Source of the DNA: Candidatus Zixiibacteriota bacterium
GTDB taxonomy: Bacteria; Zixibacteria; MSB-5A5; GN15; FEB-12
Reading direction: 5' to 3'
DNA length: 64,000 nucleotides
Assembly (NCBI GenBank): GCA_024280215.1
Contig: JAJRQO010000027.1
Coordinates: 1-64,000 of the forward strand
Shown: positions 1 to 64,000 of the stretch, in pieces
How the letters are laid out: each line of letters starts with the position of its first letter
Position numbering within the stretch: position 1 is the stretch's first letter
Made by a program: the position numbers and the translations under genes
The notes under the pieces: generated by a model
The model's database searches: none
Told to the model about the DNA's origin: nothing
The model's input: the letters and a program-made list of their open reading frames with translations, nothing else

Positions 1-12
1 CCTGTCTATCGT

Positions 13-39
13 GTCGGAACCGCAGGGGTTCCGACCTAC
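13..39 (-). repeat. REP-like palindrome, family G (GTAG-tagged 27-mer)
   Basis: gtcggaaccgcaggggttccgacctac; same 27-nt layout as the copies at 61184, 61786 and 61818. Confidence 0.75.
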
Positions 40-165
40 TTCACTATCTCAGCCAATATACTATATGGATGGAGGTAGTATTTAATGTGTTGGTTACATC
101 CAATAATGGGTTAAATGCTAAAAGTATTGGGTGGTCTTACGGCCATCCTTTTTTTTAATAAGAGA

Positions 166-783
166 TTATTTTGAAAATATAGTTCCATCCCACTCAGAAT
201 AAACTATTTCATCAAACTTTGGTTCCATCCTATCCCACATATCTCCCATATATCGCCGCTTGACCTCAAGAAAAAAATCTACATTTATTTGAGAAATTGA
301 GTCTGTAGAAATTCGAACATTTGAAACCAATATCGGTTTATAAAATGTTTGAAATTTATAATCATCTATTCTACCAACTATTAGAGTATCTCCATTATAA
401 ACGGTTGTTTCATAAGATTTTGGTTTATAATATTTTTGAGAAAAAATGAGGACATGATAATTCCCTGGCTTTACAGAGTCAGTAGCCAACAGAGTATCAA
501 TAGAATTAAAACCAAAAAGAACTGAATCTTGATCATATATCCAGTTATCTAGGACGTAGAGATAAGTTCTACTACCTTCAGGTTTAAAACTATCTAATAG
601 TTCTTTATCAATTTCAAATGGTTGTAAGAGATTAACTCTCCATACAAGAGAATCATTTCTATACTCGCTTAAATCAACACACTTTAATGCACCAGTAGTA
701 GATGGAATACGATTAGAGTCCGTACAGGAATCGGTAACCATTAAAAGAAATCCAACAAACAGAAACAGCAATATTTTTTTCAA
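166..783 (-). CDS. hypothetical lipoprotein
   Basis: ORF with lipoprotein-like signal (LLMVTDSC). Confidence 0.6.
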   Translation of the reverse strand: MKKILLFLFVGFLLMVTDSCTDSNRIPSTTGALKCVDLSEYRNDSLVWRVNLLQPFEIDKELLDSFKPEGSRTYLYVLDNWIYDQDSVLFGFNSIDTLLATDSVKPGNYHVLIFSQKYYKPKSYETTVYNGDTLIVGRIDDYKFQTFYKPILVSNVRISTDSISQINVDFFLEVKRRYMGDMWDRMEPKFDEIVYSEWDGTIFSK

Positions 784-803
784 GCTACCTCCCAGTCAGA
801 AGT

Positions 804-1745
804 CTAAAAGACAGAAAACTTAAAGTACTTTCGTGGGTCATTTTGAATATCTTCAATAAGTGAATTCATTCGAGCCATCAAGTCAGTCATTTCAGAATAC
901 AAAGCGGTGTCATTGACAAGCATTCCTAAGTTTCCCTGAGCAGCATTCATCTTGAATAAGATTGAGTCAAGTGACGCAGTACTATTCGCAAGATTATCAT
1001 ACAGTTTTGGGTCATTGACAAGTTTTCCAAGCGTGCCAGAATTGTCATCAACTTTAGCCATAATCGAACCCATCGCATCGGATGTTTCCTCAAGAGACTC
1101 AACAATCCTCACTTGATTTTTTTGAAGGTCTGACGTGAGCACCGTAAGTTTTTCAAGTAAGAGCGTCATGTTTTCATACATCTTCTCATCGGTAGCAATT
1201 TTCCCAAGGGTTCCTTCTCCCCTGTTCATACGTGACAACAAGGAATCGACATTATTGACAACACTTCTTACGTCAGAAAGTGAATTTTTCGCTTCAACAA
1301 AAACTGCTTCAGCAGTACCTGCATCTTTGGTCGGCACAACATCCATATTGGCAATTGGAGTACCACCATCAATACCAGGAATTACTTCAACATATTTATC
1401 GCCCAAGAAACCAATAGTGCCAAGCTGCACTCTGGCATTTTTTGTCATCCGATCCCATACTTCATTTTTCAATCGACAAACCAATTCAACTTGTTTATCA
1501 GGAGCGATATTTACAAACTTTACCGACTTTACATTGCCCACTTCAACACCAGACATCCATACCGGAGAACCAGGAACCAGCCCATTTACATTTTGAAAGT
1601 AACAGACAAATTTTTGTTTAGATTCAAAAATCGAGGTACCACCACCAGAGAGTGAAGCCCAAAACATTATTGAGATTGCGATTATTAACACAACACCTAT
1701 TTTGAGAGATCCCCATTTGACTTTCGTAGTTCTTTGCATATTCAT
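804..1745 (-). CDS. MlaD/MCE family substrate-binding protein of a lipid ABC transporter
   Basis: N-terminal TM and MCE domain (YFQNVNGLVPGSPVWMSGVEVGNVKSV); next to MlaF- and MlaE-like genes. Confidence 0.9.
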   Translation of the reverse strand: MNMQRTTKVKWGSLKIGVVLIIAISIMFWASLSGGGTSIFESKQKFVCYFQNVNGLVPGSPVWMSGVEVGNVKSVKFVNIAPDKQVELVCRLKNEVWDRMTKNARVQLGTIGFLGDKYVEVIPGIDGGTPIANMDVVPTKDAGTAEAVFVEAKNSLSDVRSVVNNVDSLLSRMNRGEGTLGKIATDEKMYENMTLLLEKLTVLTSDLQKNQVRIVESLEETSDAMGSIMAKVDDNSGTLGKLVNDPKLYDNLANSTASLDSILFKMNAAQGNLGMLVNDTALYSEMTDLMARMNSLIEDIQNDPRKYFKFSVF

Positions 1746-1757
1746 ATCAATATCATC

Positions 1758-2537
1758 CTATGTATAGTTGAAAAATTCTTTTTTAAGTACTTCATTAAAC
1801 GACAATCTAAATGGAGCTAAAAATTGTAACACTTTTAAATCTTTAGAATCACGTAATTCTTCTAAACTACCATCAAAGGCGATTTCACCTTCGATAATCA
1901 CAATAAACCGTTTTGCGAATCCGATAGCATCAGTAATCTGATGTGTAACCACAATAGTTGCAATCTGCCGTTCTCTATTTAATTTTGAGATAAGTTCTAA
2001 AACATTTTCAGTTGATTGTGGATCAAGCCCTGTCGTTGGTTCGTCGTAGAGCATAGCTTTCGGAGCAGTTGACAAAAGTGACCGTCCAATCGCAACCCGA
2101 CGTTGCATACCACCAGAAAGTTGTTCAGGCAGTTTGTCCATAATTTCCTTAGCATTTAAACCAACAAAGCCAAGCATTTCAACAGCACGTTTACCAATTT
2201 CATCAATAGAAAGATTGGAATGTTCCAAAAGATAAAAGCCAACATTTTCCCAAACAGACATTGAATCAAACAATGCACCATCTTGAAAGACCATACCAAT
2301 ATTTTTTCGAATTTCCTGTTTCTCTTTTTCTCTTAGATGACAAATATTTTTCCCGTCGACTAAAATCTCACCTGTCTGAGGACATTCAAGTCCTAAAATC
2401 AGCCTCAGAATTGTTGACTTACCCGACCCAGATGGTCCCATGACAACAACGGATTCCGATGAACCAACAGAAAACGAGACATTTTTTAGAATTGGAGTTT
2501 CACCATAAGCAAAACTGATATTTTTAATCTCAATCAT
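1758..2537 (-). CDS. MlaF-like ABC transporter ATP-binding protein
   Basis: Walker A GPSGSGKST, signature LSGGMQRRVAIGR, Walker B AMLYDEPTTGLDP. Confidence 0.93.
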   Translation of the reverse strand: MIEIKNISFAYGETPILKNVSFSVGSSESVVVMGPSGSGKSTILRLILGLECPQTGEILVDGKNICHLREKEKQEIRKNIGMVFQDGALFDSMSVWENVGFYLLEHSNLSIDEIGKRAVEMLGFVGLNAKEIMDKLPEQLSGGMQRRVAIGRSLLSTAPKAMLYDEPTTGLDPQSTENVLELISKLNRERQIATIVVTHQITDAIGFAKRFIVIIEGEIAFDGSLEELRDSKDLKVLQFLAPFRLSFNEVLKKEFFNYT

Positions 2538-3292
2538 AAGTAACCTTTTAGGTAGGTTGATGCTAATTTGGTAATGAAAAAGTTTACAACTAAAATTACA
2601 ATTGATGCAAGTACTACTGATTCGGTCGTCGCTTTACCAACACCTTTTGTACCACCTTCAGCAGTGAAACCTTTATAGCATGCGATAAAGGCAATGACAA
2701 ATGAGAAGACAATCGGCTTTATAATGCCAATAAATAAATTCCCAAAAATAAGCCGTTCTTTCACCGCCGCAAAATACATTGTACCTGAGACATGAGCTAA
2801 AAAGACGGCAATAATATATCCACCAAAAATGGCAATCGCATCACAAAAAATTGTCAAGACAGGAACCATGACCATAAGAGCTATAAGTCTTGGTACAGCA
2901 AGTTTTTGAATTGGGTCAATCCCAAAAGACTTAAGAGCATTAATTTGATTCGACGACTTCATTGCACCAATCTCTGCAGTAATTCCAGATGCAACTCGAG
3001 CAGCTATCATGAGAGCAGCCAAAACAGGTCCAAGTTCACGCACAATCGCAATTGTCATAATCCTTCCGAGATAATCTTTTGCCCCAAAATCAGCTAATTC
3101 ATTTGAAAACGCTAAGGCAAATCCTTGCCCAGCAAAGATACCAGTAAGAATCACCAAATATAGAGATCCGATGCCAATAAGATACATCTGTTCTTTTGTT
3201 TCAGTAAAATAAAATGGACGACGGAATATCGCTGCGAATGTCTTCACCGAGAAGATAAAGAGTTCTTGCGATGTATACGCAAAATGCTTCAA
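2534..3292 (-). CDS. MlaE-like ABC transporter permease
   Basis: MlaE family motifs (VRELGPVLAALMIAARVASGITAEIGAMKSSNQINAL). Confidence 0.93.
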   Translation of the reverse strand: MKHFAYTSQELFIFSVKTFAAIFRRPFYFTETKEQMYLIGIGSLYLVILTGIFAGQGFALAFSNELADFGAKDYLGRIMTIAIVRELGPVLAALMIAARVASGITAEIGAMKSSNQINALKSFGIDPIQKLAVPRLIALMVMVPVLTIFCDAIAIFGGYIIAVFLAHVSGTMYFAAVKERLIFGNLFIGIIKPIVFSFVIAFIACYKGFTAEGGTKGVGKATTESVVLASIVILVVNFFITKLASTYLKGYL

Positions 3293-3457
3293 ACCTTTAT
3301 TTATTATAGAAAAAATTGTAAATCCTCTCTTTCAGTTACTACTTTACAACTACTATGATAGCAATATCATAAACTATTCAACAGAAAAAAAGTAAAATAG
3401 TTTAAAAAAAATCAAAGACAAGTTCTATTTTTTTCGTTATATATAGTTCTTAATAAC

Positions 3458-4516
3458 TTGCTTATAATGACTATTAAAGATAGAGATAAAAATATGACTG
3501 AAATCAAAAAAAAACGTGGTCACTGCATCGCTCTTTTCTCAGGCGGATTAGATTCCGCTTTGGCGGTTCTTTTGATGTTACATCAAGATATAGAAGTAAC
3601 TGCAATAACATTTATGACTCATTTTGGATGCGACTTGGGCGATAGGTCATCATGTGGATCGAACCCATACCCAGCAGCTGAGAAGTACGGCTTTAATGTA
3701 AAGCTGATGCATTTAGGTCAAAAATTCGTAGATATTATCGAAAAACCTAAATACGGCTATGGCAAGAACATGAATCCATGTACCGATTGTCGAATTTTGA
3801 TGCTTGAAGAAGCGAAGAACTTAATGGATATGGTAGGTGCTGATTTTATCATCACAGGTGAAGTTATGGGGCAGCGACCAATGTCGCAGGTCAAACATAA
3901 ACTCAACCTTGTTGAAAATGTCACTGGACTTAAAGGGAAACTCCTTCGACCTCTCTCAGCAAAACTTCTTAAACCAACTGATGCTGAGCTCAATGGCATG
4001 ATTGACCGTGAAAAGCTCGAAGGCATTTCTGGTCGTGGACGACACCGTCAGATAGAACTTGCTAAGGAATATGGATTGGATGATTACCCCAACCCAGCAT
4101 CGGGATGTTTACTTACCGATGAAAGTTATTCTATCAGATTACGAGATTTACTGAAGCATTCTGGACGACTAACATTTGATGATCTAAACCTTTTGCGAAT
4201 CGGACGGCATTATCGTTTAGATCCAAACACAAAAGTAATAGTTGGTCGTGATGAAAGAGAAAACGATCAGCTTGAAGCATACAAAAAGCCACATTATGCC
4301 CATGTTGAAGCAATCGGCATTGGTTCTCCTGTCAGCTTGGTCATTGGGGATTGTTCTGATGACAACATCAAAAAAGCTGCGATGATTACGGCACGATTCA
4401 CATCGGCTAAAAAAGACCCATCAGTGAAAATCACATTGGTTAGCGACGAATCGCAACCGATTTATGATGTCCCCCCTGCTAAAGATGAAGATTTAAAGTT
4501 TATACAACTTCGATAA
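3458..4516 (+). CDS. MnmA/ThiI-like PP-loop tRNA thiolation-type protein
   Basis: PP-loop SGGLDSALA, CxxC (PCTDC), GEVMGQRPMSQ; start may be an internal ATG. Confidence 0.75.
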   Translation: MLIMTIKDRDKNMTEIKKKRGHCIALFSGGLDSALAVLLMLHQDIEVTAITFMTHFGCDLGDRSSCGSNPYPAAEKYGFNVKLMHLGQKFVDIIEKPKYGYGKNMNPCTDCRILMLEEAKNLMDMVGADFIITGEVMGQRPMSQVKHKLNLVENVTGLKGKLLRPLSAKLLKPTDAELNGMIDREKLEGISGRGRHRQIELAKEYGLDDYPNPASGCLLTDESYSIRLRDLLKHSGRLTFDDLNLLRIGRHYRLDPNTKVIVGRDERENDQLEAYKKPHYAHVEAIGIGSPVSLVIGDCSDDNIKKAAMITARFTSAKKDPSVKITLVSDESQPIYDVPPAKDEDLKFIQLR

Positions 4517-4814
4517 TCTATATGCACGAAAAAGATCCCAACCATCTCGTTAGGACCTTCTCTCTCCTCACCATCTGAAGTCTTAAAAACAACTCAACCG
4601 CCAAGAAAGTTATTTTCAAATCAGAAATCTGACACGACTCCAGTGATTATATACCCTATATAGTAACAAATCGCATGCCAACCACATGATAATTACCTAT
4701 CTCATTGTATGATTGGAACTTAGAAGGACTGCACTTTATAACAGAGTTAATATTATAGAAATTACGCAGAATATGCTCTAAAACCGTCGCAGAACTTAAT
4801 AAAAGGCAAAAAAT

Positions 4815-4841
4815 AAGCCTTCCTTTGGAAGAGGAAGGCTT
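4815..4841 (-). terminator. intrinsic terminator of the 4864-5667 gene
   Basis: AAGCCTTCCT/AGGAAGGCTT stem followed on the minus strand by a T-rich tract. Confidence 0.75.
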
Positions 4842-4863
4842 AAGAAGATATACAAATTGGAGC

Positions 4864-5667
4864 CTATTTCAGCATAACCATTTTTTTGGTTTCACTGAAT
4901 GATTCCGTGTCTATACGATAAAAATACATACCACTGGCAAGTGTTGATCCATCAAATTCAACAATATGATTACCAGCTTCCATTTGACCATCAACTAAAG
5001 TCATAACTTTTTGGCCTAAGACATTATAGACAGCAAGCGATACATTTTCAGCATTTGGTAATGAAAATGAAATCTGAGTTGCTGGGTTAAATGGGTTTGG
5101 ATAGTTTTGATTTAATGCAAACGCGTCAGGTAGGGCATCAACTCCATTTGATAACGCTACAGTTGTGCTACCGAATTCAGGAGAAGTTGATACAATTGTT
5201 CCATCATCTCCATGAGAGACAAAAGTAAGAGCATGATACGGCTCTGTCATAATAACTTCTTCAATTCTGATATCAGTAACAAATTCGTCATTGACTTCAA
5301 AAACGAGTTTAGCAATAACACCATCACCAATAGCGAGATTTGGTTTCGCTTCTTGAGTGAACTGTGGAAGCAGTCCAATAACAACGGTATTGTTTTCGTT
5401 GTCAATATTAGCAATTTTTAAATCAAAATAGTCAACCCGAGTTCCTTCGAATATGACTTCTTTTAATGTTACTCCTTCTGAGAAACTCAGAGGAATATCT
5501 AATGCCGCCAGTTCAACATTATTAGATATTTCAATTGGTACAACCACAAGATTATCAGCCGAAACTGTAGTTTTAGCAAAGCCAAAATTATTCGCTCCAG
5601 CAAAGACAAATGTTGGTGCCAATAAAACACAGACGATAATGATGGTTAGTTGTAAACGTTTTGTCAA
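4864..5667 (-). CDS. secreted cohesin-like protein with C-terminal T9SS-type sorting tail
   Basis: Signal peptide; tail FALNQNYPNPFNPATQISFSLPNAENVSLAVYNVLGQKV...KKMVMLK; TTG start behind GAGGAGGTGA. Confidence 0.8.
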   Translation of the reverse strand: MTKRLQLTIIIVCVLLAPTFVFAGANNFGFAKTTVSADNLVVVPIEISNNVELAALDIPLSFSEGVTLKEVIFEGTRVDYFDLKIANIDNENNTVVIGLLPQFTQEAKPNLAIGDGVIAKLVFEVNDEFVTDIRIEEVIMTEPYHALTFVSHGDDGTIVSTSPEFGSTTVALSNGVDALPDAFALNQNYPNPFNPATQISFSLPNAENVSLAVYNVLGQKVMTLVDGQMEAGNHIVEFDGSTLASGMYFYRIDTESFSETKKMVMLK

Positions 5668-6130
5668 GGTTCACCTCCTCAAAGGTTTAATTCGCTCTTG
5701 CTTCGTGCTTTCAATTCCGTTGAAAAACAGAAGCCCTTCAATCCGTAAATAAACGAAAGGTGCTTAATTTTTATATTCTAATACTCTTTTTTAAGACGGT
5801 TTGTGTATGTCTCTTGTTTCAGCAATATTAAATTAGAATGATTTAAATTTAAACATTGATAATTTAACAATTGTACTGTCACAAGTTCCCTGTTACTATT
5901 GTAAAGTGTTCCGCAATGAATTACTAATTACTCGCCCTGTCTTAATTATATACATATATACAACGTGATTAGTTCCTATAAAAGGAAAAAATAATAATAC
6001 TTATCGCATCGCAGATAATGCGAACACTGTCTGAAGCCTGTTTTACTGAACACCTCGAAGGGTGGGAGCTCGTCAGGTCTCGGAAAGGCCTGACCTGAAT
6101 CTCTTTTGTAGGGTTCGGTCATGTTTTTAC

Positions 6131-6217
6131 AGGTTCTGATGGGTGCTTTCACGCATTAGTGTGATACACCTGACACACAGTCAGTTCTCAATTCGCTAAA
6201 GCGAATAAGGAACCGAC
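6131..6217. repeat. paired nested-hairpin repeats, family A (second unit 6180-6217)
   Basis: gtcagttctcaattcgctaaagcgaataaggaaccgac preceded by caggttctgatgggtgctttcacgcattagtgtgatacacctgacac. Confidence 0.65.
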
Positions 6218-6463
6218 TAAACAATTTAAGCCACTTTTTCGCTATAACCAAATCAGGCACAACTTGTTACAAGGAATTGGGTTTGTTTTGTCAAATTTGC
6301 GTTTATTTTTCTATCCTCTTCATATTGCAGAAAATGTTCTTCATTTCATTAAACAAGTTAGATTACTATTTTACGATGTTTTTATATACGAATTGACAAA
6401 AAGCAATAATTGTGTATTTTGATGTCAATAATAGATTTATGTTTTTTAAAATCGGAGGAAAAG

Positions 6464-8914
6464 TTGAAAAAAGTTCTTAAAAGTTTTTTAGTTGTATTGT
6501 TACTTACAAATTCAACATACGCAGTAAATAAAACAGATAATCTATCAAACATTCAAGTCACAAAATCACTTACCTCGATGCCATTTTCATTCACACAAAA
6601 TAATGGGCAATGGGATGAACAGGTAAAATTCCGTGCCAATGCTGGTGGTGCGACGATGTGGTTTGCATCCGATGGTGCCTACTACCAATTCACCCGTACA
6701 ATTAGATCTGAAGATTCCGATCCATTTGAAGACGTCACCCTGAGCTTGTCGAAGGGTCACCGACCAGACTCAATCGAGACGATGATGATAAAAGCCAACT
6801 TCGTGGGAGCAAATCAAAATCCACAAATGGTCGGGGTAGATATGATAGATTACAAATGTAATTACTTCATTGGTAACGACCAATTAAAATGGGCAACTGA
6901 TGTTCCCAACTTTACGGCTGTAATGTATGAACAAATATACGATGGTATCGATTTGAAATATTATGGCAATGGTACCCATATGGAGTATGATTATATCGTC
7001 GAACCAGGTGCTGACTTTTCACAAATCAAAATTCAATACGAAGGTGCCGAATCAATCGCAGTTAATGATAACGGTGAGTTAGTTGTGACAACTATGTGGG
7101 GTGAGGTTGTCGAACAACGACCTATCATTTATCAGATCGAAAACAGCATACGTGTACCAATTGATGGCAGTTATAAATTAAGTGGAGCTAGCTCCTTTTC
7201 ATTTGAACTCGCTGATTACAACACTTCTCTCCCATTAATCATCGACCCTGTCTTGGAGTATAGTACGTATTTGGGAGGAAGTAGAAATGATAGAGGATTA
7301 AGTACTGTAGTAGATAATTTTGGGTCTTCATATATAACTGGATATACTTCTTCTCCAGATTTCCCAATTGTAAACCCTTATAATGAAACATATCAAAATG
7401 GATACAGAGATATCTTTGTTTCAAAGTTGAATCCAACAGGAAATGGTTTAATTTTCAGTACATTTATTGGTGGGAATGGTTACGATAATGCTTATTCAAT
7501 CGATGTAGATCGATTTGGAGCAACTTACATTACTGGAATGACATCTTCATCTGATTTCCCTACTATAAATGCACTTAGTGATTCAGCAAATAGTGTTGTA
7601 GATGCCTTTGTAACTAAATTAAATTCAACAGGAGATAGTTTGGTTTATAGTACCTACTTAGGTGGTAGTAATCAAGATGTAGGAGCGTGCATTATTACTG
7701 ATGATTCTGGAGGAGTTTATATAACTGGAAGGACATCTTCAATTGATTTTCCTCTTCATAAACCGCTTTTTGGAACATTTATGGGTGGTGAAAATGATGC
7801 TTTTGTAACCAAATTAAGTCCAACAGGTTCATACCTAAATTATAGCACATATATAGGAGGGAGTGGTATTGATTATTCTAATGGTATTGCCGTTGATGGT
7901 TCAGGTAATGCATATATAGTTGGATTCACTAATTCTCAAGATTTACCTACTTATAATGCATTTCAAGAATCACAAAGTGGGGCTGGTGATATATTTGTCG
8001 CAAAGTTAAGTAATACAGGAGATAGTCTTGCATATTGTACTTATTTAGGAGGAGAATATTATGATATTGGTTATGACATTTGTGTTGATAGTTCAGGTTC
8101 TGCTTATATAGTAGGGTTTACAGCTTCGGATAATTACCCTGTATATAATCCATATCAAGAAAACTTAGATAATTATGGAGGTAATATTGTAATTACGAAA
8201 ATCAACACAAGCGGAACTAGCTTAGAATATAGTACATATATAGGGGGAAGCAATGCTGATTATGTAAGTGCGATCGAAGTAGATAACTTAGGCTGTGCTT
8301 ATATAACTGGATTGACAACATCTTTTGATTTTCCAGTTGTTAATGCTATTAATAATACAATGAATGGTAGTTCAGCAATATATATTACAAAATTTAATGA
8401 AATCGGTGATAATCTTGAATTTAGCACCTTTTTCGGTGGAACTAGTAGTGACCATTCTCAAGATATTGACATAGATGTAAATGGTAATATATACATAACT
8501 GGTTGGACAACATCTGATGATTTTCCGGTAATTAACCCTTTTGATAGTACATATAAGATTGGTGAGCATGCTTTTATCAGTAAATTTTCTTTTGTTTCTA
8601 CTGACATTGAAAAAGATGACCTTTATAATCTACCGACTAATTTCAACTTGTCACAAAACTATCCGAATCCGTTTAATCCATCAACTACGATTGAATTTAA
8701 TCTGCCAACAAAATCGAATGTAACTATTAATATTTATAATCTGCTTGGACAAGAAATAAATCAACTTGTCAATCAAGTATATTCAGTTGGCAACTACAAA
8801 GTCACATGGGATGGCAGAACTTCTAATGGAAGTCAAGCATCTACTGGTATTTATTTATATCGAATAAAAACGGATAACTTTGTCGAAACTAAAAAAATGT
8901 TACTATTGAAATAA
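6464..8914 (+). CDS. secreted SBBP-repeat beta-propeller protein with C-terminal sorting tail
   Basis: Seven ~64-aa repeats (LxYSTYLGGSxxD...VDxxGxxYITGxTxSxDFP); tail NLSQNYPNPFNPSTTIEFNLP...KKMLLLK; TTG at 6464 follows ATCGGAGGAAAAG and starts a signal peptide, so it is preferred over the track start at 6410. Confidence 0.85.
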   Translation: MKKVLKSFLVVLLLTNSTYAVNKTDNLSNIQVTKSLTSMPFSFTQNNGQWDEQVKFRANAGGATMWFASDGAYYQFTRTIRSEDSDPFEDVTLSLSKGHRPDSIETMMIKANFVGANQNPQMVGVDMIDYKCNYFIGNDQLKWATDVPNFTAVMYEQIYDGIDLKYYGNGTHMEYDYIVEPGADFSQIKIQYEGAESIAVNDNGELVVTTMWGEVVEQRPIIYQIENSIRVPIDGSYKLSGASSFSFELADYNTSLPLIIDPVLEYSTYLGGSRNDRGLSTVVDNFGSSYITGYTSSPDFPIVNPYNETYQNGYRDIFVSKLNPTGNGLIFSTFIGGNGYDNAYSIDVDRFGATYITGMTSSSDFPTINALSDSANSVVDAFVTKLNSTGDSLVYSTYLGGSNQDVGACIITDDSGGVYITGRTSSIDFPLHKPLFGTFMGGENDAFVTKLSPTGSYLNYSTYIGGSGIDYSNGIAVDGSGNAYIVGFTNSQDLPTYNAFQESQSGAGDIFVAKLSNTGDSLAYCTYLGGEYYDIGYDICVDSSGSAYIVGFTASDNYPVYNPYQENLDNYGGNIVITKINTSGTSLEYSTYIGGSNADYVSAIEVDNLGCAYITGLTTSFDFPVVNAINNTMNGSSAIYITKFNEIGDNLEFSTFFGGTSSDHSQDIDIDVNGNIYITGWTTSDDFPVINPFDSTYKIGEHAFISKFSFVSTDIEKDDLYNLPTNFNLSQNYPNPFNPSTTIEFNLPTKSNVTINIYNLLGQEINQLVNQVYSVGNYKVTWDGRTSNGSQASTGIYLYRIKTDNFVETKKMLLLK
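6734..6760 (+). repeat. 27-bp palindromic repeat inside a CDS (family F)
   Basis: gtcaccctgagcttgtcgaagggtcac; arms GTCACCCT/AGGGTCAC pair with one mismatch; same arms as the intergenic element at 61909-61951. Confidence 0.7.
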
Positions 8915-8950
8915 ATATTTATAATATTTTTATGTGAGATTACTTGTTAC

Positions 8951-9035
8951 GTCAGTTCCTTATTTTGATTTATCAAAATTGGAACTGATGAACAACTGTC
9001 AGTTCATAATTTGCTAAAGCGAATAAGGAACCGAC
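8951..9035. repeat. inverted pair of nested-hairpin repeats, family A
   Basis: gtcagttccttattttgatttatcaaaattggaactgat and, 8 nt later, gtcagttcataatttgctaaagcgaataaggaaccgac in opposite orientation. Confidence 0.75.
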
Positions 9036-9112
9036 CGAACAAGAAATTATCCAGATTGTCGGGTTTCTCACAATTATATTTTTGGGAATCGGAACCACGA
9101 CTAACATAAACA

Positions 9113-9132
9113 AGGCAATGCCCTGTCGGTAC
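9113..9132 (-). repeat. degenerate family D palindrome
   Basis: aggcaatgccctgtcggtac, compare gacagggcaatgccctgtcgctac at 60543. Confidence 0.55.
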
Positions 9133-9234
9133 AGCTTTGCTGGTCTCCGTGCAAGCACGGAGAGGAGTGAGGAAAGACTGGTTCCCCGAGCAAGTCGGGG
9201 ATGGTTTGTCTTAATTCTATTATAAGAGGAACAG

Positions 9235-9264
9235 GCAGGTCGCAAAAGCGAGACCTTCCCTACT
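9235..9264 (-). repeat. GTAG-tagged palindrome, family H
   Basis: ggcaggtcgcaaaagcgagaccttccctac. Confidence 0.6.
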
Positions 9265-9304
9265 TATATCCTTGGAACACCAGCCTACAAAGCTATTGTA
9301 GATT

Positions 9305-9333
9305 GGCAGAACCGCTAAAGGGTTCTTCCCTAC
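9305..9333 (-). repeat. GTAG-tagged 29-bp palindrome, family C
   Basis: ggcagaaccgctaaagggttcttccctac; same layout as 44722-44750 and 61855-61883. Confidence 0.7.
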
Positions 9334-9436
9334 TACACTGGGATGACATGTGGGGCATACTTCGATAAGCTCATTATGACTTTGTCGGGTTCTGCATTCG
9401 ACAAGTCGAATCCTTGGAACACCGACCTACAAAGCT

Positions 9437-9464
9437 ATAAGGGCGTTTCGCGAAACGCCCCTAC
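9437..9464 (-). repeat. 28-bp palindrome, family B
   Basis: ataagggcgtttcgcgaaacgcccctac; inner 20 bp perfectly self-complementary. Confidence 0.75.
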
Positions 9465-9552
9465 AATTTTCATTCAAACTAAAAACTTGACAGCGACCCT
9501 ATTTCACTCGTTTATTTTATAAAATAAAATAACTATCCTCAACGGAGAATGT

Positions 9553-11538
9553 ATGGCAGAAAACAATAACGACAAGTTTGAACCATTTGTACCCGCATCA
9601 ACTATAATGCCCGAAGTGACATGGCGTGCTGTCATACTCGGTGCAATAATTTCAGTACTGTTCGGCTGTGCTAACGCCTATCTCGGTTTGAAATTTGGTA
9701 TGACGGTTTCGGCATCGATACCAGCGGCAGTTATCTCGATGGCGGTGCTTCGGATGCTCTACGGTAAAAATGTCTCTGTCCTTGAAAACAATATGGTGCA
9801 GACGATTGGTTCAGCAGGTGAGTCACTTGCGGCGGGTATAATTTTTACGCTTCCAGCATTTTTTATCTGGTCGGCAAATGATGCTCTTGTTGCTCAGGGG
9901 TATAAGCATGAAGTCTCACAAATGCAGATATTTTGGCTTGCAATGTTAGGTGGTTCACTTGGTATTCTGCTGATGATTCCACTTCGGAAATATCTTGTTG
10001 ACCAAGAACATAAAAATCTAAAATTCCCAGAAGGTACCGCATGTGCTGAAATTATCATTGCCGGTGATGAAGGTGGCAACAAAGCAAAATTAGTGTTTGC
10101 AGGTATCGGAATCGGTGCTGTATATAAAATTTGTATGAACATGCTCAAAGGTTGGTCGGAGTCAGTCAACTATGATTTCAAGGGGGTTTTCAAAGGTGGA
10201 ACGGTTGGTATCGATGCCACTCCTGCCCTGCTTGCGGTCGGGTATATTATAGGACCACGAATCGCTGCACTGATGCTCTCTGGTGCGGTGTTGGGATATT
10301 TAGGAGTTGCTCCGCTTATTGCATTTATCGGAGACCAATTACCTGCTGGTACGATTATCTCCCCAGGGACAATTCCAATTGTTGATATGGATCCTGGGCA
10401 GTTGCGTAATTTCTATATTAAGTATTTAGGTGTTGGTGCGGTTGCAGTTGGTGGCTTTATGTCTCTTATCAAATCGTTACCAGTGATTGTTACATCATTC
10501 AAAAAAGGTTTTGAACAAATATTTAAAAAATCTGACAGTAATGAAAATATTCCACGTACTGACCAAGATTTGTCTATGAAATGGGTACTTCTTGGAGTCG
10601 TAGCTATTATAATCGCTATCTGGATGCTACCAAATACTAACCTTGATATTCTTGGTGTTATAATGGCGGTTATGTTTGGATTTTTCTTTGTGGTTGTCTC
10701 GGCACGTATTGTTGGTATCGTCGGGTCGTCGTCGAATCCTGTTTCGGGAATGACGATTGCAACATTGCTTGTGACAAGTACGATTCTGATAAAGTTTGGC
10801 GTGAGTGGTGTTGAGGGAATGATAACGGCAATGTCGGTTGGTACGATTGTATGTATTGCTGTTTGTATGTCGGGTGATATTGCTCAGGATTTGAAAACTG
10901 GGTACTTGCTCGGTGCAACTCCGAAGAAACAACAGTTGCTTGAATTTATCGGACTGCTCTTCCCTGCTTTGGCAATGGGGGCAATGATTTTCCTTTTGAA
11001 TGATACATTTGGGTTTGTACAAATTGAAGGTTCACCAAGAGAACCTCTATTAGCTCCGCAAGCAAATGTTATGGCGACGATTGTTCAGGGAATGATGCAT
11101 ATTGAAGGCATACCTGCCCTTCCTTGGGCTCCTATTATTGTCGGTGGCATGATTGCATTGGCGGTTGAACTGCTTGGGATTTCTTCACTACCGTTTGCTA
11201 TTGGCATGTATTTGCCTCTTTCACTTTCAACACCTCTTATGACAGGTGGCTTGGTGGCATTGTTGATTAAGAAAGTTTCCAAGAAAGATGAGTATAAAAA
11301 GAATAATGAACAGGGGGTTTTGTTTGCCTCGGGAATTGTCGCTGGTGATGCCTTGATAGGTGTTGCGGTGGCGTTCATGATTGCACTTTGGGGTTGGTAT
11401 GGTGAATTTTCAGATTCCTATGATAGAGCTGGAACAACATTGACGGGGGCGTATGGCCCGTGGGTCTCGCTTGCTATGTTCTTTGGTCTGGCTGCTCTGC
11501 TCGGACATTTAGCCTATCGAGGTTTTAAGAAGAAATAG
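9553..11538 (+). CDS. OPT family oligopeptide transporter
   Basis: OPT family sequence (AYLGLKFGMTVSASIPAAVISMAVLR; SLPFAIGMYLPLSLSTPLMTGGL). Confidence 0.92.
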   Translation: MAENNNDKFEPFVPASTIMPEVTWRAVILGAIISVLFGCANAYLGLKFGMTVSASIPAAVISMAVLRMLYGKNVSVLENNMVQTIGSAGESLAAGIIFTLPAFFIWSANDALVAQGYKHEVSQMQIFWLAMLGGSLGILLMIPLRKYLVDQEHKNLKFPEGTACAEIIIAGDEGGNKAKLVFAGIGIGAVYKICMNMLKGWSESVNYDFKGVFKGGTVGIDATPALLAVGYIIGPRIAALMLSGAVLGYLGVAPLIAFIGDQLPAGTIISPGTIPIVDMDPGQLRNFYIKYLGVGAVAVGGFMSLIKSLPVIVTSFKKGFEQIFKKSDSNENIPRTDQDLSMKWVLLGVVAIIIAIWMLPNTNLDILGVIMAVMFGFFFVVVSARIVGIVGSSSNPVSGMTIATLLVTSTILIKFGVSGVEGMITAMSVGTIVCIAVCMSGDIAQDLKTGYLLGATPKKQQLLEFIGLLFPALAMGAMIFLLNDTFGFVQIEGSPREPLLAPQANVMATIVQGMMHIEGIPALPWAPIIVGGMIALAVELLGISSLPFAIGMYLPLSLSTPLMTGGLVALLIKKVSKKDEYKKNNEQGVLFASGIVAGDALIGVAVAFMIALWGWYGEFSDSYDRAGTTLTGAYGPWVSLAMFFGLAALLGHLAYRGFKKK

Positions 11539-11590
11539 TAAACACAAATCATTGGCAGACGAGGACGTCTGCTAAGCACATTCATATTAA

Positions 11591-11617
11591 AAACGGAGTC
11601 ATTGGCTCCGTTTTTTT
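11591..11617 (+). terminator. intrinsic terminator of the OPT transporter gene
   Basis: AAACGGAG-TCATTGG-CTCCGTTT followed by T run. Confidence 0.8.
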
Positions 11618-11668
11618 GTTATCTCATTAAACTTTGAAAAAATCAATATTGTACTTATATTCTAATCT

Positions 11669-13843
11669 ATGAAACAATGGATATCTGACAATAAAACTGT
11701 ACTGCTGATTTCGTGCCTTGCACTTTTGGTACGTATAGGGTATTTGATAGAGTTGAGTTACCAACCTGACTTTTTGTTGCCGATGGTTGATGAGAAGTTT
11801 CATTGGTTGTGGGCGGCAGATATTCTTAACAATTCTTTCTGGGGTGAAAGTTCATATTTTAGAGCACCGCTGTATGGATACTTTTTAGCCTTTTTATATT
11901 GGGTCAGTTCTGGGTCGATTTTCATGGCGAAATTATTACAACTGTTTTTGACTTTTGGAACGTCGTTCTTTCTGATAAAAACAACCCAGCATCTATTTGG
12001 CAAACCGACATCATATATCACAGGCTTTATATACGCATTTTACGGGACGTTAATATTTTATGAATCGATGTTTTTAATCCCAGCAATTTTTCTCTTTTTA
12101 CTTAGCTATGGTTTGTATAGGGTTCTCTTTCTGTCTGAATCGACAACTATAAAAGACTGGCTCATAACAGGAATCGTGTTTGGACTGGCGGCTATTGCCC
12201 GACCAAATATTTTGTTAGTTATGCCGTTTCTAATGCTTTGGATGTTACTCAGCTTACAAACTTCAAAAGAGCTTATCCAGCGTATCAAACTTCCGTTGGC
12301 GTTGTGTCTTGGGTTAGTTCTTGTCATTGCCCCTGTGACAATTCGCAACGTAGTTGTGACAGGTGAGTTTATACTTATTTCGTCACAGGGTGGAATCAAT
12401 TTATACTTAGGCAACAACCGAGATACAGATGGATTGACGATGCTTATGCCTGATGTTGTTCTTGATGAGTCAGTAAGCTGGTCGGAGTTTGAAACTGTTA
12501 CCCACAAATCAGCCGAACGTCAGGCGTTTAAAAAATTGACAAACGCAGAGGCTTCCGCATTTTGGTCAAAAAAAGCTGTCGCATATATTCTTGAAAATCC
12601 AACGACGTTTCTATCCAATGTCTGGAAAAAATCGGTCTATCTTGTTAGTGGGATTGAAAACTCTGACAATGGCGATATTTATTATCATCGAACGAAGTCA
12701 AAACTTTTTTCTCTGTTGGTTTGGAATAAATTCATCTATTTCCCATTCGGGTTATTACTTCCATTTGCTTTGGTTGGATTTTATGTTTCACGAAATAAAT
12801 TCAAGAAAGTGCTTCCTCTTTATATTTATCTGCTTCTGTATATTCCGTCGATAATTCTCTTTTTGGTTACTGCACGTCACCGTCTGCCATTGGTAATAGT
12901 TCTCATAATTTTTGCTGCGGCAGGAATTTCGTTCTTCTATGAAAAGAGAAAACAATTTATTTCAAAAACATATTTATTCAGCATCGGAATTTTTATCGTA
13001 TCACTCTTTTTACTCAACCAACAGTATTTTGATCAAAAAGAGATTGGTGGTCAAGGGGCTGAGTTCCAGACATTTTTTAATGAAGGAATCCAGTTTGAAA
13101 AGTTGGGTGATTTACAAAATGCATTAGCTTCATATCAAAAAGCTGACCGAGCATTTTCAAGCTCTGCAACGCTTGTAAATAATCTTGGATTTGTGCAGTA
13201 TAGACTTTCAAAATTTAAAGATGCCGAACTTAATTTTATACGCTCGATTAATCTTGATAAATCTTTTGCGGCAGCTTATAACAATTATGGACTTCTCAAA
13301 CAAAAGACTGGCAATCTCGATTCTGCATTAACATTGTATCAATCAGCTTTGACATATTTTAAAAATGATTCTGCCAGCAACGAAAATATCAGTATGGTCT
13401 ACACAAACATTGCTGACTTGTACGACCAACGTAAAGATATAACAGCGGCAGCGAAGACATATCTACAAGCATTGAAGCAGTCGAAAACATATCGATTGGC
13501 ACGTTCTCGAGCGGCATCATTTTATGCTCGTAATAAAATGTTTACTAAATCGGATTCTTTGTATACTGTGTCAGAGCAACAGAACAACATGGAAGCATCT
13601 GATTTTTTCAATTGGGGGCTTTCATATATGCGTCGAAACAAGATTGCAAATGGAATTGTAAAACTACAGAATTGTATTGAAAAAGATTCACTTTTCTATC
13701 AAGCGTATCATTTGATCGGTTATGGAATGTATACCCAGCAAGCCCCTAAAGAGGCTGTATTGATTTATCTTGATAAAACACTATCCATAGAGCCTAATTT
13801 CAAACAAGCAATTGATTTGAGGAAAGAAGTCTTAAAGAAGTAA
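11669..13843 (+). CDS. GT39-like multi-pass glycosyltransferase with C-terminal TPR region
   Basis: Hydrophobic N-terminal two thirds with FRAPLYGYFLAFLYW; TPR repeats after ~residue 460. Confidence 0.8.
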   Translation: MKQWISDNKTVLLISCLALLVRIGYLIELSYQPDFLLPMVDEKFHWLWAADILNNSFWGESSYFRAPLYGYFLAFLYWVSSGSIFMAKLLQLFLTFGTSFFLIKTTQHLFGKPTSYITGFIYAFYGTLIFYESMFLIPAIFLFLLSYGLYRVLFLSESTTIKDWLITGIVFGLAAIARPNILLVMPFLMLWMLLSLQTSKELIQRIKLPLALCLGLVLVIAPVTIRNVVVTGEFILISSQGGINLYLGNNRDTDGLTMLMPDVVLDESVSWSEFETVTHKSAERQAFKKLTNAEASAFWSKKAVAYILENPTTFLSNVWKKSVYLVSGIENSDNGDIYYHRTKSKLFSLLVWNKFIYFPFGLLLPFALVGFYVSRNKFKKVLPLYIYLLLYIPSIILFLVTARHRLPLVIVLIIFAAAGISFFYEKRKQFISKTYLFSIGIFIVSLFLLNQQYFDQKEIGGQGAEFQTFFNEGIQFEKLGDLQNALASYQKADRAFSSSATLVNNLGFVQYRLSKFKDAELNFIRSINLDKSFAAAYNNYGLLKQKTGNLDSALTLYQSALTYFKNDSASNENISMVYTNIADLYDQRKDITAAAKTYLQALKQSKTYRLARSRAASFYARNKMFTKSDSLYTVSEQQNNMEASDFFNWGLSYMRRNKIANGIVKLQNCIEKDSLFYQAYHLIGYGMYTQQAPKEAVLIYLDKTLSIEPNFKQAIDLRKEVLKK

Positions 13844-13846
13844 ACA

Positions 13847-14851
13847 TTAGTATTTGCTCCGACGTTCAACCATGTAGTTAGAACCAGATTTCATCTTCGT
13901 TGCTTTTTTAAGATCAGCAAGCATCTTTGACATCTCACCAACATGGTTAAACATTCCTTTTTGATTTAAAATCACAGCAATCGAAATAGTTAAGATAGGA
14001 AACTCTTCAGGTTCCCCTTTTCGATTCTGAGTCGAAATAAAACCTCTATCCAAATCAGCATCTTCATATTTTAATCTAATAAGAGAATCAAAAGTTTTTA
14101 TGATAGAAGTACATACCAATTGATATTTATCTTGTGGAACTATAAAGATATAATCATCCCCCGCAATATGCCCGACAAATCCTTCACGGCACACATCAAA
14201 GACAACATCTTTGATAATACGAGCTGTTAACCGAATAATCGAATCGCCAAAATAATAACCGTAGTAATCATTGTAGGCTTTGAAATTATCTAAGTCAGCG
14301 TAGGCAACAGCACACTCTGTATTATTTTTAATATGCTCAGAAAGCTCATGCTCGATTATTGTTGGTCCGGGTAGATGAGTCGATGGATTTATCGACATAT
14401 CGCGACGGCTCCGCTCTATAATTCTTCGAATGCGAACCTCAACCAGTTTTTCTTTCCAATCGCCATAGATAAAATCTTCGGCACCAGCTTGATAGGCGGT
14501 AATGACTAAGTTCTCATCTGGCTTTGGATGAAATAAAATAATTGGAATAATGGCCATCGACATATTTCGTTTGATGAGTGAAACCATGTCGACCTCTTTG
14601 AGAAAGAGATTGTCTTCTCCACCAGCAAGGATAATAATATCGATTTCATTTCTCTGACAAATAATGGCTAAATTTTCAAAAGTATCAAAATAATGTAGTT
14701 GGATTTTATTTTTAATAAAAAAATGTTTGAGGTGAAAATCAAGCGAGATAGATTCCTGCCTTAAGGCAAAATGATAGACAGTTTTATTCGGTCTTTCGGT
14801 TGTCTGAGGCCCCTCCCAATTCTCGAGGGTGATATTTTCTGTGTTCTGCAA
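13847..14851 (-). CDS. receiver-like plus GGDEF domain protein (diguanylate cyclase type)
   Basis: Response-regulator-like N-terminus and GGDEF-like region (VAYADLDNFKAYNDYYGYYFGDSIIR; degenerate signature AGDDYIF); start uncertain because it overlaps xer. Confidence 0.75.
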   Translation of the reverse strand: MQNTENITLENWEGPQTTERPNKTVYHFALRQESISLDFHLKHFFIKNKIQLHYFDTFENLAIICQRNEIDIIILAGGEDNLFLKEVDMVSLIKRNMSMAIIPIILFHPKPDENLVITAYQAGAEDFIYGDWKEKLVEVRIRRIIERSRRDMSINPSTHLPGPTIIEHELSEHIKNNTECAVAYADLDNFKAYNDYYGYYFGDSIIRLTARIIKDVVFDVCREGFVGHIAGDDYIFIVPQDKYQLVCTSIIKTFDSLIRLKYEDADLDRGFISTQNRKGEPEEFPILTISIAVILNQKGMFNHVGEMSKMLADLKKATKMKSGSNYMVERRSKY

Positions 14852-15707
14852 TTATATAATCCCGATCTATCGTCGTATAAATTTGTGTAGTAGATATATC
14901 GGCATGTCCGAGCATTTCTTGCACTATTCTTAGATCTGCTCCTCCTTCAAGTAGATGTGTCGCAAAAGAATGCCTAAAAGTATGTGGGGTAACATCTTTC
15001 ATTACTTGAGCATGAGACAAAATTGACCTGATAATCTTCCATAACCCGACTCGGGAAATCTGTTTTCCAAATTTATTGATTATCAAGCTACTTGAATTTT
15101 CTTTATATTTTTGCTTCTCTTTAAATTCGATATAAGATTCGATAGAAATTTTGGCACAATCTCCCAAAGGAACTAATCTTTGCTTGTTCCCTTTACCAGT
15201 AACCTTGATAAAACCAGCTTCAAACTCTATGTCCGATTCTTTCAAATGAACTAATTCTGAAATCCGTAATCCACATCCGTAGAGAACTTCGATGATAACT
15301 TTATCACGAAGACCATTTTTTTTTGTACCATCAATGGAACTGATAATTTTTTCTATTTCATCTGGAGAAAGATAACTTGGATGATAGCGCAATATCTTAG
15401 GAGCTGAAATTGCGAGGAATGGGTTTTTTTTAATTTTCACGGGATACTGTTCAAGAAGAAAGTTGTAAAATTGTTTGAGAGATGAAATTTTTCGGGCAAT
15501 TGTTGCTGGTTTTCTTTCGGACTTGGAAAGAGTATCTATAAAATCGGTCAGATGTTTCCGATTAATTTTAAAAAGTGATGATTTCAGATTCAATTGTAAA
15601 AATTCGTTTATGTCATTTTTGTATGAGGATATAGAATTGTCTGAGAGACCTCTTTCGAGTTTGAGGTGCATAAGATATTCATCTATGAGTCTTCTATCTT
15701 CAGCCAT
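14784..15707 (-). CDS. tyrosine recombinase XerC/XerD
   Basis: Catalytic motifs LYGCGLRISEL, HTFRHSFATHLLEGGADLRIVQEMLGHADISTTQIYT. Confidence 0.95.
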   Translation of the reverse strand: MAEDRRLIDEYLMHLKLERGLSDNSISSYKNDINEFLQLNLKSSLFKINRKHLTDFIDTLSKSERKPATIARKISSLKQFYNFLLEQYPVKIKKNPFLAISAPKILRYHPSYLSPDEIEKIISSIDGTKKNGLRDKVIIEVLYGCGLRISELVHLKESDIEFEAGFIKVTGKGNKQRLVPLGDCAKISIESYIEFKEKQKYKENSSSLIINKFGKQISRVGLWKIIRSILSHAQVMKDVTPHTFRHSFATHLLEGGADLRIVQEMLGHADISTTQIYTTIDRDYIIAEHRKYHPRELGGASDNRKTE

Positions 15708-16414
15708 TAGAAAGCATGGGCAATCGAAATAACTGCCACGACCTTATATCCTGATTGTTCTAATTCTTTGGTTGCTTCTAAGACGGTGTTGCCCGTCGTG
15801 ACTACATCGTCAACTAATATACAATGAGTCTTTTCATCGGCATTCGTATTGATTTGAAAGACAGACTCAATATTTTTTTTTCGTTCAATAATTGGTAGTT
15901 TTGATTGTGGTTTTCGTTTTTTAATACGAAAGATTAAATCATCATGCACAACAATATCAGAAAGTTTTGATAATTCATGTGCAAGTATAGATGCTTGATT
16001 GTATCCTCTGCTATTTTCCCTATATTTATAAAGAGGAATCGGTACGAGAAAATCTGCCTTATGTTGTTTTATTAATTTGCTGTATTCTTGATAGATACGT
16101 TTGGCAAAAATCTTCGCAGGTGCTATGATTCCTTTAAATTTAAACTGAATAATAATCTCTCGAATAGGGTCTTCATAATTAGCATACGAATAAAGAGCTA
16201 TTGTATTTTTTTTGCATTTTTGGCAGGTAATATTCTTGTCCATCTGACTCATGCAATGCAAGCAGTATGGTAGAGTAAGCTGGAGTACTTTTTTTTCACA
16301 TGCTTGGCATATTTGAGATATATTATTACAGTACTCCGAACAACCTAAACAAAGTTGAGGGAAAATAAAATCAAGTAGGTTTTGTATATATCTGTTTCCA
16401 ATGAGCGTATGCAT
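15707..16414 (-). CDS. ComF family phosphoribosyltransferase
   Basis: Zn-ribbon cysteines, RGYNQA, PRPP motif CILVDDVVTTGNT. Confidence 0.9.
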   Translation of the reverse strand: MHTLIGNRYIQNLLDFIFPQLCLGCSEYCNNISQICQACEKKVLQLTLPYCLHCMSQMDKNITCQKCKKNTIALYSYANYEDPIREIIIQFKFKGIIAPAKIFAKRIYQEYSKLIKQHKADFLVPIPLYKYRENSRGYNQASILAHELSKLSDIVVHDDLIFRIKKRKPQSKLPIIERKKNIESVFQINTNADEKTHCILVDDVVTTGNTVLEATKELEQSGYKVVAVISIAHAF

Positions 16415-16450
16415 ATCTATAAAAAACTCATTAGAAATGGTTCTGACAAG

Positions 16451-17503
16451 TTAAAATTTAGCGATACGATTCTTTAATATCAGTAATGAATAGTAAAGCA
16501 CAAAGACAATCAAAAAGATTGCTGATATATGGGAAATCAAGTTATAGACATCATGATGACGTCCAATCGTATATAAGGTGGATAATTCAAAAGAATCGTA
16601 AATAAAATCAACTGCTATCCCACATATAATTGAGATAATTATTAACGTAGACAGATAAATGATGAGTGCTTTTTTCATGAGGAGTTTTAAAATTACTGTT
16701 AACGATGCTATATTGGTAGCGGGACCGACAAGCAAGAAAACTAAGATAGCACCAGGAGAAAACCCCACAGCTAACAATGCGGCAGCAAGTGGTGTTGATG
16801 AAGTTGCACAAATATACAGAGGTAAGCCAACTAAGACTGCTCCCAAATATGCTCCCCATCCCGAACGAAGGATTTCTGGGATGCTTTCAAATGAGTCGCC
16901 GATGACAATCGTAATTAGCCCTGCCAAGAGGTAACCAATCAAAAGATATGGTGCTAAATCTTTTAAAATTGTCTGAGTAGCATACATACAGACATCGATA
17001 ATTTTAGAAAAAACTGAGTTCGACTTATTGTCAGTTGTTGAGCAACATGCCCCACAACTGTTCTCTTCTTCTTCAACAATGACAGCCTCATCATTGTCAA
17101 ATTGATTAATTAATACACCAGCGGTCATTGCGGTCAAAAATGCAGCAACAGGGCGGGCGACAGTCAGAACAGGGTCTGTAAGCGAATAGGTCAACAAGAT
17201 TGAATCAACACCTGTCTCAGGAGTAGAGATTAGAAATGATGCAGTAGCACCTTTGTTAAGCCCTGACTTGCGTAACTGGTGAGCAACGGGCAGAACTGAA
17301 CAGGAACAAAGTGGAAGCGGTATTCCCAAGAGGGCTGCTTTGAGGACGACGCTGTTTTTTGATCCACTGAGAAATTTTTGGTAGATTTTTTCATTGAGAA
17401 ATAGATGTATGACTCCAGCAAGTAAAAGCCCGATCAGTAATAAAAACGCCGAGTCATATATCAGCTGATATGTTGACTCGGCTATATTTTGAAGTAGAGT
17501 AAT
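16451..17503 (-). CDS. DUF318/SO_0444-type permease (predicted metal efflux); N-terminus extended beyond the ORF track
   Basis: GIPLPLCSCSVLPVAHQLRKSGLNKGA and GPATNIASL; in-frame upstream codons encode ITLLQNIAESTYQLIYDSAFLLLIGLLLAGVIHLFLNEKIYQKFLSGSKNSVVLKAALLGIPLPLC. Confidence 0.8.
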   Translation of the reverse strand: MTLLQNIAESTYQLIYDSAFLLLIGLLLAGVIHLFLNEKIYQKFLSGSKNSVVLKAALLGIPLPLCSCSVLPVAHQLRKSGLNKGATASFLISTPETGVDSILLTYSLTDPVLTVARPVAAFLTAMTAGVLINQFDNDEAVIVEEEENSCGACCSTTDNKSNSVFSKIIDVCMYATQTILKDLAPYLLIGYLLAGLITIVIGDSFESIPEILRSGWGAYLGAVLVGLPLYICATSSTPLAAALLAVGFSPGAILVFLLVGPATNIASLTVILKLLMKKALIIYLSTLIIISIICGIAVDFIYDSFELSTLYTIGRHHDVYNLISHISAIFLIVFVLYYSLLILKNRIAKF

Positions 17504-18153
17504 TATTTTTTCTTAATCTCCGCTAAATAGTTACGGGCAGCATCGGCTGTTTGTCCAGTTGTTTCAAATGAGAGAAAGCGGTCAAAATATGTTTTTGCCG
17601 AATCAAGTTGATTTACTGAATAGTATACGATACCTAAATTAAAATTAGCAATAGTGTGTTTCGGGTATTTTTGTGTCACAGTCATAAACTCTTCAATAGC
17701 TCGTTGTGGTAATCCCATACCATGTAAACAGGCTCCGTAGTCAGTACGAACATTTGGAGAATCTTCTTTGATATTTAATGCCCGTTTATACGCTTCTGCT
17801 GCCATTGGAAAATTACCCTGATCCATTGTTTGATTACCGAGTTGGACAAGAGTGTTATAGTCTGTTGGCATATTAGAAAGAGCCGAGGTCATCCCCTCAA
17901 CATCCTGATGGGAGCCGTCCATAACTTGTTGTTGAGGTGGTTGAGGTGGTGCTTCTGGTTGATTTATCACAAAATAACCTGCTGTAGCAATTACTAAAAC
18001 GGCAACAAGAATCAAAGTATCACGAGTTGAAGTATTTTTGGTCGGTTTAGCTTTTTGTTTTATTTGTTGAGACATTGCTGTCCCACATTCGGGGCAGAAT
18101 TTACTTTTTGCTTCCACCATAACATTGCATGAGGGGCATTTTTTTTCTGACAT
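17503..18153 (-). CDS. zinc-ribbon, single-TM, TPR protein
   Basis: CPSCNVMVEAKSKFCPECG, TM segment, TPR repeats. Confidence 0.85.
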   Translation of the reverse strand: MSEKKCPSCNVMVEAKSKFCPECGTAMSQQIKQKAKPTKNTSTRDTLILVAVLVIATAGYFVINQPEAPPQPPQQQVMDGSHQDVEGMTSALSNMPTDYNTLVQLGNQTMDQGNFPMAAEAYKRALNIKEDSPNVRTDYGACLHGMGLPQRAIEEFMTVTQKYPKHTIANFNLGIVYYSVNQLDSAKTYFDRFLSFETTGQTADAARNYLAEIKKK

Positions 18154-18297
18154 TCTCTAATCTCCATTTAGTTACCAATCAAGTTTCTTTTGGTAATGTA
18201 TGACATTTCTTTGAATAGTTCAAATTAAATAACTGGTGACAAGTCGATTTATTTCTCATATATTTAATAAAAATAAAAACTGAAGAAAGCCGATACG

Positions 18298-20043
18298 ATG
18301 AAAAAACTCCTGCTTATTACATTTGTTATATCTCTCACCGCATCAATTCAAGCGATTGAATCACAGTACCATATCACACCTGAATCAATCATGAAGCATA
18401 TTGAGGTGTTGGCTCATGACTCACTTGAAGGTCGTCAGATCGGCGAGCCAGGTGAGCTGAAAGCTGCTGAGTATATTCGGGCTCAGTTTAAAGCAGCGGG
18501 GCTATCAGCAATTGGGACAGATAACTATTTTCAATACTATGATTTTTTGAAAGAGATAAAGATAACGCCTGAAAATAACTCCTTTAATATTAATGGAACA
18601 TCATTAGTTTTGCATGAAGATTATATCCCATTAAAAGTATCATTCAACAATCTTCAATATATGCCAACTGCTTATGATGATCTTGGCACACAAATACAAC
18701 GGACTTCACTTAACATAATAGATGTTAATTTTGGTATTAAAATTTCTGATGATTCAGGTGTGTATAATGATTATGCGAACAAAGATGTAAAGGGGAAAAT
18801 TGTTTCTATAAAAAGATTTGCTCCTGACAAAAAAGATTATCCTCATGTTGATTTTAGTAAACATGAGTTACTAATTGATAAAATTAACACTGCAATTGCA
18901 CATAAAGTAAGTAGTATTATTTTTTATACTCCTGAAGGACACGACGATACATTAGTAGATCAGAGAGTTATAAAAATACTTTCAAAAGAAATCCCAATCT
19001 TCTTTTTCAAAAAAAGTGGCATGGAAAAGATAAATCAAGTATCTGATACTTACGATATGACGTTTTATATCGAATTAGATTATGTTCGTGATACGTCTCA
19101 AAATGTAATTGGAATCGTAGAGGGTGAGACCGACACGACCGTCATTATCGGAGCTCACTATGACCATCTCGGATGGGGCGACACCTATGCATCAAGCTAC
19201 AAAGGTGAACCTGCGATTCATAATGGTGCCGACGATAACGCATCGGGGGTTGCAGCCCTTATTGAGTTAGCTCATTACTATGCTCAGGCAAAAGAAAAGC
19301 CACATTACTCAATGCTGTTTATTGCATTTTCAGGTGAAGAAGCAGGGCTTTTAGGAGCTTCTAACTTTGCCAAAAACATGACAATTGACTCATCAAAAGT
19401 TCGCATGATGCTTAACATGGATATGATTGGTAGGCTCAAAGAGCAAGATAAAGGGCTGGCAATTATGGGTGTTGGCACCACAAACGAGTTCACAAACTTT
19501 TTTGATTCGTTGAACTATCAGGACGTCAAACTAACTCTCAGTAATGCTGGTTATGCCGCTTCCGACCATACTGCATTCACAACCGAAGAAATTCCAGCCC
19601 TTCATATTTTCACGGGAGCTCATAAAGATTACCATAAACCATCAGATGATATTGAAATGATTGATGCCGATGGCATTGTCAAAGTGACAAGATTTATGAA
19701 CACACTTATTTCCTATTTTGACACACTTGAAAAACCATTGACATTCACAAAACCAAAAAGTTCTCATGATGGAAAACGTCGAAAAAAATACTCGGTTACT
19801 TTGGGTGTCATCCCTGACCATGTTACCGAAGTACAAGGCTTCAGAATTGATGGTGTCATGGCAGACAAACCAGCAGAAAAAGCAGGTATGTTGAAGGGTG
19901 ATATTATCAAGAAACTTGGTGAAGTTGTCATTAATGATATTTATGATTATATGAATGCTTTGAGTAAATTCAAAAAAGGTGACACAGTGACCGCTATTGT
20001 CAAGCGAGGCGACAAAGAGATTGAATTATCAGTTACTTTTTAA
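18298..20043 (+). CDS. M28 family metallopeptidase with C-terminal PDZ domain
   Basis: IIGAHYDHLGWG, HNGADDNASGVAALIELA, FSGEEAGLLGA; PDZ-like C-terminus. Confidence 0.92.
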   Translation: MKKLLLITFVISLTASIQAIESQYHITPESIMKHIEVLAHDSLEGRQIGEPGELKAAEYIRAQFKAAGLSAIGTDNYFQYYDFLKEIKITPENNSFNINGTSLVLHEDYIPLKVSFNNLQYMPTAYDDLGTQIQRTSLNIIDVNFGIKISDDSGVYNDYANKDVKGKIVSIKRFAPDKKDYPHVDFSKHELLIDKINTAIAHKVSSIIFYTPEGHDDTLVDQRVIKILSKEIPIFFFKKSGMEKINQVSDTYDMTFYIELDYVRDTSQNVIGIVEGETDTTVIIGAHYDHLGWGDTYASSYKGEPAIHNGADDNASGVAALIELAHYYAQAKEKPHYSMLFIAFSGEEAGLLGASNFAKNMTIDSSKVRMMLNMDMIGRLKEQDKGLAIMGVGTTNEFTNFFDSLNYQDVKLTLSNAGYAASDHTAFTTEEIPALHIFTGAHKDYHKPSDDIEMIDADGIVKVTRFMNTLISYFDTLEKPLTFTKPKSSHDGKRRKKYSVTLGVIPDHVTEVQGFRIDGVMADKPAEKAGMLKGDIIKKLGEVVINDIYDYMNALSKFKKGDTVTAIVKRGDKEIELSVTF

Positions 20044-20044
20044 A

Positions 20045-22186
20045 TTAGTCTGAACTTGATTCCATACCATCTTCACGATGCACGGATATGACGCCTTTGA
20101 TTTTTTTCACTTTGTCTAAGATACGATTCAGATGAGAGAGCGATGAAACCTCAACGACAAATTTACCAACTGCGGTTGTGTCTTGAGCTTTCATTTCAGC
20201 AGCCCTTACATTGGTGTCGGCATCAGCAATTGCCTGAGTAATATCCCTAAGCATATTTTTTCTATCTTCGACAATAATTTTGAGCTGAACAATAAATGAC
20301 TGTCCTTTGGCAGTATCCCAAGTGACATCAATTTTCCGTTCAGGGTTTTCAGCATAGAGATGGTTGGCAGATGTACAGTCAAACCGATGAATAGTGACAC
20401 CTCTTCCCCTGCTGATAAATCCGACGATTTCTTCTCCAGGTACAGGCTGACAACATCCCGCAAATCGAAACATCATGTTGTCCATACCATGCACTTTGAT
20501 TCCTTTTGAACCCCGGATTCGGTCGATGACTTTATCGACAAATCCAATCTCAGGAGCCTTTTTATCAGGAAGAATGAGTTCTATGAGAGGTCGTGATGAT
20601 TTTGAACCATTGCCAATTGCAGCATATAAATCTTCGAGTGTCTTTTTGTCGAGTTGTTCGGCATACCCCTGTAAAATATCATCAGATGGAAGTTTTAAAC
20701 GAAGTTCTTTGAGTTTTCTTGCGACTATTTCTTTTCCGAGCGTAACCGACTGTTCAAAGCCTGCCTGTTTAAGCCATTTTCTAATACGTGTTCGTGCCGA
20801 AGATGTTTTAACAAGTTTCAGCCAGTCATGTGATGGAGTACGATTTGGGTTAGTGATAATATCGACAACATCACCAGACTTTAGTTTTGTCGAAAGAGGC
20901 TGCAGTCTCCCATTGATTTTTGAACCAGCACAATGTAGCCCTACATCTGTATGAATTTGAAAAGCAAAGTCGAGTGGTGTCGAACCTAATGGTAGATGAA
21001 TCAATTTTTGGTTTGGTGTAAAGATAAATATATCTTCTGAAAACAAATCGATTTTGAGATATTCCATAAAGTCAGATGGATTGGTCATCTCTTTCTGCCA
21101 TTCTAAAACATCACGCAACCAAATCATCTGACGATCAGATTTACTCATCTGCTGTTTGCCCTCTTTGTAGAGCCAGTGAGCAGCGATACCATTTTCGGCA
21201 ACGTAGTGCATTTGGTGAGTTCGAATCTGAATTTCAATCATTTTGTTCTGAGGTCCAAAAACTGTGGTATGAAGCGAACAGTATCCATTTGGTTTTGGAT
21301 TTGCGATATAATCATGAAACCGATCTGGTACAGGCTTCCAAAGTGAATGCAAAATCCCCATTGCATGATAACAATCACGCTCTGTATTGACTATCACTCG
21401 AATGGCAAAGAGGTCATAAATTTCTTCATAGGGAACTTTGCGAATACGGATTTTTCGATAAATAGAATCAAAGTGTTTTGCCCGCCCGTAAACTTCAGCG
21501 GTTATTTTATCAGATTCAAGAGCCTCTTTTACAGGTGAAACAAACTCAGCGATATACTCTTCGCGTTCTTCTTTACGCTCATCGACCCTATTCATTATAT
21601 CAATATAAACATCAGACTCTAAATACTTTAAGGATAAGTCTTCAAGCTCTACTTTAACCTTATTGATACCAAACCGATGTGCCAGTGGACAATAAATATC
21701 TCGAGTTTCCTGAGCTATTCGTTTTTGCTTTTCTGGAGGAAGATGTTCTAAAGTTCGCATATTGTGAAGCCTGTCAGCGAGCTTCATCAGGATTACCCTG
21801 ATATCCTTTGCCATAGACAAAAGCATTTTACGAAAATACTCGACTTGCTGTTCTTCACGTGAGCCATATTTCATTGCACCAATCTTTGTGACGCCATCAA
21901 CAAGTTCAGCGATTTCATCACCAAATTCGACTCGTAAATTTTCAATGGTGATATCGGTATCCTCGACAACATCATGCACAAGTCCAGCAGCAATCGTTGT
22001 AGAGTCCATGTGTTGCTCGGCTAAGATGAATGCGACTTCGAGACAATGCTCAACATACGGCTCTCCAGACTTACGCATCTGTCCCTGATGGGACTCATTG
22101 GAAAATTCATATGCTTTCCGAATAAGCGGGATATTCACATTGGCATTAAATGCTTCAATTCTTATGATAAATTCAGCAAGATTCAT
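20045..22186 (-). CDS. RelA/SpoT family bifunctional (p)ppGpp synthetase/hydrolase
   Basis: HD domain (AAGLVHDVVEDTD), synthetase (YDLFAIRVIV), TGS and ACT domains. Confidence 0.96.
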   Translation of the reverse strand: MNLAEFIIRIEAFNANVNIPLIRKAYEFSNESHQGQMRKSGEPYVEHCLEVAFILAEQHMDSTTIAAGLVHDVVEDTDITIENLRVEFGDEIAELVDGVTKIGAMKYGSREEQQVEYFRKMLLSMAKDIRVILMKLADRLHNMRTLEHLPPEKQKRIAQETRDIYCPLAHRFGINKVKVELEDLSLKYLESDVYIDIMNRVDERKEEREEYIAEFVSPVKEALESDKITAEVYGRAKHFDSIYRKIRIRKVPYEEIYDLFAIRVIVNTERDCYHAMGILHSLWKPVPDRFHDYIANPKPNGYCSLHTTVFGPQNKMIEIQIRTHQMHYVAENGIAAHWLYKEGKQQMSKSDRQMIWLRDVLEWQKEMTNPSDFMEYLKIDLFSEDIFIFTPNQKLIHLPLGSTPLDFAFQIHTDVGLHCAGSKINGRLQPLSTKLKSGDVVDIITNPNRTPSHDWLKLVKTSSARTRIRKWLKQAGFEQSVTLGKEIVARKLKELRLKLPSDDILQGYAEQLDKKTLEDLYAAIGNGSKSSRPLIELILPDKKAPEIGFVDKVIDRIRGSKGIKVHGMDNMMFRFAGCCQPVPGEEIVGFISRGRGVTIHRFDCTSANHLYAENPERKIDVTWDTAKGQSFIVQLKIIVEDRKNMLRDITQAIADADTNVRAAEMKAQDTTAVGKFVVEVSSLSHLNRILDKVKKIKGVISVHREDGMESSSD

Positions 22187-22192
22187 ATAACT

Positions 22193-23224
22193 TTAACTCG
22201 AAATAACTTTCAATACTTTAGTGGCGACATCGCCAGGTTCAATTTTTTCCATACACGCACATTTACCATCAGGACAGTTACAACTGACATCAGGTTGCAC
22301 GACAACATTGCCAGTCCCAAGCGGTCCCCATCTTGTAGGAGACATCGATTTCTTACTTGGATAAAGCCCAACAGTTTTCGTACCAACAGCAACCGCCAGA
22401 TGAAGTGGTCCAGTTGAATTTGCGACAACAACTTTGGCAAGCGAAAGCACTGCCGACAAGGTACGTAGATCGGTACTTCCAGTTATCTGGTTCATATCTG
22501 CAAATCCAATCTTATTGGAAAGATTATCAAACATCTTCCCCTCATCTTTGGAACCTGAGACAACCACTACAACGCCTTGGCTCTCGAGTTTTTTGTATAG
22601 CTGTAAAAATCGTTCCGATGACCACGCTTCAGCAGAGCCACCCGAACCAGGATGTAAAACGATAAAATCTCTTTCAACTCCAGCGACCTTGAGTGTTTTC
22701 TCGGCACTTAAAATATCTTTTTCGGTAAGATATACTTTTGGGTCAACCACCGTCTCTCCATCTTTAAAAAATGACATAAAATCTAAGTTATAGGCTGATT
22801 CATGTTTGATATTTTTCTTGCGGCTATGTAGCAGACGAGTATTAAAAAAGATAGAGTGAAACCGTCCAGCAGTACCAATTCTAATAGGGATTTCAGCTTT
22901 ATAATATAAGCGAGAGATTTGTCTCTCTGGGTACAGGACGATTACAATGTCGTATTTTTCTTTTTTAATTTTTTGTAATAAATCTTTTCGATAGAGATTA
23001 TTAGAATGTAATTGGTCATTTTGCACACGTAAGATTTTATTGATAGCATCATTATGTTCTAAAATCGGAGAGGCATAAAGCGACGCCATTACATCTACTT
23101 TGCAATTTGGATATCGTTTTTTAAATGTTTCTACAAATGGAAGTGCCAAAACTAAATCACCAAGTTTGTCAGTCCTGCTAATTAAAACTTTATCACCATC
23201 ATTTATTTGAATCGGTTTGTTCAT
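22193..23224 (-). CDS. glycosyltransferase family 9 (heptosyltransferase-like)
   Basis: RTDKLGDLVLALP; VLHPGSGGSAEAWSSERF; NSTGPLHLAVAVGT. Confidence 0.9.
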   Translation of the reverse strand: MNKPIQINDGDKVLISRTDKLGDLVLALPFVETFKKRYPNCKVDVMASLYASPILEHNDAINKILRVQNDQLHSNNLYRKDLLQKIKKEKYDIVIVLYPERQISRLYYKAEIPIRIGTAGRFHSIFFNTRLLHSRKKNIKHESAYNLDFMSFFKDGETVVDPKVYLTEKDILSAEKTLKVAGVERDFIVLHPGSGGSAEAWSSERFLQLYKKLESQGVVVVVSGSKDEGKMFDNLSNKIGFADMNQITGSTDLRTLSAVLSLAKVVVANSTGPLHLAVAVGTKTVGLYPSKKSMSPTRWGPLGTGNVVVQPDVSCNCPDGKCACMEKIEPGDVATKVLKVISS

Positions 23225-23983
23225 TTATCGTTTGTCTTTCTTCTTAATTAATTCGCGTAATTTAGCATATTTAACCATAACCGCAACAGCAGAAAGAAAA
23301 GAAATTAAAAAACCTTCAACTCCGTCTAAAAAGCCTTTTTTCAAGATATAGTGCTTTATAAATGCTGCTATTGGTTTTATGCATATACCAAAAAAGCCCG
23401 AAGATTTCCCGCGAGCGAATAAATCATCTGCTCCCATGCGAGTGTATATATTAAATTTACGAAAATATTCATCTAATGTTGGATAGCTATAATGCAATAA
23501 ATCGTTTTTAAGGTATCTTTTATCACCAGCAATTTCGACCGCTTCATGGACTATATTACTATTAAATCCGCCCTTTGTTTTATTAAATAATCTGAGAATA
23601 TGGTCAGGGTACCAATTTGAATAATTTATCCATCTTCCCATAAAATTTGTTTTCCGAGGTATGAGGTAACCATCGGCCAGGTCGTTTTCAGAAAGCGTAT
23701 TCTTTATTTCACTTTCAAGATCAGCAGAGACTTCCTCATCGGCATCTATTGAGAATATCCATTCATGTGAAGTCTGCTTGACACCCTCTTGCTTGGCAGG
23801 ACCATACCCACGCCAAACGGGTGAATAAATTCTGGCATTATATTCGGTAGCAATTTCAAGCGTCTTATCATCTGATTGTGAATCTATCAACACGATTTCA
23901 TCAGCCCATTTGACCGACTCAAGACAACGGCGTATATTTTTCTCTTCATTTTTAGAAATAATTACAACTGAGATTTTTCTCAT
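23225..23983 (-). CDS. glycosyltransferase family 2
   Basis: ISVVIISKNEEKNIRRCLESVKWADEIVLIDSQSDD. Confidence 0.93.
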   Translation of the reverse strand: MRKISVVIISKNEEKNIRRCLESVKWADEIVLIDSQSDDKTLEIATEYNARIYSPVWRGYGPAKQEGVKQTSHEWIFSIDADEEVSADLESEIKNTLSENDLADGYLIPRKTNFMGRWINYSNWYPDHILRLFNKTKGGFNSNIVHEAVEIAGDKRYLKNDLLHYSYPTLDEYFRKFNIYTRMGADDLFARGKSSGFFGICIKPIAAFIKHYILKKGFLDGVEGFLISFLSAVAVMVKYAKLRELIKKKDKR

Positions 23984-25089
23984 TTTATCACCGATTCAGA
24001 TTCAACTAATTTTTCAAAAGTATCAAAGACTTGTTCAACTGTAATATCGAAAATATTACCATCATTTGCTGAGACAACCGCACCAATTTCTTGGTCGTAT
24101 GGTCGCCAAAGTAAAAAGTTCTTCATAAATTTGCTATATAATCCAACTACAGGTACATCAAAAGCTCGTGCAATATGGACAAGTGATGTGTCAGGGGTAA
24201 TCATCAAATCAAGTTTGGCAATAAGTGCCGAGACTGCTGTGAGGCTCATATTGTCTGGGATGAGTGAAATGCGAGAGTCGATAGAATCCAATAGAGGTTT
24301 GGCACGGTCACGTTCATCGGGTGTTGTAAACAAGAGGATTTTATATTCTTGATTGGAAGCGATTATTTTTTTACAGAGTGCGATAGATTTTTCGATCGCC
24401 CAAATTCGTGTTGGAGCTCCAGCAGAAAGATTGTAGCCGATAATTTTTGTGCGTGGTGATTCTTTGAGAGCATCTATTGTTTTGTTGGCAAAGACTATTT
24501 CTTCTTCTGAGATATACGGCTCAGCGTAACCTGATTCTTTTGTGGAATCAATTCCGAAAGCATCTAAAATTTTCAGTGTATTCTCTATTATGTGATTAGT
24601 GTTGTCTGTCCTATAAAGATAATTATAGTCATAGTATATTTTATGTTTGTTCTTGCCGATGCCTATTCGTGGTTTACCTGGAGCAGATAGTTGTGAAAGA
24701 AATAACGCCGTCACTGAGTCATCACCAATCATATCAACGACACAATCGTACTTAGCTTTTCGCATCGCTTTAAGAGTTTTAAAATCTTTGATAGGATTTT
24801 TGAGATACATATAAATTTTGGCAAAACGTCTGTCATTTTTAATAATTGCTTTGTTGCGCAGTGAACCAAGAATCGAAATTTCAATATGTGGAAAATGTCG
24901 TTTTAACCCATCAAAGACAGGAAAAGAAATGACCATGTCGCCTAATTTTTCAGGGCGGAGAAAAAGCACTTTAGAAATTTTATTACCATCAATCGGTTTA
25001 AATTCTTTTTGTCCTATCGTAAAAAACAGTTTGAACAGAGAAAAGACAAACGCTTTGAATTTGTGTTCTAATGGTTTCAAGGCTTCCAT
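23980..25089 (-). CDS. glycosyltransferase family 9
   Basis: RPEKLGDMVISFPVFDGLKR, PDTSLVHIARAFDVPVVGLY; ATG at 25089 overlaps the upstream stop (TGATG), preferred over the track start at 25134. Confidence 0.88.
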   Translation of the reverse strand: MEALKPLEHKFKAFVFSLFKLFFTIGQKEFKPIDGNKISKVLFLRPEKLGDMVISFPVFDGLKRHFPHIEISILGSLRNKAIIKNDRRFAKIYMYLKNPIKDFKTLKAMRKAKYDCVVDMIGDDSVTALFLSQLSAPGKPRIGIGKNKHKIYYDYNYLYRTDNTNHIIENTLKILDAFGIDSTKESGYAEPYISEEEIVFANKTIDALKESPRTKIIGYNLSAGAPTRIWAIEKSIALCKKIIASNQEYKILLFTTPDERDRAKPLLDSIDSRISLIPDNMSLTAVSALIAKLDLMITPDTSLVHIARAFDVPVVGLYSKFMKNFLLWRPYDQEIGAVVSANDGNIFDITVEQVFDTFEKLVESESVIK

Positions 25090-26219
25090 CAGATATTCTC
25101 CTGCGATGATTCTTGAACGACGGAATGGTAGCATGATTCGATTTTGTCAATCATAGTGTGCATTTGAAAATGTGTTTCAAACCGTTTTCGGCTATTTGAC
25201 GCAAACGATTTAAACTGCTCTTTATCATTAAGCAATGCGATGACAGCTTTTGACAAGGCTTCGGAATTGCATGTTTCTACTAATATTGCATTGTAGCCAT
25301 CTTGTACGACTTCAGGGATTCCTCCAACTCGAGATGCAACAATCGGAAGCGATGCTCTCATCCCCTCTAAAATTGCGATACCAAACGGCTCGACTCTTGA
25401 TGGGTGTATCATCAAATCAGCACCAAGTAATTCGTTGTAGATATTATCAAGCATCCCGCAAAAGATAAAGTTATCTGATAGATTATGTTTTGCTATCATC
25501 TGTTGTAAGAATTCTTGTCTGGGTCCATCACCCAAGAAAAGAAAACGGATGTTCGGAAATTCTTTAACAATTTCAGGAGCGGCATCTATAAGATACTCAT
25601 GTGCTTTCTGTTCGACAAAACGCCCCGAAGTAACCGAGATGATTACATCGCTGGGTAATTTATATTTCTGAGTCAAACTCCTATGTGCGTTTTTTTTATT
25701 AGTAAGAGACGAATCTAAATCGTCAATAGAAATTGGGATAACTTCGGTAATTTCTTTTTCAATATAGCCTAATGCTGTGATTTCATCTTTGAGAGATTGC
25801 GACGGTGTGATAACTTTATCAATCAATTTTGGTGTCAAAAATTTGTGAATAAAGGCGTCTTTGGTAATATTCAGTCCAACCGACCAGACAATTTTTGTAC
25901 TGCCTTGCAGGCGCGCTGCTAATCCACCAAGACGGATATCTTTGTTAAAATTCACAGTAAGAATATCGATTTTATGCTCAACCAAATAGTTTTTAATCGT
26001 TGTAATAGTCGACGGGTTAAAATCACCTGATATATCAAGAGGTAACAACTGTAATTCTTTGTGGGGTTCCCCTGCCCTACTCAAAAAATAAGAATCTTTG
26101 CGACCGATGAGAGTAACTTTGTGATTGCGACCTGCAAGCCCAACGGCAGCCAAACGTATCCACTCTTCCATGCCACCATATATTTCTGTTTCAATCGAAT
26201 TCAGAAAGGCAATATTCAT
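25089..26219 (-). CDS. glycosyltransferase family 4
   Basis: HPSRVEPFGIAILEGMRASLPIVASRVGGIPEVV. Confidence 0.92.
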   Translation of the reverse strand: MNIAFLNSIETEIYGGMEEWIRLAAVGLAGRNHKVTLIGRKDSYFLSRAGEPHKELQLLPLDISGDFNPSTITTIKNYLVEHKIDILTVNFNKDIRLGGLAARLQGSTKIVWSVGLNITKDAFIHKFLTPKLIDKVITPSQSLKDEITALGYIEKEITEVIPISIDDLDSSLTNKKNAHRSLTQKYKLPSDVIISVTSGRFVEQKAHEYLIDAAPEIVKEFPNIRFLFLGDGPRQEFLQQMIAKHNLSDNFIFCGMLDNIYNELLGADLMIHPSRVEPFGIAILEGMRASLPIVASRVGGIPEVVQDGYNAILVETCNSEALSKAVIALLNDKEQFKSFASNSRKRFETHFQMHTMIDKIESCYHSVVQESSQENI

Positions 26220-28105
26220 GCATCCTCCCGAAATTGCATTGAGTGCAGACGATGGTATAAGCCTTTTTGATTCAATAACTCATCATGTTTTCCGTGTTCG
26301 ACAATCTGTCCATTATCAATGACTAATATCCGATTGGCATTTTTAATCGTTGATAATCTATGGGCAATCACCATTGAGGTTCTATTTTTCATCAGCCTAT
26401 CAATCGCTTCCTGTACAAGCATTTCAGATTCAGTATCAAGTGCCGAGGTCGCTTCGTCAAAAATAAGAATTTGTGGATTTTTCAGTAATGCTCGTGCAAT
26501 TGCCAGACGTTGTCTCTGTCCGCCAGAAAGTTTCACACCTCGATTACCGACTTGGGTGTCATACTTATTTTTAAATTTGTCAATGAACTGATGAGCATTC
26601 GCCATCTTCGCCGCTTCGATTACATCATCGAGCGAAGCGTTTTCCATGCCATAGGCTATGTTATTAAAAATCGAATCATTGAATAAGTAAATTTCCTGTG
26701 TGACAATTCCCATTAGAGAACGAAGCGATGAGAGTTTGATTTCTTTTATATCAACTCCGTCAATTGAAATCTTCCCAGCAAGTGGGTCATAAAAACGAGG
26801 CATCAAATCAAGCAAAGTTGACTTACCTCCGCCAGATGGACCGACAAATGCGACAACTTCACCTTGTTTGACATCAAATGAAACATTTTCAATGACAGGT
26901 TCATCGTCGATATATCGAAAAGAGATATTTTCATAAGAGATTACATTGTTAAATTTTTCGATAATTTTTGACTGTGGCGTGTCTACAATTTTTTCTTCGG
27001 TATCAATAACTTCAAAGACACGTTCTGAGGCAGCCATCCCCTCTTGGATTTTTATATGAATCTGAGTAAGTGATTTAACAGGCTTGATGAGCTGTATCAT
27101 GGCAAGTAGATAGGTCATAAAATCGCCCGCATCCAAATCACCTTTTGAGTCAATAATATCGTTCCCTGCATAGAGCAAGATTATAACACCTGCCAAAGTA
27201 GCCAAGGTATCATTTATTGGCGAAGCGAGATGCCTGATTCGAGTCATGCGAAGGAGTGATCTAAAATAGTCGTAGGTAGCTGCGAAGAATTTTTTAATTT
27301 CAAACTGTTCCATTGAAAACGCTTTTACGATACGAACATTGTTGACTGCTTCTTCAAGAACTGAGTTTACGTCGGACATTTTTTGTTGGGAACGCTCAGA
27401 GTATTTCCGAAGCTTTTTCCCGATAAACCAAATAAAACCAAAGACAACGGGAAGAATAATCATAGCTAGAAGAGTAAGTTTCCATGAGAGTATAATCAGA
27501 AATGAAAAGAACGTCACTACTAAGATAGAGTCGGTTACTAACCTGTTAAATCCGATATCGACCGCTTCGTTTAAGACCATGACATCATTAGTGACCCGAG
27601 AAATCACCGAACCCGTTCGCTTGCTATGAAAATAATCAAGTGAGAGACGTTGGTATTTTTCAAACAGTTGATTTCTAAATGAACGAATCACCGACTGCTG
27701 AACAAATGCCATAAAGAATCCCTGTATATACAAAAAGAAATTTTTGGCAATAACAATTAAGAAGATAAACCAGCAAAAATTATAGAGTGTTTCTTTTCTT
27801 GTTTCAGCATAGACAAAACTATTTATAGTTTCTTTTAAGTCTTCTTTTATTTCAAGAGCAAAATCTGAAACAGCAGTAAAAAAACCAGTATCTTGCACTT
27901 GAACTGATGACTCTATTACTGATTGCGGAATAACATCAGTTACCCCTGGAACAGATTCCATTTGAAATAAGGTCATTAAAAGAGGTCCAAACATCCAGAC
28001 GAGCAACCCCGAAAAAAGAGCATGCATAGCAGCCGAGCCAGATGCTACAACGAGCTGTTTCCAAAACGGTTTTAAAACTAAAAATGTACGACTATATAAA
28101 TTCAT
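26216..28105 (-). CDS. MsbA-like ABC transporter (permease-ATPase fusion)
   Basis: TM domain plus GPSGGGKST, LSGGQRQRLAIARALL, ILIFDEATSALD. Confidence 0.95.
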   Translation of the reverse strand: MNLYSRTFLVLKPFWKQLVVASGSAAMHALFSGLLVWMFGPLLMTLFQMESVPGVTDVIPQSVIESSVQVQDTGFFTAVSDFALEIKEDLKETINSFVYAETRKETLYNFCWFIFLIVIAKNFFLYIQGFFMAFVQQSVIRSFRNQLFEKYQRLSLDYFHSKRTGSVISRVTNDVMVLNEAVDIGFNRLVTDSILVVTFFSFLIILSWKLTLLAMIILPVVFGFIWFIGKKLRKYSERSQQKMSDVNSVLEEAVNNVRIVKAFSMEQFEIKKFFAATYDYFRSLLRMTRIRHLASPINDTLATLAGVIILLYAGNDIIDSKGDLDAGDFMTYLLAMIQLIKPVKSLTQIHIKIQEGMAASERVFEVIDTEEKIVDTPQSKIIEKFNNVISYENISFRYIDDEPVIENVSFDVKQGEVVAFVGPSGGGKSTLLDLMPRFYDPLAGKISIDGVDIKEIKLSSLRSLMGIVTQEIYLFNDSIFNNIAYGMENASLDDVIEAAKMANAHQFIDKFKNKYDTQVGNRGVKLSGGQRQRLAIARALLKNPQILIFDEATSALDTESEMLVQEAIDRLMKNRTSMVIAHRLSTIKNANRILVIDNGQIVEHGKHDELLNQKGLYHRLHSMQFREDA

Positions 28106-28183
28106 TTATTCCTCAAAATTAGATATATCGTGGTAATATGGTATAATTGGATTAGGATGTCAACTGACTTAACATAAAGGAAA

Positions 28184-28876
28184 TTAAGGGATTATACGGC
28201 TCATCGTGGGAGTGATTTCGACCTGAAAACGTTTGAGTGGTATTTTAGAACTCTTTTTGTACTCTCGCCTATTACCACTTAATGTTGTCCCCTCACCATC
28301 GTCAAAAAGAAACTTTTTAACTCGATACCCATTTTTCCTAAGGTCATAACTGATTTCTATTTGCCAAGTACAGTAGGGAAATTTCAACAGATATTTTGGA
28401 CGTTTTGGGTCAGAGTTTATTATTTCAACATGTGCATCATTGGCATTTAAAAACTGATCTGGCAAAGTTGAAAACAGAGACATCAATTGAAATTTAGGAA
28501 TATCGCCAGAACAGTTAAACGATGAAAATAGATTATCAATAGACTCATACAGATATTCATCCATTGTTGGGAATATGACAAGAATTGAATCGTCAGTCAT
28601 CCAACCCTTTAAAGCACCTTTTCCAAGATAACCTTTACCAGCAATTGCGATGACGGAATCTGTCTGAAAAAATGAAAGACGTACTGATGTCGGCTTGCCA
28701 TGTTGCCGAAGCTTAGCATCAAAGAGAAACGCCTCGGAGGTAACTTTATTGCCTTTGACTTTCTTAGCACTTCTTTTATAGTTTTCTTGGTTAATTAAAT
28801 CTTTGTTTGTAGTTGTACCACACCCAACAAGAAAGATAATAATCAAAAGAATAAAAGCTAAGAACTTCATCTTCAT
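28184..28876 (-). CDS. DUF4292-like lipoprotein
   Basis: Lipobox FLVGC; DUF4292-like body. Confidence 0.65.
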   Translation of the reverse strand: MKMKFLAFILLIIIFLVGCGTTTNKDLINQENYKRSAKKVKGNKVTSEAFLFDAKLRQHGKPTSVRLSFFQTDSVIAIAGKGYLGKGALKGWMTDDSILVIFPTMDEYLYESIDNLFSSFNCSGDIPKFQLMSLFSTLPDQFLNANDAHVEIINSDPKRPKYLLKFPYCTWQIEISYDLRKNGYRVKKFLFDDGEGTTLSGNRREYKKSSKIPLKRFQVEITPTMSRIIP

Positions 28877-28877
28877 T

Positions 28878-29501
28878 CTAAAATCCTAAGACAAAATAGA
28901 AAGCTCTCACAAACGGTGATATAACCATTCCAAATATACCAGTAAACAGACCTAACAATAAGATATACGGAGAGTATCTCTCAATTTGTTCCATAGTATT
29001 GGCATGTTTCTGTGGAATAAGATTTCGAACAATATGAGAACCATCTAACGGAAACAACGGAATTAAATTAAAAAGACCGAGCCAGATATTGATTTGAACA
29101 GACATAAACAAAAAACGACCAAATACTTCTGGGATTGGTGTTCCAATAAAATTAACTACATGAATAATAATCGCAGCAATTGTTGCCAAGCCAAAATTAG
29201 AAAGTGGTCCAGCGGCGGAAATCCAAATATCTGCAATTCGTGGATTACGTAGATTAAATGGATTCACTGGAACTGGCTTCGCCCACCCGAATCTAAATCC
29301 AGATAAAAAGAACATAAGGGTTCCCATCAAGTCCAGATGCACCATCGGATTTAGCGATGTTCGTCCTAAGTCGTGTGCGGTAGAGTCGCCATACCCTAAA
29401 GCTGTTCGAGCGTGAGCAAATTCATGTACGGTAATAGCCAATAGAAATACTGGAGTAGCTACGATCGCACGTTGAATTGTTTCTGGTGAAAAATCAAACA
29501 T
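28878..29501 (-). CDS. site-2 protease family protein (M50)
   Basis: TVHEFAHARTALGYGD and NLIPLFPLDGSHI. Confidence 0.93.
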   Translation of the reverse strand: MFDFSPETIQRAIVATPVFLLAITVHEFAHARTALGYGDSTAHDLGRTSLNPMVHLDLMGTLMFFLSGFRFGWAKPVPVNPFNLRNPRIADIWISAAGPLSNFGLATIAAIIIHVVNFIGTPIPEVFGRFLFMSVQINIWLGLFNLIPLFPLDGSHIVRNLIPQKHANTMEQIERYSPYILLLGLFTGIFGMVISPFVRAFYFVLGF

Positions 29502-29632
29502 ATATTATTCCTTCTTACTTTATTCTATCTTACGATTTCATAATGCTTATACAAGAGATAATTTAAAATGCATTATTTATTTTTTAGAAATTTAAACGTA
29601 AAGATTTTTCAAATTATACAACTTACAGAAAA

Positions 29633-30487
29633 TTACTCTTCTGTACCTGTAATCCTATCTGGTACAAATGAGGCAGCGATTTCGAATTCAAATCCGACAT
29701 CTTCAGGACGGTGGGCATCGGAACCTAAGTAGATAACAGGAACACCAGCTTTTTTGGCAAGATTAATAATTTTCACATTCGGATAATACTGTCTCACTCC
29801 ATGCCTATACCCTGCAGTATTAATTTCAAGGGTCGTGTTGGATTTTTTGAGAGATTCAAAAAGAGCGGGTAAGTATGGCTCGTACACTTTGTCTAACTTG
29901 TCATCATAAAATTTTTGTGCGTACTTCACATAATATTCTAAATGTGCAATTGTATCAAATAGTTTAGAATCAGATGCGGTAATAACGGCATCGAAATACT
30001 TTGCGACCATTTCATCAAGTGAATACCGTTCAAAACATTTTGTAAATGTATCTTTACAACAGAAACAGATATTTTCTATCTCATGCACTCCGCACAGAAA
30101 ATAATCAAAATCGTATGCATCTTTGACTTCTTTAGCAGTCTCTTGGCAATTATCAAACCAACTGAATTCTAATCCTAATTTCACAGAGAGTCCTCTGGTA
30201 TAATATTTTTCGGCTACTCTGCGGACATCATCGACATACGGTTTCAAATTTTCTATTGATGTCGGTTTATGCTCACCATTGACAGAAATCAAGTTCCCTT
30301 GACAATCACCAATCGGGTTACAATCATAATGTGTCGTAAAGCAGATCTCGGCAACATTTCGAGCCAAGGCTGCCTCGCAGTACTCATCGACTGTCCCTTT
30401 GGCATCTATTGAATAATCACAATGCACATGATAATCCATGGCACCTTCAAAATGTATTTGTTCTAACTCATCAAAGATATCAGACAA
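29633..30487 (-). CDS. PHP domain (histidinol-phosphatase-like) protein
   Basis: DYHVHCDYSIDAKGTVDEYCEAA, FTTHYD, LGSDAHRPEDVG; TTG at 30487 follows AAGGAGGAAATT and is preferred over the track start. Confidence 0.85.
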   Translation of the reverse strand: MSDIFDELEQIHFEGAMDYHVHCDYSIDAKGTVDEYCEAALARNVAEICFTTHYDCNPIGDCQGNLISVNGEHKPTSIENLKPYVDDVRRVAEKYYTRGLSVKLGLEFSWFDNCQETAKEVKDAYDFDYFLCGVHEIENICFCCKDTFTKCFERYSLDEMVAKYFDAVITASDSKLFDTIAHLEYYVKYAQKFYDDKLDKVYEPYLPALFESLKKSNTTLEINTAGYRHGVRQYYPNVKIINLAKKAGVPVIYLGSDAHRPEDVGFEFEIAASFVPDRITGTEE

Positions 30488-31121
30488 AATTTCCTCCTTG
30501 GAGATACGGATTATTCGCTCTTTCCCCACCTATTGTTGTTGTTGGTCCATGCCCTGGAATACAAATAATAGAATCGGGCAATGGTAAAAGTTTTCTGTTA
30601 ATAGAATCGATTAAGACTTCGTGGGAACAACCGGGGAAATCAGTTCGACCGATTGAGCCATAAAAAAGGGTGTCTCCACAAAAAAGCAGATTCTCGGATT
30701 CATCTAAAAAGCAAAGCCCCCCTGGAGAATGTCCTGGGGTGTGAAAGACTCTGAGTTGTATCGTGCCAATGGTGATGACTTCTTCATCTTTGAGCCAAAA
30801 ATCAGCAGGAGGTGTGGTAATATCTAAACCTAAATAAGCAGATAAATTTGCGGTAGAACTTGCAAGTAGTTCTTTTTCAAACTCACCCGCATAAAGCGGA
30901 ACTTGGTAAGTATCTAAAATAGTCCGAACTCCTCCAATATGATCAGAATGCCCGTGGGTCAGCAGGACAGCTTTTGGTTTAAACCCGAGAGAATCGACTC
31001 GTTCGATAATCATTTCTGGGTCAGCCCCTGGGTCAATTATGACCCCTTCATTTGTTGATTTATCAAAATAGAGCGAGCAGTTCACTTGATATGAACCAAC
31101 AACAATAATTTCATTTTTCAT
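30480..31121 (-). CDS. MBL-fold metallohydrolase (glyoxalase II-like)
   Basis: LTHGHSDHIGG, HTPGHSPGG, FCGDTLF, PGHGPTT. Confidence 0.93.
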   Translation of the reverse strand: MKNEIIVVGSYQVNCSLYFDKSTNEGVIIDPGADPEMIIERVDSLGFKPKAVLLTHGHSDHIGGVRTILDTYQVPLYAGEFEKELLASSTANLSAYLGLDITTPPADFWLKDEEVITIGTIQLRVFHTPGHSPGGLCFLDESENLLFCGDTLFYGSIGRTDFPGCSHEVLIDSINRKLLPLPDSIICIPGHGPTTTIGGERANNPYLQGGNFV

Positions 31122-31281
31122 AAAGAAAATAATACGGACTTCCAGCCGAATGTCAACCTGAAGATTGATAAAAATTCACCTTGATTTTTGTGAAAAATAT
31201 CACATATATTGTCCAGTTAAACAATTGACCTGTTGCGTTTAAAAACATATATTTTGCTTTCTAAAAAGGAAAGTTTTTATA

Positions 31282-32401
31282 ATGACACTTACTGAATTAA
31301 AAAATAATTTACCTGAATACAAAGAGAAACTCGACAAACTTGCGAGGTATCTTTGACCTTCCCAGCCGTGTGATTAAAATCGCAGAGCTTGAAAAAATCA
31401 CTACTGAAGAAACATTTTGGAATGACAATCAAAAAGCTCAAGGCATTCTCAAAGAAGTATCTATTCACAAACGATGGGTCGATACTCACAAAAAACTACA
31501 CGAAGAAATTATAACTATAGAAGAGCTTTTAGAAATGACCGATGGAGTTGAAGGGTCTGAGGAAACGACAGAACTAACAGAGACATTTGCTCAAGTAATG
31601 AAAGAAGTTGATGATTACGAATTCAAGTCATTACTATCTGGACCAGATGATTACCGTGATGCTCTAATAACATTTCACCCTGGAGCAGGTGGTACAGAAT
31701 CACAGGATTGGGCAGACATGCTTTTTCGGATGTACAACCGATGGGTCGAGCGCAAAGAGTTTACATCGGAACTTGTTGACTATCAACCTGGTGATGAGGC
31801 AGGGTTAAAATCAGCGGCACTTAAAGTCAAAGGTGATTTTGCCTATGGATTTTTAAAAGCCGAGTCGGGAGTGCATCGCCTTGTACGAATATCTCCATTT
31901 GATTCAAATGGAAAACGACACACATCATTTGCCTCTATTCATATATTCCCTGTTGTCGAAGATAATGTAGAGATTGAAATCAAAGATGAAGAAATTCGTA
32001 TTGATACATTTAGAGCTTCTGGAGCTGGTGGACAACATGTAAACAAGACTGATTCTGCTATTCGGATTACCCATCTTCCAACCAATATTGTAGTCTCCTG
32101 CCAGTCACAGCGGTCTCAACACAAAAACAAAGATGCAGCTATGTCGGTACTAAAATCTCGTCTATACCAATTACATAAAGAAGAAGAAGCAAAAAAAATG
32201 AACAAATATGAAGAGTCCAAAAAGAAAATTGAATGGGGTTCTCAAATTCGTTCATACGTGTTCCATCCATACAATATGGTAAAAGACCATCGCACTTTGG
32301 TGCAATCGTCAAACCCTCAAGCTGTCATGGATGGTGATATTGATCAATTTATAGAAGCATTTTTAAGTGATCCTGATTTACATGACCATGATGTAATGTA
32401 A
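31282..32401 (+). CDS. prfB: peptide chain release factor 2, programmed +1 frameshift: join(31282..31353,31355..32401)
   Basis: MTLTELKNNLPEYKEKLDKLARYL-TGA-C then DLPSRVIKIAEL...; GGQ motif GAGGQHVNKTDSAIR; CTT TGA C slip site at 31351-31357. Confidence 0.95.
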
Positions 32402-32428
32402 TTTTCATATATAGTATTGGAGCAACGA

Positions 32429-33421
32429 ATGAACATATTAACAAAAATTAAAGATAGAGCAAAAACAGTCAAACGGCGAGTTGTCCTTCCTGAAGGTACC
32501 GAACCTCGTATGATTCAAGCTGCTAAAAAAATTATTTTTGAAGAAATAGCTGATGTCACCCTCATTGGTGATACCAAAGAAATCGAGACGCTTGCAAAAG
32601 AGTATAATCTAAATCTTGCAAAAGTTGAAGTTATCAACCCGACCCACTCACCTGACTTCAATCAATATATAGAAGATTTTATGGAAATCCGAAAGCATAA
32701 GAACTTATCTCTTGAGTCAGCACAAGCGACAATCGCCCAGCCTCTCTTTTTTGGTGCGATGTTAGTTCGTCATGATAAAGCAGATGCCTCGGTTGCGGGA
32801 GCTTTGAACACTACAGGTAATGTGATGCGGGCTGCTATTTCTGTCTTGGGACTCAAAGAAGGAATAAATACTGTCTCAAGTTGTTTCATGATGACTCTTC
32901 CGAAATATCGTGATGAGCATGATAAGGTTTTTCTCTATGCTGATGGTGCGGTCATGCCAAACCCAACTGCTGAACAACTTGTCTCGATTGCTGCTTCTAC
33001 AGCAGATACGATGAAAAATTTACTTGGCATGGAACCAAAGATTGCCTTCTTGTCATTTTCAACCAAAGGTTCTGCCTCTCATCCTGATGTCGACAAAGTA
33101 GTCAAAGCAGTCGAAATGTTTAAAAAAGAATATCCAGATATTATTGCTGATGGAGAGTTCCAGCTTGATGCTGCAATTGTTCCAGAAGTAGCACAATCAA
33201 AAGCACCTGATTCTTTGCTTGCAGGTGATGCCAATATTTTGATATTTCCTGATTTAGATGCGGGAAATATCGGTTACAAATTAACTCAAAGACTTGCCAA
33301 CGCCACAGCAACAGGACCAATTATTCAGGGACTCTCAAAACCTGCTAATGATTTATCTCGTGGTTGCTCTGTGAATGACATTGTTGACGTTACAGCGATT
33401 GCTGTTTTGATGAAAGGATAA
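32429..33421 (+). CDS. pta: phosphate acetyltransferase
   Basis: RRVVLPEGTEPRMIQAA, DADASVAG-like segment, DGEFQLDAAIVP, ANILIFPDLDAGNIGYKL. Confidence 0.93.
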   Translation: MNILTKIKDRAKTVKRRVVLPEGTEPRMIQAAKKIIFEEIADVTLIGDTKEIETLAKEYNLNLAKVEVINPTHSPDFNQYIEDFMEIRKHKNLSLESAQATIAQPLFFGAMLVRHDKADASVAGALNTTGNVMRAAISVLGLKEGINTVSSCFMMTLPKYRDEHDKVFLYADGAVMPNPTAEQLVSIAASTADTMKNLLGMEPKIAFLSFSTKGSASHPDVDKVVKAVEMFKKEYPDIIADGEFQLDAAIVPEVAQSKAPDSLLAGDANILIFPDLDAGNIGYKLTQRLANATATGPIIQGLSKPANDLSRGCSVNDIVDVTAIAVLMKG

Positions 33422-33424
33422 CTG

Positions 33425-34645
33425 ATGAGTATCTCTCAATTAGCACGTGAAATAAAAGAATCCCCGACACTCGTCTTTAACGAAAAAGCTCGTATATTAA
33501 AAGATCGTGGTGAACCAGTGATTCATCTTGGTTCAGGTGAACCAAAAAGCAAAACTCCTTTGGATGCGATTCTCCATTGTACTGCAACGTTAAAAACTGC
33601 CAATATCCATTACACTGCCACCGAAGGAATCCCTCCATTACTCAAAGCTATTTGTCGATACACTGAAGAGCATTACGATAAAACAATTATGCCCGAAAAT
33701 ATATTGGTCTCATCAGGTGGTGCCAAACAAGCAATTTTTAATTTGATGATGTCGATAATCGACCCACAAGATGAAGTAATTATTTTGGCTCCATATTGGG
33801 TAAGTTATACAGAAATTGTAAAGATGGTGCATGGAATTCCAGTCATTGTTACTCCTGAAGACGGTCGTTTTGAACCACGAATTGAAGATATTATAAAATC
33901 GGTAAGTTCTTACACAAAAGCAATCATGGTCAATTCACCTAACAATCCATCAGGGTGCATTTACTCAGACGATTTGATAGGTCAGCTCGTAGAGTTTTGT
34001 GAAAGCAAAGGAATCTACCTCATAATGGATGATATATATCATCAATTGTACTTTGGATTCCATAAACCTGTCTCTGTTTATAAATTTACAGATAAAAGCG
34101 TTGACAATTCAAAAATAATCGTTATAAATGGTATCTCGAAAGCATACGCCATGACCGGCTTTAGAATCGGTTGGGCGATAGCAAATCGAGATGTAACACA
34201 GGCAATGAGAAATGTCTCAGCTCAAAACACATCATGTCCCTCGGTTGTTTTACAATCAGCTGCGGTTGGTGCCTTAAATGGTATCCAAAGTGGTGTAGAG
34301 TCTTTGCGTCTCACGCTTGAAAATAATAAGAACATCATGATGAGAGAACTTCGAGCTTTTTCTGGTGTTAAAGTAACGGAACCTCAAGGTACATTTTATT
34401 GTCTCCCTGACTTTTCTGCCTACAATACTTCTTCGGCTGAGCTATCAAAATATCTTTTAGAAAAAGCGTTGGTAGTAACAGTTCCAGGTGGTGAGTTTGG
34501 TTTTGAAGGTCATCTGAGATTGAGTTATTGTGGTTCAGTAAGTGAAATGATTGAAGGTATCGATAGAATAAAATGGGCTTTAGATGAAAATTCACCAAAT
34601 GAAATTTATATTGGAGAGCGTAAAATGAGAAGGAATTGGAAATGA
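33425..34645 (+). CDS. PLP-dependent aminotransferase class I/II (aspartate aminotransferase-like)
   Basis: NSPNNPSGCIYS, NGISKAYAMTGFRIGWA. Confidence 0.93.
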   Translation: MSISQLAREIKESPTLVFNEKARILKDRGEPVIHLGSGEPKSKTPLDAILHCTATLKTANIHYTATEGIPPLLKAICRYTEEHYDKTIMPENILVSSGGAKQAIFNLMMSIIDPQDEVIILAPYWVSYTEIVKMVHGIPVIVTPEDGRFEPRIEDIIKSVSSYTKAIMVNSPNNPSGCIYSDDLIGQLVEFCESKGIYLIMDDIYHQLYFGFHKPVSVYKFTDKSVDNSKIIVINGISKAYAMTGFRIGWAIANRDVTQAMRNVSAQNTSCPSVVLQSAAVGALNGIQSGVESLRLTLENNKNIMMRELRAFSGVKVTEPQGTFYCLPDFSAYNTSSAELSKYLLEKALVVTVPGGEFGFEGHLRLSYCGSVSEMIEGIDRIKWALDENSPNEIYIGERKMRRNWK

Positions 34646-36300
34646 GTAATGACATTTTAAATGTTAAAACACCCGCATTAAGCCATGCTGATGCGTTAAA
34701 AAGTGAATATGGTCTGGACAATATCGGACTGAGAAACTTAAACAATGTTTATTGGAATTTATCTCCTGAAGCTTTATATGAAGAAGCTATTTTCAGAAGT
34801 GAAGGTAAAATTTCTCACAAAGGTGCATTTGTCGTCGACACTGGCGCACATACTGCTCGTTCAGCAAAAGATAAATTTATTGTCAAAGCATCACCATCTG
34901 ATGAAAAAATTGACTGGAACCCAGGTAACCGTCCAATGTCTCCTGAAAAATTTAATGCAGTCTATCAAAGATTGCTCGGATTTATACAAGGGCGCGATCT
35001 GTTTGTGCAAGATTGTTATGCTGGTGCTGATCCTACTTACCGTATGCCTGTTCGTATCATTACTGAATATGCATGGCATTCACAATTTGCTCGTAACATG
35101 TTTATCCAACCAGAAACTATCGATGAACTCGGTAAATTTATTCCTGACTTCACGGTTATGTCTATCCCATCGTTTAAAGGAATGCCAGAAATTGACGGTA
35201 TAAATTCTGAAACATTTATTCTTCTAAACTTTGAAGAAAAAATTTGCATCATTGGTAATACTGGTTATGCTGGAGAAATTAAAAAATCTGTTTTCACTGT
35301 ATTAAATTATCTTCTTCCATTACAAGGCGTCTTGAGTATGCATTGTTCAGCGAATGTTGGAGACCATGATGACTCCGCATTGTTCTTTGGACTTTCTGGT
35401 ACTGGCAAAACAACTCTTTCAGCTGACCCTACTCGTAGCCTTATTGGCGATGATGAACATGGTTGGTCTGATAAAGGTGTTTTCAATTTTGAAGGTGGCT
35501 GTTATGCCAAAGTTATTAATCTCTCCCCTACTGCGGAACCTGAAATTTATGCGACCACAGAAATGTTTGGTACTATTTTAGAAAATGTTGTCTATGACCC
35601 TAAGACCCGCCTTATTGATTTAGATGATGACTCTATGACTGAAAATACTCGTGCCGCTTATGACATAGCTGGCATTTCAAATTCTCTTCCCGAGAAAATG
35701 GCTGGTCATCCGAAAAATGTTATCATGCTTACTTGTGACGCATCTGGTGTCATGCCTCCAATTGCAAGACTTACGCCAGCACAAGCAATGTATCACTTCA
35801 TTTCTGGGTACACATCCAAAGTTGGTGGAACAGAAGTTGGCTTAAGTAAAGACCCTGAATCAACATTTTCAGCATGTTTTGGTGCCCCATTTATGGTTCA
35901 TCATCCATCGAAGTATGCCAAAATGCTCAAAGAGAATATTATAAAACATAATGCCACTTGTTGGATAGTGAACACAGGTTGGACTGGTGGATCTTATGGT
36001 GTTGGTAAACGTATGTCAATCAAGTATACCAGAGCATTGTTAAATGCTGCTCTCGAAGGTAAACTTGCTGATGTCAAATACTACACCGACCCTATCTTCG
36101 GATTTGAAGTCCCTACACATTGTGAAGGTGTTCCTGATGAAGTACTAAGACCATCCGATACTTGGGGTGACAAAAAAGCATTCGAAGAAAAGTATCGCAC
36201 TTTGGCTTCTCTCTTTATTGATAACTTCAAGAAATTTGCTGAAGGTTCTCCTCAGGAAGTTCTCGATGCGGGACCAAACAAAGATGCTAAATTAGATTGA
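34642..36300 (+). CDS. pckA: phosphoenolpyruvate carboxykinase (ATP)
   Basis: FFGLSGTGKTTLSADP, IGDDEHGWSDKGVFNFEGGCYAK, NTGWTGG. Confidence 0.97.
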   Translation: MSNDILNVKTPALSHADALKSEYGLDNIGLRNLNNVYWNLSPEALYEEAIFRSEGKISHKGAFVVDTGAHTARSAKDKFIVKASPSDEKIDWNPGNRPMSPEKFNAVYQRLLGFIQGRDLFVQDCYAGADPTYRMPVRIITEYAWHSQFARNMFIQPETIDELGKFIPDFTVMSIPSFKGMPEIDGINSETFILLNFEEKICIIGNTGYAGEIKKSVFTVLNYLLPLQGVLSMHCSANVGDHDDSALFFGLSGTGKTTLSADPTRSLIGDDEHGWSDKGVFNFEGGCYAKVINLSPTAEPEIYATTEMFGTILENVVYDPKTRLIDLDDDSMTENTRAAYDIAGISNSLPEKMAGHPKNVIMLTCDASGVMPPIARLTPAQAMYHFISGYTSKVGGTEVGLSKDPESTFSACFGAPFMVHHPSKYAKMLKENIIKHNATCWIVNTGWTGGSYGVGKRMSIKYTRALLNAALEGKLADVKYYTDPIFGFEVPTHCEGVPDEVLRPSDTWGDKKAFEEKYRTLASLFIDNFKKFAEGSPQEVLDAGPNKDAKLD

Positions 36301-36324
36301 TAAGTTTTTCTGAATGATAAATGG

Positions 36325-36355
36325 AAAGCAGAGCTTGCGGGCTCTGCTTTTTTTT
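36325..36355 (+). terminator. intrinsic terminator of pckA
   Basis: AAAGCAGAGC-loop-GCTCTGCTTT followed by T run. Confidence 0.85.
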
Positions 36356-36439
36356 GTGGAATTTTAAAAGGGTTCAATAATAATTGAACCCTTTAAATTT
36401 TATAGACACCTTTATACTTCTAACTAAACAAAATATTAA

Positions 36440-36622
36440 TCAATTGATACTTTGATTGGCATCACTTGATTTTTTAGTAAGGACAAGTGAATAATTACCT
36501 TGTAGGATTTTACCCACTACGGTTGTAAACTTTGAAGCATTGAGCATTTGCAGGCTATAGGCATGCCAACTTTGCTTTTCGCCTATTGGAGCAAATTTTT
36601 CTTCTTCTTTGCGTTTTGGCAT
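36440..36622 (-). CDS. small hypothetical protein (60 aa)
   Basis: ATG behind GGGAGA; charged N-terminus MPKRKEEEKFAPIGEK. Confidence 0.5.
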   Translation of the reverse strand: MPKRKEEEKFAPIGEKQSWHAYSLQMLNASKFTTVVGKILQGNYSLVLTKKSSDANQSIN

Positions 36623-36861
36623 AATTTAAATCTCCCTATATAAAGTTCATCCCCCCATCAAGAGAAGTTTGTCTTTAATACAAAATTATATATGACAGTG
36701 ATGAAACTTTGGGTAACTCAAATCGTAATGGACTACCACCTCCTAAAATAAAATAACAGAATAAGCCAAAGACCCCATCACAGGACTTTGAGTTATTATT
36801 TTGTTTTACTGTTTAGCGTGTTGTAGTTCGTTTGTCTACAAGAGAGTTTTTTGACATACAC

Positions 36862-37179
36862 CTAATTGGCAATTATTTTGTGTAACTTTTTGATAGCACG
36901 GTGTTTATAAATATTAACCACCTGCTGAGTAACACCCAATATTTGGGCTATTTCTCGTTCAGTTTTACCGATAAGATAAAATTCGATAACCTCTTTTTGA
37001 CGTTTGGAAAGAGACCGTTTTATATGCCATTTCAACTTTGAACGAAATTTATCAAGGGAAGTCATATTTTTTAGCTGTTCTGAATTGCGATGATAGGCAG
37101 AACTATCATCTGAAAATGATTCCAAAAAAAGTTTATCAACTCTCACTTCAGCATATTGATATTCTTTTCTTTTATTCAT
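36862..37179 (-). CDS. sigma-70 region 4 / LuxR-type HTH protein
   Basis: SKRQKEVIEFYLIGKTEREIAQILGVTQQVVNIYKHRAIKKL. Confidence 0.8.
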   Translation of the reverse strand: MNKRKEYQYAEVRVDKLFLESFSDDSSAYHRNSEQLKNMTSLDKFRSKLKWHIKRSLSKRQKEVIEFYLIGKTEREIAQILGVTQQVVNIYKHRAIKKLHKIIAN

Positions 37180-37196
37180 AGGTGCGATATCTTCTG

Positions 37197-37745
37197 TTAG
37201 TAATTTAGTTTATACTCTTTACGAATTTTTGATAACTGAGACAATGTTATGGAAAACTTTGATGCGGTCTCTTCTCTTATCTCACTCATTGCTATTTTTT
37301 GTTCATAAGTAGAAAGGTCGGTAGGTAAGTCAGTATACCTTTTTTTATAGTAGCGATACACTTTTTCATGCTGTGAGAGTTGTTTTGGTTTAGTCTTTTT
37401 CTTCGTGACTGTTTGATTTTTTTGAACTGGTCGTTTACTTAGCTTAGTAATTTTTGCTGATTGATTATCAATTATGTTTTCAAGTGAGTCAAGTTGGCTT
37501 TCATATCCTTCTTTTTGTGCTGTTATGGAGTTGCTAAATGATTTTTCGTTGGACGCTAAAAGAGTCCCAATTGAATCAATCGAACTTTCAAAGGTCTTGG
37601 CTTCAAGTTTGTTTTCATCAACAAATTCAGATTTTGCTTTTTCAAACAACTCTTCTTGTTTGGTATGGTCAAAAGATGTTTTCACATAACTTAAGCCTGC
37701 TAAGACGATGAGCAACACAAATGCGATAAGTATTTTTCTAAACAT
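37197..37745 (-). CDS. hypothetical N-terminally anchored coiled-coil protein
   Basis: N-terminal TM plus coiled coil and a C-terminal YKKRYTDLP...SQLSKIRKEYKLNY region. Confidence 0.6.
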   Translation of the reverse strand: MFRKILIAFVLLIVLAGLSYVKTSFDHTKQEELFEKAKSEFVDENKLEAKTFESSIDSIGTLLASNEKSFSNSITAQKEGYESQLDSLENIIDNQSAKITKLSKRPVQKNQTVTKKKTKPKQLSQHEKVYRYYKKRYTDLPTDLSTYEQKIAMSEIREETASKFSITLSQLSKIRKEYKLNY

Positions 37746-37901
37746 TATTTATTCTCCAATATTCAAAAAAAATAATATCGTACTTCGCCCCAAAAAACAA
37801 GTTTTAACATTTTAAATTAATTAGAGAAGCATAGATTGTGTGTGATATTGAAGTAACACAAGGACTTAGCAGTCAGAGAGGCAAAAAAGGATATAAATTA
37901 A

Positions 37902-38939
37902 TTAGATACTTTGTTCGGCTGTTTCTTCAAGCTCTTTGAGAGATAAATGCTCTTTTTTGAGGTAATAAAAGCCCATCAAAGTAATCACAACATACTGGGT
38001 GGCATGAAGAACCAAAGCACATGCCACTGCCTTTTCCCCCAAAATACCATAAAGTCCTAAGGATAAAATCACTCCTTTATGATAGACTCCAATAAATCCA
38101 GGCGATGACGGTGCCATGATAAGTATAGATACGACAACAAGCAACACAAACGAGGCTTCAAATTGAATATCAAAACCAAATGCTAAAAAGACAAAGTAAT
38201 TAGAGGCTCCCATCAGGAGCCAAAGGAGAATCGTTTGCAGTCCAACGGAAAAAACAGTTTTTATATTTTTGAAGAATTTGAGTCCATCAGCAAATTTTTC
38301 AACAATCGACGTGACCTTTCCTGTAATTTTTTTAGGCAAGAAGAAAAGATACTTGGTCATAATCTGTCCGACACGTTCTGGTTTGTGTGCGATAATAAGC
38401 ATACTGAAAATACCAATCAAAGCGACAGAAATCGCCAATTGGGCCCCTTTAATAATCAAAGGACCATACACGTCATCTGTCTCTAAAATTAATTGCAAAT
38501 TTTCAGAAAACAAAAGTATCGATCCGAAAATTAAAAGCAGTGCCACCAAATCAAACACCATCCGCTCAACAAATATTGTCGCAAGCGATGCTGACTTCGA
38601 AATTTCTTTATCCTGTGCCGACAATGAATATGCACGAACAAATTCACCAAGACGAGCAGGCAAGACATTGTTTGCCATAAAACCTATACTTGTGCTGGCT
38701 AATATTTTCTCAAACTTAACTTCTTTAATTGGATTGAGCATAAACTTCCAGCGAAATGCTCTCTGGTACATCGCAAAAACAATTAAGCCAATATTTGGAA
38801 GTAGCCAAAAATAATTGGCTTTTTCTAAGGCAGTAACAAGTTTATCATATTCAATCTTGTCGAAAACATTATATATTAAATACCCCGAGATAAGAATCCC
38901 AATAGACAAATACAGAAGTTTTTTACTTTTCGGTGTCAT
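37902..38939 (-). CDS. lysylphosphatidylglycerol synthase TM region/UPF0104 flippase-like membrane protein
   Basis: NNVLPARLGEFVRAYSL and APSSPGFIGVYHKGVILSLGLYG. Confidence 0.88.
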   Translation of the reverse strand: MTPKSKKLLYLSIGILISGYLIYNVFDKIEYDKLVTALEKANYFWLLPNIGLIVFAMYQRAFRWKFMLNPIKEVKFEKILASTSIGFMANNVLPARLGEFVRAYSLSAQDKEISKSASLATIFVERMVFDLVALLLIFGSILLFSENLQLILETDDVYGPLIIKGAQLAISVALIGIFSMLIIAHKPERVGQIMTKYLFFLPKKITGKVTSIVEKFADGLKFFKNIKTVFSVGLQTILLWLLMGASNYFVFLAFGFDIQFEASFVLLVVVSILIMAPSSPGFIGVYHKGVILSLGLYGILGEKAVACALVLHATQYVVITLMGFYYLKKEHLSLKELEETAEQSI

Positions 38940-40052
38940 TTAATTTTCTTCTACAATTTTAATAATGAGAGACTCAAACTTCTTTGCTGCAGAATCCCAA
39001 TTGAATTTTTCTGCCCATTCCAAACCATTTTTTTCAAGATATTTGCGTTTATTATCATCAGTAAGAATCATCATAAGTTTTTCCGCAAGCTCTGCTATAT
39101 TGCCATACTCATAAAGAAAGCCTGTTTTGCCGTCCTGTACCGAGTCACGTAACCCAGGAGAATTCGCCGCAACAACAGTTGTTCCGACAGAATTCGCTTC
39201 TATATTTGTCAGCCCCCATCCTTCTTTTAAAGATGGCAAGACAGCGACATGTGACTTTCTGAGACGTTCGACTTTTTCATCGCTTGAAACAAACCCAGTA
39301 AATAAAACCGAATCATCCAACTTCAACACCGTCGTGAGTTTTTTGAGTTCATCAACATAATCACCATCACCAACAATTGCCAATGTCGCATCGGGCAGTT
39401 TTGTTTTAACAATTTTGAATGCCTCTATCAGATGTTGAACTGATTTATATTTTTTTATACGCCCTAAATACAACACCGATGGATGGTCATATTTTAGTAC
39501 CGAAGCATCATGAGCGTACAACTCACGATTGATTCCACAATGAATTATTGAAACATCTTTTTGGGGAACACCTCGCTCATACATATCTTCCGCAGTAGAT
39601 TCAGAAATAACATTATAGTGTTTTCCTTTATAGACTGAGACCAACGGTTTTTCTGCTAAATAAATATAGGTTCCTAAAATAAAGTTTATCTCATGAAAAA
39701 CTGTCGTTGCAAAAAGATGAGGAATGACAACTAAGGTTTTCAAATCTAAAAACCAAGGGGTATAAAATGGTATTTTATTTATGTCTTCAACTAAAATGTC
39801 GAATTTTTCTTGCTTAACTAATTTTTTGAGATGTGAAGGAGCAATAAGATTAAAATTATACCGATTACCACGTCTGATAATTTTGACACCTTCGATAGTT
39901 TCCTCAGGGAGGCAATTTTCAAATCCTGAACAAAACAAAGTGACCTCATGTCCATACTGTACCAACCTCCTGAGAAGTTCTTCAAGATGCACTTCAGCCC
40001 CACCACCGTATGGATTTTGTAAATCATTCCAATTAAGGGCGAGTATTTTCAT
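38940..40052 (-). CDS. glycosyltransferase family 4
   Basis: NPYGGGAEVHLEELLRRL; PSLKEGWGLTNIEANSVGTTVVAANSPGLRDSV. Confidence 0.93.
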   Translation of the reverse strand: MKILALNWNDLQNPYGGGAEVHLEELLRRLVQYGHEVTLFCSGFENCLPEETIEGVKIIRRGNRYNFNLIAPSHLKKLVKQEKFDILVEDINKIPFYTPWFLDLKTLVVIPHLFATTVFHEINFILGTYIYLAEKPLVSVYKGKHYNVISESTAEDMYERGVPQKDVSIIHCGINRELYAHDASVLKYDHPSVLYLGRIKKYKSVQHLIEAFKIVKTKLPDATLAIVGDGDYVDELKKLTTVLKLDDSVLFTGFVSSDEKVERLRKSHVAVLPSLKEGWGLTNIEANSVGTTVVAANSPGLRDSVQDGKTGFLYEYGNIAELAEKLMMILTDDNKRKYLEKNGLEWAEKFNWDSAAKKFESLIIKIVEEN

Positions 40053-42025
40053 CGGTTAGGTTGTCCGCTTTTAATTCTTTCAAATTCATTCTCAATAGAC
40101 TTCAGCAAAGCATTCATTTGTGGATCATTTGGATTTCTATCAATCCATGTTTGTACAGCTTGCAACATACTTTCAGGATCTTTTTTCTCAAAGTATAGGC
40201 GAAGTAAATCATCAAACGCTTTTCGGAAACTTGGCTCATCATCTAAAATTTGTTTATAAATAGTTTCTGCATTATCGTAATTATCAGTCCTAAAATAGAG
40301 TCTTCCAAGATATGTTAGTAAAAGGTTTCTTTCACCATACTTAGTGGTTTCTATAAATTCTTTTAGCTTTTCAGGTTTATTATTCTTGCTATACAAGTCA
40401 GCAAGAAAATAATCTCCATCAGTAGAATGTGGTACTTTTGAAACGGCATATTCAATAAGAGCTTCAGCTTCGTCTTTACGCCCAGAGTTTTGCAATGTAT
40501 CAGCAACTCTAAAATAAGTACGAGCAAAATTTCGAGTTAATCGAAGGGTCGTGGCATCTTTGTAAATCGTGCTATCAGCAATACCAGACAGACGCATTCG
40601 TTCTGGATTGGTCAAAAAAGCAAGAGATGAATCAATGTCGATTTTTGGGCCACCTTTTTCTCGGTTCATCCGCCAAACCATTCCTTTTAAAGACATGAGA
40701 GAATCAATCGATTTCCCATAGAATTTCCATCTGTTTTCAGGAACGGTCACAGAAAAGTTAATCGGTCTTGTGGCAAAATTTTCTTTGATTATTTCAGAAA
40801 TAACTTGGTCTGACATACCAAAATATTTTCCAGTTTGATCGCGGAACGGTCTCAAGTTGTCAACGGCTGATTCTGACCAACTTGTTTTGACTCGTAAATT
40901 TGTTGGAAGTTGTTTGATATACCATTTTGTATTTGCCAATGAGAGATTAACAACTGACACATCAGTACGAACTCCGTAAACATCTTGCAAGCACCATAAG
41001 GTAAAAGTATCATTATCACCAACGGTAAATAAAACCGCATTTTGTTCTGCCGATGTTAACAGGTTCCATCCATAATCATAGGCAATATGGTTATTCGCTC
41101 GACTTGAAGAATTATAGTTTTGTGTAAGAGCTAAGACAGGAGCAAAAAAGAGAAGTCCCGATAACATAGTTAACGGTATAGTGAGCTTGCTCATGTTTTT
41201 CTCTGACCATTCTTTGACAGAATATACCACAAAAGAAAGTCCGATACCAATAGCCAAGGCAAACAGAATAAATGCTGGTGTAAAGAAATAATCCCTGTCA
41301 CGCACTTCGAGATAATCTTGTCCTGTCTGTGGATGCATTCGAGTTCCATCGGCAAAATTCATATAGAGCACTAAACCAACCGACGCTAAGACAATAGCCA
41401 AAAGCATTGGTACACCAAGCGAGGGTCGTCTTCTGACAACTTCCCACATTCCGAAAAGTCCAATAATCAAAAATGGCAAAAACGAAACTCTGTTCGTTCC
41501 ATATTGCTTTTGAAAATATCCCCAGAAACCCATGTGACGATGAGTCCCAAATTGATTTTGCCACGCCCCTCTTCGTTTGAACATTCGCTCTGTCATAGAC
41601 ATCGAGCCGTATTGTTTTCTTTCGATATAATCAATTGTTGCCTGAACCGAAGAACCTGGATTATTTTCATTCATAATTGGATTTTGTTGCGAGCGTATAG
41701 GGATATACAGATGCGTCGAGTAACCAATAAATGCCACCATGACAATCATCAAGGCATTTTTCCATCCAGGCATCTTTTTAATAATCCCTAAACCGACTAT
41801 TAAGACAGAAGCAAACAGCATGCTCATAAAAAATGGTTTAACCCCAATCATGACAAGTGATACAGAACCAATTGCTATCAGATTAAGCCAGTTGATTTCT
41901 TTCGCAAATCGTAGTAAGAACAAAACCATCAGTACTGCTGTTAAAATTAAAAATGGTTTGTAAGCGATAAAGCCATGTAGCGGATACAAAAAGAGTACCA
42001 TAAATGAACCAAACAACGCAAACAT
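40049..42025 (-). CDS. DUF2723 protein, C-terminal part with TPR (separated from the N-terminal part by an in-frame TAG)
   Basis: Same frame as 42101..43045; readable codons continue upstream to the TAG at 42101-42103. Confidence 0.8.
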   Translation of the reverse strand: MFALFGSFMVLFLYPLHGFIAYKPFLILTAVLMVLFLLRFAKEINWLNLIAIGSVSLVMIGVKPFFMSMLFASVLIVGLGIIKKMPGWKNALMIVMVAFIGYSTHLYIPIRSQQNPIMNENNPGSSVQATIDYIERKQYGSMSMTERMFKRRGAWQNQFGTHRHMGFWGYFQKQYGTNRVSFLPFLIIGLFGMWEVVRRRPSLGVPMLLAIVLASVGLVLYMNFADGTRMHPQTGQDYLEVRDRDYFFTPAFILFALAIGIGLSFVVYSVKEWSEKNMSKLTIPLTMLSGLLFFAPVLALTQNYNSSSRANNHIAYDYGWNLLTSAEQNAVLFTVGDNDTFTLWCLQDVYGVRTDVSVVNLSLANTKWYIKQLPTNLRVKTSWSESAVDNLRPFRDQTGKYFGMSDQVISEIIKENFATRPINFSVTVPENRWKFYGKSIDSLMSLKGMVWRMNREKGGPKIDIDSSLAFLTNPERMRLSGIADSTIYKDATTLRLTRNFARTYFRVADTLQNSGRKDEAEALIEYAVSKVPHSTDGDYFLADLYSKNNKPEKLKEFIETTKYGERNLLLTYLGRLYFRTDNYDNAETIYKQILDDEPSFRKAFDDLLRLYFEKKDPESMLQAVQTWIDRNPNDPQMNALLKSIENEFERIKSGQPNR

Positions 42026-42100
42026 TGATGCGATTAATTCATGTATATTTTCATACTTGGTATTACGTTTTTTCCAATAACGATAGAAAAGATAACTACC

Positions 42101-43045
42101 CTACAAGACTAATGAGACAAGTCCTAATTTTCCTATTATCAAAAATGTCGAATGTAGTGACGCATATTTTGAAGCATCAGAAAGAATCAAGATATCGGTA
42201 ATTACTGGTAGAGACGAAAGAAGTAATCCCCCACCTACGATGAGCTGTTCTTTGCTTGTTTTGTCAAAGGAAAAGATATAAAACAGATAGAATAAAAAGA
42301 CTATGACAAGTGGAATGTAAAAGCTAATCTCACCAGGCTTAGATGAAAAGGCAAAAATCAGATACAATTCAAAGAGAAAAAATAGACCAAAGAGATACCA
42401 TACATTTTTTGATGTCGACTTATCTATCACAAAAAAGAGAGAGACAATCGGTAGGACAAGAAATGTTGTCAGATGAACCCCAACGCCCAAAAACGTTATA
42501 AAAAATATAAGATACATCAGCTTGTCAGCAAAGGCATTCCCTTTATTTTCCCAGTATAAAAGCGACAGCCAAAAAACCGAAGCAAGCATCATCATCGACA
42601 AGCCATACACTTCCGCTTCTACGGCATTATTCCAATTTGTCAAAGCAAAGGCTGTTAAAAAGGCTGATGCAGATGCTCCACCATAGACAATAAATTGGTT
42701 GATAAAATCTTTTTTCGGTTTCAATGATTTTGTTAGAATATGAACTGCCGCAAAATAGATAAAGAGAGCAGTAAATGCAGATGAAATAACAGAGAGCAAA
42801 TTTATCCGAACTGCTAAATCTGAAGCAATCGGTAACAAGGCAAAAATCCGTCCGAGTAAAATATAAAATGGTGATCCAGGTGGATGCGGTATTTGTAATT
42901 TAACTGCGGCTGCGATAAATTCACCACAATCCCAAAATGACAATGTTGGGGCTTTGGTGAGATTATAGACAACAAAGACGGTCACCCAGACAAAAAGACC
43001 GATAATGATAGTTGTTTTATTTGAAAATTGGTTGTTTTCGTTCAT
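42101..43045 (-). CDS. DUF2723 protein, N-terminal part (truncated by TAG)
   Basis: FWDCGEFIAAAVKLQIPHPPGSPFYILLGRIFALLP is the DUF2723 signature. Confidence 0.85.
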   Translation of the reverse strand: MNENNQFSNKTTIIIGLFVWVTVFVVYNLTKAPTLSFWDCGEFIAAAVKLQIPHPPGSPFYILLGRIFALLPIASDLAVRINLLSVISSAFTALFIYFAAVHILTKSLKPKKDFINQFIVYGGASASAFLTAFALTNWNNAVEAEVYGLSMMMLASVFWLSLLYWENKGNAFADKLMYLIFFITFLGVGVHLTTFLVLPIVSLFFVIDKSTSKNVWYLFGLFFLFELYLIFAFSSKPGEISFYIPLVIVFLFYLFYIFSFDKTSKEQLIVGGGLLLSSLPVITDILILSDASKYASLHSTFLIIGKLGLVSLVL

Positions 43046-43245
43046 CTAACTGCTTGTTTGACAATAAATTCCATCTTGAGATTTCTACTTTTATATCTCG
43101 ACAATATATGAAGAAATTCCATACTTGGCAAACCATTTAACTGTTTGGCTGGCATCTAATTATTGTAAAGAAAAAGATGAAAATAGTTCCTAAAAAAGAG
43201 ATATTACTTTGAACGTACCATTCGTTTGAGTAGTTCTCCCGTTCT

Positions 43246-43334
43246 GTCGGTTCCTGACCTACAAGGCGGGTTGTGAACTGACAGAAATAGCAAGTGTCAG
43301 GTGTCATCCAACTTTGTCGAAAAGCACCTGACAC
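43246..43334. repeat. pair of family A nested hairpins
   Basis: gtcggttcctgacctacaaggcgggttgtgaactgac and gtgtcaggtgtcatccaactttgtcgaaaagcacctgacac, 11 nt apart. Confidence 0.7.
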
Positions 43335-43379
43335 AACAGAAAGCATATCGCATAAAATAGATTTGGGAACAATCGATTT

Positions 43380-43407
43380 GTAAGGGCGTTATATATAACG
43401 CCCTTAC
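43380..43407. repeat. 28-bp perfect palindrome, family B
   Basis: gtaagggcgttatatataacgcccttac. Confidence 0.85.
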
Positions 43408-43442
43408 GATGTATATAAATTATAATTTCTTCCGAACTCCTT

Positions 43443-43463
43443 TCCGTCGAAGACGGAATCCAG
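43443..43463 (-). repeat. CTGGATTCC hairpin family (family I)
   Basis: tccgtcgaagacggaatccag; related arms at 44797 and 60293. Confidence 0.55.
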
Positions 43464-43490
43464 AAAAAAACAGCAAAAGAAAATTTAAGA

Positions 43491-44633
43491 CTATTTATTA
43501 TTCCATTCTTTAATTTTATCTGAAAGTTCGGGGATATATTTCTTGAAAGAACTCTCTAAAGAAATCATTTTTTCAATCATAAATTGAATCATATCATCCC
43601 AGGATTCTTTATCATATATATTTCCATTCGTTTCTGCTTTGATACGACATGCTCTTTTATTATCCAATCTTTCCCAGATAATTTCACCAGTAAAGTTTTT
43701 CTCTAATTCTGCTTTATTATTTTCGATATAATCAAAGATATATTTATTTAATTCTAAGTTGCCTTTGTCAATATAAATTTCAACTCTTCCACAAGCCCTC
43801 GTTACTACAAAATTTAGACTGACACCAGCTATCCCTACCCTAGTACTAATCCAATTAGATTTTGAAGAGTTAATATTTTGAAACAAGTTAGATTTTTTAT
43901 TCATTTCTTCGAGAAGACAATCCCAAAATTCTTTACGATAAACATGTCGTGTTTTTAGTTCCGACTTAGTGCTTCTATCAATTTGTGCTTTTTCAGCCAT
44001 ACTTATCATAAACTCTTCTGCATCAGGAGTTGGTATAATCTGTTCAAAAGTTAAGAATAATTGTTCCACTAATGAATATGGAGTAACTTTAAAACATTGT
44101 ATTTGTAGGTTATAATTCATTAGCCAAAGAGCTGTTGATGTAACCTCTTTTCTAAATTTTGCAGCGACAAATATAATACGTTGAGTAAAACCAGTATTTA
44201 ATATAATTTCTTCAAATTCCAATGGTTCAAAAAACTCGACTAATTTGTCACTTGCATTTGCATCAATTCTATTTTTATCTAAATATTCTTGATATATTTT
44301 ACATATATTTTCTTTTGTTAATCCTGAGCAATACGATGAATATTTTAGTGCTTGCCATACGACATCTTTACCTGAATCATCTAACTTGTTTTCTATAATT
44401 ACAAGATTACCCTCTTTATCCAATGCAAGTAAATCCAATCTCTCATGGGTATCACTAAAACCTGCAAATTCTTTTTGAATAATTAGTAGTTCTTCCCCAA
44501 AAGCAGTTGGATAATTCGCAATCCACTCTTGCAAGTGATCCCTCTCTTTAAATCCTAATTCGGTAAATGTTTTTTTAGATAACTCTTTTATTCGATTATT
44601 ATCTTTATCGATTAAATACATAGGTTTCTCCAT
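43491..44633 (-). CDS. PD-(D/E)XK nuclease-like protein with DUF4268-like C-terminus
   Basis: ERLDLLALDKEGNLVIIENKLDDSGKDVVWQALKYSSY resembles the NucS/PD-(D/E)XK core. Confidence 0.75.
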   Translation of the reverse strand: MEKPMYLIDKDNNRIKELSKKTFTELGFKERDHLQEWIANYPTAFGEELLIIQKEFAGFSDTHERLDLLALDKEGNLVIIENKLDDSGKDVVWQALKYSSYCSGLTKENICKIYQEYLDKNRIDANASDKLVEFFEPLEFEEIILNTGFTQRIIFVAAKFRKEVTSTALWLMNYNLQIQCFKVTPYSLVEQLFLTFEQIIPTPDAEEFMISMAEKAQIDRSTKSELKTRHVYRKEFWDCLLEEMNKKSNLFQNINSSKSNWISTRVGIAGVSLNFVVTRACGRVEIYIDKGNLELNKYIFDYIENNKAELEKNFTGEIIWERLDNKRACRIKAETNGNIYDKESWDDMIQFMIEKMISLESSFKKYIPELSDKIKEWNNK

Positions 44634-44721
44634 TAAAGATATTTATGGCGATAAATTCTTAAAACAATTATATAAATAAAATCTTACGATGTCAATGATT
44701 TGGATATTTGTAATTAAAAAA

Positions 44722-44750
44722 GGCGGAACTGCTAAAGAGTTCCGCCCTAC
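44722..44750 (-). repeat. GTAG-tagged 29-bp palindrome, family C
   Basis: ggcggaactgctaaagagttccgccctac. Confidence 0.85.
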
Positions 44751-44761
44751 TTGTATTCTAT

Positions 44762-44789
44762 GTAGGGGCGTTACATGTAACGCCTCTAC
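44762..44789. repeat. 28-bp palindrome, family B
   Basis: gtaggggcgttacatgtaacgcctctac. Confidence 0.85.
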
Positions 44790-44796
44790 AATAAAA

Positions 44797-44826
44797 CTGG
44801 ATTCCCAATCAAGTTGGGAATGACAT
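44797..44826 (+). repeat. CTGGATTCCC...GGGAATGACAT hairpin (family I)
   Basis: ctggattcccaatcaagttgggaatgacat. Confidence 0.7.
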
Positions 44827-44899
44827 TTTATTATTGTCAGGAAAGGGTTCCTGATAACGCAGTATAATTAAACATAATAATATAAGAGTCGTTTGCGAC

Positions 44900-46147
44900 C
44901 TATTTCATGTTTTTAATCAGATGGTCGGCAAAAGCAGTTGTACCAACTTTTTTCGCACCTTTCATCTGACGATGTAAATCATACGTTACCGTTTTCTTAT
45001 TGATTGTTGTTTGCATAGTCTTTCTGACCATATCGCCAGCTTTGCCCCAACCAAGATAGTCAAGCATCATAGCGGCAGATAAAATTACAGAACTTGGATT
45101 GATAACATCTTTGTCGGCATACTTTGGTGCAGTACCATGAGTCGCTTCAAAGAGACCAATATAGTCCCCCATGTTCGCTCCTGGTGCCATACCTAAACCA
45201 CCAACTTGTGCGGCACATGCATCAGAGAGATAATCACCATTCAAGTTTGGAGTTGCCAAGACATCGTATTCACCTGGGCGAGTTAAAACTTGTTGGAAGA
45301 TAGAATCGGCAATACGGTCATTGATAAGAACTTTATTTTTAGGCATTTTGCCTTTATGTTTACCCCAAAGCTCATCTTCGGTCACAATCTTGTTTCTGAA
45401 TTCTTTGACGGCAACTTCATATCCCCAGTCTTTGAAAGCACCTTCGGTAAATTTCATAATATTACCTTTGTGAACCAAAGTAACTGAGCGACGATTGTTT
45501 TTGATTGCAAATTCAATAGCTTTGCGAACCAAACGTTTTGTACCAGTCACAGAAATCGGTTTGACACCAAGACCAGAATCAGAACGAATAGTTGTTTTCA
45601 TGTTTTTGTTCAACCAATTGATAACTTTTTTAGCATCCTTGGTTCCTTTTTTCCATTCAATACCAGAATAAACATCTTCAGTATTTTCACGAAAAATAAC
45701 AACGTCAAGTTTTTCAGGATGTACAACAGGAGAGCCAACACCTTTGAAATAATTAACAGGACGGACACATGCGTACAAAGTCATAATCTGACGAAGAGAA
45801 ACATTTAAGGAACGGAAACCACCACCAATAGGAGTAGTCAAAGGACCTTTTAAAGCGACATAATAATATTTAATAGCTTCAGTAGTTTCTTTTGGAAGCC
45901 ATTCTTTATAAAGGTCATTAGCTTTCTCACCCGCATAGACTTCCATCCATGAGATTTTTTTTCTACCTTTATAAGATTTTTCAACGGCAGCATCAATAAC
46001 TCTGATAGTAGCTTTCATGATGTCACGTCCAATACCATCACCTTCAATAAATGGGATGATAGGTTTTGCTGGGACAACAAGTTTTTTATTTTTAACAGTT
46101 ATCCGTTTACCAGTTTTAGGAATTTCAATATTTCTGAATTTTGGCAT
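44900..46147 (-). CDS. icd: isocitrate dehydrogenase (NADP-type)
   Basis: [50 protein letters not shown]. Confidence 0.95.
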
Positions 46148-46163
46148 TCTTTTATTTCCCTTT

Positions 46164-47087
46164 TTAACCGACTAATTTGGTTAGTTTTTTATATGTTGCG
46201 GCAGAACCCTGAAGTGCTTTCAGTTCGCTTTTTGTTAGTTTTAATTCTAAAATAGATTCAACACCTTTGGCACCTAAAATAACTGGAACACCAATATAGA
46301 TATCTTTGATACCATATTGACCCGACAAGTAAGCAGATGCTGGTAGAACTTTTTTCTCATCATTAAAAATTGCTTTACACATATCAACAGCAGATGCAGC
46401 AGGAGCATAGAATGCGGAACCAGTTTTGAGAAGTTTTACAATTTCACCACCGCCACCTTTAGTGCGATCAGCAATTGCTTTAATACGGTCTTTTGACATT
46501 AGTTCTGTGATAGGAATACCCGCAACAGTTGTGTAGCGTGGAAGTGGAACCATTGTGTCACCATGACCACCGAGAACCATCGCATTGGTATCAGACATAG
46601 CAACACCAAGTTCCATTGCGATAAATGAACGCATACGGATAGAATCTAAAACACCAGCTTGACCAACAACACGATTCTTAGGAAAGCCAGTAACTTTTTG
46701 CATGTGGTATGTCATCAAATCAAGAGGATTAGAGACAACAATAACAAATGCTTTTGGAGCAAACTTTTTGATATTTTTAGCAGCGATACCGACAATCTCA
46801 GCATTTTTTGCAATTAAGTCTTCACGAGTCATACCAGGTTTACGAGGGAAACCTGCGGTCATAATTACAATGTCAGCACCTTTAATATCTTTGTACTTAG
46901 TAGTACCAGTTACCATACAGTTGTAACCACGTACAGGACCCGCTTGAGTTAAATCGAGAGCTTTCCCTTGAGGGACACCATCAACAATATCAAGCATGAC
47001 AATATCAGCAAAATTTGCTTCAGCCAAATACATTGCACATGAGGCACCAACATTACCAGCACCAATTACTGCGATTTTTTTATTCAT
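46164..47087 (-). CDS. mdh: malate dehydrogenase
   Basis: [51 protein letters not shown]. Confidence 0.95.
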
Positions 47088-47136
47088 CTTTTATTTCCTT
47101 AAAAAATACTGTTATGTATAAGTTAAATTAAATTAA

Positions 47137-48366
47137 TTAAATTTTCTTTTTTAACACAAAATGAGCGGCATCAAAGACAATACCAACTTTCAAATTGTTA
47201 TTATCAGATATAAGTTCTTCTACATAAGTAGAGATATTTTCAATTGGTTGATAAAATAATTTCGTGACTATATTTTCATCAAGGGTCGACTTCAATAGTA
47301 CCTGAATGCGTTGCGAAATATCGTTGACCCGCTTGAGTTTATGCGAGCCAAATGACAACTTACCATCATTAGGACAATTGTTTTCTTTATCCCAATTTTC
47401 TGCCAGAGTATAAAAATGTTCTGAGCCTATTCCCTCTTTACAAGCCGAGAAGATAATTACTGTCCCCGAATCTTTCACCACAGATTGGCAATTCTCCAAA
47501 GCTTTTTGTGCTTGGTAAATTGATTTGTCTAACGGCGGAAGTATTTCAAGTAGTAACAAATCATAATTCTCATCACAGTTCGTCGCATAGACTTTAGTGG
47601 CAAATTCAACTGCATTCTCAAATGAATCTTGTATAGTTCCAAAAGTAAGATGGATTATATTTTTTTGTGTATCTGAAACAATTTGCATAGAGGCTATATT
47701 CTGTTGTTCGACCATATTCAAGATAGCTTCCAAATGTTCCGCAACAGGATTACCATGCAGTTTAAGTGGTGAACAGTCTAAAGAGTTGGCAAGATTATGA
47801 TTTCGTTCAATCGTTTTAAAGTCTGCAAGTCCAGGAATTAACGATTTTCTACCTCCAGTAAACCCAGCAAAATAATGTGGTTCGACAGAATTAATCACCC
47901 ATACTTTATCATGCTCAAATACTTTAGAGTTGAGATAAACCTCTTCCCCAAAGGAATCAATTCCAACAAGTTGAAGTTCATCGTTTTTATGACAATCATG
48001 AAAAAACAGAGAATCTTTCACTTCATCGTACAGTTCTCCAAATATTATCTGACAATCTTCTTCAGTTGGTTTCTTGTGGGTACCACAAGCGACCAAAAAA
48101 GAAGCGGAAGTAAATTGTTTAGGAGAATATTTTTTGAACCATGTAAGAATTTGAGACGTAGGCGTCGAACGATGAGCATCGTTGACAACGATAAGAAGAT
48201 TTTTAGATTTAAGAATTTCAGACTTAGCAGAAGAGCCAATTGTATTGACAAAAGTTGCATAGTCTAACACCTGTCGATTTGACAACGGTTTAAATGTGTC
48301 AAGATTGACAGAATCAGGAAAATCAAATTTCAGCGTATCATCCATGTAAGCTAACGCGACTTCCAA
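47137..48366 (-). CDS. nickel-dependent lactate racemase-like (LarA family) protein
   Basis: LLIVVNDAHRSTPTSQIL, VACGTHKKPTEE, FAGFTGGRKSLIPGLA. Confidence 0.85.
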   Translation of the reverse strand: MEVALAYMDDTLKFDFPDSVNLDTFKPLSNRQVLDYATFVNTIGSSAKSEILKSKNLLIVVNDAHRSTPTSQILTWFKKYSPKQFTSASFLVACGTHKKPTEEDCQIIFGELYDEVKDSLFFHDCHKNDELQLVGIDSFGEEVYLNSKVFEHDKVWVINSVEPHYFAGFTGGRKSLIPGLADFKTIERNHNLANSLDCSPLKLHGNPVAEHLEAILNMVEQQNIASMQIVSDTQKNIIHLTFGTIQDSFENAVEFATKVYATNCDENYDLLLLEILPPLDKSIYQAQKALENCQSVVKDSGTVIIFSACKEGIGSEHFYTLAENWDKENNCPNDGKLSFGSHKLKRVNDISQRIQVLLKSTLDENIVTKLFYQPIENISTYVEELISDNNNLKVGIVFDAAHFVLKKKI

Positions 48367-48390
48367 ACCCGTAAAATCCTCAAAAAAAAT

Positions 48391-48416
48391 GCCGCCGTAT
48401 CAAAAGATACAGCGGC
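48391..48416 (-). terminator. intrinsic terminator of ndk
   Basis: GCCGCCGTATC-AAAA-GATACAGCGGC stem with minus-strand T run. Confidence 0.75.
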
Positions 48417-48425
48417 TAAACATCA

Positions 48426-48824
48426 TTAGTTAAAAAAGAATTCAATTTCAATCTTTGCATTATCATCTGAATCAGATGCGTGTACCGAATTCTTTTCAAT
48501 ATCTAAAGCAATTTCATAACGAATAGTACCACAATCAGCATTTGCTGGGTTTGTCGCACCAATACATTTTCTTAAATCTAAAACAGCATTATCCTTTTCT
48601 AAAGCCATCGGAACAACAGGGCCCGATGTCATAAATTTAACTAAATCATCTAAAAATGGTTTACCTTCATGAACAGCATAAAATTTTCGAGCTTGCTCTT
48701 CAGTCAATGTAAGCATTTTCATTTCGACAATTTTGTAACGAGCTTTTTCTAACCGACTAATAACATGACCGATAAGATTTCGATCAGTTGCATCTGGTTT
48801 CACTATTAATAACGTGCGACTCAT
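48426..48824 (-). CDS. ndk: nucleoside diphosphate kinase
   Basis: TLLIVKPDATDRNLIGHVISRLE, GATNPANADCGTIR. Confidence 0.96.
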   Translation of the reverse strand: MSRTLLIVKPDATDRNLIGHVISRLEKARYKIVEMKMLTLTEEQARKFYAVHEGKPFLDDLVKFMTSGPVVPMALEKDNAVLDLRKCIGATNPANADCGTIRYEIALDIEKNSVHASDSDDNAKIEIEFFFN

Positions 48825-48832
48825 GCGACTCC

Positions 48833-49408
48833 TTAATCCTTTTTTATTTTCAAAGCTTCGGCATAACCGATTTCAATAGCTTTTGTATTTCTTTCTTCAG
48901 TACCTCGTGGAGCGCGTGCTAAGACTGCTTCTGTGAGAGCTTCTTTTGTGAACAAACCAGTTAAGGCACAAATCGCACCCAAAGCCATAACATTGGAAAC
49001 AACAATTGAACCAATTTCATTACGTGCTAAACGAGTGAATTCAATACCATAAAATTCTTCTGTTGGAATTTCTGTCACAAGAGATGTATCAATAATCAAA
49101 ACACCATGATCTTTTAAATCACCATAATATTTATCAAGTGATTCTTGTGTCATTGCTAAAAGCAAGTCAAGTTTCATCGCTTTTGGATAGTAGATTTCAT
49201 TATCAGAAATTACGACATCAGCTTTTGATGCACCACCACGAGCTTCTGGTCCATACGATTGTGATTGCACAACTGATTTGTTACCAGATTGACCAATTGC
49301 TTCACACAATACAACCGAGCCAAAGATCATACCTTGTCCACCAGAACCAGAAAGACGGATTTCAAAACGGTCTTTAGGAATTTCAATTTTATCGAGTAAT
49401 TTAGACAT
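48833..49408 (-). CDS. 2-oxoacid:acceptor oxidoreductase gamma subunit (KorC-like)
   Basis: RLSGSGGQGMIFGSVVLCEAI, QSYGPEARGGASKADVVISD. Confidence 0.9.
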   Translation of the reverse strand: MSKLLDKIEIPKDRFEIRLSGSGGQGMIFGSVVLCEAIGQSGNKSVVQSQSYGPEARGGASKADVVISDNEIYYPKAMKLDLLLAMTQESLDKYYGDLKDHGVLIIDTSLVTEIPTEEFYGIEFTRLARNEIGSIVVSNVMALGAICALTGLFTKEALTEAVLARAPRGTEERNTKAIEIGYAEALKIKKD

Positions 49409-49418
49409 TGTGTATTCC

Positions 49419-50258
49419 TTAACCTTTCTGATGGTCTATGAGTTTTTGGTATTCACAACAGAATTCTGATTTGACATTATCTTCATGTAATTTTCCAATC
49501 ACATATTTACCAACGAGTTCTTGTTCATCCATCTTTTTTGCTTTACCAGTTGTGATTGCATTTTCTTTAAACTGTTCAAGCATCGCAGGAGCATCACCTT
49601 TACGATTTAAACGACCATAATATGTATGACAATTAGAAATAATCTCAATCAAAGAAAATCCTTCATGCTCTAAACCAGCAGAAATAATTTTTTCCATTTG
49701 AGGATAATGTGTCACAGTTCCACGTGCAACATAAGTCGCTCCAGCAGCCATTGCTAAATCACAAGGATCAAAATGTTTTTCTACATTACCATATGGTGTC
49801 GTAGTCGAAATTGCATCTTCAGGTGTCGTAGGGGAACCTTGTCCACCAGTCATACCATAAGTATGGTTGTTGATAAGAATACATGTAATATCGATATTAC
49901 GACGACAGGCGTGGATAAAGTGGTTACCACCAATAGCGAGGGCATCACCGTCACCAGTAATCACAACAACTTTCATTTTTGGTTGACCAAACTTCACTCC
50001 AGTTGCAAATGCTAATGCACGACCATGAGTCGTATGGAGTGAGTTAAAATCAAGATAGACAGGCAGACGTGAAGTACAACCGATACCAGAAACCATGGCT
50101 ACTTCATCCTTGCTATATCCGAGCTTATCTACGACTCGAACAAAAGCACCCATCACAATTCCATTACCGCACCCCGGACACCATACGGAAGGGAAACTTT
50201 TCTGAGGTCTCAGATATTTATGAGTAATATCTGATTTTTGTTTTTCAGTAGTTGCCAT
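49419..50258 (-). CDS. 2-oxoacid:ferredoxin oxidoreductase beta subunit (KorB-like)
   Basis: VWCPGCGNGIV, TGDGDALAIGGNHFIHACRRNIDITCILINNHTYGMTGGQ. Confidence 0.93.
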   Translation of the reverse strand: MATTEKQKSDITHKYLRPQKSFPSVWCPGCGNGIVMGAFVRVVDKLGYSKDEVAMVSGIGCTSRLPVYLDFNSLHTTHGRALAFATGVKFGQPKMKVVVITGDGDALAIGGNHFIHACRRNIDITCILINNHTYGMTGGQGSPTTPEDAISTTTPYGNVEKHFDPCDLAMAAGATYVARGTVTHYPQMEKIISAGLEHEGFSLIEIISNCHTYYGRLNRKGDAPAMLEQFKENAITTGKAKKMDEQELVGKYVIGKLHEDNVKSEFCCEYQKLIDHQKG

Positions 50259-51394
50259 TACAGCACCTCCTCAAGTTTTTCTAAGAGTTCCATTGGTGTA
50301 ATAATTTCACCATCGTATCTTTGAACAGTTTCAAGTTTTATACTTGGGTCGAGAACTTTTTGTACTTCATGACAAATTTGTCCCATGTTCATTTCCGCGA
50401 CGATAACTTTTTTACAATTTTTTGTTGCCCGTTTAATCATTTCATAATCAAATGGCCAAATAGTATACAATTGGATTGAACCAACTTTGGCACCAGCTTT
50501 ACGAGCAATTTGCATTGCTTGAAGTGCGGCACGAGAGACGGTACCATATGAGATAAAGATAACATCGGCATCATCTACCAATTCAACTCGGCTTTTGAAA
50601 ATTTCATCTTTAAAATGTTCGATTTTGTTATATAATTTATCGAGTTTCATTATTGTTTCATCGGTACGGTTGGTTGAGAACCCATGAACATCATGAGTAA
50701 GACCAGTCACATTGTAACGATACCCCTCACCATAAGATGGCATAGGAGAAACAAGATTATCAGTCATTTCAAATGCTTCAAAATCTTCAGGTTTAGCTGT
50801 AGGTTTCACGCGATCAAAAACTTCATGATCACCTTTTTCAGGTAATTCAATAATTTCACGCATATGTCCCATTACTTCATCAAGTAAGACAGTCACAGGA
50901 GTACGGAAACGTTCGGCTAAATTGAAAGCTCGAATTGTTTCTGTAAGACATTCACCAACAGTCGAAGGTGCGATAGCGATAGCATTGTAATCACCATGAG
51001 TTCCCCACCTTGCTTGCATAGTATCAGCTTGTCCAACTTTTGTAGGAAGACCAGTTGATGGACCACCACGTTGAACATTGACAACGACAATTGGAGTTTC
51101 TGTCATATAAGCATATCCTAATGACTCAGACATGAGAGAATAACCTGGCCCAGATGTCCCCGTGAATGCTTTGTGACCTGTAATAGATGCACCAATAATT
51201 GCAGCAATTGAAGCAATTTCATCTTCCATCTGAATAAATCGACCACCTAATTTCGGAAGTATTTTGGCACACCCTTCAGCAATTTCTGTAGAAGGTGTGA
51301 TTGGGTATCCCGCGTAGAATGTCATGCCAGCATAAATAGCACCTTCCACACAGGCTCCGTTACCCTGTAATAATTTCTTTTTCTTATTAGCCAT
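50258..51394 (-). CDS. 2-oxoacid:acceptor oxidoreductase alpha subunit (KorA-like)
   Basis: FYAGYPITPSTEI, FTGTSGPGYSLMSESLGYAYMTETPIVVVNVQRGGPSTGLPT. Confidence 0.93.
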   Translation of the reverse strand: MANKKKKLLQGNGACVEGAIYAGMTFYAGYPITPSTEIAEGCAKILPKLGGRFIQMEDEIASIAAIIGASITGHKAFTGTSGPGYSLMSESLGYAYMTETPIVVVNVQRGGPSTGLPTKVGQADTMQARWGTHGDYNAIAIAPSTVGECLTETIRAFNLAERFRTPVTVLLDEVMGHMREIIELPEKGDHEVFDRVKPTAKPEDFEAFEMTDNLVSPMPSYGEGYRYNVTGLTHDVHGFSTNRTDETIMKLDKLYNKIEHFKDEIFKSRVELVDDADVIFISYGTVSRAALQAMQIARKAGAKVGSIQLYTIWPFDYEMIKRATKNCKKVIVAEMNMGQICHEVQKVLDPSIKLETVQRYDGEIITPMELLEKLEEVL

Positions 51395-51405
51395 ATTCTA
51401 TCTAC

Positions 51406-51669
51406 CTATTTCACCGTTGAGATTATACAGAAATCAGGACAATGCACCCAACAAATTGTACACTGTGTACAATCGGCAGGGCGAGTCTGCACTGGTCTAC
51501 CATCACGGTCTGGTTCAAAAATCTGTTGAGGACACATCGCAATACAAATATTACAAGCTTTACACCAGCTAAGATTAATCTCAAGCGGGAGGTTATCATC
51601 TGTAAAATCATACTTGCTCTTTTTTTTCGGCGTGGTCTTTTCTTGACCAGCTTGATTGGAATCACTCAT
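51406..51669 (-). CDS. 4Fe-4S ferredoxin subunit (KorD-like)
   Basis: CKACNICIAMCPQQIF and CTQCTICWVHCPD. Confidence 0.93.
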   Translation of the reverse strand: MSDSNQAGQEKTTPKKKSKYDFTDDNLPLEINLSWCKACNICIAMCPQQIFEPDRDGRPVQTRPADCTQCTICWVHCPDFCIISTVK

Positions 51670-51702
51670 ATTCTTTTCCTAAAATACTATATTTACAATC
51701 AT

Positions 51703-52659
51703 TTATTTTTTCTTCGTTGTTTTTTTCTTTGCTACTTTTTTCACCGCAGGTTTCTTTGGTGCTTTACTTGCCTTTGCTTTATCAGCAAACTTTTTAATCT
51801 GTTCTTTAATCAAACCAGGAATCTCAGTTGGTGAATATGCCACTGGGACTCCAGCTTTATTTAGTGCTTTAATTTTATCAACAGCAAGCCCAGAACCACC
51901 AGATATAATTGCACCTGCATGCCCCATACGTTTCCCGGCAGGAGCTGTTTGACCTGCGATAAAGGAAACAACAGGTTTGGTTACATATTTTTTAATATAC
52001 TTAGCAGCATCTTCTTCATCAGAGCCACCAATTTCACCGAGCATGACAATCGCTTTAGTAGAACGGTCTGCTTCAAAAGCTTCTAAACAATCAATGAAGT
52101 TTGTACCGATAACTTGGTCACCACCGATACCGACACATGATGATTGTCCCATACCTTCAGATGTCAACGCCCAAATAGCTTCGTAGGTTAATGTGCCAGA
52201 ACGGGAGACAACGCCGATGTTACCTTTTTTAACAATGTTACCAGGAATGATACCAACTTTAGATTCACCCGGAGAAATAAGCCCAGGACAGTTAGGACCA
52301 ATCAAACGAGCACCTTGTTCTTTGACATACTGATAAACTTTCATCATATCATTTGCAGATACACCTTCGGTGATACAGATGACTAATTTAATTCCCGCAT
52401 CAACAGCCTCGTAAATGGCATCAATCGCAAAAACAGGTGGTACATAAATAACCGATGTATTTGCTTTTGTTTTAGCAACCGCTTCTTCAACCGTATTAAA
52501 AACTGGTATTCCAGAAAGTTTTGTATTCCCTTTTCCAGGTGTCACACCCGCAACAACATTGGTGCCATATTTTTTCATCTGTTTGGCGTGTAAAGAACCA
52601 TCTCTACCAGTAATTCCCTGAACAACTAACTTTGTTCTTTTATTTATGAAAATCGACAT
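51703..52659 (-). CDS. sucD: succinate-CoA ligase alpha subunit with Lys/Ala-rich C-terminal tail
   Basis: [48 protein letters not shown]. Confidence 0.95.
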
Positions 52660-52685
52660 TTTATTTTATCCTTTAAACCTGATTT

Positions 52686-53825
52686 TTATATTTCTATACC
52701 AGCTAATTCAATAGCTTTTTTCACAACTTTATCCAATGTATCTTCAGAAGGCAGATTAACTTTTTTCAAAATCTTAGCAGCTTCTTTTTCATTGGTACCA
52801 GTTAAACGAACAACAATCGGAACTTCAGGTTGTAGTTGCTTGATAGCTTCTACAATACCATTCGCAACATCATCACAACGAGTAATGCCACCAAAGATAT
52901 TAATCAAGATAGCTTTTACATTGGCATCAGAAAGAATAATATTGACCGCATCAACAACTTTTTGTGGATTTGATGAACCACCGATATCTAAGAAGTTTGC
53001 TGGTTCCGCACCATAACGTTTGACTAAATCCATAGTCGCCATCGCAAGTCCCGCACCATTGACAATACAGCCAATAGAACCATCAAGTTTAACGAAAGAT
53101 AAATCAGCTTTACGAGCCGCTATTTCGGAAGAATCTTCAGCATCTAAATCACGCATCGCTTCAATATCAGCCTGACGGAAAAGACAGTTGTCGTCGATAT
53201 TCATTTTAGCATCCAAAGCGATAACATCGCCACCAGTGTTAGTTATAAGAGGGTTTATTTCAACAAGTGATGCATCAGATTCCCAAAAAGATTTATATAA
53301 TTTCATGATAATATTAGCAGCTTTACGAACTTGTGTAATATCACGATATAATTTATAAGCAAGGTTTCGAGCTTGAAATGGTTTTAGCCCCGCAATTGGA
53401 TCAACCGCTAATTTGAAAATTTTCTCAGGAGTCTTCGCAGCAACCTCTTCAATATCAACACCACCAGCGGCAGAAACCATAATAACAGGTCTTTTGGTGA
53501 TACGGTCTAAAATAATACCAACATAAGATTCTGAAATAATATCTTCAGCAACAGTAACCAAAACTTTTTTTACCGTCAGACCTTTGATATCCATTCCTAA
53601 AATTTGAGTAGCAAGAACTTTGGCTGCTTCAGCATTTTCAGCATATTTAATACCACCAGCTTTACCGCGACCACCAACATGTACCTGTGATTTTACCATC
53701 ACTGGTTTATTGTATTTCACCGCAAGGTCGTACGCTTCGATTGGTGTTGTTGCGATATCACCTTCAGGAACGACAATACCAGCAGCGGCAAAAATTTGTT
53801 TTGCCTGATACTCGTGAATTTTCAT
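52686..53825 (-). CDS. sucC: succinate-CoA ligase beta subunit
   Basis: MKIHEYQAKQIFAAAGI, ATMDLVKRYGAEPANFLDIGG, NIFGGITRCDDVANGIVEA. Confidence 0.96.
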   Translation of the reverse strand: MKIHEYQAKQIFAAAGIVVPEGDIATTPIEAYDLAVKYNKPVMVKSQVHVGGRGKAGGIKYAENAEAAKVLATQILGMDIKGLTVKKVLVTVAEDIISESYVGIILDRITKRPVIMVSAAGGVDIEEVAAKTPEKIFKLAVDPIAGLKPFQARNLAYKLYRDITQVRKAANIIMKLYKSFWESDASLVEINPLITNTGGDVIALDAKMNIDDNCLFRQADIEAMRDLDAEDSSEIAARKADLSFVKLDGSIGCIVNGAGLAMATMDLVKRYGAEPANFLDIGGSSNPQKVVDAVNIILSDANVKAILINIFGGITRCDDVANGIVEAIKQLQPEVPIVVRLTGTNEKEAAKILKKVNLPSEDTLDKVVKKAIELAGIEI

Positions 53826-55207
53826 TAGTTTAATCCCTTATCATTATTTATTTTTTCATTATAATATATTTTTGACAATTCTTCTAATTTTTCTTTTTCA
53901 TTTATTTTCGGATTATCTAATACTTGTTCCATCAGATAATCTAATATATCACCAACTTCTTTGCCCGGCTTTAATTCAAACATTTCCATCAAGTCAGTTC
54001 CGTTGAGTGCTATATCTTTGAGTGAAAATGGAGCTTTACTATCAATTTCTTTCTGAATATCAACTTCAAACTGATTGATATCATCAATATTGTTATTCAT
54101 TCCAAGTCCCTCTACATCGGCACGACGGAGTTCAAGCAAATCAAATATCAGTTCTTTGCCAACCTGACGAATCAATCGACGAAGCCCTTTTGGAGTAACA
54201 TCGACAGTAAACATATGACGCTCAACAAGCATCTTAACATCTTTGATTAAATCATTTGAATACCGTAAACGAGTCATCACCGCTTTTGTAGTCTTCCCAG
54301 CTGACATTTCATGTCCATAAAATGTTGCCCCTTTTTCAACAAGCCGACGATGCTGTGGTTTGTTAATATCATGAAAGAGCGATGCGAGCCGTAGTTTCAA
54401 ATCTTTTGGTGATGCGTCCAGCACGTGCATGGTATGTTCAAAGACATCATATTTATGAAAGCCACCCGGTTGTTCAACACCAACACAAAGTTCTAACTCA
54501 GGAAGAACTTCTTGAAGCAATCCAGTCTGTTGCATCAAGCGAAAACCAACCGATGGTTTCTTAGAAAGTTCAAGTAATTTATTTAACTCTTCAGCAATCC
54601 GCTCTGGAGAAATTGTGTTTATCAGGTGAGCGTGCTTAACAAGAGCATCATACGTGTTTTTTTCAATTTCAAAATCAAAACGTGCCGCAAATTGAATAGC
54701 ACGAAGCATCCGAAGTGGATCATCGGCAAATGAATTTTCGTAGACAATTCGAATCTGTCTATTTTTCAAATCGGCCATTCCATCAAGAGGGTCAATCAGA
54801 ATTTTATCTTCGAGCGAAACCGCCATCGCATTGATAGTAAAATCACGACGATGTAAATCTGTCTCAATTTTTAAATCAGCATCAAAATCTACTTCAAAAT
54901 CTTTATGTCCCGTACCAGTTGAGAATTCTTTACGAGGAAGAGTAATATCAAATGTAATCGGTTTGCCATCTTTAAATTGTGTAAACTTAATCACGCCAAA
55001 TGAACGACCGACCAAATCAACTTTACCATGCTGCTTTAACATCTTTGAAAGTTCATTGTATGGAATACCAGTGACGATATAATCATGGTCTTTAGGTTTA
55101 ACATTTGCGAACAAGTATCTATCACGCACCGCTCCCCCGACTTCATAGATAGAGCCAAGTTTGAGGATTTCGTTGATAGTTTCATTTTTTAACGTACACA
55201 TATTCAT
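53825..55207 (-). CDS. CCA-adding/poly(A) polymerase family tRNA nucleotidyltransferase with HD domain
   Basis: YEVGGAVRDRYL, RDFTINAMAVSLEDKILIDPLDGMADLKNRQIR, SLFHDINKP. Confidence 0.92.
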   Translation of the reverse strand: MNMCTLKNETINEILKLGSIYEVGGAVRDRYLFANVKPKDHDYIVTGIPYNELSKMLKQHGKVDLVGRSFGVIKFTQFKDGKPITFDITLPRKEFSTGTGHKDFEVDFDADLKIETDLHRRDFTINAMAVSLEDKILIDPLDGMADLKNRQIRIVYENSFADDPLRMLRAIQFAARFDFEIEKNTYDALVKHAHLINTISPERIAEELNKLLELSKKPSVGFRLMQQTGLLQEVLPELELCVGVEQPGGFHKYDVFEHTMHVLDASPKDLKLRLASLFHDINKPQHRRLVEKGATFYGHEMSAGKTTKAVMTRLRYSNDLIKDVKMLVERHMFTVDVTPKGLRRLIRQVGKELIFDLLELRRADVEGLGMNNNIDDINQFEVDIQKEIDSKAPFSLKDIALNGTDLMEMFELKPGKEVGDILDYLMEQVLDNPKINEKEKLEELSKIYYNEKINNDKGLN

Positions 55208-56157
55208 TAGTCCGCAGTTATCCTTGTTCCGTACTCACCCATGACGCCACGTTTGGCATGTTCAAGCGATGTTATCACAACCATCTTTCCACCATCTTCA
55301 ATAAACTTCAATGCTGCCCGAATTTTCGGGCCCATTGAGCCAGGAGGAAACTGTCCATCATCAAGATGCTTTTGCATTTCGCTGGCAGTCACTTCTTCTA
55401 AATTCTTTTGTTCATCTGTACCAAAATTTATAGACACAAAATCTACAGCCGTCAATATAGCCAGCACATCGGCATTAACTTCTTTTGCCAAAACTGCTGA
55501 GGCAAAATCTTTATCAATCACCGCATCGAGTCCTTCGTAGTTACCATGATTATCAATATAGACAGGAATGCCACCGCCACCACCAGCTACAACAATAGTT
55601 CCATTTTCAACTAAGAGTTTAATCGTCTCAGATTGGATAGAAGCGATTGGCTTCGGTGATGCGACCACTCGTCGCCATCCACGGTTGACATCTTTTTTCA
55701 TATGCCATCCACGGGACTCCATGAAAATATGAGCTTCTTCTTCTGAATAAAACTGACCAATAAATTTTGTAGGGTTTGTTATAGCAGGGTCATTTTTATC
55801 TACAAGCATCTGAGTAATAATCGTAACAACAGCACGGTCGATATTTTCTTTTCGTAAACGATTTTGTAAAGACTGCTCAATCATGTAACCCATACCGCCT
55901 TCAGTGTCAGCGACCAATACCCCAAGAGGTAAGTCAGGTGCCATACCTCGTGAAAGTTCACAACGCAACAATGCATTGCCAACCTGAGGGCCGTTTCCGT
56001 GGCTCACAACTAAATTATAACCCTCACGCACAAGTTCAACAATTCCATCAAGTGATCGTCTGGTATTTGCAAACTGACGAGAAATAGTATCCTCTTGTCC
56101 AGGTTGTGTGATGGCGTTTCCACCAAGGGCTAAAACAGCAGTTTTCATTTTCATCAT
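55207..56157 (-). CDS. arcC: carbamate kinase
   Basis: ALGGNAITQPGQ, VVSHGNGPQVGN, VVAGGGGGIPVY, MGPKIRAALKFIEDGG. Confidence 0.95.
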   Translation of the reverse strand: MMKMKTAVLALGGNAITQPGQEDTISRQFANTRRSLDGIVELVREGYNLVVSHGNGPQVGNALLRCELSRGMAPDLPLGVLVADTEGGMGYMIEQSLQNRLRKENIDRAVVTIITQMLVDKNDPAITNPTKFIGQFYSEEEAHIFMESRGWHMKKDVNRGWRRVVASPKPIASIQSETIKLLVENGTIVVAGGGGGIPVYIDNHGNYEGLDAVIDKDFASAVLAKEVNADVLAILTAVDFVSINFGTDEQKNLEEVTASEMQKHLDDGQFPPGSMGPKIRAALKFIEDGGKMVVITSLEHAKRGVMGEYGTRITAD

Positions 56158-56169
56158 TCTCTATAAGAA

Positions 56170-56199
56170 AGAACAGACCGAATCACTCCGGCCTGTTCT
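56170..56199 (-). terminator. likely terminator of the 56207-57550 gene
   Basis: AGAACAGACCG/CGGCCTGTTCT stem. Confidence 0.6.
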
Positions 56200-56206
56200 G
56201 ATTTAC

Positions 56207-57550
56207 TTATTTCTTTTTGGCTTTCTTTTTAGAACCTTTTAAAAAGTCGCCTAAAACCATTTCAAGATTCGGAGTTCCGATTTCCTGAAGTTCGTACGTT
56301 ATACGTACTGTAGGTTTTTTAATTTTCACAATTCGATTTAAATCAATTGGTGTTGCGATAATAACAACATCGCATTTGACTTTATTGATAGTTGTTTCCA
56401 AATCTTTCACTTGTTGCTTACCATATCCCATAGCAGGAAGCAGAACGCCGATATTAGGATATTTTTTAAATGTTGCAGTAATAGATTTAACTGTGAAAGG
56501 TCTTGGGTCGACAAGTTCGGCAGCACCATATTTTTGAGCCGCTACAACACCAGCACCATAGGTCATTTCACCATGAGTCAGTGTAGGACCATCTTCAACG
56601 ACCAATACTTTTTTCCCTTTAATTTTTTCAGGGAAATCAGCACCAAGTGGAGAGGCAGCATCGACAACAACAGCATCAGGATTGTATGCAGCGATATTTT
56701 CACGAACTTCAGCAATACCATCTGGATCGGCAGAATCAATTTTATTGATTAAGATACAATCAGCCATCAACAAGTTTTGCTGACCAGGGAAATATGCTAA
56801 CTCATGACCAGGACGATGTGGATCGACAACAGTAATCATATAGTCAGGTTTGTAAAATGGAATATCGTTGTTTCCACCATCCCATAAAATAACATCCGCT
56901 TCTTTTTCTGCTTCACGGATAATCATTTCATAGTCAACACCAGAATAAATAATTACTCCAGCCATAATATGTGGTTCGTATTCTTCACGTTCTTCGATAG
57001 TACATTTATGTTTATCTAAATCAGACAGTTTGGCAAAACGTTGACAAGCCTGTTTGGCAAGATCACCATAAGGCATTGGATGACGAATCGCGACAACTTT
57101 TTTACCCATTCCCATTAGTACTTCGGCAACTTTACGAGTCGTTTGTGATTTACCACAACCAGTACGAATAGCACAAACAGCAACAACAGGTTTAGTAGAT
57201 TTAATCATAGTTGGCTCACCGCCTTCTAAGACAAAACGAGCACCTGCTTCATTTACATAGGCAGCTTTTTCCATAACGTAATGATATGGAACATCAGAAT
57301 ATGAAAAAATAACTTCGTCAATATTATGCTTTTTGATTAGCCCTAAAAGTTCGGACTCATCATGAATAGGAATTCCTTTAGGATATAATTTTCCTGCTAA
57401 AGCGGCAGGATATTTCCGTCCATCAATATCAGGAATCTGTGTTGCGGTAAACGCTACGATTTGTACATCGGCATTGTCACGATAGAGGGTGTTGAAATTA
57501 TGAAAATCTCTACCCGCAGCACCCATGATAATTATTTTTTTCTTCGCCAT
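56207..57550 (-). CDS. cyclic 2,3-diphosphoglycerate synthetase-like GTPase family protein
   Basis: IIIMGAAGRDFHNFNTLYRD, AIRTGCGKSQTTRKV, GGNNDIPFYKPD, VVDPHRPGHE. Confidence 0.85.
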   Translation of the reverse strand: MAKKKIIIMGAAGRDFHNFNTLYRDNADVQIVAFTATQIPDIDGRKYPAALAGKLYPKGIPIHDESELLGLIKKHNIDEVIFSYSDVPYHYVMEKAAYVNEAGARFVLEGGEPTMIKSTKPVVAVCAIRTGCGKSQTTRKVAEVLMGMGKKVVAIRHPMPYGDLAKQACQRFAKLSDLDKHKCTIEEREEYEPHIMAGVIIYSGVDYEMIIREAEKEADVILWDGGNNDIPFYKPDYMITVVDPHRPGHELAYFPGQQNLLMADCILINKIDSADPDGIAEVRENIAAYNPDAVVVDAASPLGADFPEKIKGKKVLVVEDGPTLTHGEMTYGAGVVAAQKYGAAELVDPRPFTVKSITATFKKYPNIGVLLPAMGYGKQQVKDLETTINKVKCDVVIIATPIDLNRIVKIKKPTVRITYELQEIGTPNLEMVLGDFLKGSKKKAKKK

Positions 57551-57737
57551 TTTAAAAACTCCATTTATTTTAAATTAACAGTTAGCATCAAAACTTATTT
57601 TAAAGATTCATGTCATCACCAAATTGATGATGCCATCCAGATATACAGAATCAAATAAAGAATCATCAAGACTTGGTTATCTAAAAATATAGTTTTACAT
57701 CTTGCCATACTGTTTTTAAAACCCTTTTTGAAAAAAT

Positions 57738-59219
57738 TTAGTCAATCTGTGGTCTTTGTAATTTACCTGAGTAATCTACATAGATTGATTTCCATTCAGA
57801 GTACACATCTAAAGCAGCTTCTGATGCTTCACGATGTCCATTACCAGTTTCTTTCACACCACCAAATGGGAGATGTGTCTCAGCACCAATAGTCGGAGCG
57901 TTGACATAAAAAATTCCAGTCTCGATATCACGCATTGCGGTATAGGCATTGTTTACATTTTGCGTATACAATGAGGCCGACAATCCATAGACAGTATCGT
58001 TAGCCATTTCTATCGCTTGCTCAAATGAGTTACATTTTGAAACTGCTAAGACAGGTCCGAAGATTTCTTCTTTCCAGATTGTCATGTCTTGAGTAATATC
58101 AGCAAAGATTGTTGGTTGTACGAAGAAGCCTTTGTCGTAATCACCACCAGTTAAGCGTTTACCACCAGCAACAAGACGACCACCATCTTTTGTAGCAATA
58201 TCAATATATTTAAGAACTGTGTCTAATTGATCTTGGTTGATACATGGCCCCATATCAATAGATTCATCTAAACCATTTCCAACTTTTAATTTTGCAACTT
58301 TTTCAACAAGCATTTCTAAAAACTTATCATATACTTTTTCATGTACAACTAAACGGGATGTCGCTGTACAACGTTGACCAGTTGTACCAAAAGCTCCCCA
58401 TAAAGCACCTTCAACAGCTAATTCTAATTTTGCATCGTCCATAACCATCTGAACATTTTTACCACCCATTTCTAAACAAGTATGTTTAAAATTAGGAGCA
58501 CATGCACCAGCGACGATTCGTCCAACTTCAGTTGAACCTGTGAAAGAAACAACTTTAACATCTTTATGTTTCATCATTGGTGTACCAACAGTACCACCAG
58601 AACCAGTTACCATATTGACAACACCAGCAGGAACACCTTCGGCTTCACATGCTTTCATTAAGTTGACAACAGAGAGAGGTGTATCAGTAGCAGGTTTAAT
58701 TACGATAGTGTTACCGCAAATAAGTGCCGGCATCATTTTCCATGATGGAATCGCAATTGGGAAATTCCAAGGAGTGATGAATGAACAAACACCAAGAGGT
58801 TGACGGATAGTCATATTAAATTTAGATTCCATTTCAGATGGTGTAGTCATACCATACAATCGTCGTCCTTCACCAGCCATGTAGTATGTCATGTCGATAG
58901 CTTCTTGAGTATCTCCACGAGTCTCTTTAATAACCTTACCCATCTCACGAGTCATCTCTTGAGAGATACGTTCTTTGTCAGCAAGCAGACGATTGGCAAC
59001 ACGGTATAAAATTTCGCCACGTTTTGGAGCTGGCATTAAACGCCATGATTTGTATGCATCAGCGGCGGCGGCGATAGCATCGTTTACATCATCTTCATTT
59101 GATTTTTGAAACTCACCTAACACATCATCAGAATTAGCAGGGTTTACATTTGTGAATGTTTCCCCAGATTTTGATTCTACCCATTTTCCGTTAATAAAAT
59201 TTTTGAACACTTCGGCCAT
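57738..59219 (-). CDS. NAD(P)-dependent aldehyde dehydrogenase
   Basis: [50 protein letters not shown] start preferred. Confidence 0.95.
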
Positions 59220-59543
59220 GATAATCTCCATTTATGGTACTATTTTTTCATTTCTTTCTATTATATAGCGATTGTGAATTTATTCACAGTCACCATCTAC
59301 AATCCGGTAAATATAGTAGTTTAAAGCCCTATGTCAATAGCTATTATTTACCAAATACTAACTTTTCATCGTTGAACGACAACGACTTAGAGAGTGTATT
59401 TAAAAGGTCGTCTTTTTGCTAATTTTATTTGAACATACATTTACCAAAATAATTATTTTTTTCGGTAAAGTTAATATTTATTTTGACCTTTTTGGTGTTA
59501 TATCCGTTTATATAATAGACGTTTACAACAAAGGAGCTCAAAC

Positions 59544-60155
59544 TTGCTATCTCTTATATGTGCCGCATTCTTATCTCTTCCTCTTTACCCTCTGAATCCA
59601 ACGACACAAGATACAGTGAGTACAATGAATTTGCATGTGACAGTTGGAGTCAATAGCCGTTCAGCTATGATTTCAGAAAGCCCCAACTTGACACTTAAAT
59701 ATGAATATCTTATACATCATCCGTTTATTATGAGAACTTCTCTTGAGTTTAGTTCTGGAGAGATTAATTCTAAAAATTATCCAAATGGGACTGTGCAACG
59801 ATATAATGTTTCAACTGAAGTTTTATATTATAAAGGAACAAGAAGCACGATGGCATATTTAGGTTTAGGTCTTTTATATGGACGAGGTAATTTTGAGTTA
59901 AATGATAACTTGTATTTTAATAGCCAATTTGTTGATACTCCAAATGAAATTGATTTTGGTGAGGCGTTTGGTTATCGTTTTTTGATGGGACTTCGTTTGA
60001 ACCATACATATTCACTTGAGGTGACCATAACAGAAATCTCACCCTCGTTTATCTATCGTCGTGATTTAGGAATTAATAGATTTACCCGAGAACAGATCGA
60101 CTTCCGTGGCAACAGCGTAAGGGTATCGTTGGGATATTTGTTTAGGTTGATGTGA
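59544..60155 (+). CDS. outer-membrane beta-barrel-like protein
   Basis: Signal-like N-terminus and alternating amphipathic strands ending VRVSLGYLFRLM; TTG start behind AAAGGAG. Confidence 0.6.
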   Translation: MLSLICAAFLSLPLYPLNPTTQDTVSTMNLHVTVGVNSRSAMISESPNLTLKYEYLIHHPFIMRTSLEFSSGEINSKNYPNGTVQRYNVSTEVLYYKGTRSTMAYLGLGLLYGRGNFELNDNLYFNSQFVDTPNEIDFGEAFGYRFLMGLRLNHTYSLEVTITEISPSFIYRRDLGINRFTREQIDFRGNSVRVSLGYLFRLM

Positions 60156-60193
60156 TGAACTCATGTTGGGTTCCGGTTTGCCCGTTTTGATTT

Positions 60194-60217
60194 GTACCGA
60201 CAGGGCATTGCCCTGTC
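60194..60217 (+). repeat. family D palindrome
   Basis: gtaccgacagggcattgccctgtc. Confidence 0.75.
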
Positions 60218-60292
60218 AAACGCCTGTCATTACGAATTCACCTAGACGAATGTGGCAATCTCGTCTTTAAACACTAATTGAAATGTTTCCCT

Positions 60293-60321
60293 ATGTCATT
60301 CCCTTAAAAAAGGGAATCCAG
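60293..60321 (-). repeat. CTGGATTCCC hairpin (family I)
   Basis: atgtcattcccttaaaaaagggaatccag. Confidence 0.7.
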
Positions 60322-60411
60322 AAGAGAAACTCACACCAAGGGGCTTGTTGATAAAGCCTTTATTTTGTGGGCAGGTTTATTTTTATCTCTGAGGTATTTT
60401 TATGAAGTTTC

Positions 60412-60498
60412 GTCAGTTCCTGATTCCGCTTTAGCGGGATTGTGAACTGATGAGATAGTGTCAGGTCTCAATTCATCTTTGATGAATAAGGACCTGAC
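60412..60498. repeat. inverted pair of family A nested hairpins
   Basis: gtcagttcctgattccgctttagcgggattgtgaactgat, 8 nt, then gtcaggtctcaattcatctttgatgaataaggacctgac. Confidence 0.85.
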
Positions 60499-60542
60499 AT
60501 AACGAACAAAAAGATAAGAATCTTACTCCTCTGTTTCATTTT

Positions 60543-60565
60543 GACAGGGCAATGCCCTGTCGCTA
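60543..60565 (-). repeat. GTAG-tagged family D palindrome
   Basis: gacagggcaatgccctgtcgcta(c). Confidence 0.8.
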
Positions 60566-60591
60566 CAGGTTCAGGCATGCCTGAACCCTAC
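60566..60591 (-). repeat. GTAG-tagged palindrome, family E
   Basis: caggttcaggcatgcctgaaccctac; GGTTCAGGCATGCCTGAACC is a perfect 20-bp palindrome. Confidence 0.85.
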
Positions 60592-60601
60592 AAATTCATC
60601 T

Positions 60602-61747
60602 TCACCGTCCATTGGTCGAGTACAAATCCAAGAACTCTTTGCGGAACAAATCAAAGCAATTAGATTCAATTGCCTTGCGAATATTTTGCATCAGCTTTTG
60701 ATAAAAATATGTCGAATGATAGGTCGCAAGAATTATCCCCGTGATTTCTTTTTGATTATACAAATGACGAATATACGATCGAGAATACCGCTGGCAAACT
60801 TTACAATCACAATTCGGGTCGAGCGGTTTATCTTCAAGAATGTGCGTGGCGTTACGATAAACTAAAGGACCCTCCGAGGTAAAGACATAGCCCGTTCGAG
60901 CATTGCGAGTCGGAAGCACGCAATCAAACATATCGACACCATGCGAAACCGCCATCAGTAAATCTTCAGGATAGCCAACCCCCATCAGGTAACGAGGTTT
61001 GTCTTCAGGAAGATATTGAATCGTGTGAGCCAGCATCTCTTCCATCTCATCTTTTGGTTCTCCAACCGAAAGCCCACCGATAGCATTGCCAACAAAATCA
61101 AGCGAGACGATCTGCTCGGCTGATTGAGTTCGCAAATCTTTATAGGTAGAACCCTGCACGATGCCGAACAAATTTATACGATTGTCAGAACCACAGGGGT
61201 TCTGACCTACAAGTTCTTCATGTTTGGTGATACACCGTTTTGCCCAAGCGTAGGTTCTGTCGACACCATGTTGAGCGAGTTTCAAGTCGGCAGGATACTG
61301 CACGCATTGGTCAAACGCCATAATAATATCAGCACCAATAGCATGCTCAATTTCCATAACAGATTCAGGAGTGAACATGTGGTAAGAACCGTCGATGTGC
61401 GACTGAAATTTGACGCCCTCGTCTGTAATTTTAGCAATATCACGCAGAGAAAAAACTTGAAAGCCACCAGAATCGGTAAGCGTCGGTTTGTTCCATCCGT
61501 TAAATTTTGCAAGCCCACCCATCTTTTTGATAACTTCAATCCCTGGACGTAAATAAAGATGATAGGTATTTCCTAAAATAATTTCCGCACCACATTCTTC
61601 CAAATCAGAAGAAATTAGTACCTTGACCGCTCCCGAAGTTCCGACAGGCATAAAGGCAGGTGTTTGGATAGTTCCGTGAGCGGTTTTAACTTCACCCCGT
61701 CGTGCGGAACCATCAGATGTTTTATGTGTGTAAATTTTTTCTTTCAT
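60602..61747 (-). CDS. tgt: tRNA-guanine transglycosylase carrying an in-frame 27-bp repeat insertion
   Basis: PVGTSGAVK, LTDSGGFQVFSL, LFGIVQG, GGLSVGEP, zinc site CDCKVCQRYSRSYIRHL. Confidence 0.96.
   Translation of the reverse strand: MKEKIYTHKTSDGSARRGEVKTAHGTIQTPAFMPVGTSGAVKVLISSDLEECGAEIILGNTYHLYLRPGIEVIKKMGGLAKFNGWNKPTLTDSGGFQVFSLRDIAKITDEGVKFQSHIDGSYHMFTPESVMEIEHAIGADIIMAFDQCVQYPADLKLAQHGVDRTYAWAKRCITKHEELVGQNPCGSDNRINLFGIVQGSTYKDLRTQSAEQIVSLDFVGNAIGGLSVGEPKDEMEEMLAHTIQYLPEDKPRYLMGVGYPEDLLMAVSHGVDMFDCVLPTRNARTGYVFTSEGPLVYRNATHILEDKPLDPNCDCKVCQRYSRSYIRHLYNQKEITGIILATYHSTYFYQKLMQNIRKAIESNCFDLFRKEFLDLYSTNGR
61184..61210 (-). repeat. REP-like 27-mer (family G) inside the tgt coding sequence
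   Basis: gtcagaaccacaggggttctgacctac; exact reverse complement of 61786-61812. Confidence 0.95.
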
Positions 61748-61785
61748 ATTAAGAGAACTCTTATGTTTTAATAATCATTTTTTTC

Positions 61786-61844
61786 GTAGGTCAGAACCCC
61801 TGTGGTTCTGACATTGTGTCAGGAGCACAGGGCTTCTGACCTAC
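61786..61844. repeat. REPIN-like inverted pair of GTAG-tagged 27-mers (family G)
   Basis: gtaggtcagaacccctgtggttctgac-attgt-gtcaggagcacagggcttctgacctac. Confidence 0.9.
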
Positions 61845-61854
61845 AAATTCAATT

Positions 61855-61883
61855 GGCGGAACTGCTAAAGAGTTCCGTCCTAC
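61855..61883 (-). repeat. GTAG-tagged 29-bp palindrome, family C
   Basis: ggcggaactgctaaagagttccgtcctac; two differences from 44722-44750 at most. Confidence 0.85.
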
Positions 61884-61908
61884 ATAGTTTATTCTTTCAA
61901 GACCCTTC

Positions 61909-61951
61909 GACTCCGCTCACAGGTTGCAACCTGTTCAGGGTGACTTGAAAA
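61909..61951 (-). repeat. family F palindromic repeat
   Basis: acccttcgactccgctcacaggttgcaacctgttcagggtgac; inner ACAGGTTGCAACCTGT is a perfect palindrome. Confidence 0.75.
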
Positions 61952-61957
61952 GTCATT

Positions 61958-63322
61958 TTAATTCAACAAACTTTCTATTGCTACTTGAAGGTTCTCGACA
62001 CCGATAAGTTCAATTTTTGATTCGGTCGTTTTTGATATGTTCGACTTCGGAAGCATGACTCGTTTAAATCCCATTTTTTCTGCTTCATTGATTCGTCTAT
62101 CAGCAAGCGACACGCCCCGCACTTCACCCGACAATCCAACCTCACCAAAGACCAAAGTATACGGGTCAATCGGTTTATTGAGAAGCGATGAAACTATCGA
62201 AACCAACAGCGCTAAATCTGTCGAAGGTTCCGCAATCTTGAGTCCGCCCGCAGGCGAGACAAAAACGTCGTTAGTTCCCATCGGGTAACCACACCGTTTT
62301 TCCAAAATTGCCAAGAGTAAAGCCAACCGTTTGTTATCGATTCCCCCCGCAACTCTCTGAGCATTTCCATAATTTGCCGCTGTCACCAACGCTTGAATCT
62401 CGACCAAAATCGGACGACTCCCCTCGCAAAGTGCCGTCACAACCGCACCGCTTCGATGCTCCTGATATTTTTCTGAGAGAAAAAGCGACGATGGATTGCT
62501 GACTTCGACAAGCCCCTCTTGTCGCATTTCAAAAAGTCCAATCTCCGAAACAGAGCCAAACCGATTTTTATTAGCACGAAGCATTCGATACAAATGGGTA
62601 TGGTCGCCCTCAAAATAAATAACGGTATCAACCATATGCTCCAGAAGTTTCGGACCCGCAACGACGCCATCTTTGGTCACATGTCCGATCAGAAAGAGTG
62701 CGATATCATTTGCCTTGGCAGAACTAATCAATTGATGCGAGACCTCTCGAATCTGCCCGACTGTCCCCGGAGGTGAGTCAAGCATAGACGATGAAACGGT
62801 CTGAATTGAATCAACTATGATAACTTGAAATCTTTCTTTGGTAATAAGCGAATTGATTTCTTCAAGCGAGGTTGTATTTATAGCGGTGACATTTTCACCA
62901 ATTACTTGTAATCTATTTGAACGAAGTTTGAGTTGCGAAAGAGATTCCTCACCAGTCACATACAAAACCTGTAGACCTAATTTGGAATATGCTTCGGCTG
63001 CTTGTAAAATAAGGGTCGACTTGCCAATCCCAGGTTCTCCTCCAAGAAGTATCGTCATACCAGGAAGCAAATGCCCTCCAAGCACTCTGTCGAATTCAGA
63101 GATGCCACTTTTGTATCCAAACGATTGCGACATTTCTATTTCGGGAATTCGTTTTTTTACCGAGTCGGTTATTTTTGTGGTAGTACCTTTTTTGGTCGTA
63201 ACTTTTTCTTCAAGGAGAGAATTCCAAGCGTGGCACTCTTTGCACTGCCCTTGCCATTTTGGATGTTCGGCTCCGCATTGAGAACAAAAATATGCTGATT
63301 TCAGTTTTTTACTTATCGCCAT
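61958..63322 (-). CDS. radA: DNA repair protein RadA
   Basis: CSQCGAEHPKWQGQCKECHAWNSL, GGEPGIGKST, Lon-like C-terminus. Confidence 0.96.
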   Translation of the reverse strand: MAISKKLKSAYFCSQCGAEHPKWQGQCKECHAWNSLLEEKVTTKKGTTTKITDSVKKRIPEIEMSQSFGYKSGISEFDRVLGGHLLPGMTILLGGEPGIGKSTLILQAAEAYSKLGLQVLYVTGEESLSQLKLRSNRLQVIGENVTAINTTSLEEINSLITKERFQVIIVDSIQTVSSSMLDSPPGTVGQIREVSHQLISSAKANDIALFLIGHVTKDGVVAGPKLLEHMVDTVIYFEGDHTHLYRMLRANKNRFGSVSEIGLFEMRQEGLVEVSNPSSLFLSEKYQEHRSGAVVTALCEGSRPILVEIQALVTAANYGNAQRVAGGIDNKRLALLLAILEKRCGYPMGTNDVFVSPAGGLKIAEPSTDLALLVSIVSSLLNKPIDPYTLVFGEVGLSGEVRGVSLADRRINEAEKMGFKRVMLPKSNISKTTESKIELIGVENLQVAIESLLN

Positions 63323-63407
63323 TATTATAAACCTTACATGAATTTGTTATGCATTATATATCACAATACACACAACAATAAAATTCCTCTATCACATATT
63401 TGTCGGA

Positions 63408-64000
63408 TTAAAATGGTGGTGGCTCTTCCTCGTCACGATTATCTGGAACTGGCATTTGCTGACTAACCCCATCAACCCCTGGAGGAAGTTCACGATAACC
63501 AGGAGCAAGATTTTCAAACCGAGCAAACTCTTTGACAAAAGCGAGCTTGATATTTCCCGTGGCACCATTACGCTGCTTGGCAATAATAACTTCCGCTTTC
63601 CCCTCGACTTCCTGAAATTTCGGATCAGTCTTTTCAATATGTGCCATGTAATGTTCTTCACGATAAACAAACATGACCAAATCGGCATCCTGCTCAATCG
63701 CACCAGATTCACGCAGGTCAGAAAGCATCGGACGTTTGTCAGGTCGAGATTCGACATTACGAGAGAGCTGTGAACATGCCATCACCGGAACGTTCAGCTC
63801 CTTCGCCATAATTTTCATAGAGCGAGAAATCGCCGACATCTCCTGCTGACGGTTCTCGTGACGACCAGACATCTGCATCATCTGAATATAATCAACGATG
63901 ACAAGTCCCAAGTTATGTTGCGATTTCAAACGTCTCGCTTTGGCAAGCATTTCCATCCCACCCAAGTCAGGAGTATCATCAATGAAAATCGGTGCTTCTG
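63408..64000 (-). CDS. dnaB: replicative DNA helicase DnaB, C-terminal part (runs off the window)
   Basis: (I)[37 protein letters not shown]; open frame continues to 64000. Confidence 0.93.

Follow-up and report, generated by a model that had tools for sequence, protein, structure and literature searches.

A variable loop of DUF7948-SBBP proteins in Zixibacteria as a probable collecting site for dispersed REP-type repeats

We propose that a permissive, disordered surface loop of the DUF7948 domain collects dispersed REPs that are filtered for an open reading frame, and that a 24-nt repeat read as VTLSLSKG in a gene of a Candidatus Zixiibacteriota bacterium is one such REP. We assign this reading a probability of roughly 75%. 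The repeat is located in a 64,000-nt stretch of DNA (contig JAJRQO010000027.1, positions 1 to 64,000), the whole of which is referred to as the window. The features discussed below are listed here by their position in the window.

6410 to 8914, plus strand: 834-aa ORF composed of DUF7948, seven SBBP repeats (beta-propeller) and a type IX sorting tail (ORF and Pfam)
6590 to 7252, plus strand: DUF7948 domain, a PF25778 match; the genome has only two such matches
6695 to 6772, plus strand: hypervariable loop flanked by YQFT and the IETMMIKA strand, a recurrent landing site of REPs in homologues
6734 to 6757, plus strand: 24-nt REP-type repeat GTCACCCTGAGCTTGTCGAAGGGT, translated VTLSLSKG, an exact copy of a dispersed genome repeat
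6758 to 6760, plus strand: CAC, included in the repeat by the sequence-only reading and not conserved in other copies
9357 to 9380, minus strand: second copy, AT-stem subform with two mismatches to the pattern, intergenic
61184 to 61210, minus strand: GTAG-tagged 27-nt REP, read in frame within tgt as VGQNPCGSD
61902 to 61944, minus strand: third copy, long form with the inner palindrome ACAGGTTGCAACCTGT, intergenic

Positions 6734-6760 (GTCACCCTGAGCTTGTCGAAGGGT followed by CAC) form nine codons, from GTC ACC to GGT CAC, in phase 0 of the ORF at 6410-8914. The sequence-only reading had described them as a single 27-nt palindromic repeat. The phase was as described, but alignment of 30 oriented copies from the same genome gave a unit of 24 nt, GTCA[CT]N CTGAGCTTGTCGAAG N[GA]T, and the 27-nt palindrome was rejected as the repeat unit. 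Within the 24 nt, a 5-bp stem encloses a fixed 11-nt core; a one-sided GTC tag is kept in about 27 of the 30 copies and has no conserved counterpart on the opposite side. At two stem pairs, covariation (97% and 87% paired, as opposed to 50% and 69% in shuffles) exceeded that in all 500 shuffles, which indicates that the hairpin is maintained. Its stem occurs in two main subforms, CCC/GGG and TAC/GTA. The 8-nt outer arms GTCACCCT and AGGGTCAC at 6734-6760 do pair with one mismatch, as had been noticed, but the outer three pairs and the trailing CAC are neither conserved nor covarying across the 30 copies. The segment thus consists of eight codons and three chance nucleotides. Unusual stability of the segment at 6734 as isolated single-stranded DNA was considered and rejected (z = 0.69).

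The 24-mer GTCACCCTGAGCTTGTCGAAGGGT occurs once in the window, with a chance expectation of 0. When two mismatches were allowed, the genome had 37 matches to its 17-nt core versus 1 for a reversed control. The two other copies in the window, which the sequence-only reading had placed at 61909-61951 and 9360-9380, proved to be real but not of the same subform, the former being a long form and the latter an AT-stem subform. The long form is also translated in the DUF7948 paralogue of the same genome, G000:C10. In long-form repeats (61902-61944 of the window, L062, L015 and L022), a second palindrome of the ACAG-TTGCAA-CTGT type is nested in the first hairpin and varies from copy to copy. In a census of sampled loci in metagenome assemblies, scored by simple open-frame rules, 27 of 30 own-genome copies of the window repeat were outside any long frame and 2 were in frames without a coding signal; the single copy in a real gene was that in the loop of the SBBP gene.

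The general characters of REPs are present in this repeat: a unit within 20-40 nt, a one-sided tag, a compensatory hairpin, and many dispersed, mostly intergenic copies. The four described families of CGTC-tagged REPs have an 8- to 9-bp stem, a 4- to 5-nt loop, a CCA tail and no transposase partner (Di Nocera et al. 2013, PMC3733652). Judged by its tag, hairpin and intergenic location, the window repeat appears to be a REP-type element that recalls this class. When it was compared with the CGTC/TGTC tag, GTC was conserved and the preceding base was variable. However, it has a 5-bp stem, an 11-nt core and no conserved tail, and we do not file it as a member of the class because of the shorter stem and longer core. 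It shares with that class the lack of association with a transposase: in 30 RAYT loci, no copy was found close to the RAYT gene, and no mobilizing enzyme for the repeat was identified among these loci. One related variant lies approximately 0.9 kb from a RAYT in G036. The characters of RAYT-associated GTAG/GTRG REPs are absent from the window repeat and are found in the SGRQ repeats of other loops. For the repeat sequence and its peptide, the open literature that was searched contained nothing relevant.

By Pfam, the host protein is organized as a DUF7948-SBBP secreted propeller, in which PF25778 precedes SBBP repeats and a type IX sorting tail, and the best match to its predicted fold is CylK, an SBBP-type propeller enzyme. 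Its named relatives come mostly from metagenome assemblies of Candidatus Zixiibacteriota. The genome contains exactly two DUF7948 genes, and a form of the repeat is present in the loop of both.

The closest homologue, G003:C100 (JAJRXM010000036.1), is syntenic, since an OPT transporter (87% identity) comes after both genes, and on the tree it groups as sister to the window protein (support 100/96). Its loop, in a gene that is interrupted yet has a DUF7948 domain intact over the compared part, reads RTIDRDPISVVDKRYGMSDDMMNQEPDS and contains neither the repeat nor the peptide. The absence of both from a syntenic orthologue argues that VTLSLSKG is derived from the repeat. The loop is 26 aa long in the window protein versus 28 aa in the orthologue, so the mere addition of nine codons does not account for the change. 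A clean empty site, with loop lengths differing by the length of the repeat, was not found in this comparison, which implies that replacement or recombination was involved. Related forms of the repeat are present in the same loop of G000:C10 and of G003:C99; an older arrival in the genus with loss in the orthologue is therefore possible. The interruption of the orthologous gene (L061/L134, 27992-29426) is due to a stop, and most of its SBBP repeats are lost (query 367-721 missing).

The GTAG-tagged REP that encodes VGQNPCGSD is located in a variable loop of queuine tRNA-ribosyltransferase (tgt, 60602-61747). Close orthologues of tgt lack this repeat, and the Tgt loop is 31 aa as opposed to 28 aa, a net gain of 3 aa. 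The lengths in the two proteins, 26 versus 28 aa in DUF7948 and 31 versus 28 aa in Tgt, indicate that native loop sequence was also replaced or lost. The sequence-only reading had inferred that two unrelated families were inserted as exact nine-codon units and that this was a recurring route for adding peptide segments to proteins. A second in-frame repeat is indeed present, in tgt, but the exact nine codons did not hold, given a 24-nt unit and these loop lengths. Nor does the copy census favor a general route of protein lengthening, which was rejected: in the sampled loci, only 1 of 30 copies of the window repeat and 1 of 7 copies of one GTAG type (that in tgt) are in real genes. Recurrence is a feature of a single loop in a single protein family.

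That loop, YQFTRTI-DSIETMMIKA, is the only strongly length-variable part of DUF7948. In an analysis of 25-residue windows, its length ranged from 12 to 64 aa with a standard deviation of 10, as opposed to a standard deviation below 1 for every window outside the loop. REPs were found in the loop of 28 of 108 homologues. They represent about 12 families, are all in open frame and often occur two to four in series. The peptides that they encode include VTLSLSKG, that of its long form, SGRQTPSSAP, VGQDPRGPD, SPLPVGEG, SGAVSAPG, VGRTFLSD, VGQNRFGFD, VGANLFAH, TPQLAVG and GTLHVPAG. One further loop repeat is read in three ways, as VIPAQAGIH, as HSREGGNP in another frame, and as LDSRFRGND on the reverse strand, which shows that no particular peptide is required. 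Neighboring paralogues were seen at G036:C1 (L063) and G032:C7 (L067); the sequences of the G036 pair are nearly the same beyond the loop and different within it, as if gene conversion had spared the loop.

Wherever copies of a family were counted, the family proved to be multicopy in its host genomes. SGRQ copies number 17 in G019, 22 in G025 and 48 in G034, and the GTCATTCCCGC and SGAVSAPG families are likewise multicopy. The 4.8-Mb genome G022 contains about 270 copies of the GTCACCCTGAGCGSAGTCGAAGGG variant (GCGSAGTCG), and its DUF7948 loop carries the same variant. Among 30 sampled SGRQ copies, both of those in frames longer than 300 aa were in the DUF7948 loop (L217 and L223); two more were in frames of 274 and 281 aa.

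Two scans served as fair tests of enrichment in the loop. The first, whose criterion came from published work on REPs rather than from the loops, counted GTRG tags followed by a perfect hairpin (7 bp or longer). It found 20 such hairpins in 8.2 kb of loop, as opposed to 6 in the remaining 211 kb of these genes. Shuffling of codons yielded 0.25 in the loop and 6.7 elsewhere, so the six hairpins outside the loop are at chance level. The second, a de novo palindrome scan, found 10 in 9.5 kb of loop versus 11 in 254 kb elsewhere. A motif-library count of 47 to 3 was set aside as biased, since the library had been derived from the loops. On a tree built without the loop, the presence and absence of REPs required 16 changes, at least 10 of which were forced by well-supported branches. 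Outside the loop, a second in-frame repeat (SSPRPVGEG type) was observed in L189 and L192, about 740 nt from the start of the open frame; it marks a possible second landing site.

In the AlphaFold2 model of the window protein (37 sequences, mean pLDDT of 85), the only stretch with a pLDDT below 50 inside the folded N-domain comprises residues 66-76, between the strands at 49-58 and 81-91. The repeat peptide corresponds to model residues 69-76, within this stretch. With pLDDT taken as a proxy for disorder, the low values between two strands suggest that the repeat most likely encodes a disordered turn.

These data are consistent with the following scenario. A non-autonomous repeat of REP type, dispersed, normally intergenic and marked by a GTC tag and a covarying short stem, would arrive in the beta-hairpin loop of DUF7948 by the usual mobility of REPs, presumably through RAYT-type enzymes for the GTRG families and through another agent for the window repeat. 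On arrival, some of the previous loop sequence would be lost. Selection would then remove arrivals that break the frame or bear stops, and the remaining REPs would be retained mainly by tolerance rather than by advantage. Many unrelated families would have landed in this loop because it is disordered and strongly tolerant of indels. As in the REP/RAYT (TnpA-REP) system, the SGRQTPSSAP loop family is GTRG-tagged, and at G019:C27 and G034:C22 its copies flank RAYT genes in inverted order; the window repeat differs in this respect, not having been found beside RAYT genes.

Tolerance alone may not explain the density of hairpins in the loop, since it exceeds that of nearby intergenic DNA: loops contain 2.4 tagged hairpins per kb, as opposed to 0.43 in intergenic DNA of the homologue loci and 1.3 in that of the window. 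Possible further contributors are selection in favor of change and the insertion of REPs beside others already in place. The same excess would also fit an adaptive role, which we consider unlikely. The capture of REPs would then be favored because a changed surface peptide is useful (against phages or predators, or in binding), and the loop would be a diversity-generating site for which REP populations supply a changing stock of segments. Either capture favored by selection or a preference of the mobilizing enzyme for REPs already present would be part of such a process, and its products would be variable surface peptides on secreted beta-propellers. The paralogues of CAIYYT01 (L174, L181, L185, L188, L189, L192 and L201), which carry different combinations of REPs, agree with such a role, as do the differing loops of the two G036 paralogues (L063). 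Each REP family is also found mostly in one frame although several are open, a concentration that is based on small numbers and that may instead stem from shared descent; for minus-strand hits, whose phases are given in gene coordinates, it is to be judged from the peptides alone. Against an adaptive role, the loops of the majority of REP-free homologues are ordinary, at 20-30 aa.

Recombination could also have passed REP-bearing loops between paralogues or genomes as cassettes, so that a few old insertions spread. A SAPDM flank after SGRQ is common to some loops across genomes (L043, L070, L154 and L223), and VGRTFLSDPGQAGMPILPGDRYEKDS is common to L167, L177 and L179. The shared SAPDM flanks imply that not every loop is an independent insertion and that recombination or descent also contributes. 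As the main source of the loops, however, such exchange is improbable: about 12 families in different serial combinations need many separate arrivals, and loops carry the dominant variant of their own host (GCTTGTCG in G000 and GCGCAGTCG in G022). That VTLSLSKG belongs to the ordinary, conserved sequence of the protein and matches the repeat by coincidence agrees with the intact reading frame but is refuted by the orthologue comparison and has a negligible probability, given the exact 24-nt match to a genome repeat (0 expected) and the unrelated residues at this site in the orthologue and nearly all relatives. The earlier proposal that peptides of the LSLSKG type are repeat products is thereby upheld; conservation of the peptide without the DNA repeat, which would have spoken against it, was not seen in G003:C100.

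A permissive loop that collects REPs extends what is known of repeats within genes. GTAG- and CGTC-tagged REPs are short, tagged and mostly intergenic, some are in frame in genes, and in recB of Xanthomonas different REPs occupy nearly the same position (Di Nocera et al. 2013, PMC3733652). Like the window repeat, these are in-frame tagged palindromes, and the CGTC class likewise lacks a transposase partner; here, by contrast, about 12 repeat families are found in one loop of one protein family in a large part of a phylum. Rickettsia palindromic elements (RPEs), as cited in PMC3733652, are palindromic repeats in frame in protein-coding genes. RPEs are found in many different genes of one genus, whereas the repeats described here are 20-30 nt long and belong to many families in one loop. 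RPE-1 is about 100-150 bp, longer than the elements here. The enterobacterial elements RU-1 to RU-3 are small, mobile and in frame, and have been proposed to form new peptides (Delihas 2007, PMC2759123); at 103-168 bp, MITE-like and in scattered genes, they are unlike the loop REPs. The open papers that were searched contained no link between SBBP proteins and REPs. In-frame REPs and RPEs are thus known as scattered events in unrelated genes, and what is new is their recurrence at one loop across a phylum.

The loop amounts to an experiment performed by nature, which allows the mobility of repeats, the filtering by frame and the tolerance of the loop to be told apart and counted. It is also relevant to the long-standing question of whether new protein sequence comes from selfish palindromic repeats. 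For annotators, VTLSLSKG, VIPAQAGIH, LDSRFRGND and SGRQTPSSAP should be recognized as translated repeats and not as protein motifs.

Two further observations concern the host gene. In the window, it is flanked on both sides by a 48-nt direct repeat (6177-6224 and 8995-9042, 88% identical), which could be a mark of past gene duplication or movement. Contig JAJFJH010000327.1 (L140), labeled Nitrosomonas sp., carries a DUF7948-SBBP gene of the Zixibacteria type that is nested among Zixibacteria genes on the tree; this contig is probably mis-binned.

Follow-up and report, generated by a model that had tools for sequence, protein, structure and literature searches.

Convergent hairpin pairs of a Candidatus Zixiibacteriota genome, probable REPINs associated with one clade of RAYT transposases

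A 64,000-nt stretch of a Candidatus Zixiibacteriota genome (referred to here as the window) has four pairs of convergent hairpins, 95-100 nt long and all in intergenic DNA. They are very probably REPINs, that is, non-autonomous, gene-less miniature elements of two inverted REP hairpins mobilised by a RAYT (HUH/Y1 type), an identification made because such units are specifically linked to one clade of RAYT, whose gene often lies between convergent units. The kind of repeat is thus already known, and this is an unusual branch of it rather than a new RNA; it differs from described REPs in its GTT head, its CTG/TGT mismatch, its heterodimeric ends, the altered guide-reading positions of the linked enzyme, the phylum, and the keeping of repeats where no enzyme is detectable. 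A literature search, beyond whose reach most subscription papers lay, found no report joining Zixibacteria and repetitive extragenic palindromic sequences, and REP/RAYT biology is now placed in Candidatus Zixiibacteriota.

The hairpin unit and its pairs

The oriented unit (family A) reads 5'-GTT - nn-GTCAG(T/G)TC - CTG - inner stem/loop - TGT - GA(A/C)CTGAC-n'n', in which an unpaired GTT head precedes a 10-bp stem; this opens into a 3x3 internal loop (CTG/TGT) that does not pair, beyond which lies an inner stem of variable sequence. A pair consists of one unit, a short spacer and then the reverse complement of another unit. Because the hairpins of every window pair converge, GTT forms the outer end of both arms, and the borders given by the conserved GTT/AAC ends are 6123-6222, 8946-9040, 43241-43337 and 60407-60503. 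A preliminary description of this DNA had located all four pairs correctly, with borders slightly narrower than the true ones, and had assigned them to a single hairpin family; that assignment holds for 8946-9040 and 60407-60503 but not for 6123-6222 and 43241-43337, each of which has one hairpin of a second type.

The pair at 60407-60503 (copy 4; 97 nt, GTT...AAC), made of two family-A units, sits between convergent genes. Its left unit (60407-60453, + strand) has the GTT head, an outer stem TCGTCAGTTC/GAACTGATGA, the internal loop CTG/TGT and an inner stem ATTCCGC/GCGGGAT, and scores 74.6 bits (E 3e-18) with the family-A covariance model R1. The inverted right unit (60456-60504, - strand), whose GTT head appears as AAC at 60501-60503 of the + strand, has the loop CTT/TGA and the inner stem ATTCATC/GATGAAT, and scores 35.3 bits, with added support from folding. 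The perfect pairing of both stems noted earlier holds for the hairpin at 60460-60498; the asymmetric TCA/AAG loop described with it is an opposite-strand reading of a loop that is usually CTG/TGT. As DNA, the fold of 60405-60505 has a z of -7.6 relative to dinucleotide shuffles. Copy 2 (8946-9040, 95 nt) is likewise a convergent family-A pair (51.7 and 40.8 bits), while copy 3 (43241-43337, 97 nt) is a heterodimer of a family-A unit (GTTCT end) and a type-B hairpin (GTTGTGTCAGGTG end), and copy 1 (6123-6222, 100 nt) a heterodimer with a type-B-like hairpin on the left and a family-A unit on the right (- strand, 6176-6223). The type-B hairpin has the form GTGTCAGGTG-CTTT-inner-ATA-CACCTGACAC, with the stem GTGTCAGGTG/CACCTGACAC and an internal loop unlike that of family A, and is poorly detected by R1; further pairs of the same genome also combine a family-A unit with a type-B hairpin. 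The window pairs are far beyond chance.

The genome to which the window belongs (3.03 Mb in 42 contigs, 96% complete) gave 14 BLAST matches to the 87-nt element and, in a search with R1 (built from ten units, with 50 positions and 17 pairs), 48 matches at E < 1e-3, which represent 45 distinct units, the rest being opposite-strand readings of those sites; the window copies reach E values down to about 1e-18. With four weaker units included (49 in all), the adjacent pairs comprise 13 in +/- order, none in -/+ order and one in -/- order, and the pairs that were measured span 93-107 nt from GTT to AAC, most of them 96-98 nt. As is characteristic of REPINs, these are dispersed, mostly intergenic inverted doublets, the four window copies being intergenic. 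With R1, units were present in 44 of 61 genomes of the same genus, family and order, to a maximum of 49 per genome, and the covariance search that had been proposed as a check of the repeat family therefore found many further copies both in this genome and in its relatives. In an exact-pattern scan of 85,488 GTDB species genomes, a set that may omit the window's own records, all the genomes with the unit were MAGs titled Candidatus Zixiibacteriota or GN15, apart from one Calditrichaeota MAG. At L028:5668-7012 (= G029:C59, L128), pairs of two different unit types are arranged in tandem with a period of ~204 nt, much like a BIME array.

An alignment of 115 distinct units from this genome and its relatives (A5), fitted to the model, which favours structure, has standard pairs in 97.9% of its stem cells, with the inner stems 99.3% paired. 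Both sides have changed at 14 of the 17 pairs; double-change cells number 452, against a shuffled mean of 129, and covariation is scored at 0.613, against 0.182 when shuffled and 0.06-0.10 when the partners are shifted along by one to three columns, an effect too large for the model-fitting of the alignment to explain. The earlier observation that inner stems vary while staying paired is amply borne out by these compensatory changes, and differences between inner stems involve whole blocks (CCGC/GCGG, TTTTGA/TCAAAA, CACT/AGTG). Watson-Crick pairing at the positions of the internal loop, by comparison, is found in 0/114, 1/115 and 3/115 units, the facing mismatches being T.G in 114/115 and G.T in 101/115, and each unpaired GTT position is kept in 112-114 of the 115 units (~97%), though this conservation of loop and head is partly expected, since the copies used to build R1, the model that gathered the units, had that sequence. 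A diverged unit at L150, found by eye, retains the layout. Since the stems covary while the loop mismatch and GTT stay, there is selection to keep the stem, to leave its centre open and, on one strand, to keep the head unpaired.

The linked RAYT clade

A partner gene was sought by comparing the positions of Pfam Y1_Tnp (PF01797) genes with those of the units, each relative having several RAYT-like genes. One kind of RAYT proved always to be close to units, and a profile (A4) built from eight proteins of this kind has members at > 200 bits in 17 of the 61 genomes, and one locus per genome was examined (L134-L150). Family-A units adjoin the clade RAYT at all 17 of these loci, 16 by the covariance model and L150 by eye (diverged hairpins with a matching layout), while no unit was detected by the model beside any of 13 less similar RAYT matches from the same search (L151-L163; Fisher p 1e-7); one of these 13, L151, is a truncated gene at a contig end and apparently belongs to the clade as well, its hairpin being diverged. 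The 17 clade RAYTs are monophyletic in a tree of 60 RAYTs, with a support of 100/100. The link to a specific RAYT that characterises REPINs is thus found in the relatives (17/17 vs 0/13) but not in the window's own genome, and no gene class other than this clade recurs inside or beside the hairpin pairs.

A + unit and a - unit bracket the gene at L119, L122, L123, L125, L127 and L150; at several loci, that is, the clade RAYT gene occupies the place taken by the spacer in the gene-less pair. In the same-genus genome G001 the order is pair, unit-gene-unit, pair, with the gene inside a GTTCT + type-B heterodimer and gene-less heterodimers on both sides; copy 3 of the window (43241-43337) and a pair beside this gene (G001:C80:216-315) share 81% identity across about 98 bp. 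Such loci support an origin of the gene-less pairs from complete transposons. All 17 genomes with a clade RAYT carry units (median 23), as do 27 of the 44 without a full-length clade RAYT (median 3), some of which have many (G029 49, G032 30); the p-values for this co-occurrence ignore phylogeny, and so shared ancestry.

All eight clade proteins match both NCBIfam NF047646 (REP-associated tyrosine transposase) and PF01797, and the clade profile matches the E. coli TnpAREP structure 4ER8 with E 2e-11. H60 and H62 (HxH), Y120, N124 and P125 are invariant, with a tyrosine motif YIHxNP, so that the HuH and YxxxN(P) signatures of the Y1 HUH fold family are both present. The residues described as reading GTAG are Q95 and R104 (PMC6006769). 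In the clade, the residue that follows the conserved W, where E. coli has Q95, is not constant (Q, E, T, M, K, M, A, M), the R104 position, in numbering transferred from the 4ER8 alignment, is Y, N, E or I, and the WQ motif is mostly not retained; HuH is preceded by S or T, while all subclasses in the published table have D, N or either at that place (PMC6006769). RAYTs of the window's genome that have WQ...R, L011 and L168 among them, adjoin GTAG-headed hairpins, and the alterations at guide-reading positions in the clade fit a changed guide (GTT). With its altered guide and guide-reading residues, and with a mismatch pattern that is fixed, the clade offers a natural experiment on the choice of DNA by RAYTs.

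Presence and absence of copies differ among related genomes. The syntenic interval of copy 4 holds a 90% identical pair in the same-genus G003, and none was found there in G002; copy 1 (6123-6222) has a 93% identical counterpart over 94 bp at G002:C4:415-508, and for a copy on contig C6 (L002), the short intergenic stretch that corresponds in G003 has no such pair. When the joined flanks of 12 copies from the window's genome were searched in that genome and in G001-G003 and the regions aligned, no exact empty site was found, because the flanking intergenic DNA is too diverged, and the aligned flanks had no consistent target duplication. By analogy with other RAYT systems the pairs would be mobile. 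One pair, at L005:1440-1640 (G000:C27:157850-158050), has its insertion site at the end of a > 100-nt dispersed repeat and has a 22-nt near-duplicate (TCAAAATTTAGTCGTTCATTG / TCAAAATTTAGTTATTAATTG) on both sides, unexpected for Y1 transposition; it is the sole copy with such a feature.

Nature of the pairs and relation to known systems

The REPINs of Pseudomonas fluorescens SBW25 (GI-GIII) are inverted REP doublets for which mobilisation in trans by a RAYT has been proposed (Bertels & Rainey 2011, PMC3116915), and the pairs described here share with them the inverted doublet as the dispersed unit, the intergenic location, tandem clusters and copies beside a specific RAYT; they differ in that the arms are long two-storey hairpins with a GTT head and are often of different types, and in that the window's genome lacks a cognate RAYT. 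E. coli TnpAREP reads a conserved head, needs a mid-stem mismatch and acts on one strand only (PMC8266576). The Zixiibacteriota units, in which head and mismatch are both strand-asymmetric, resemble the E. coli y/z REP-BIME system (PMC8266576; 4ER8) in their conserved unpaired 5' head, mid-stem mismatch, heterodimeric pairs and HUH/Y1 enzyme, but the head is GTT rather than GTAG, the mismatch CTG/TGT rather than AA-GC, and the clade enzyme is variable at the Q95 position and has no equivalent of R104. In REPtrons and TIRtrons, too, the RAYT is bracketed by inverted self-complementary non-GTAG repeats and gene-less copies are dispersed, TIRYT genes being flanked by long, sometimes double-palindromic TIRs (PMC3733652); those belong to a different phylum, and the comparison is one of described layout. 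There is also a resemblance to the Bacteroidetes TnpA(Y1) subclass 2.6 with its atypical secondary structures (PMC6006769), which shares YIHxNP and REP-like structures without GTAG, though, as compared by motifs, the clade has S/T before HuH where 2.6 has N, and mostly does not keep WQ.

Taken with the E. coli homology, from which the step from substrate to movement is drawn, the most likely mechanism would be that the GTT-hairpin strand folds when single-stranded, for example on the lagging-strand template, that the RAYT recognises GTT, unpaired at the head, together with the CTG/TGT mismatch of the stem, that its tyrosine cleaves beside the hairpin, and that the DNA lying between two convergent hairpins is moved. 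The full element would then be the RAYT gene between hairpins, and the window pairs a gene-less form moved in trans. Activity in the window's genome is doubtful, since the cognate RAYT was not found there, and its pairs are probably remnants left by loss of the gene, unless an assembly gap hides the gene. A broader proposal, that there is a Zixiibacteriota-wide RAYT/REPIN lineage with a recognition code shifted from GTAG to GTT plus the CTG/TGT mismatch, with unlike left and right ends, and with pairs that persist after enzyme loss through host use, must be considered speculative and rather unlikely.

A different account of the covariation is that the pairs are a structured RNA family (a small RNA, 3'-end stabiliser or terminator-like element) under selection as transcribed RNA. 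The RNA fold is indeed very stable (-53.9 kcal/mol, z -10.3), the covariation is strong, and the location is intergenic, with 60407-60503 between convergent genes; but the window has no Rfam match over gathering score, no T-run terminator follows the hairpins (scan of 60150-60610), and a fixed inverted doubling with GTT outer ends, linked to one RAYT clade, is unexpected for an RNA gene, whereas an enzyme that reads single-stranded DNA explains the strand-specific unpaired head. An RNA family is therefore quite improbable, and a single-stranded DNA substrate for the RAYT is the better explanation of the selection, because the units flank the RAYT gene in relatives; where stable small RNAs or 3' ends had earlier been suggested, the evidence points to RAYT-flanking hairpins instead. 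A secondary RNA role is known for some REPs, and the pairs may have a secondary transcribed role.

The preliminary description had also left a choice between selection on structure and templated copying. Templated (quasipalindrome) correction at replication forks, acting alone without selection or enzyme, could account for inner stems that differ blockwise and are 99.3% paired, but it should erase the central mismatch, which stays unpaired in nearly all 115 units, and it leaves the dispersal, the conservation of GTT and the RAYT linkage unexplained; it is thus highly improbable as the whole cause, though it may contribute to inner-stem change, and of the two options it is selection on structure that stands. 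A MITE origin, in which the pairs would derive from a conventional terminal-inverted-repeat IS and depend on a different transposase, is very improbable, for although the whole pair is an inverted repeat of ~40 bp that is bounded by GTT...AAC and varies little in size, only genes of the RAYT clade recur inside or beside pairs, each arm is a covarying mismatched hairpin, the hallmark of HUH/Y1 substrates and not of DDE ends, and target duplication is not consistent, the 22-nt near-repeat being confined to one copy.

Several established classes were also considered for these REPIN-like pairs and rejected. The GTAG (GT[AG]G) REP superfamily does not fit units with GTT in 112-114 of 115 at each position, followed by covarying stem bases. 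CGTC REPs have a CGTC tag and no association with a tyrosine transposase gene (PMC3733652), but here the bases before GTC vary (GTTTC, GTTAT, GTTGT, GTTCT) and the units are RAYT-associated. The YIHxNP motif of the clade excludes an IS200/IS605 insertion sequence (TnpA YxxxQ, subclass 1.1); an integron attC (RYYYAAC...GTTRRRY on one hairpin) is excluded by GTT at the 5' foot only, with no partner AAC on the unit's hairpin, and CRISPR-like arrays by the lack of regular spacers.

Other RAYTs and hairpin families of the same genome

The cognate RAYT was not found in the assembly of the window's genome, where the best match to the clade profile (97.8 bits) is a RAYT with a different flanking hairpin family. 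Five RAYTs detected there by Pfam (L011-L015) were rejected as partners, none having family-A units by the covariance model, and so was a sixth (L168), which has a family-A pair nearby, yet has its own GTAGGTCGGGTTC hairpins directly adjoining the gene. At least seven divergent RAYT genes are present in this 3-Mb genome (L011, L012, L013, L014, L015, L168 and L169), most of which adjoin hairpin families of their own (GTAGGTCGAAACCCC, GTGCAAGGCAGACGTCC, CGTACCCCTTGGGG, GTAGGGTTCAGGCATGCC and GTAGGTCGGGTTC). L012 and a sister RAYT clade (L093, L097, L106 and L152-L163) mostly have WKPRFDDLI and [ST]H[IL]H, and also do not have the GTAG-reading residues.

Other repeats are also seen within the window. 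Next to copy 4, positions 60541-60592 contain ACAGGTTCAGGCATGCCTGAACCCTACA and CAGGGCAATGCCCTG, the former being a REP with a GTAG head, similar to those that flank the L015 RAYT. At 9384-9426 (- strand) there is a GTAG-headed two-storey hairpin (GTAGGTCGGTGTTCC...GAACCCGAC) of another REP family, and a similar hairpin is found in G002.
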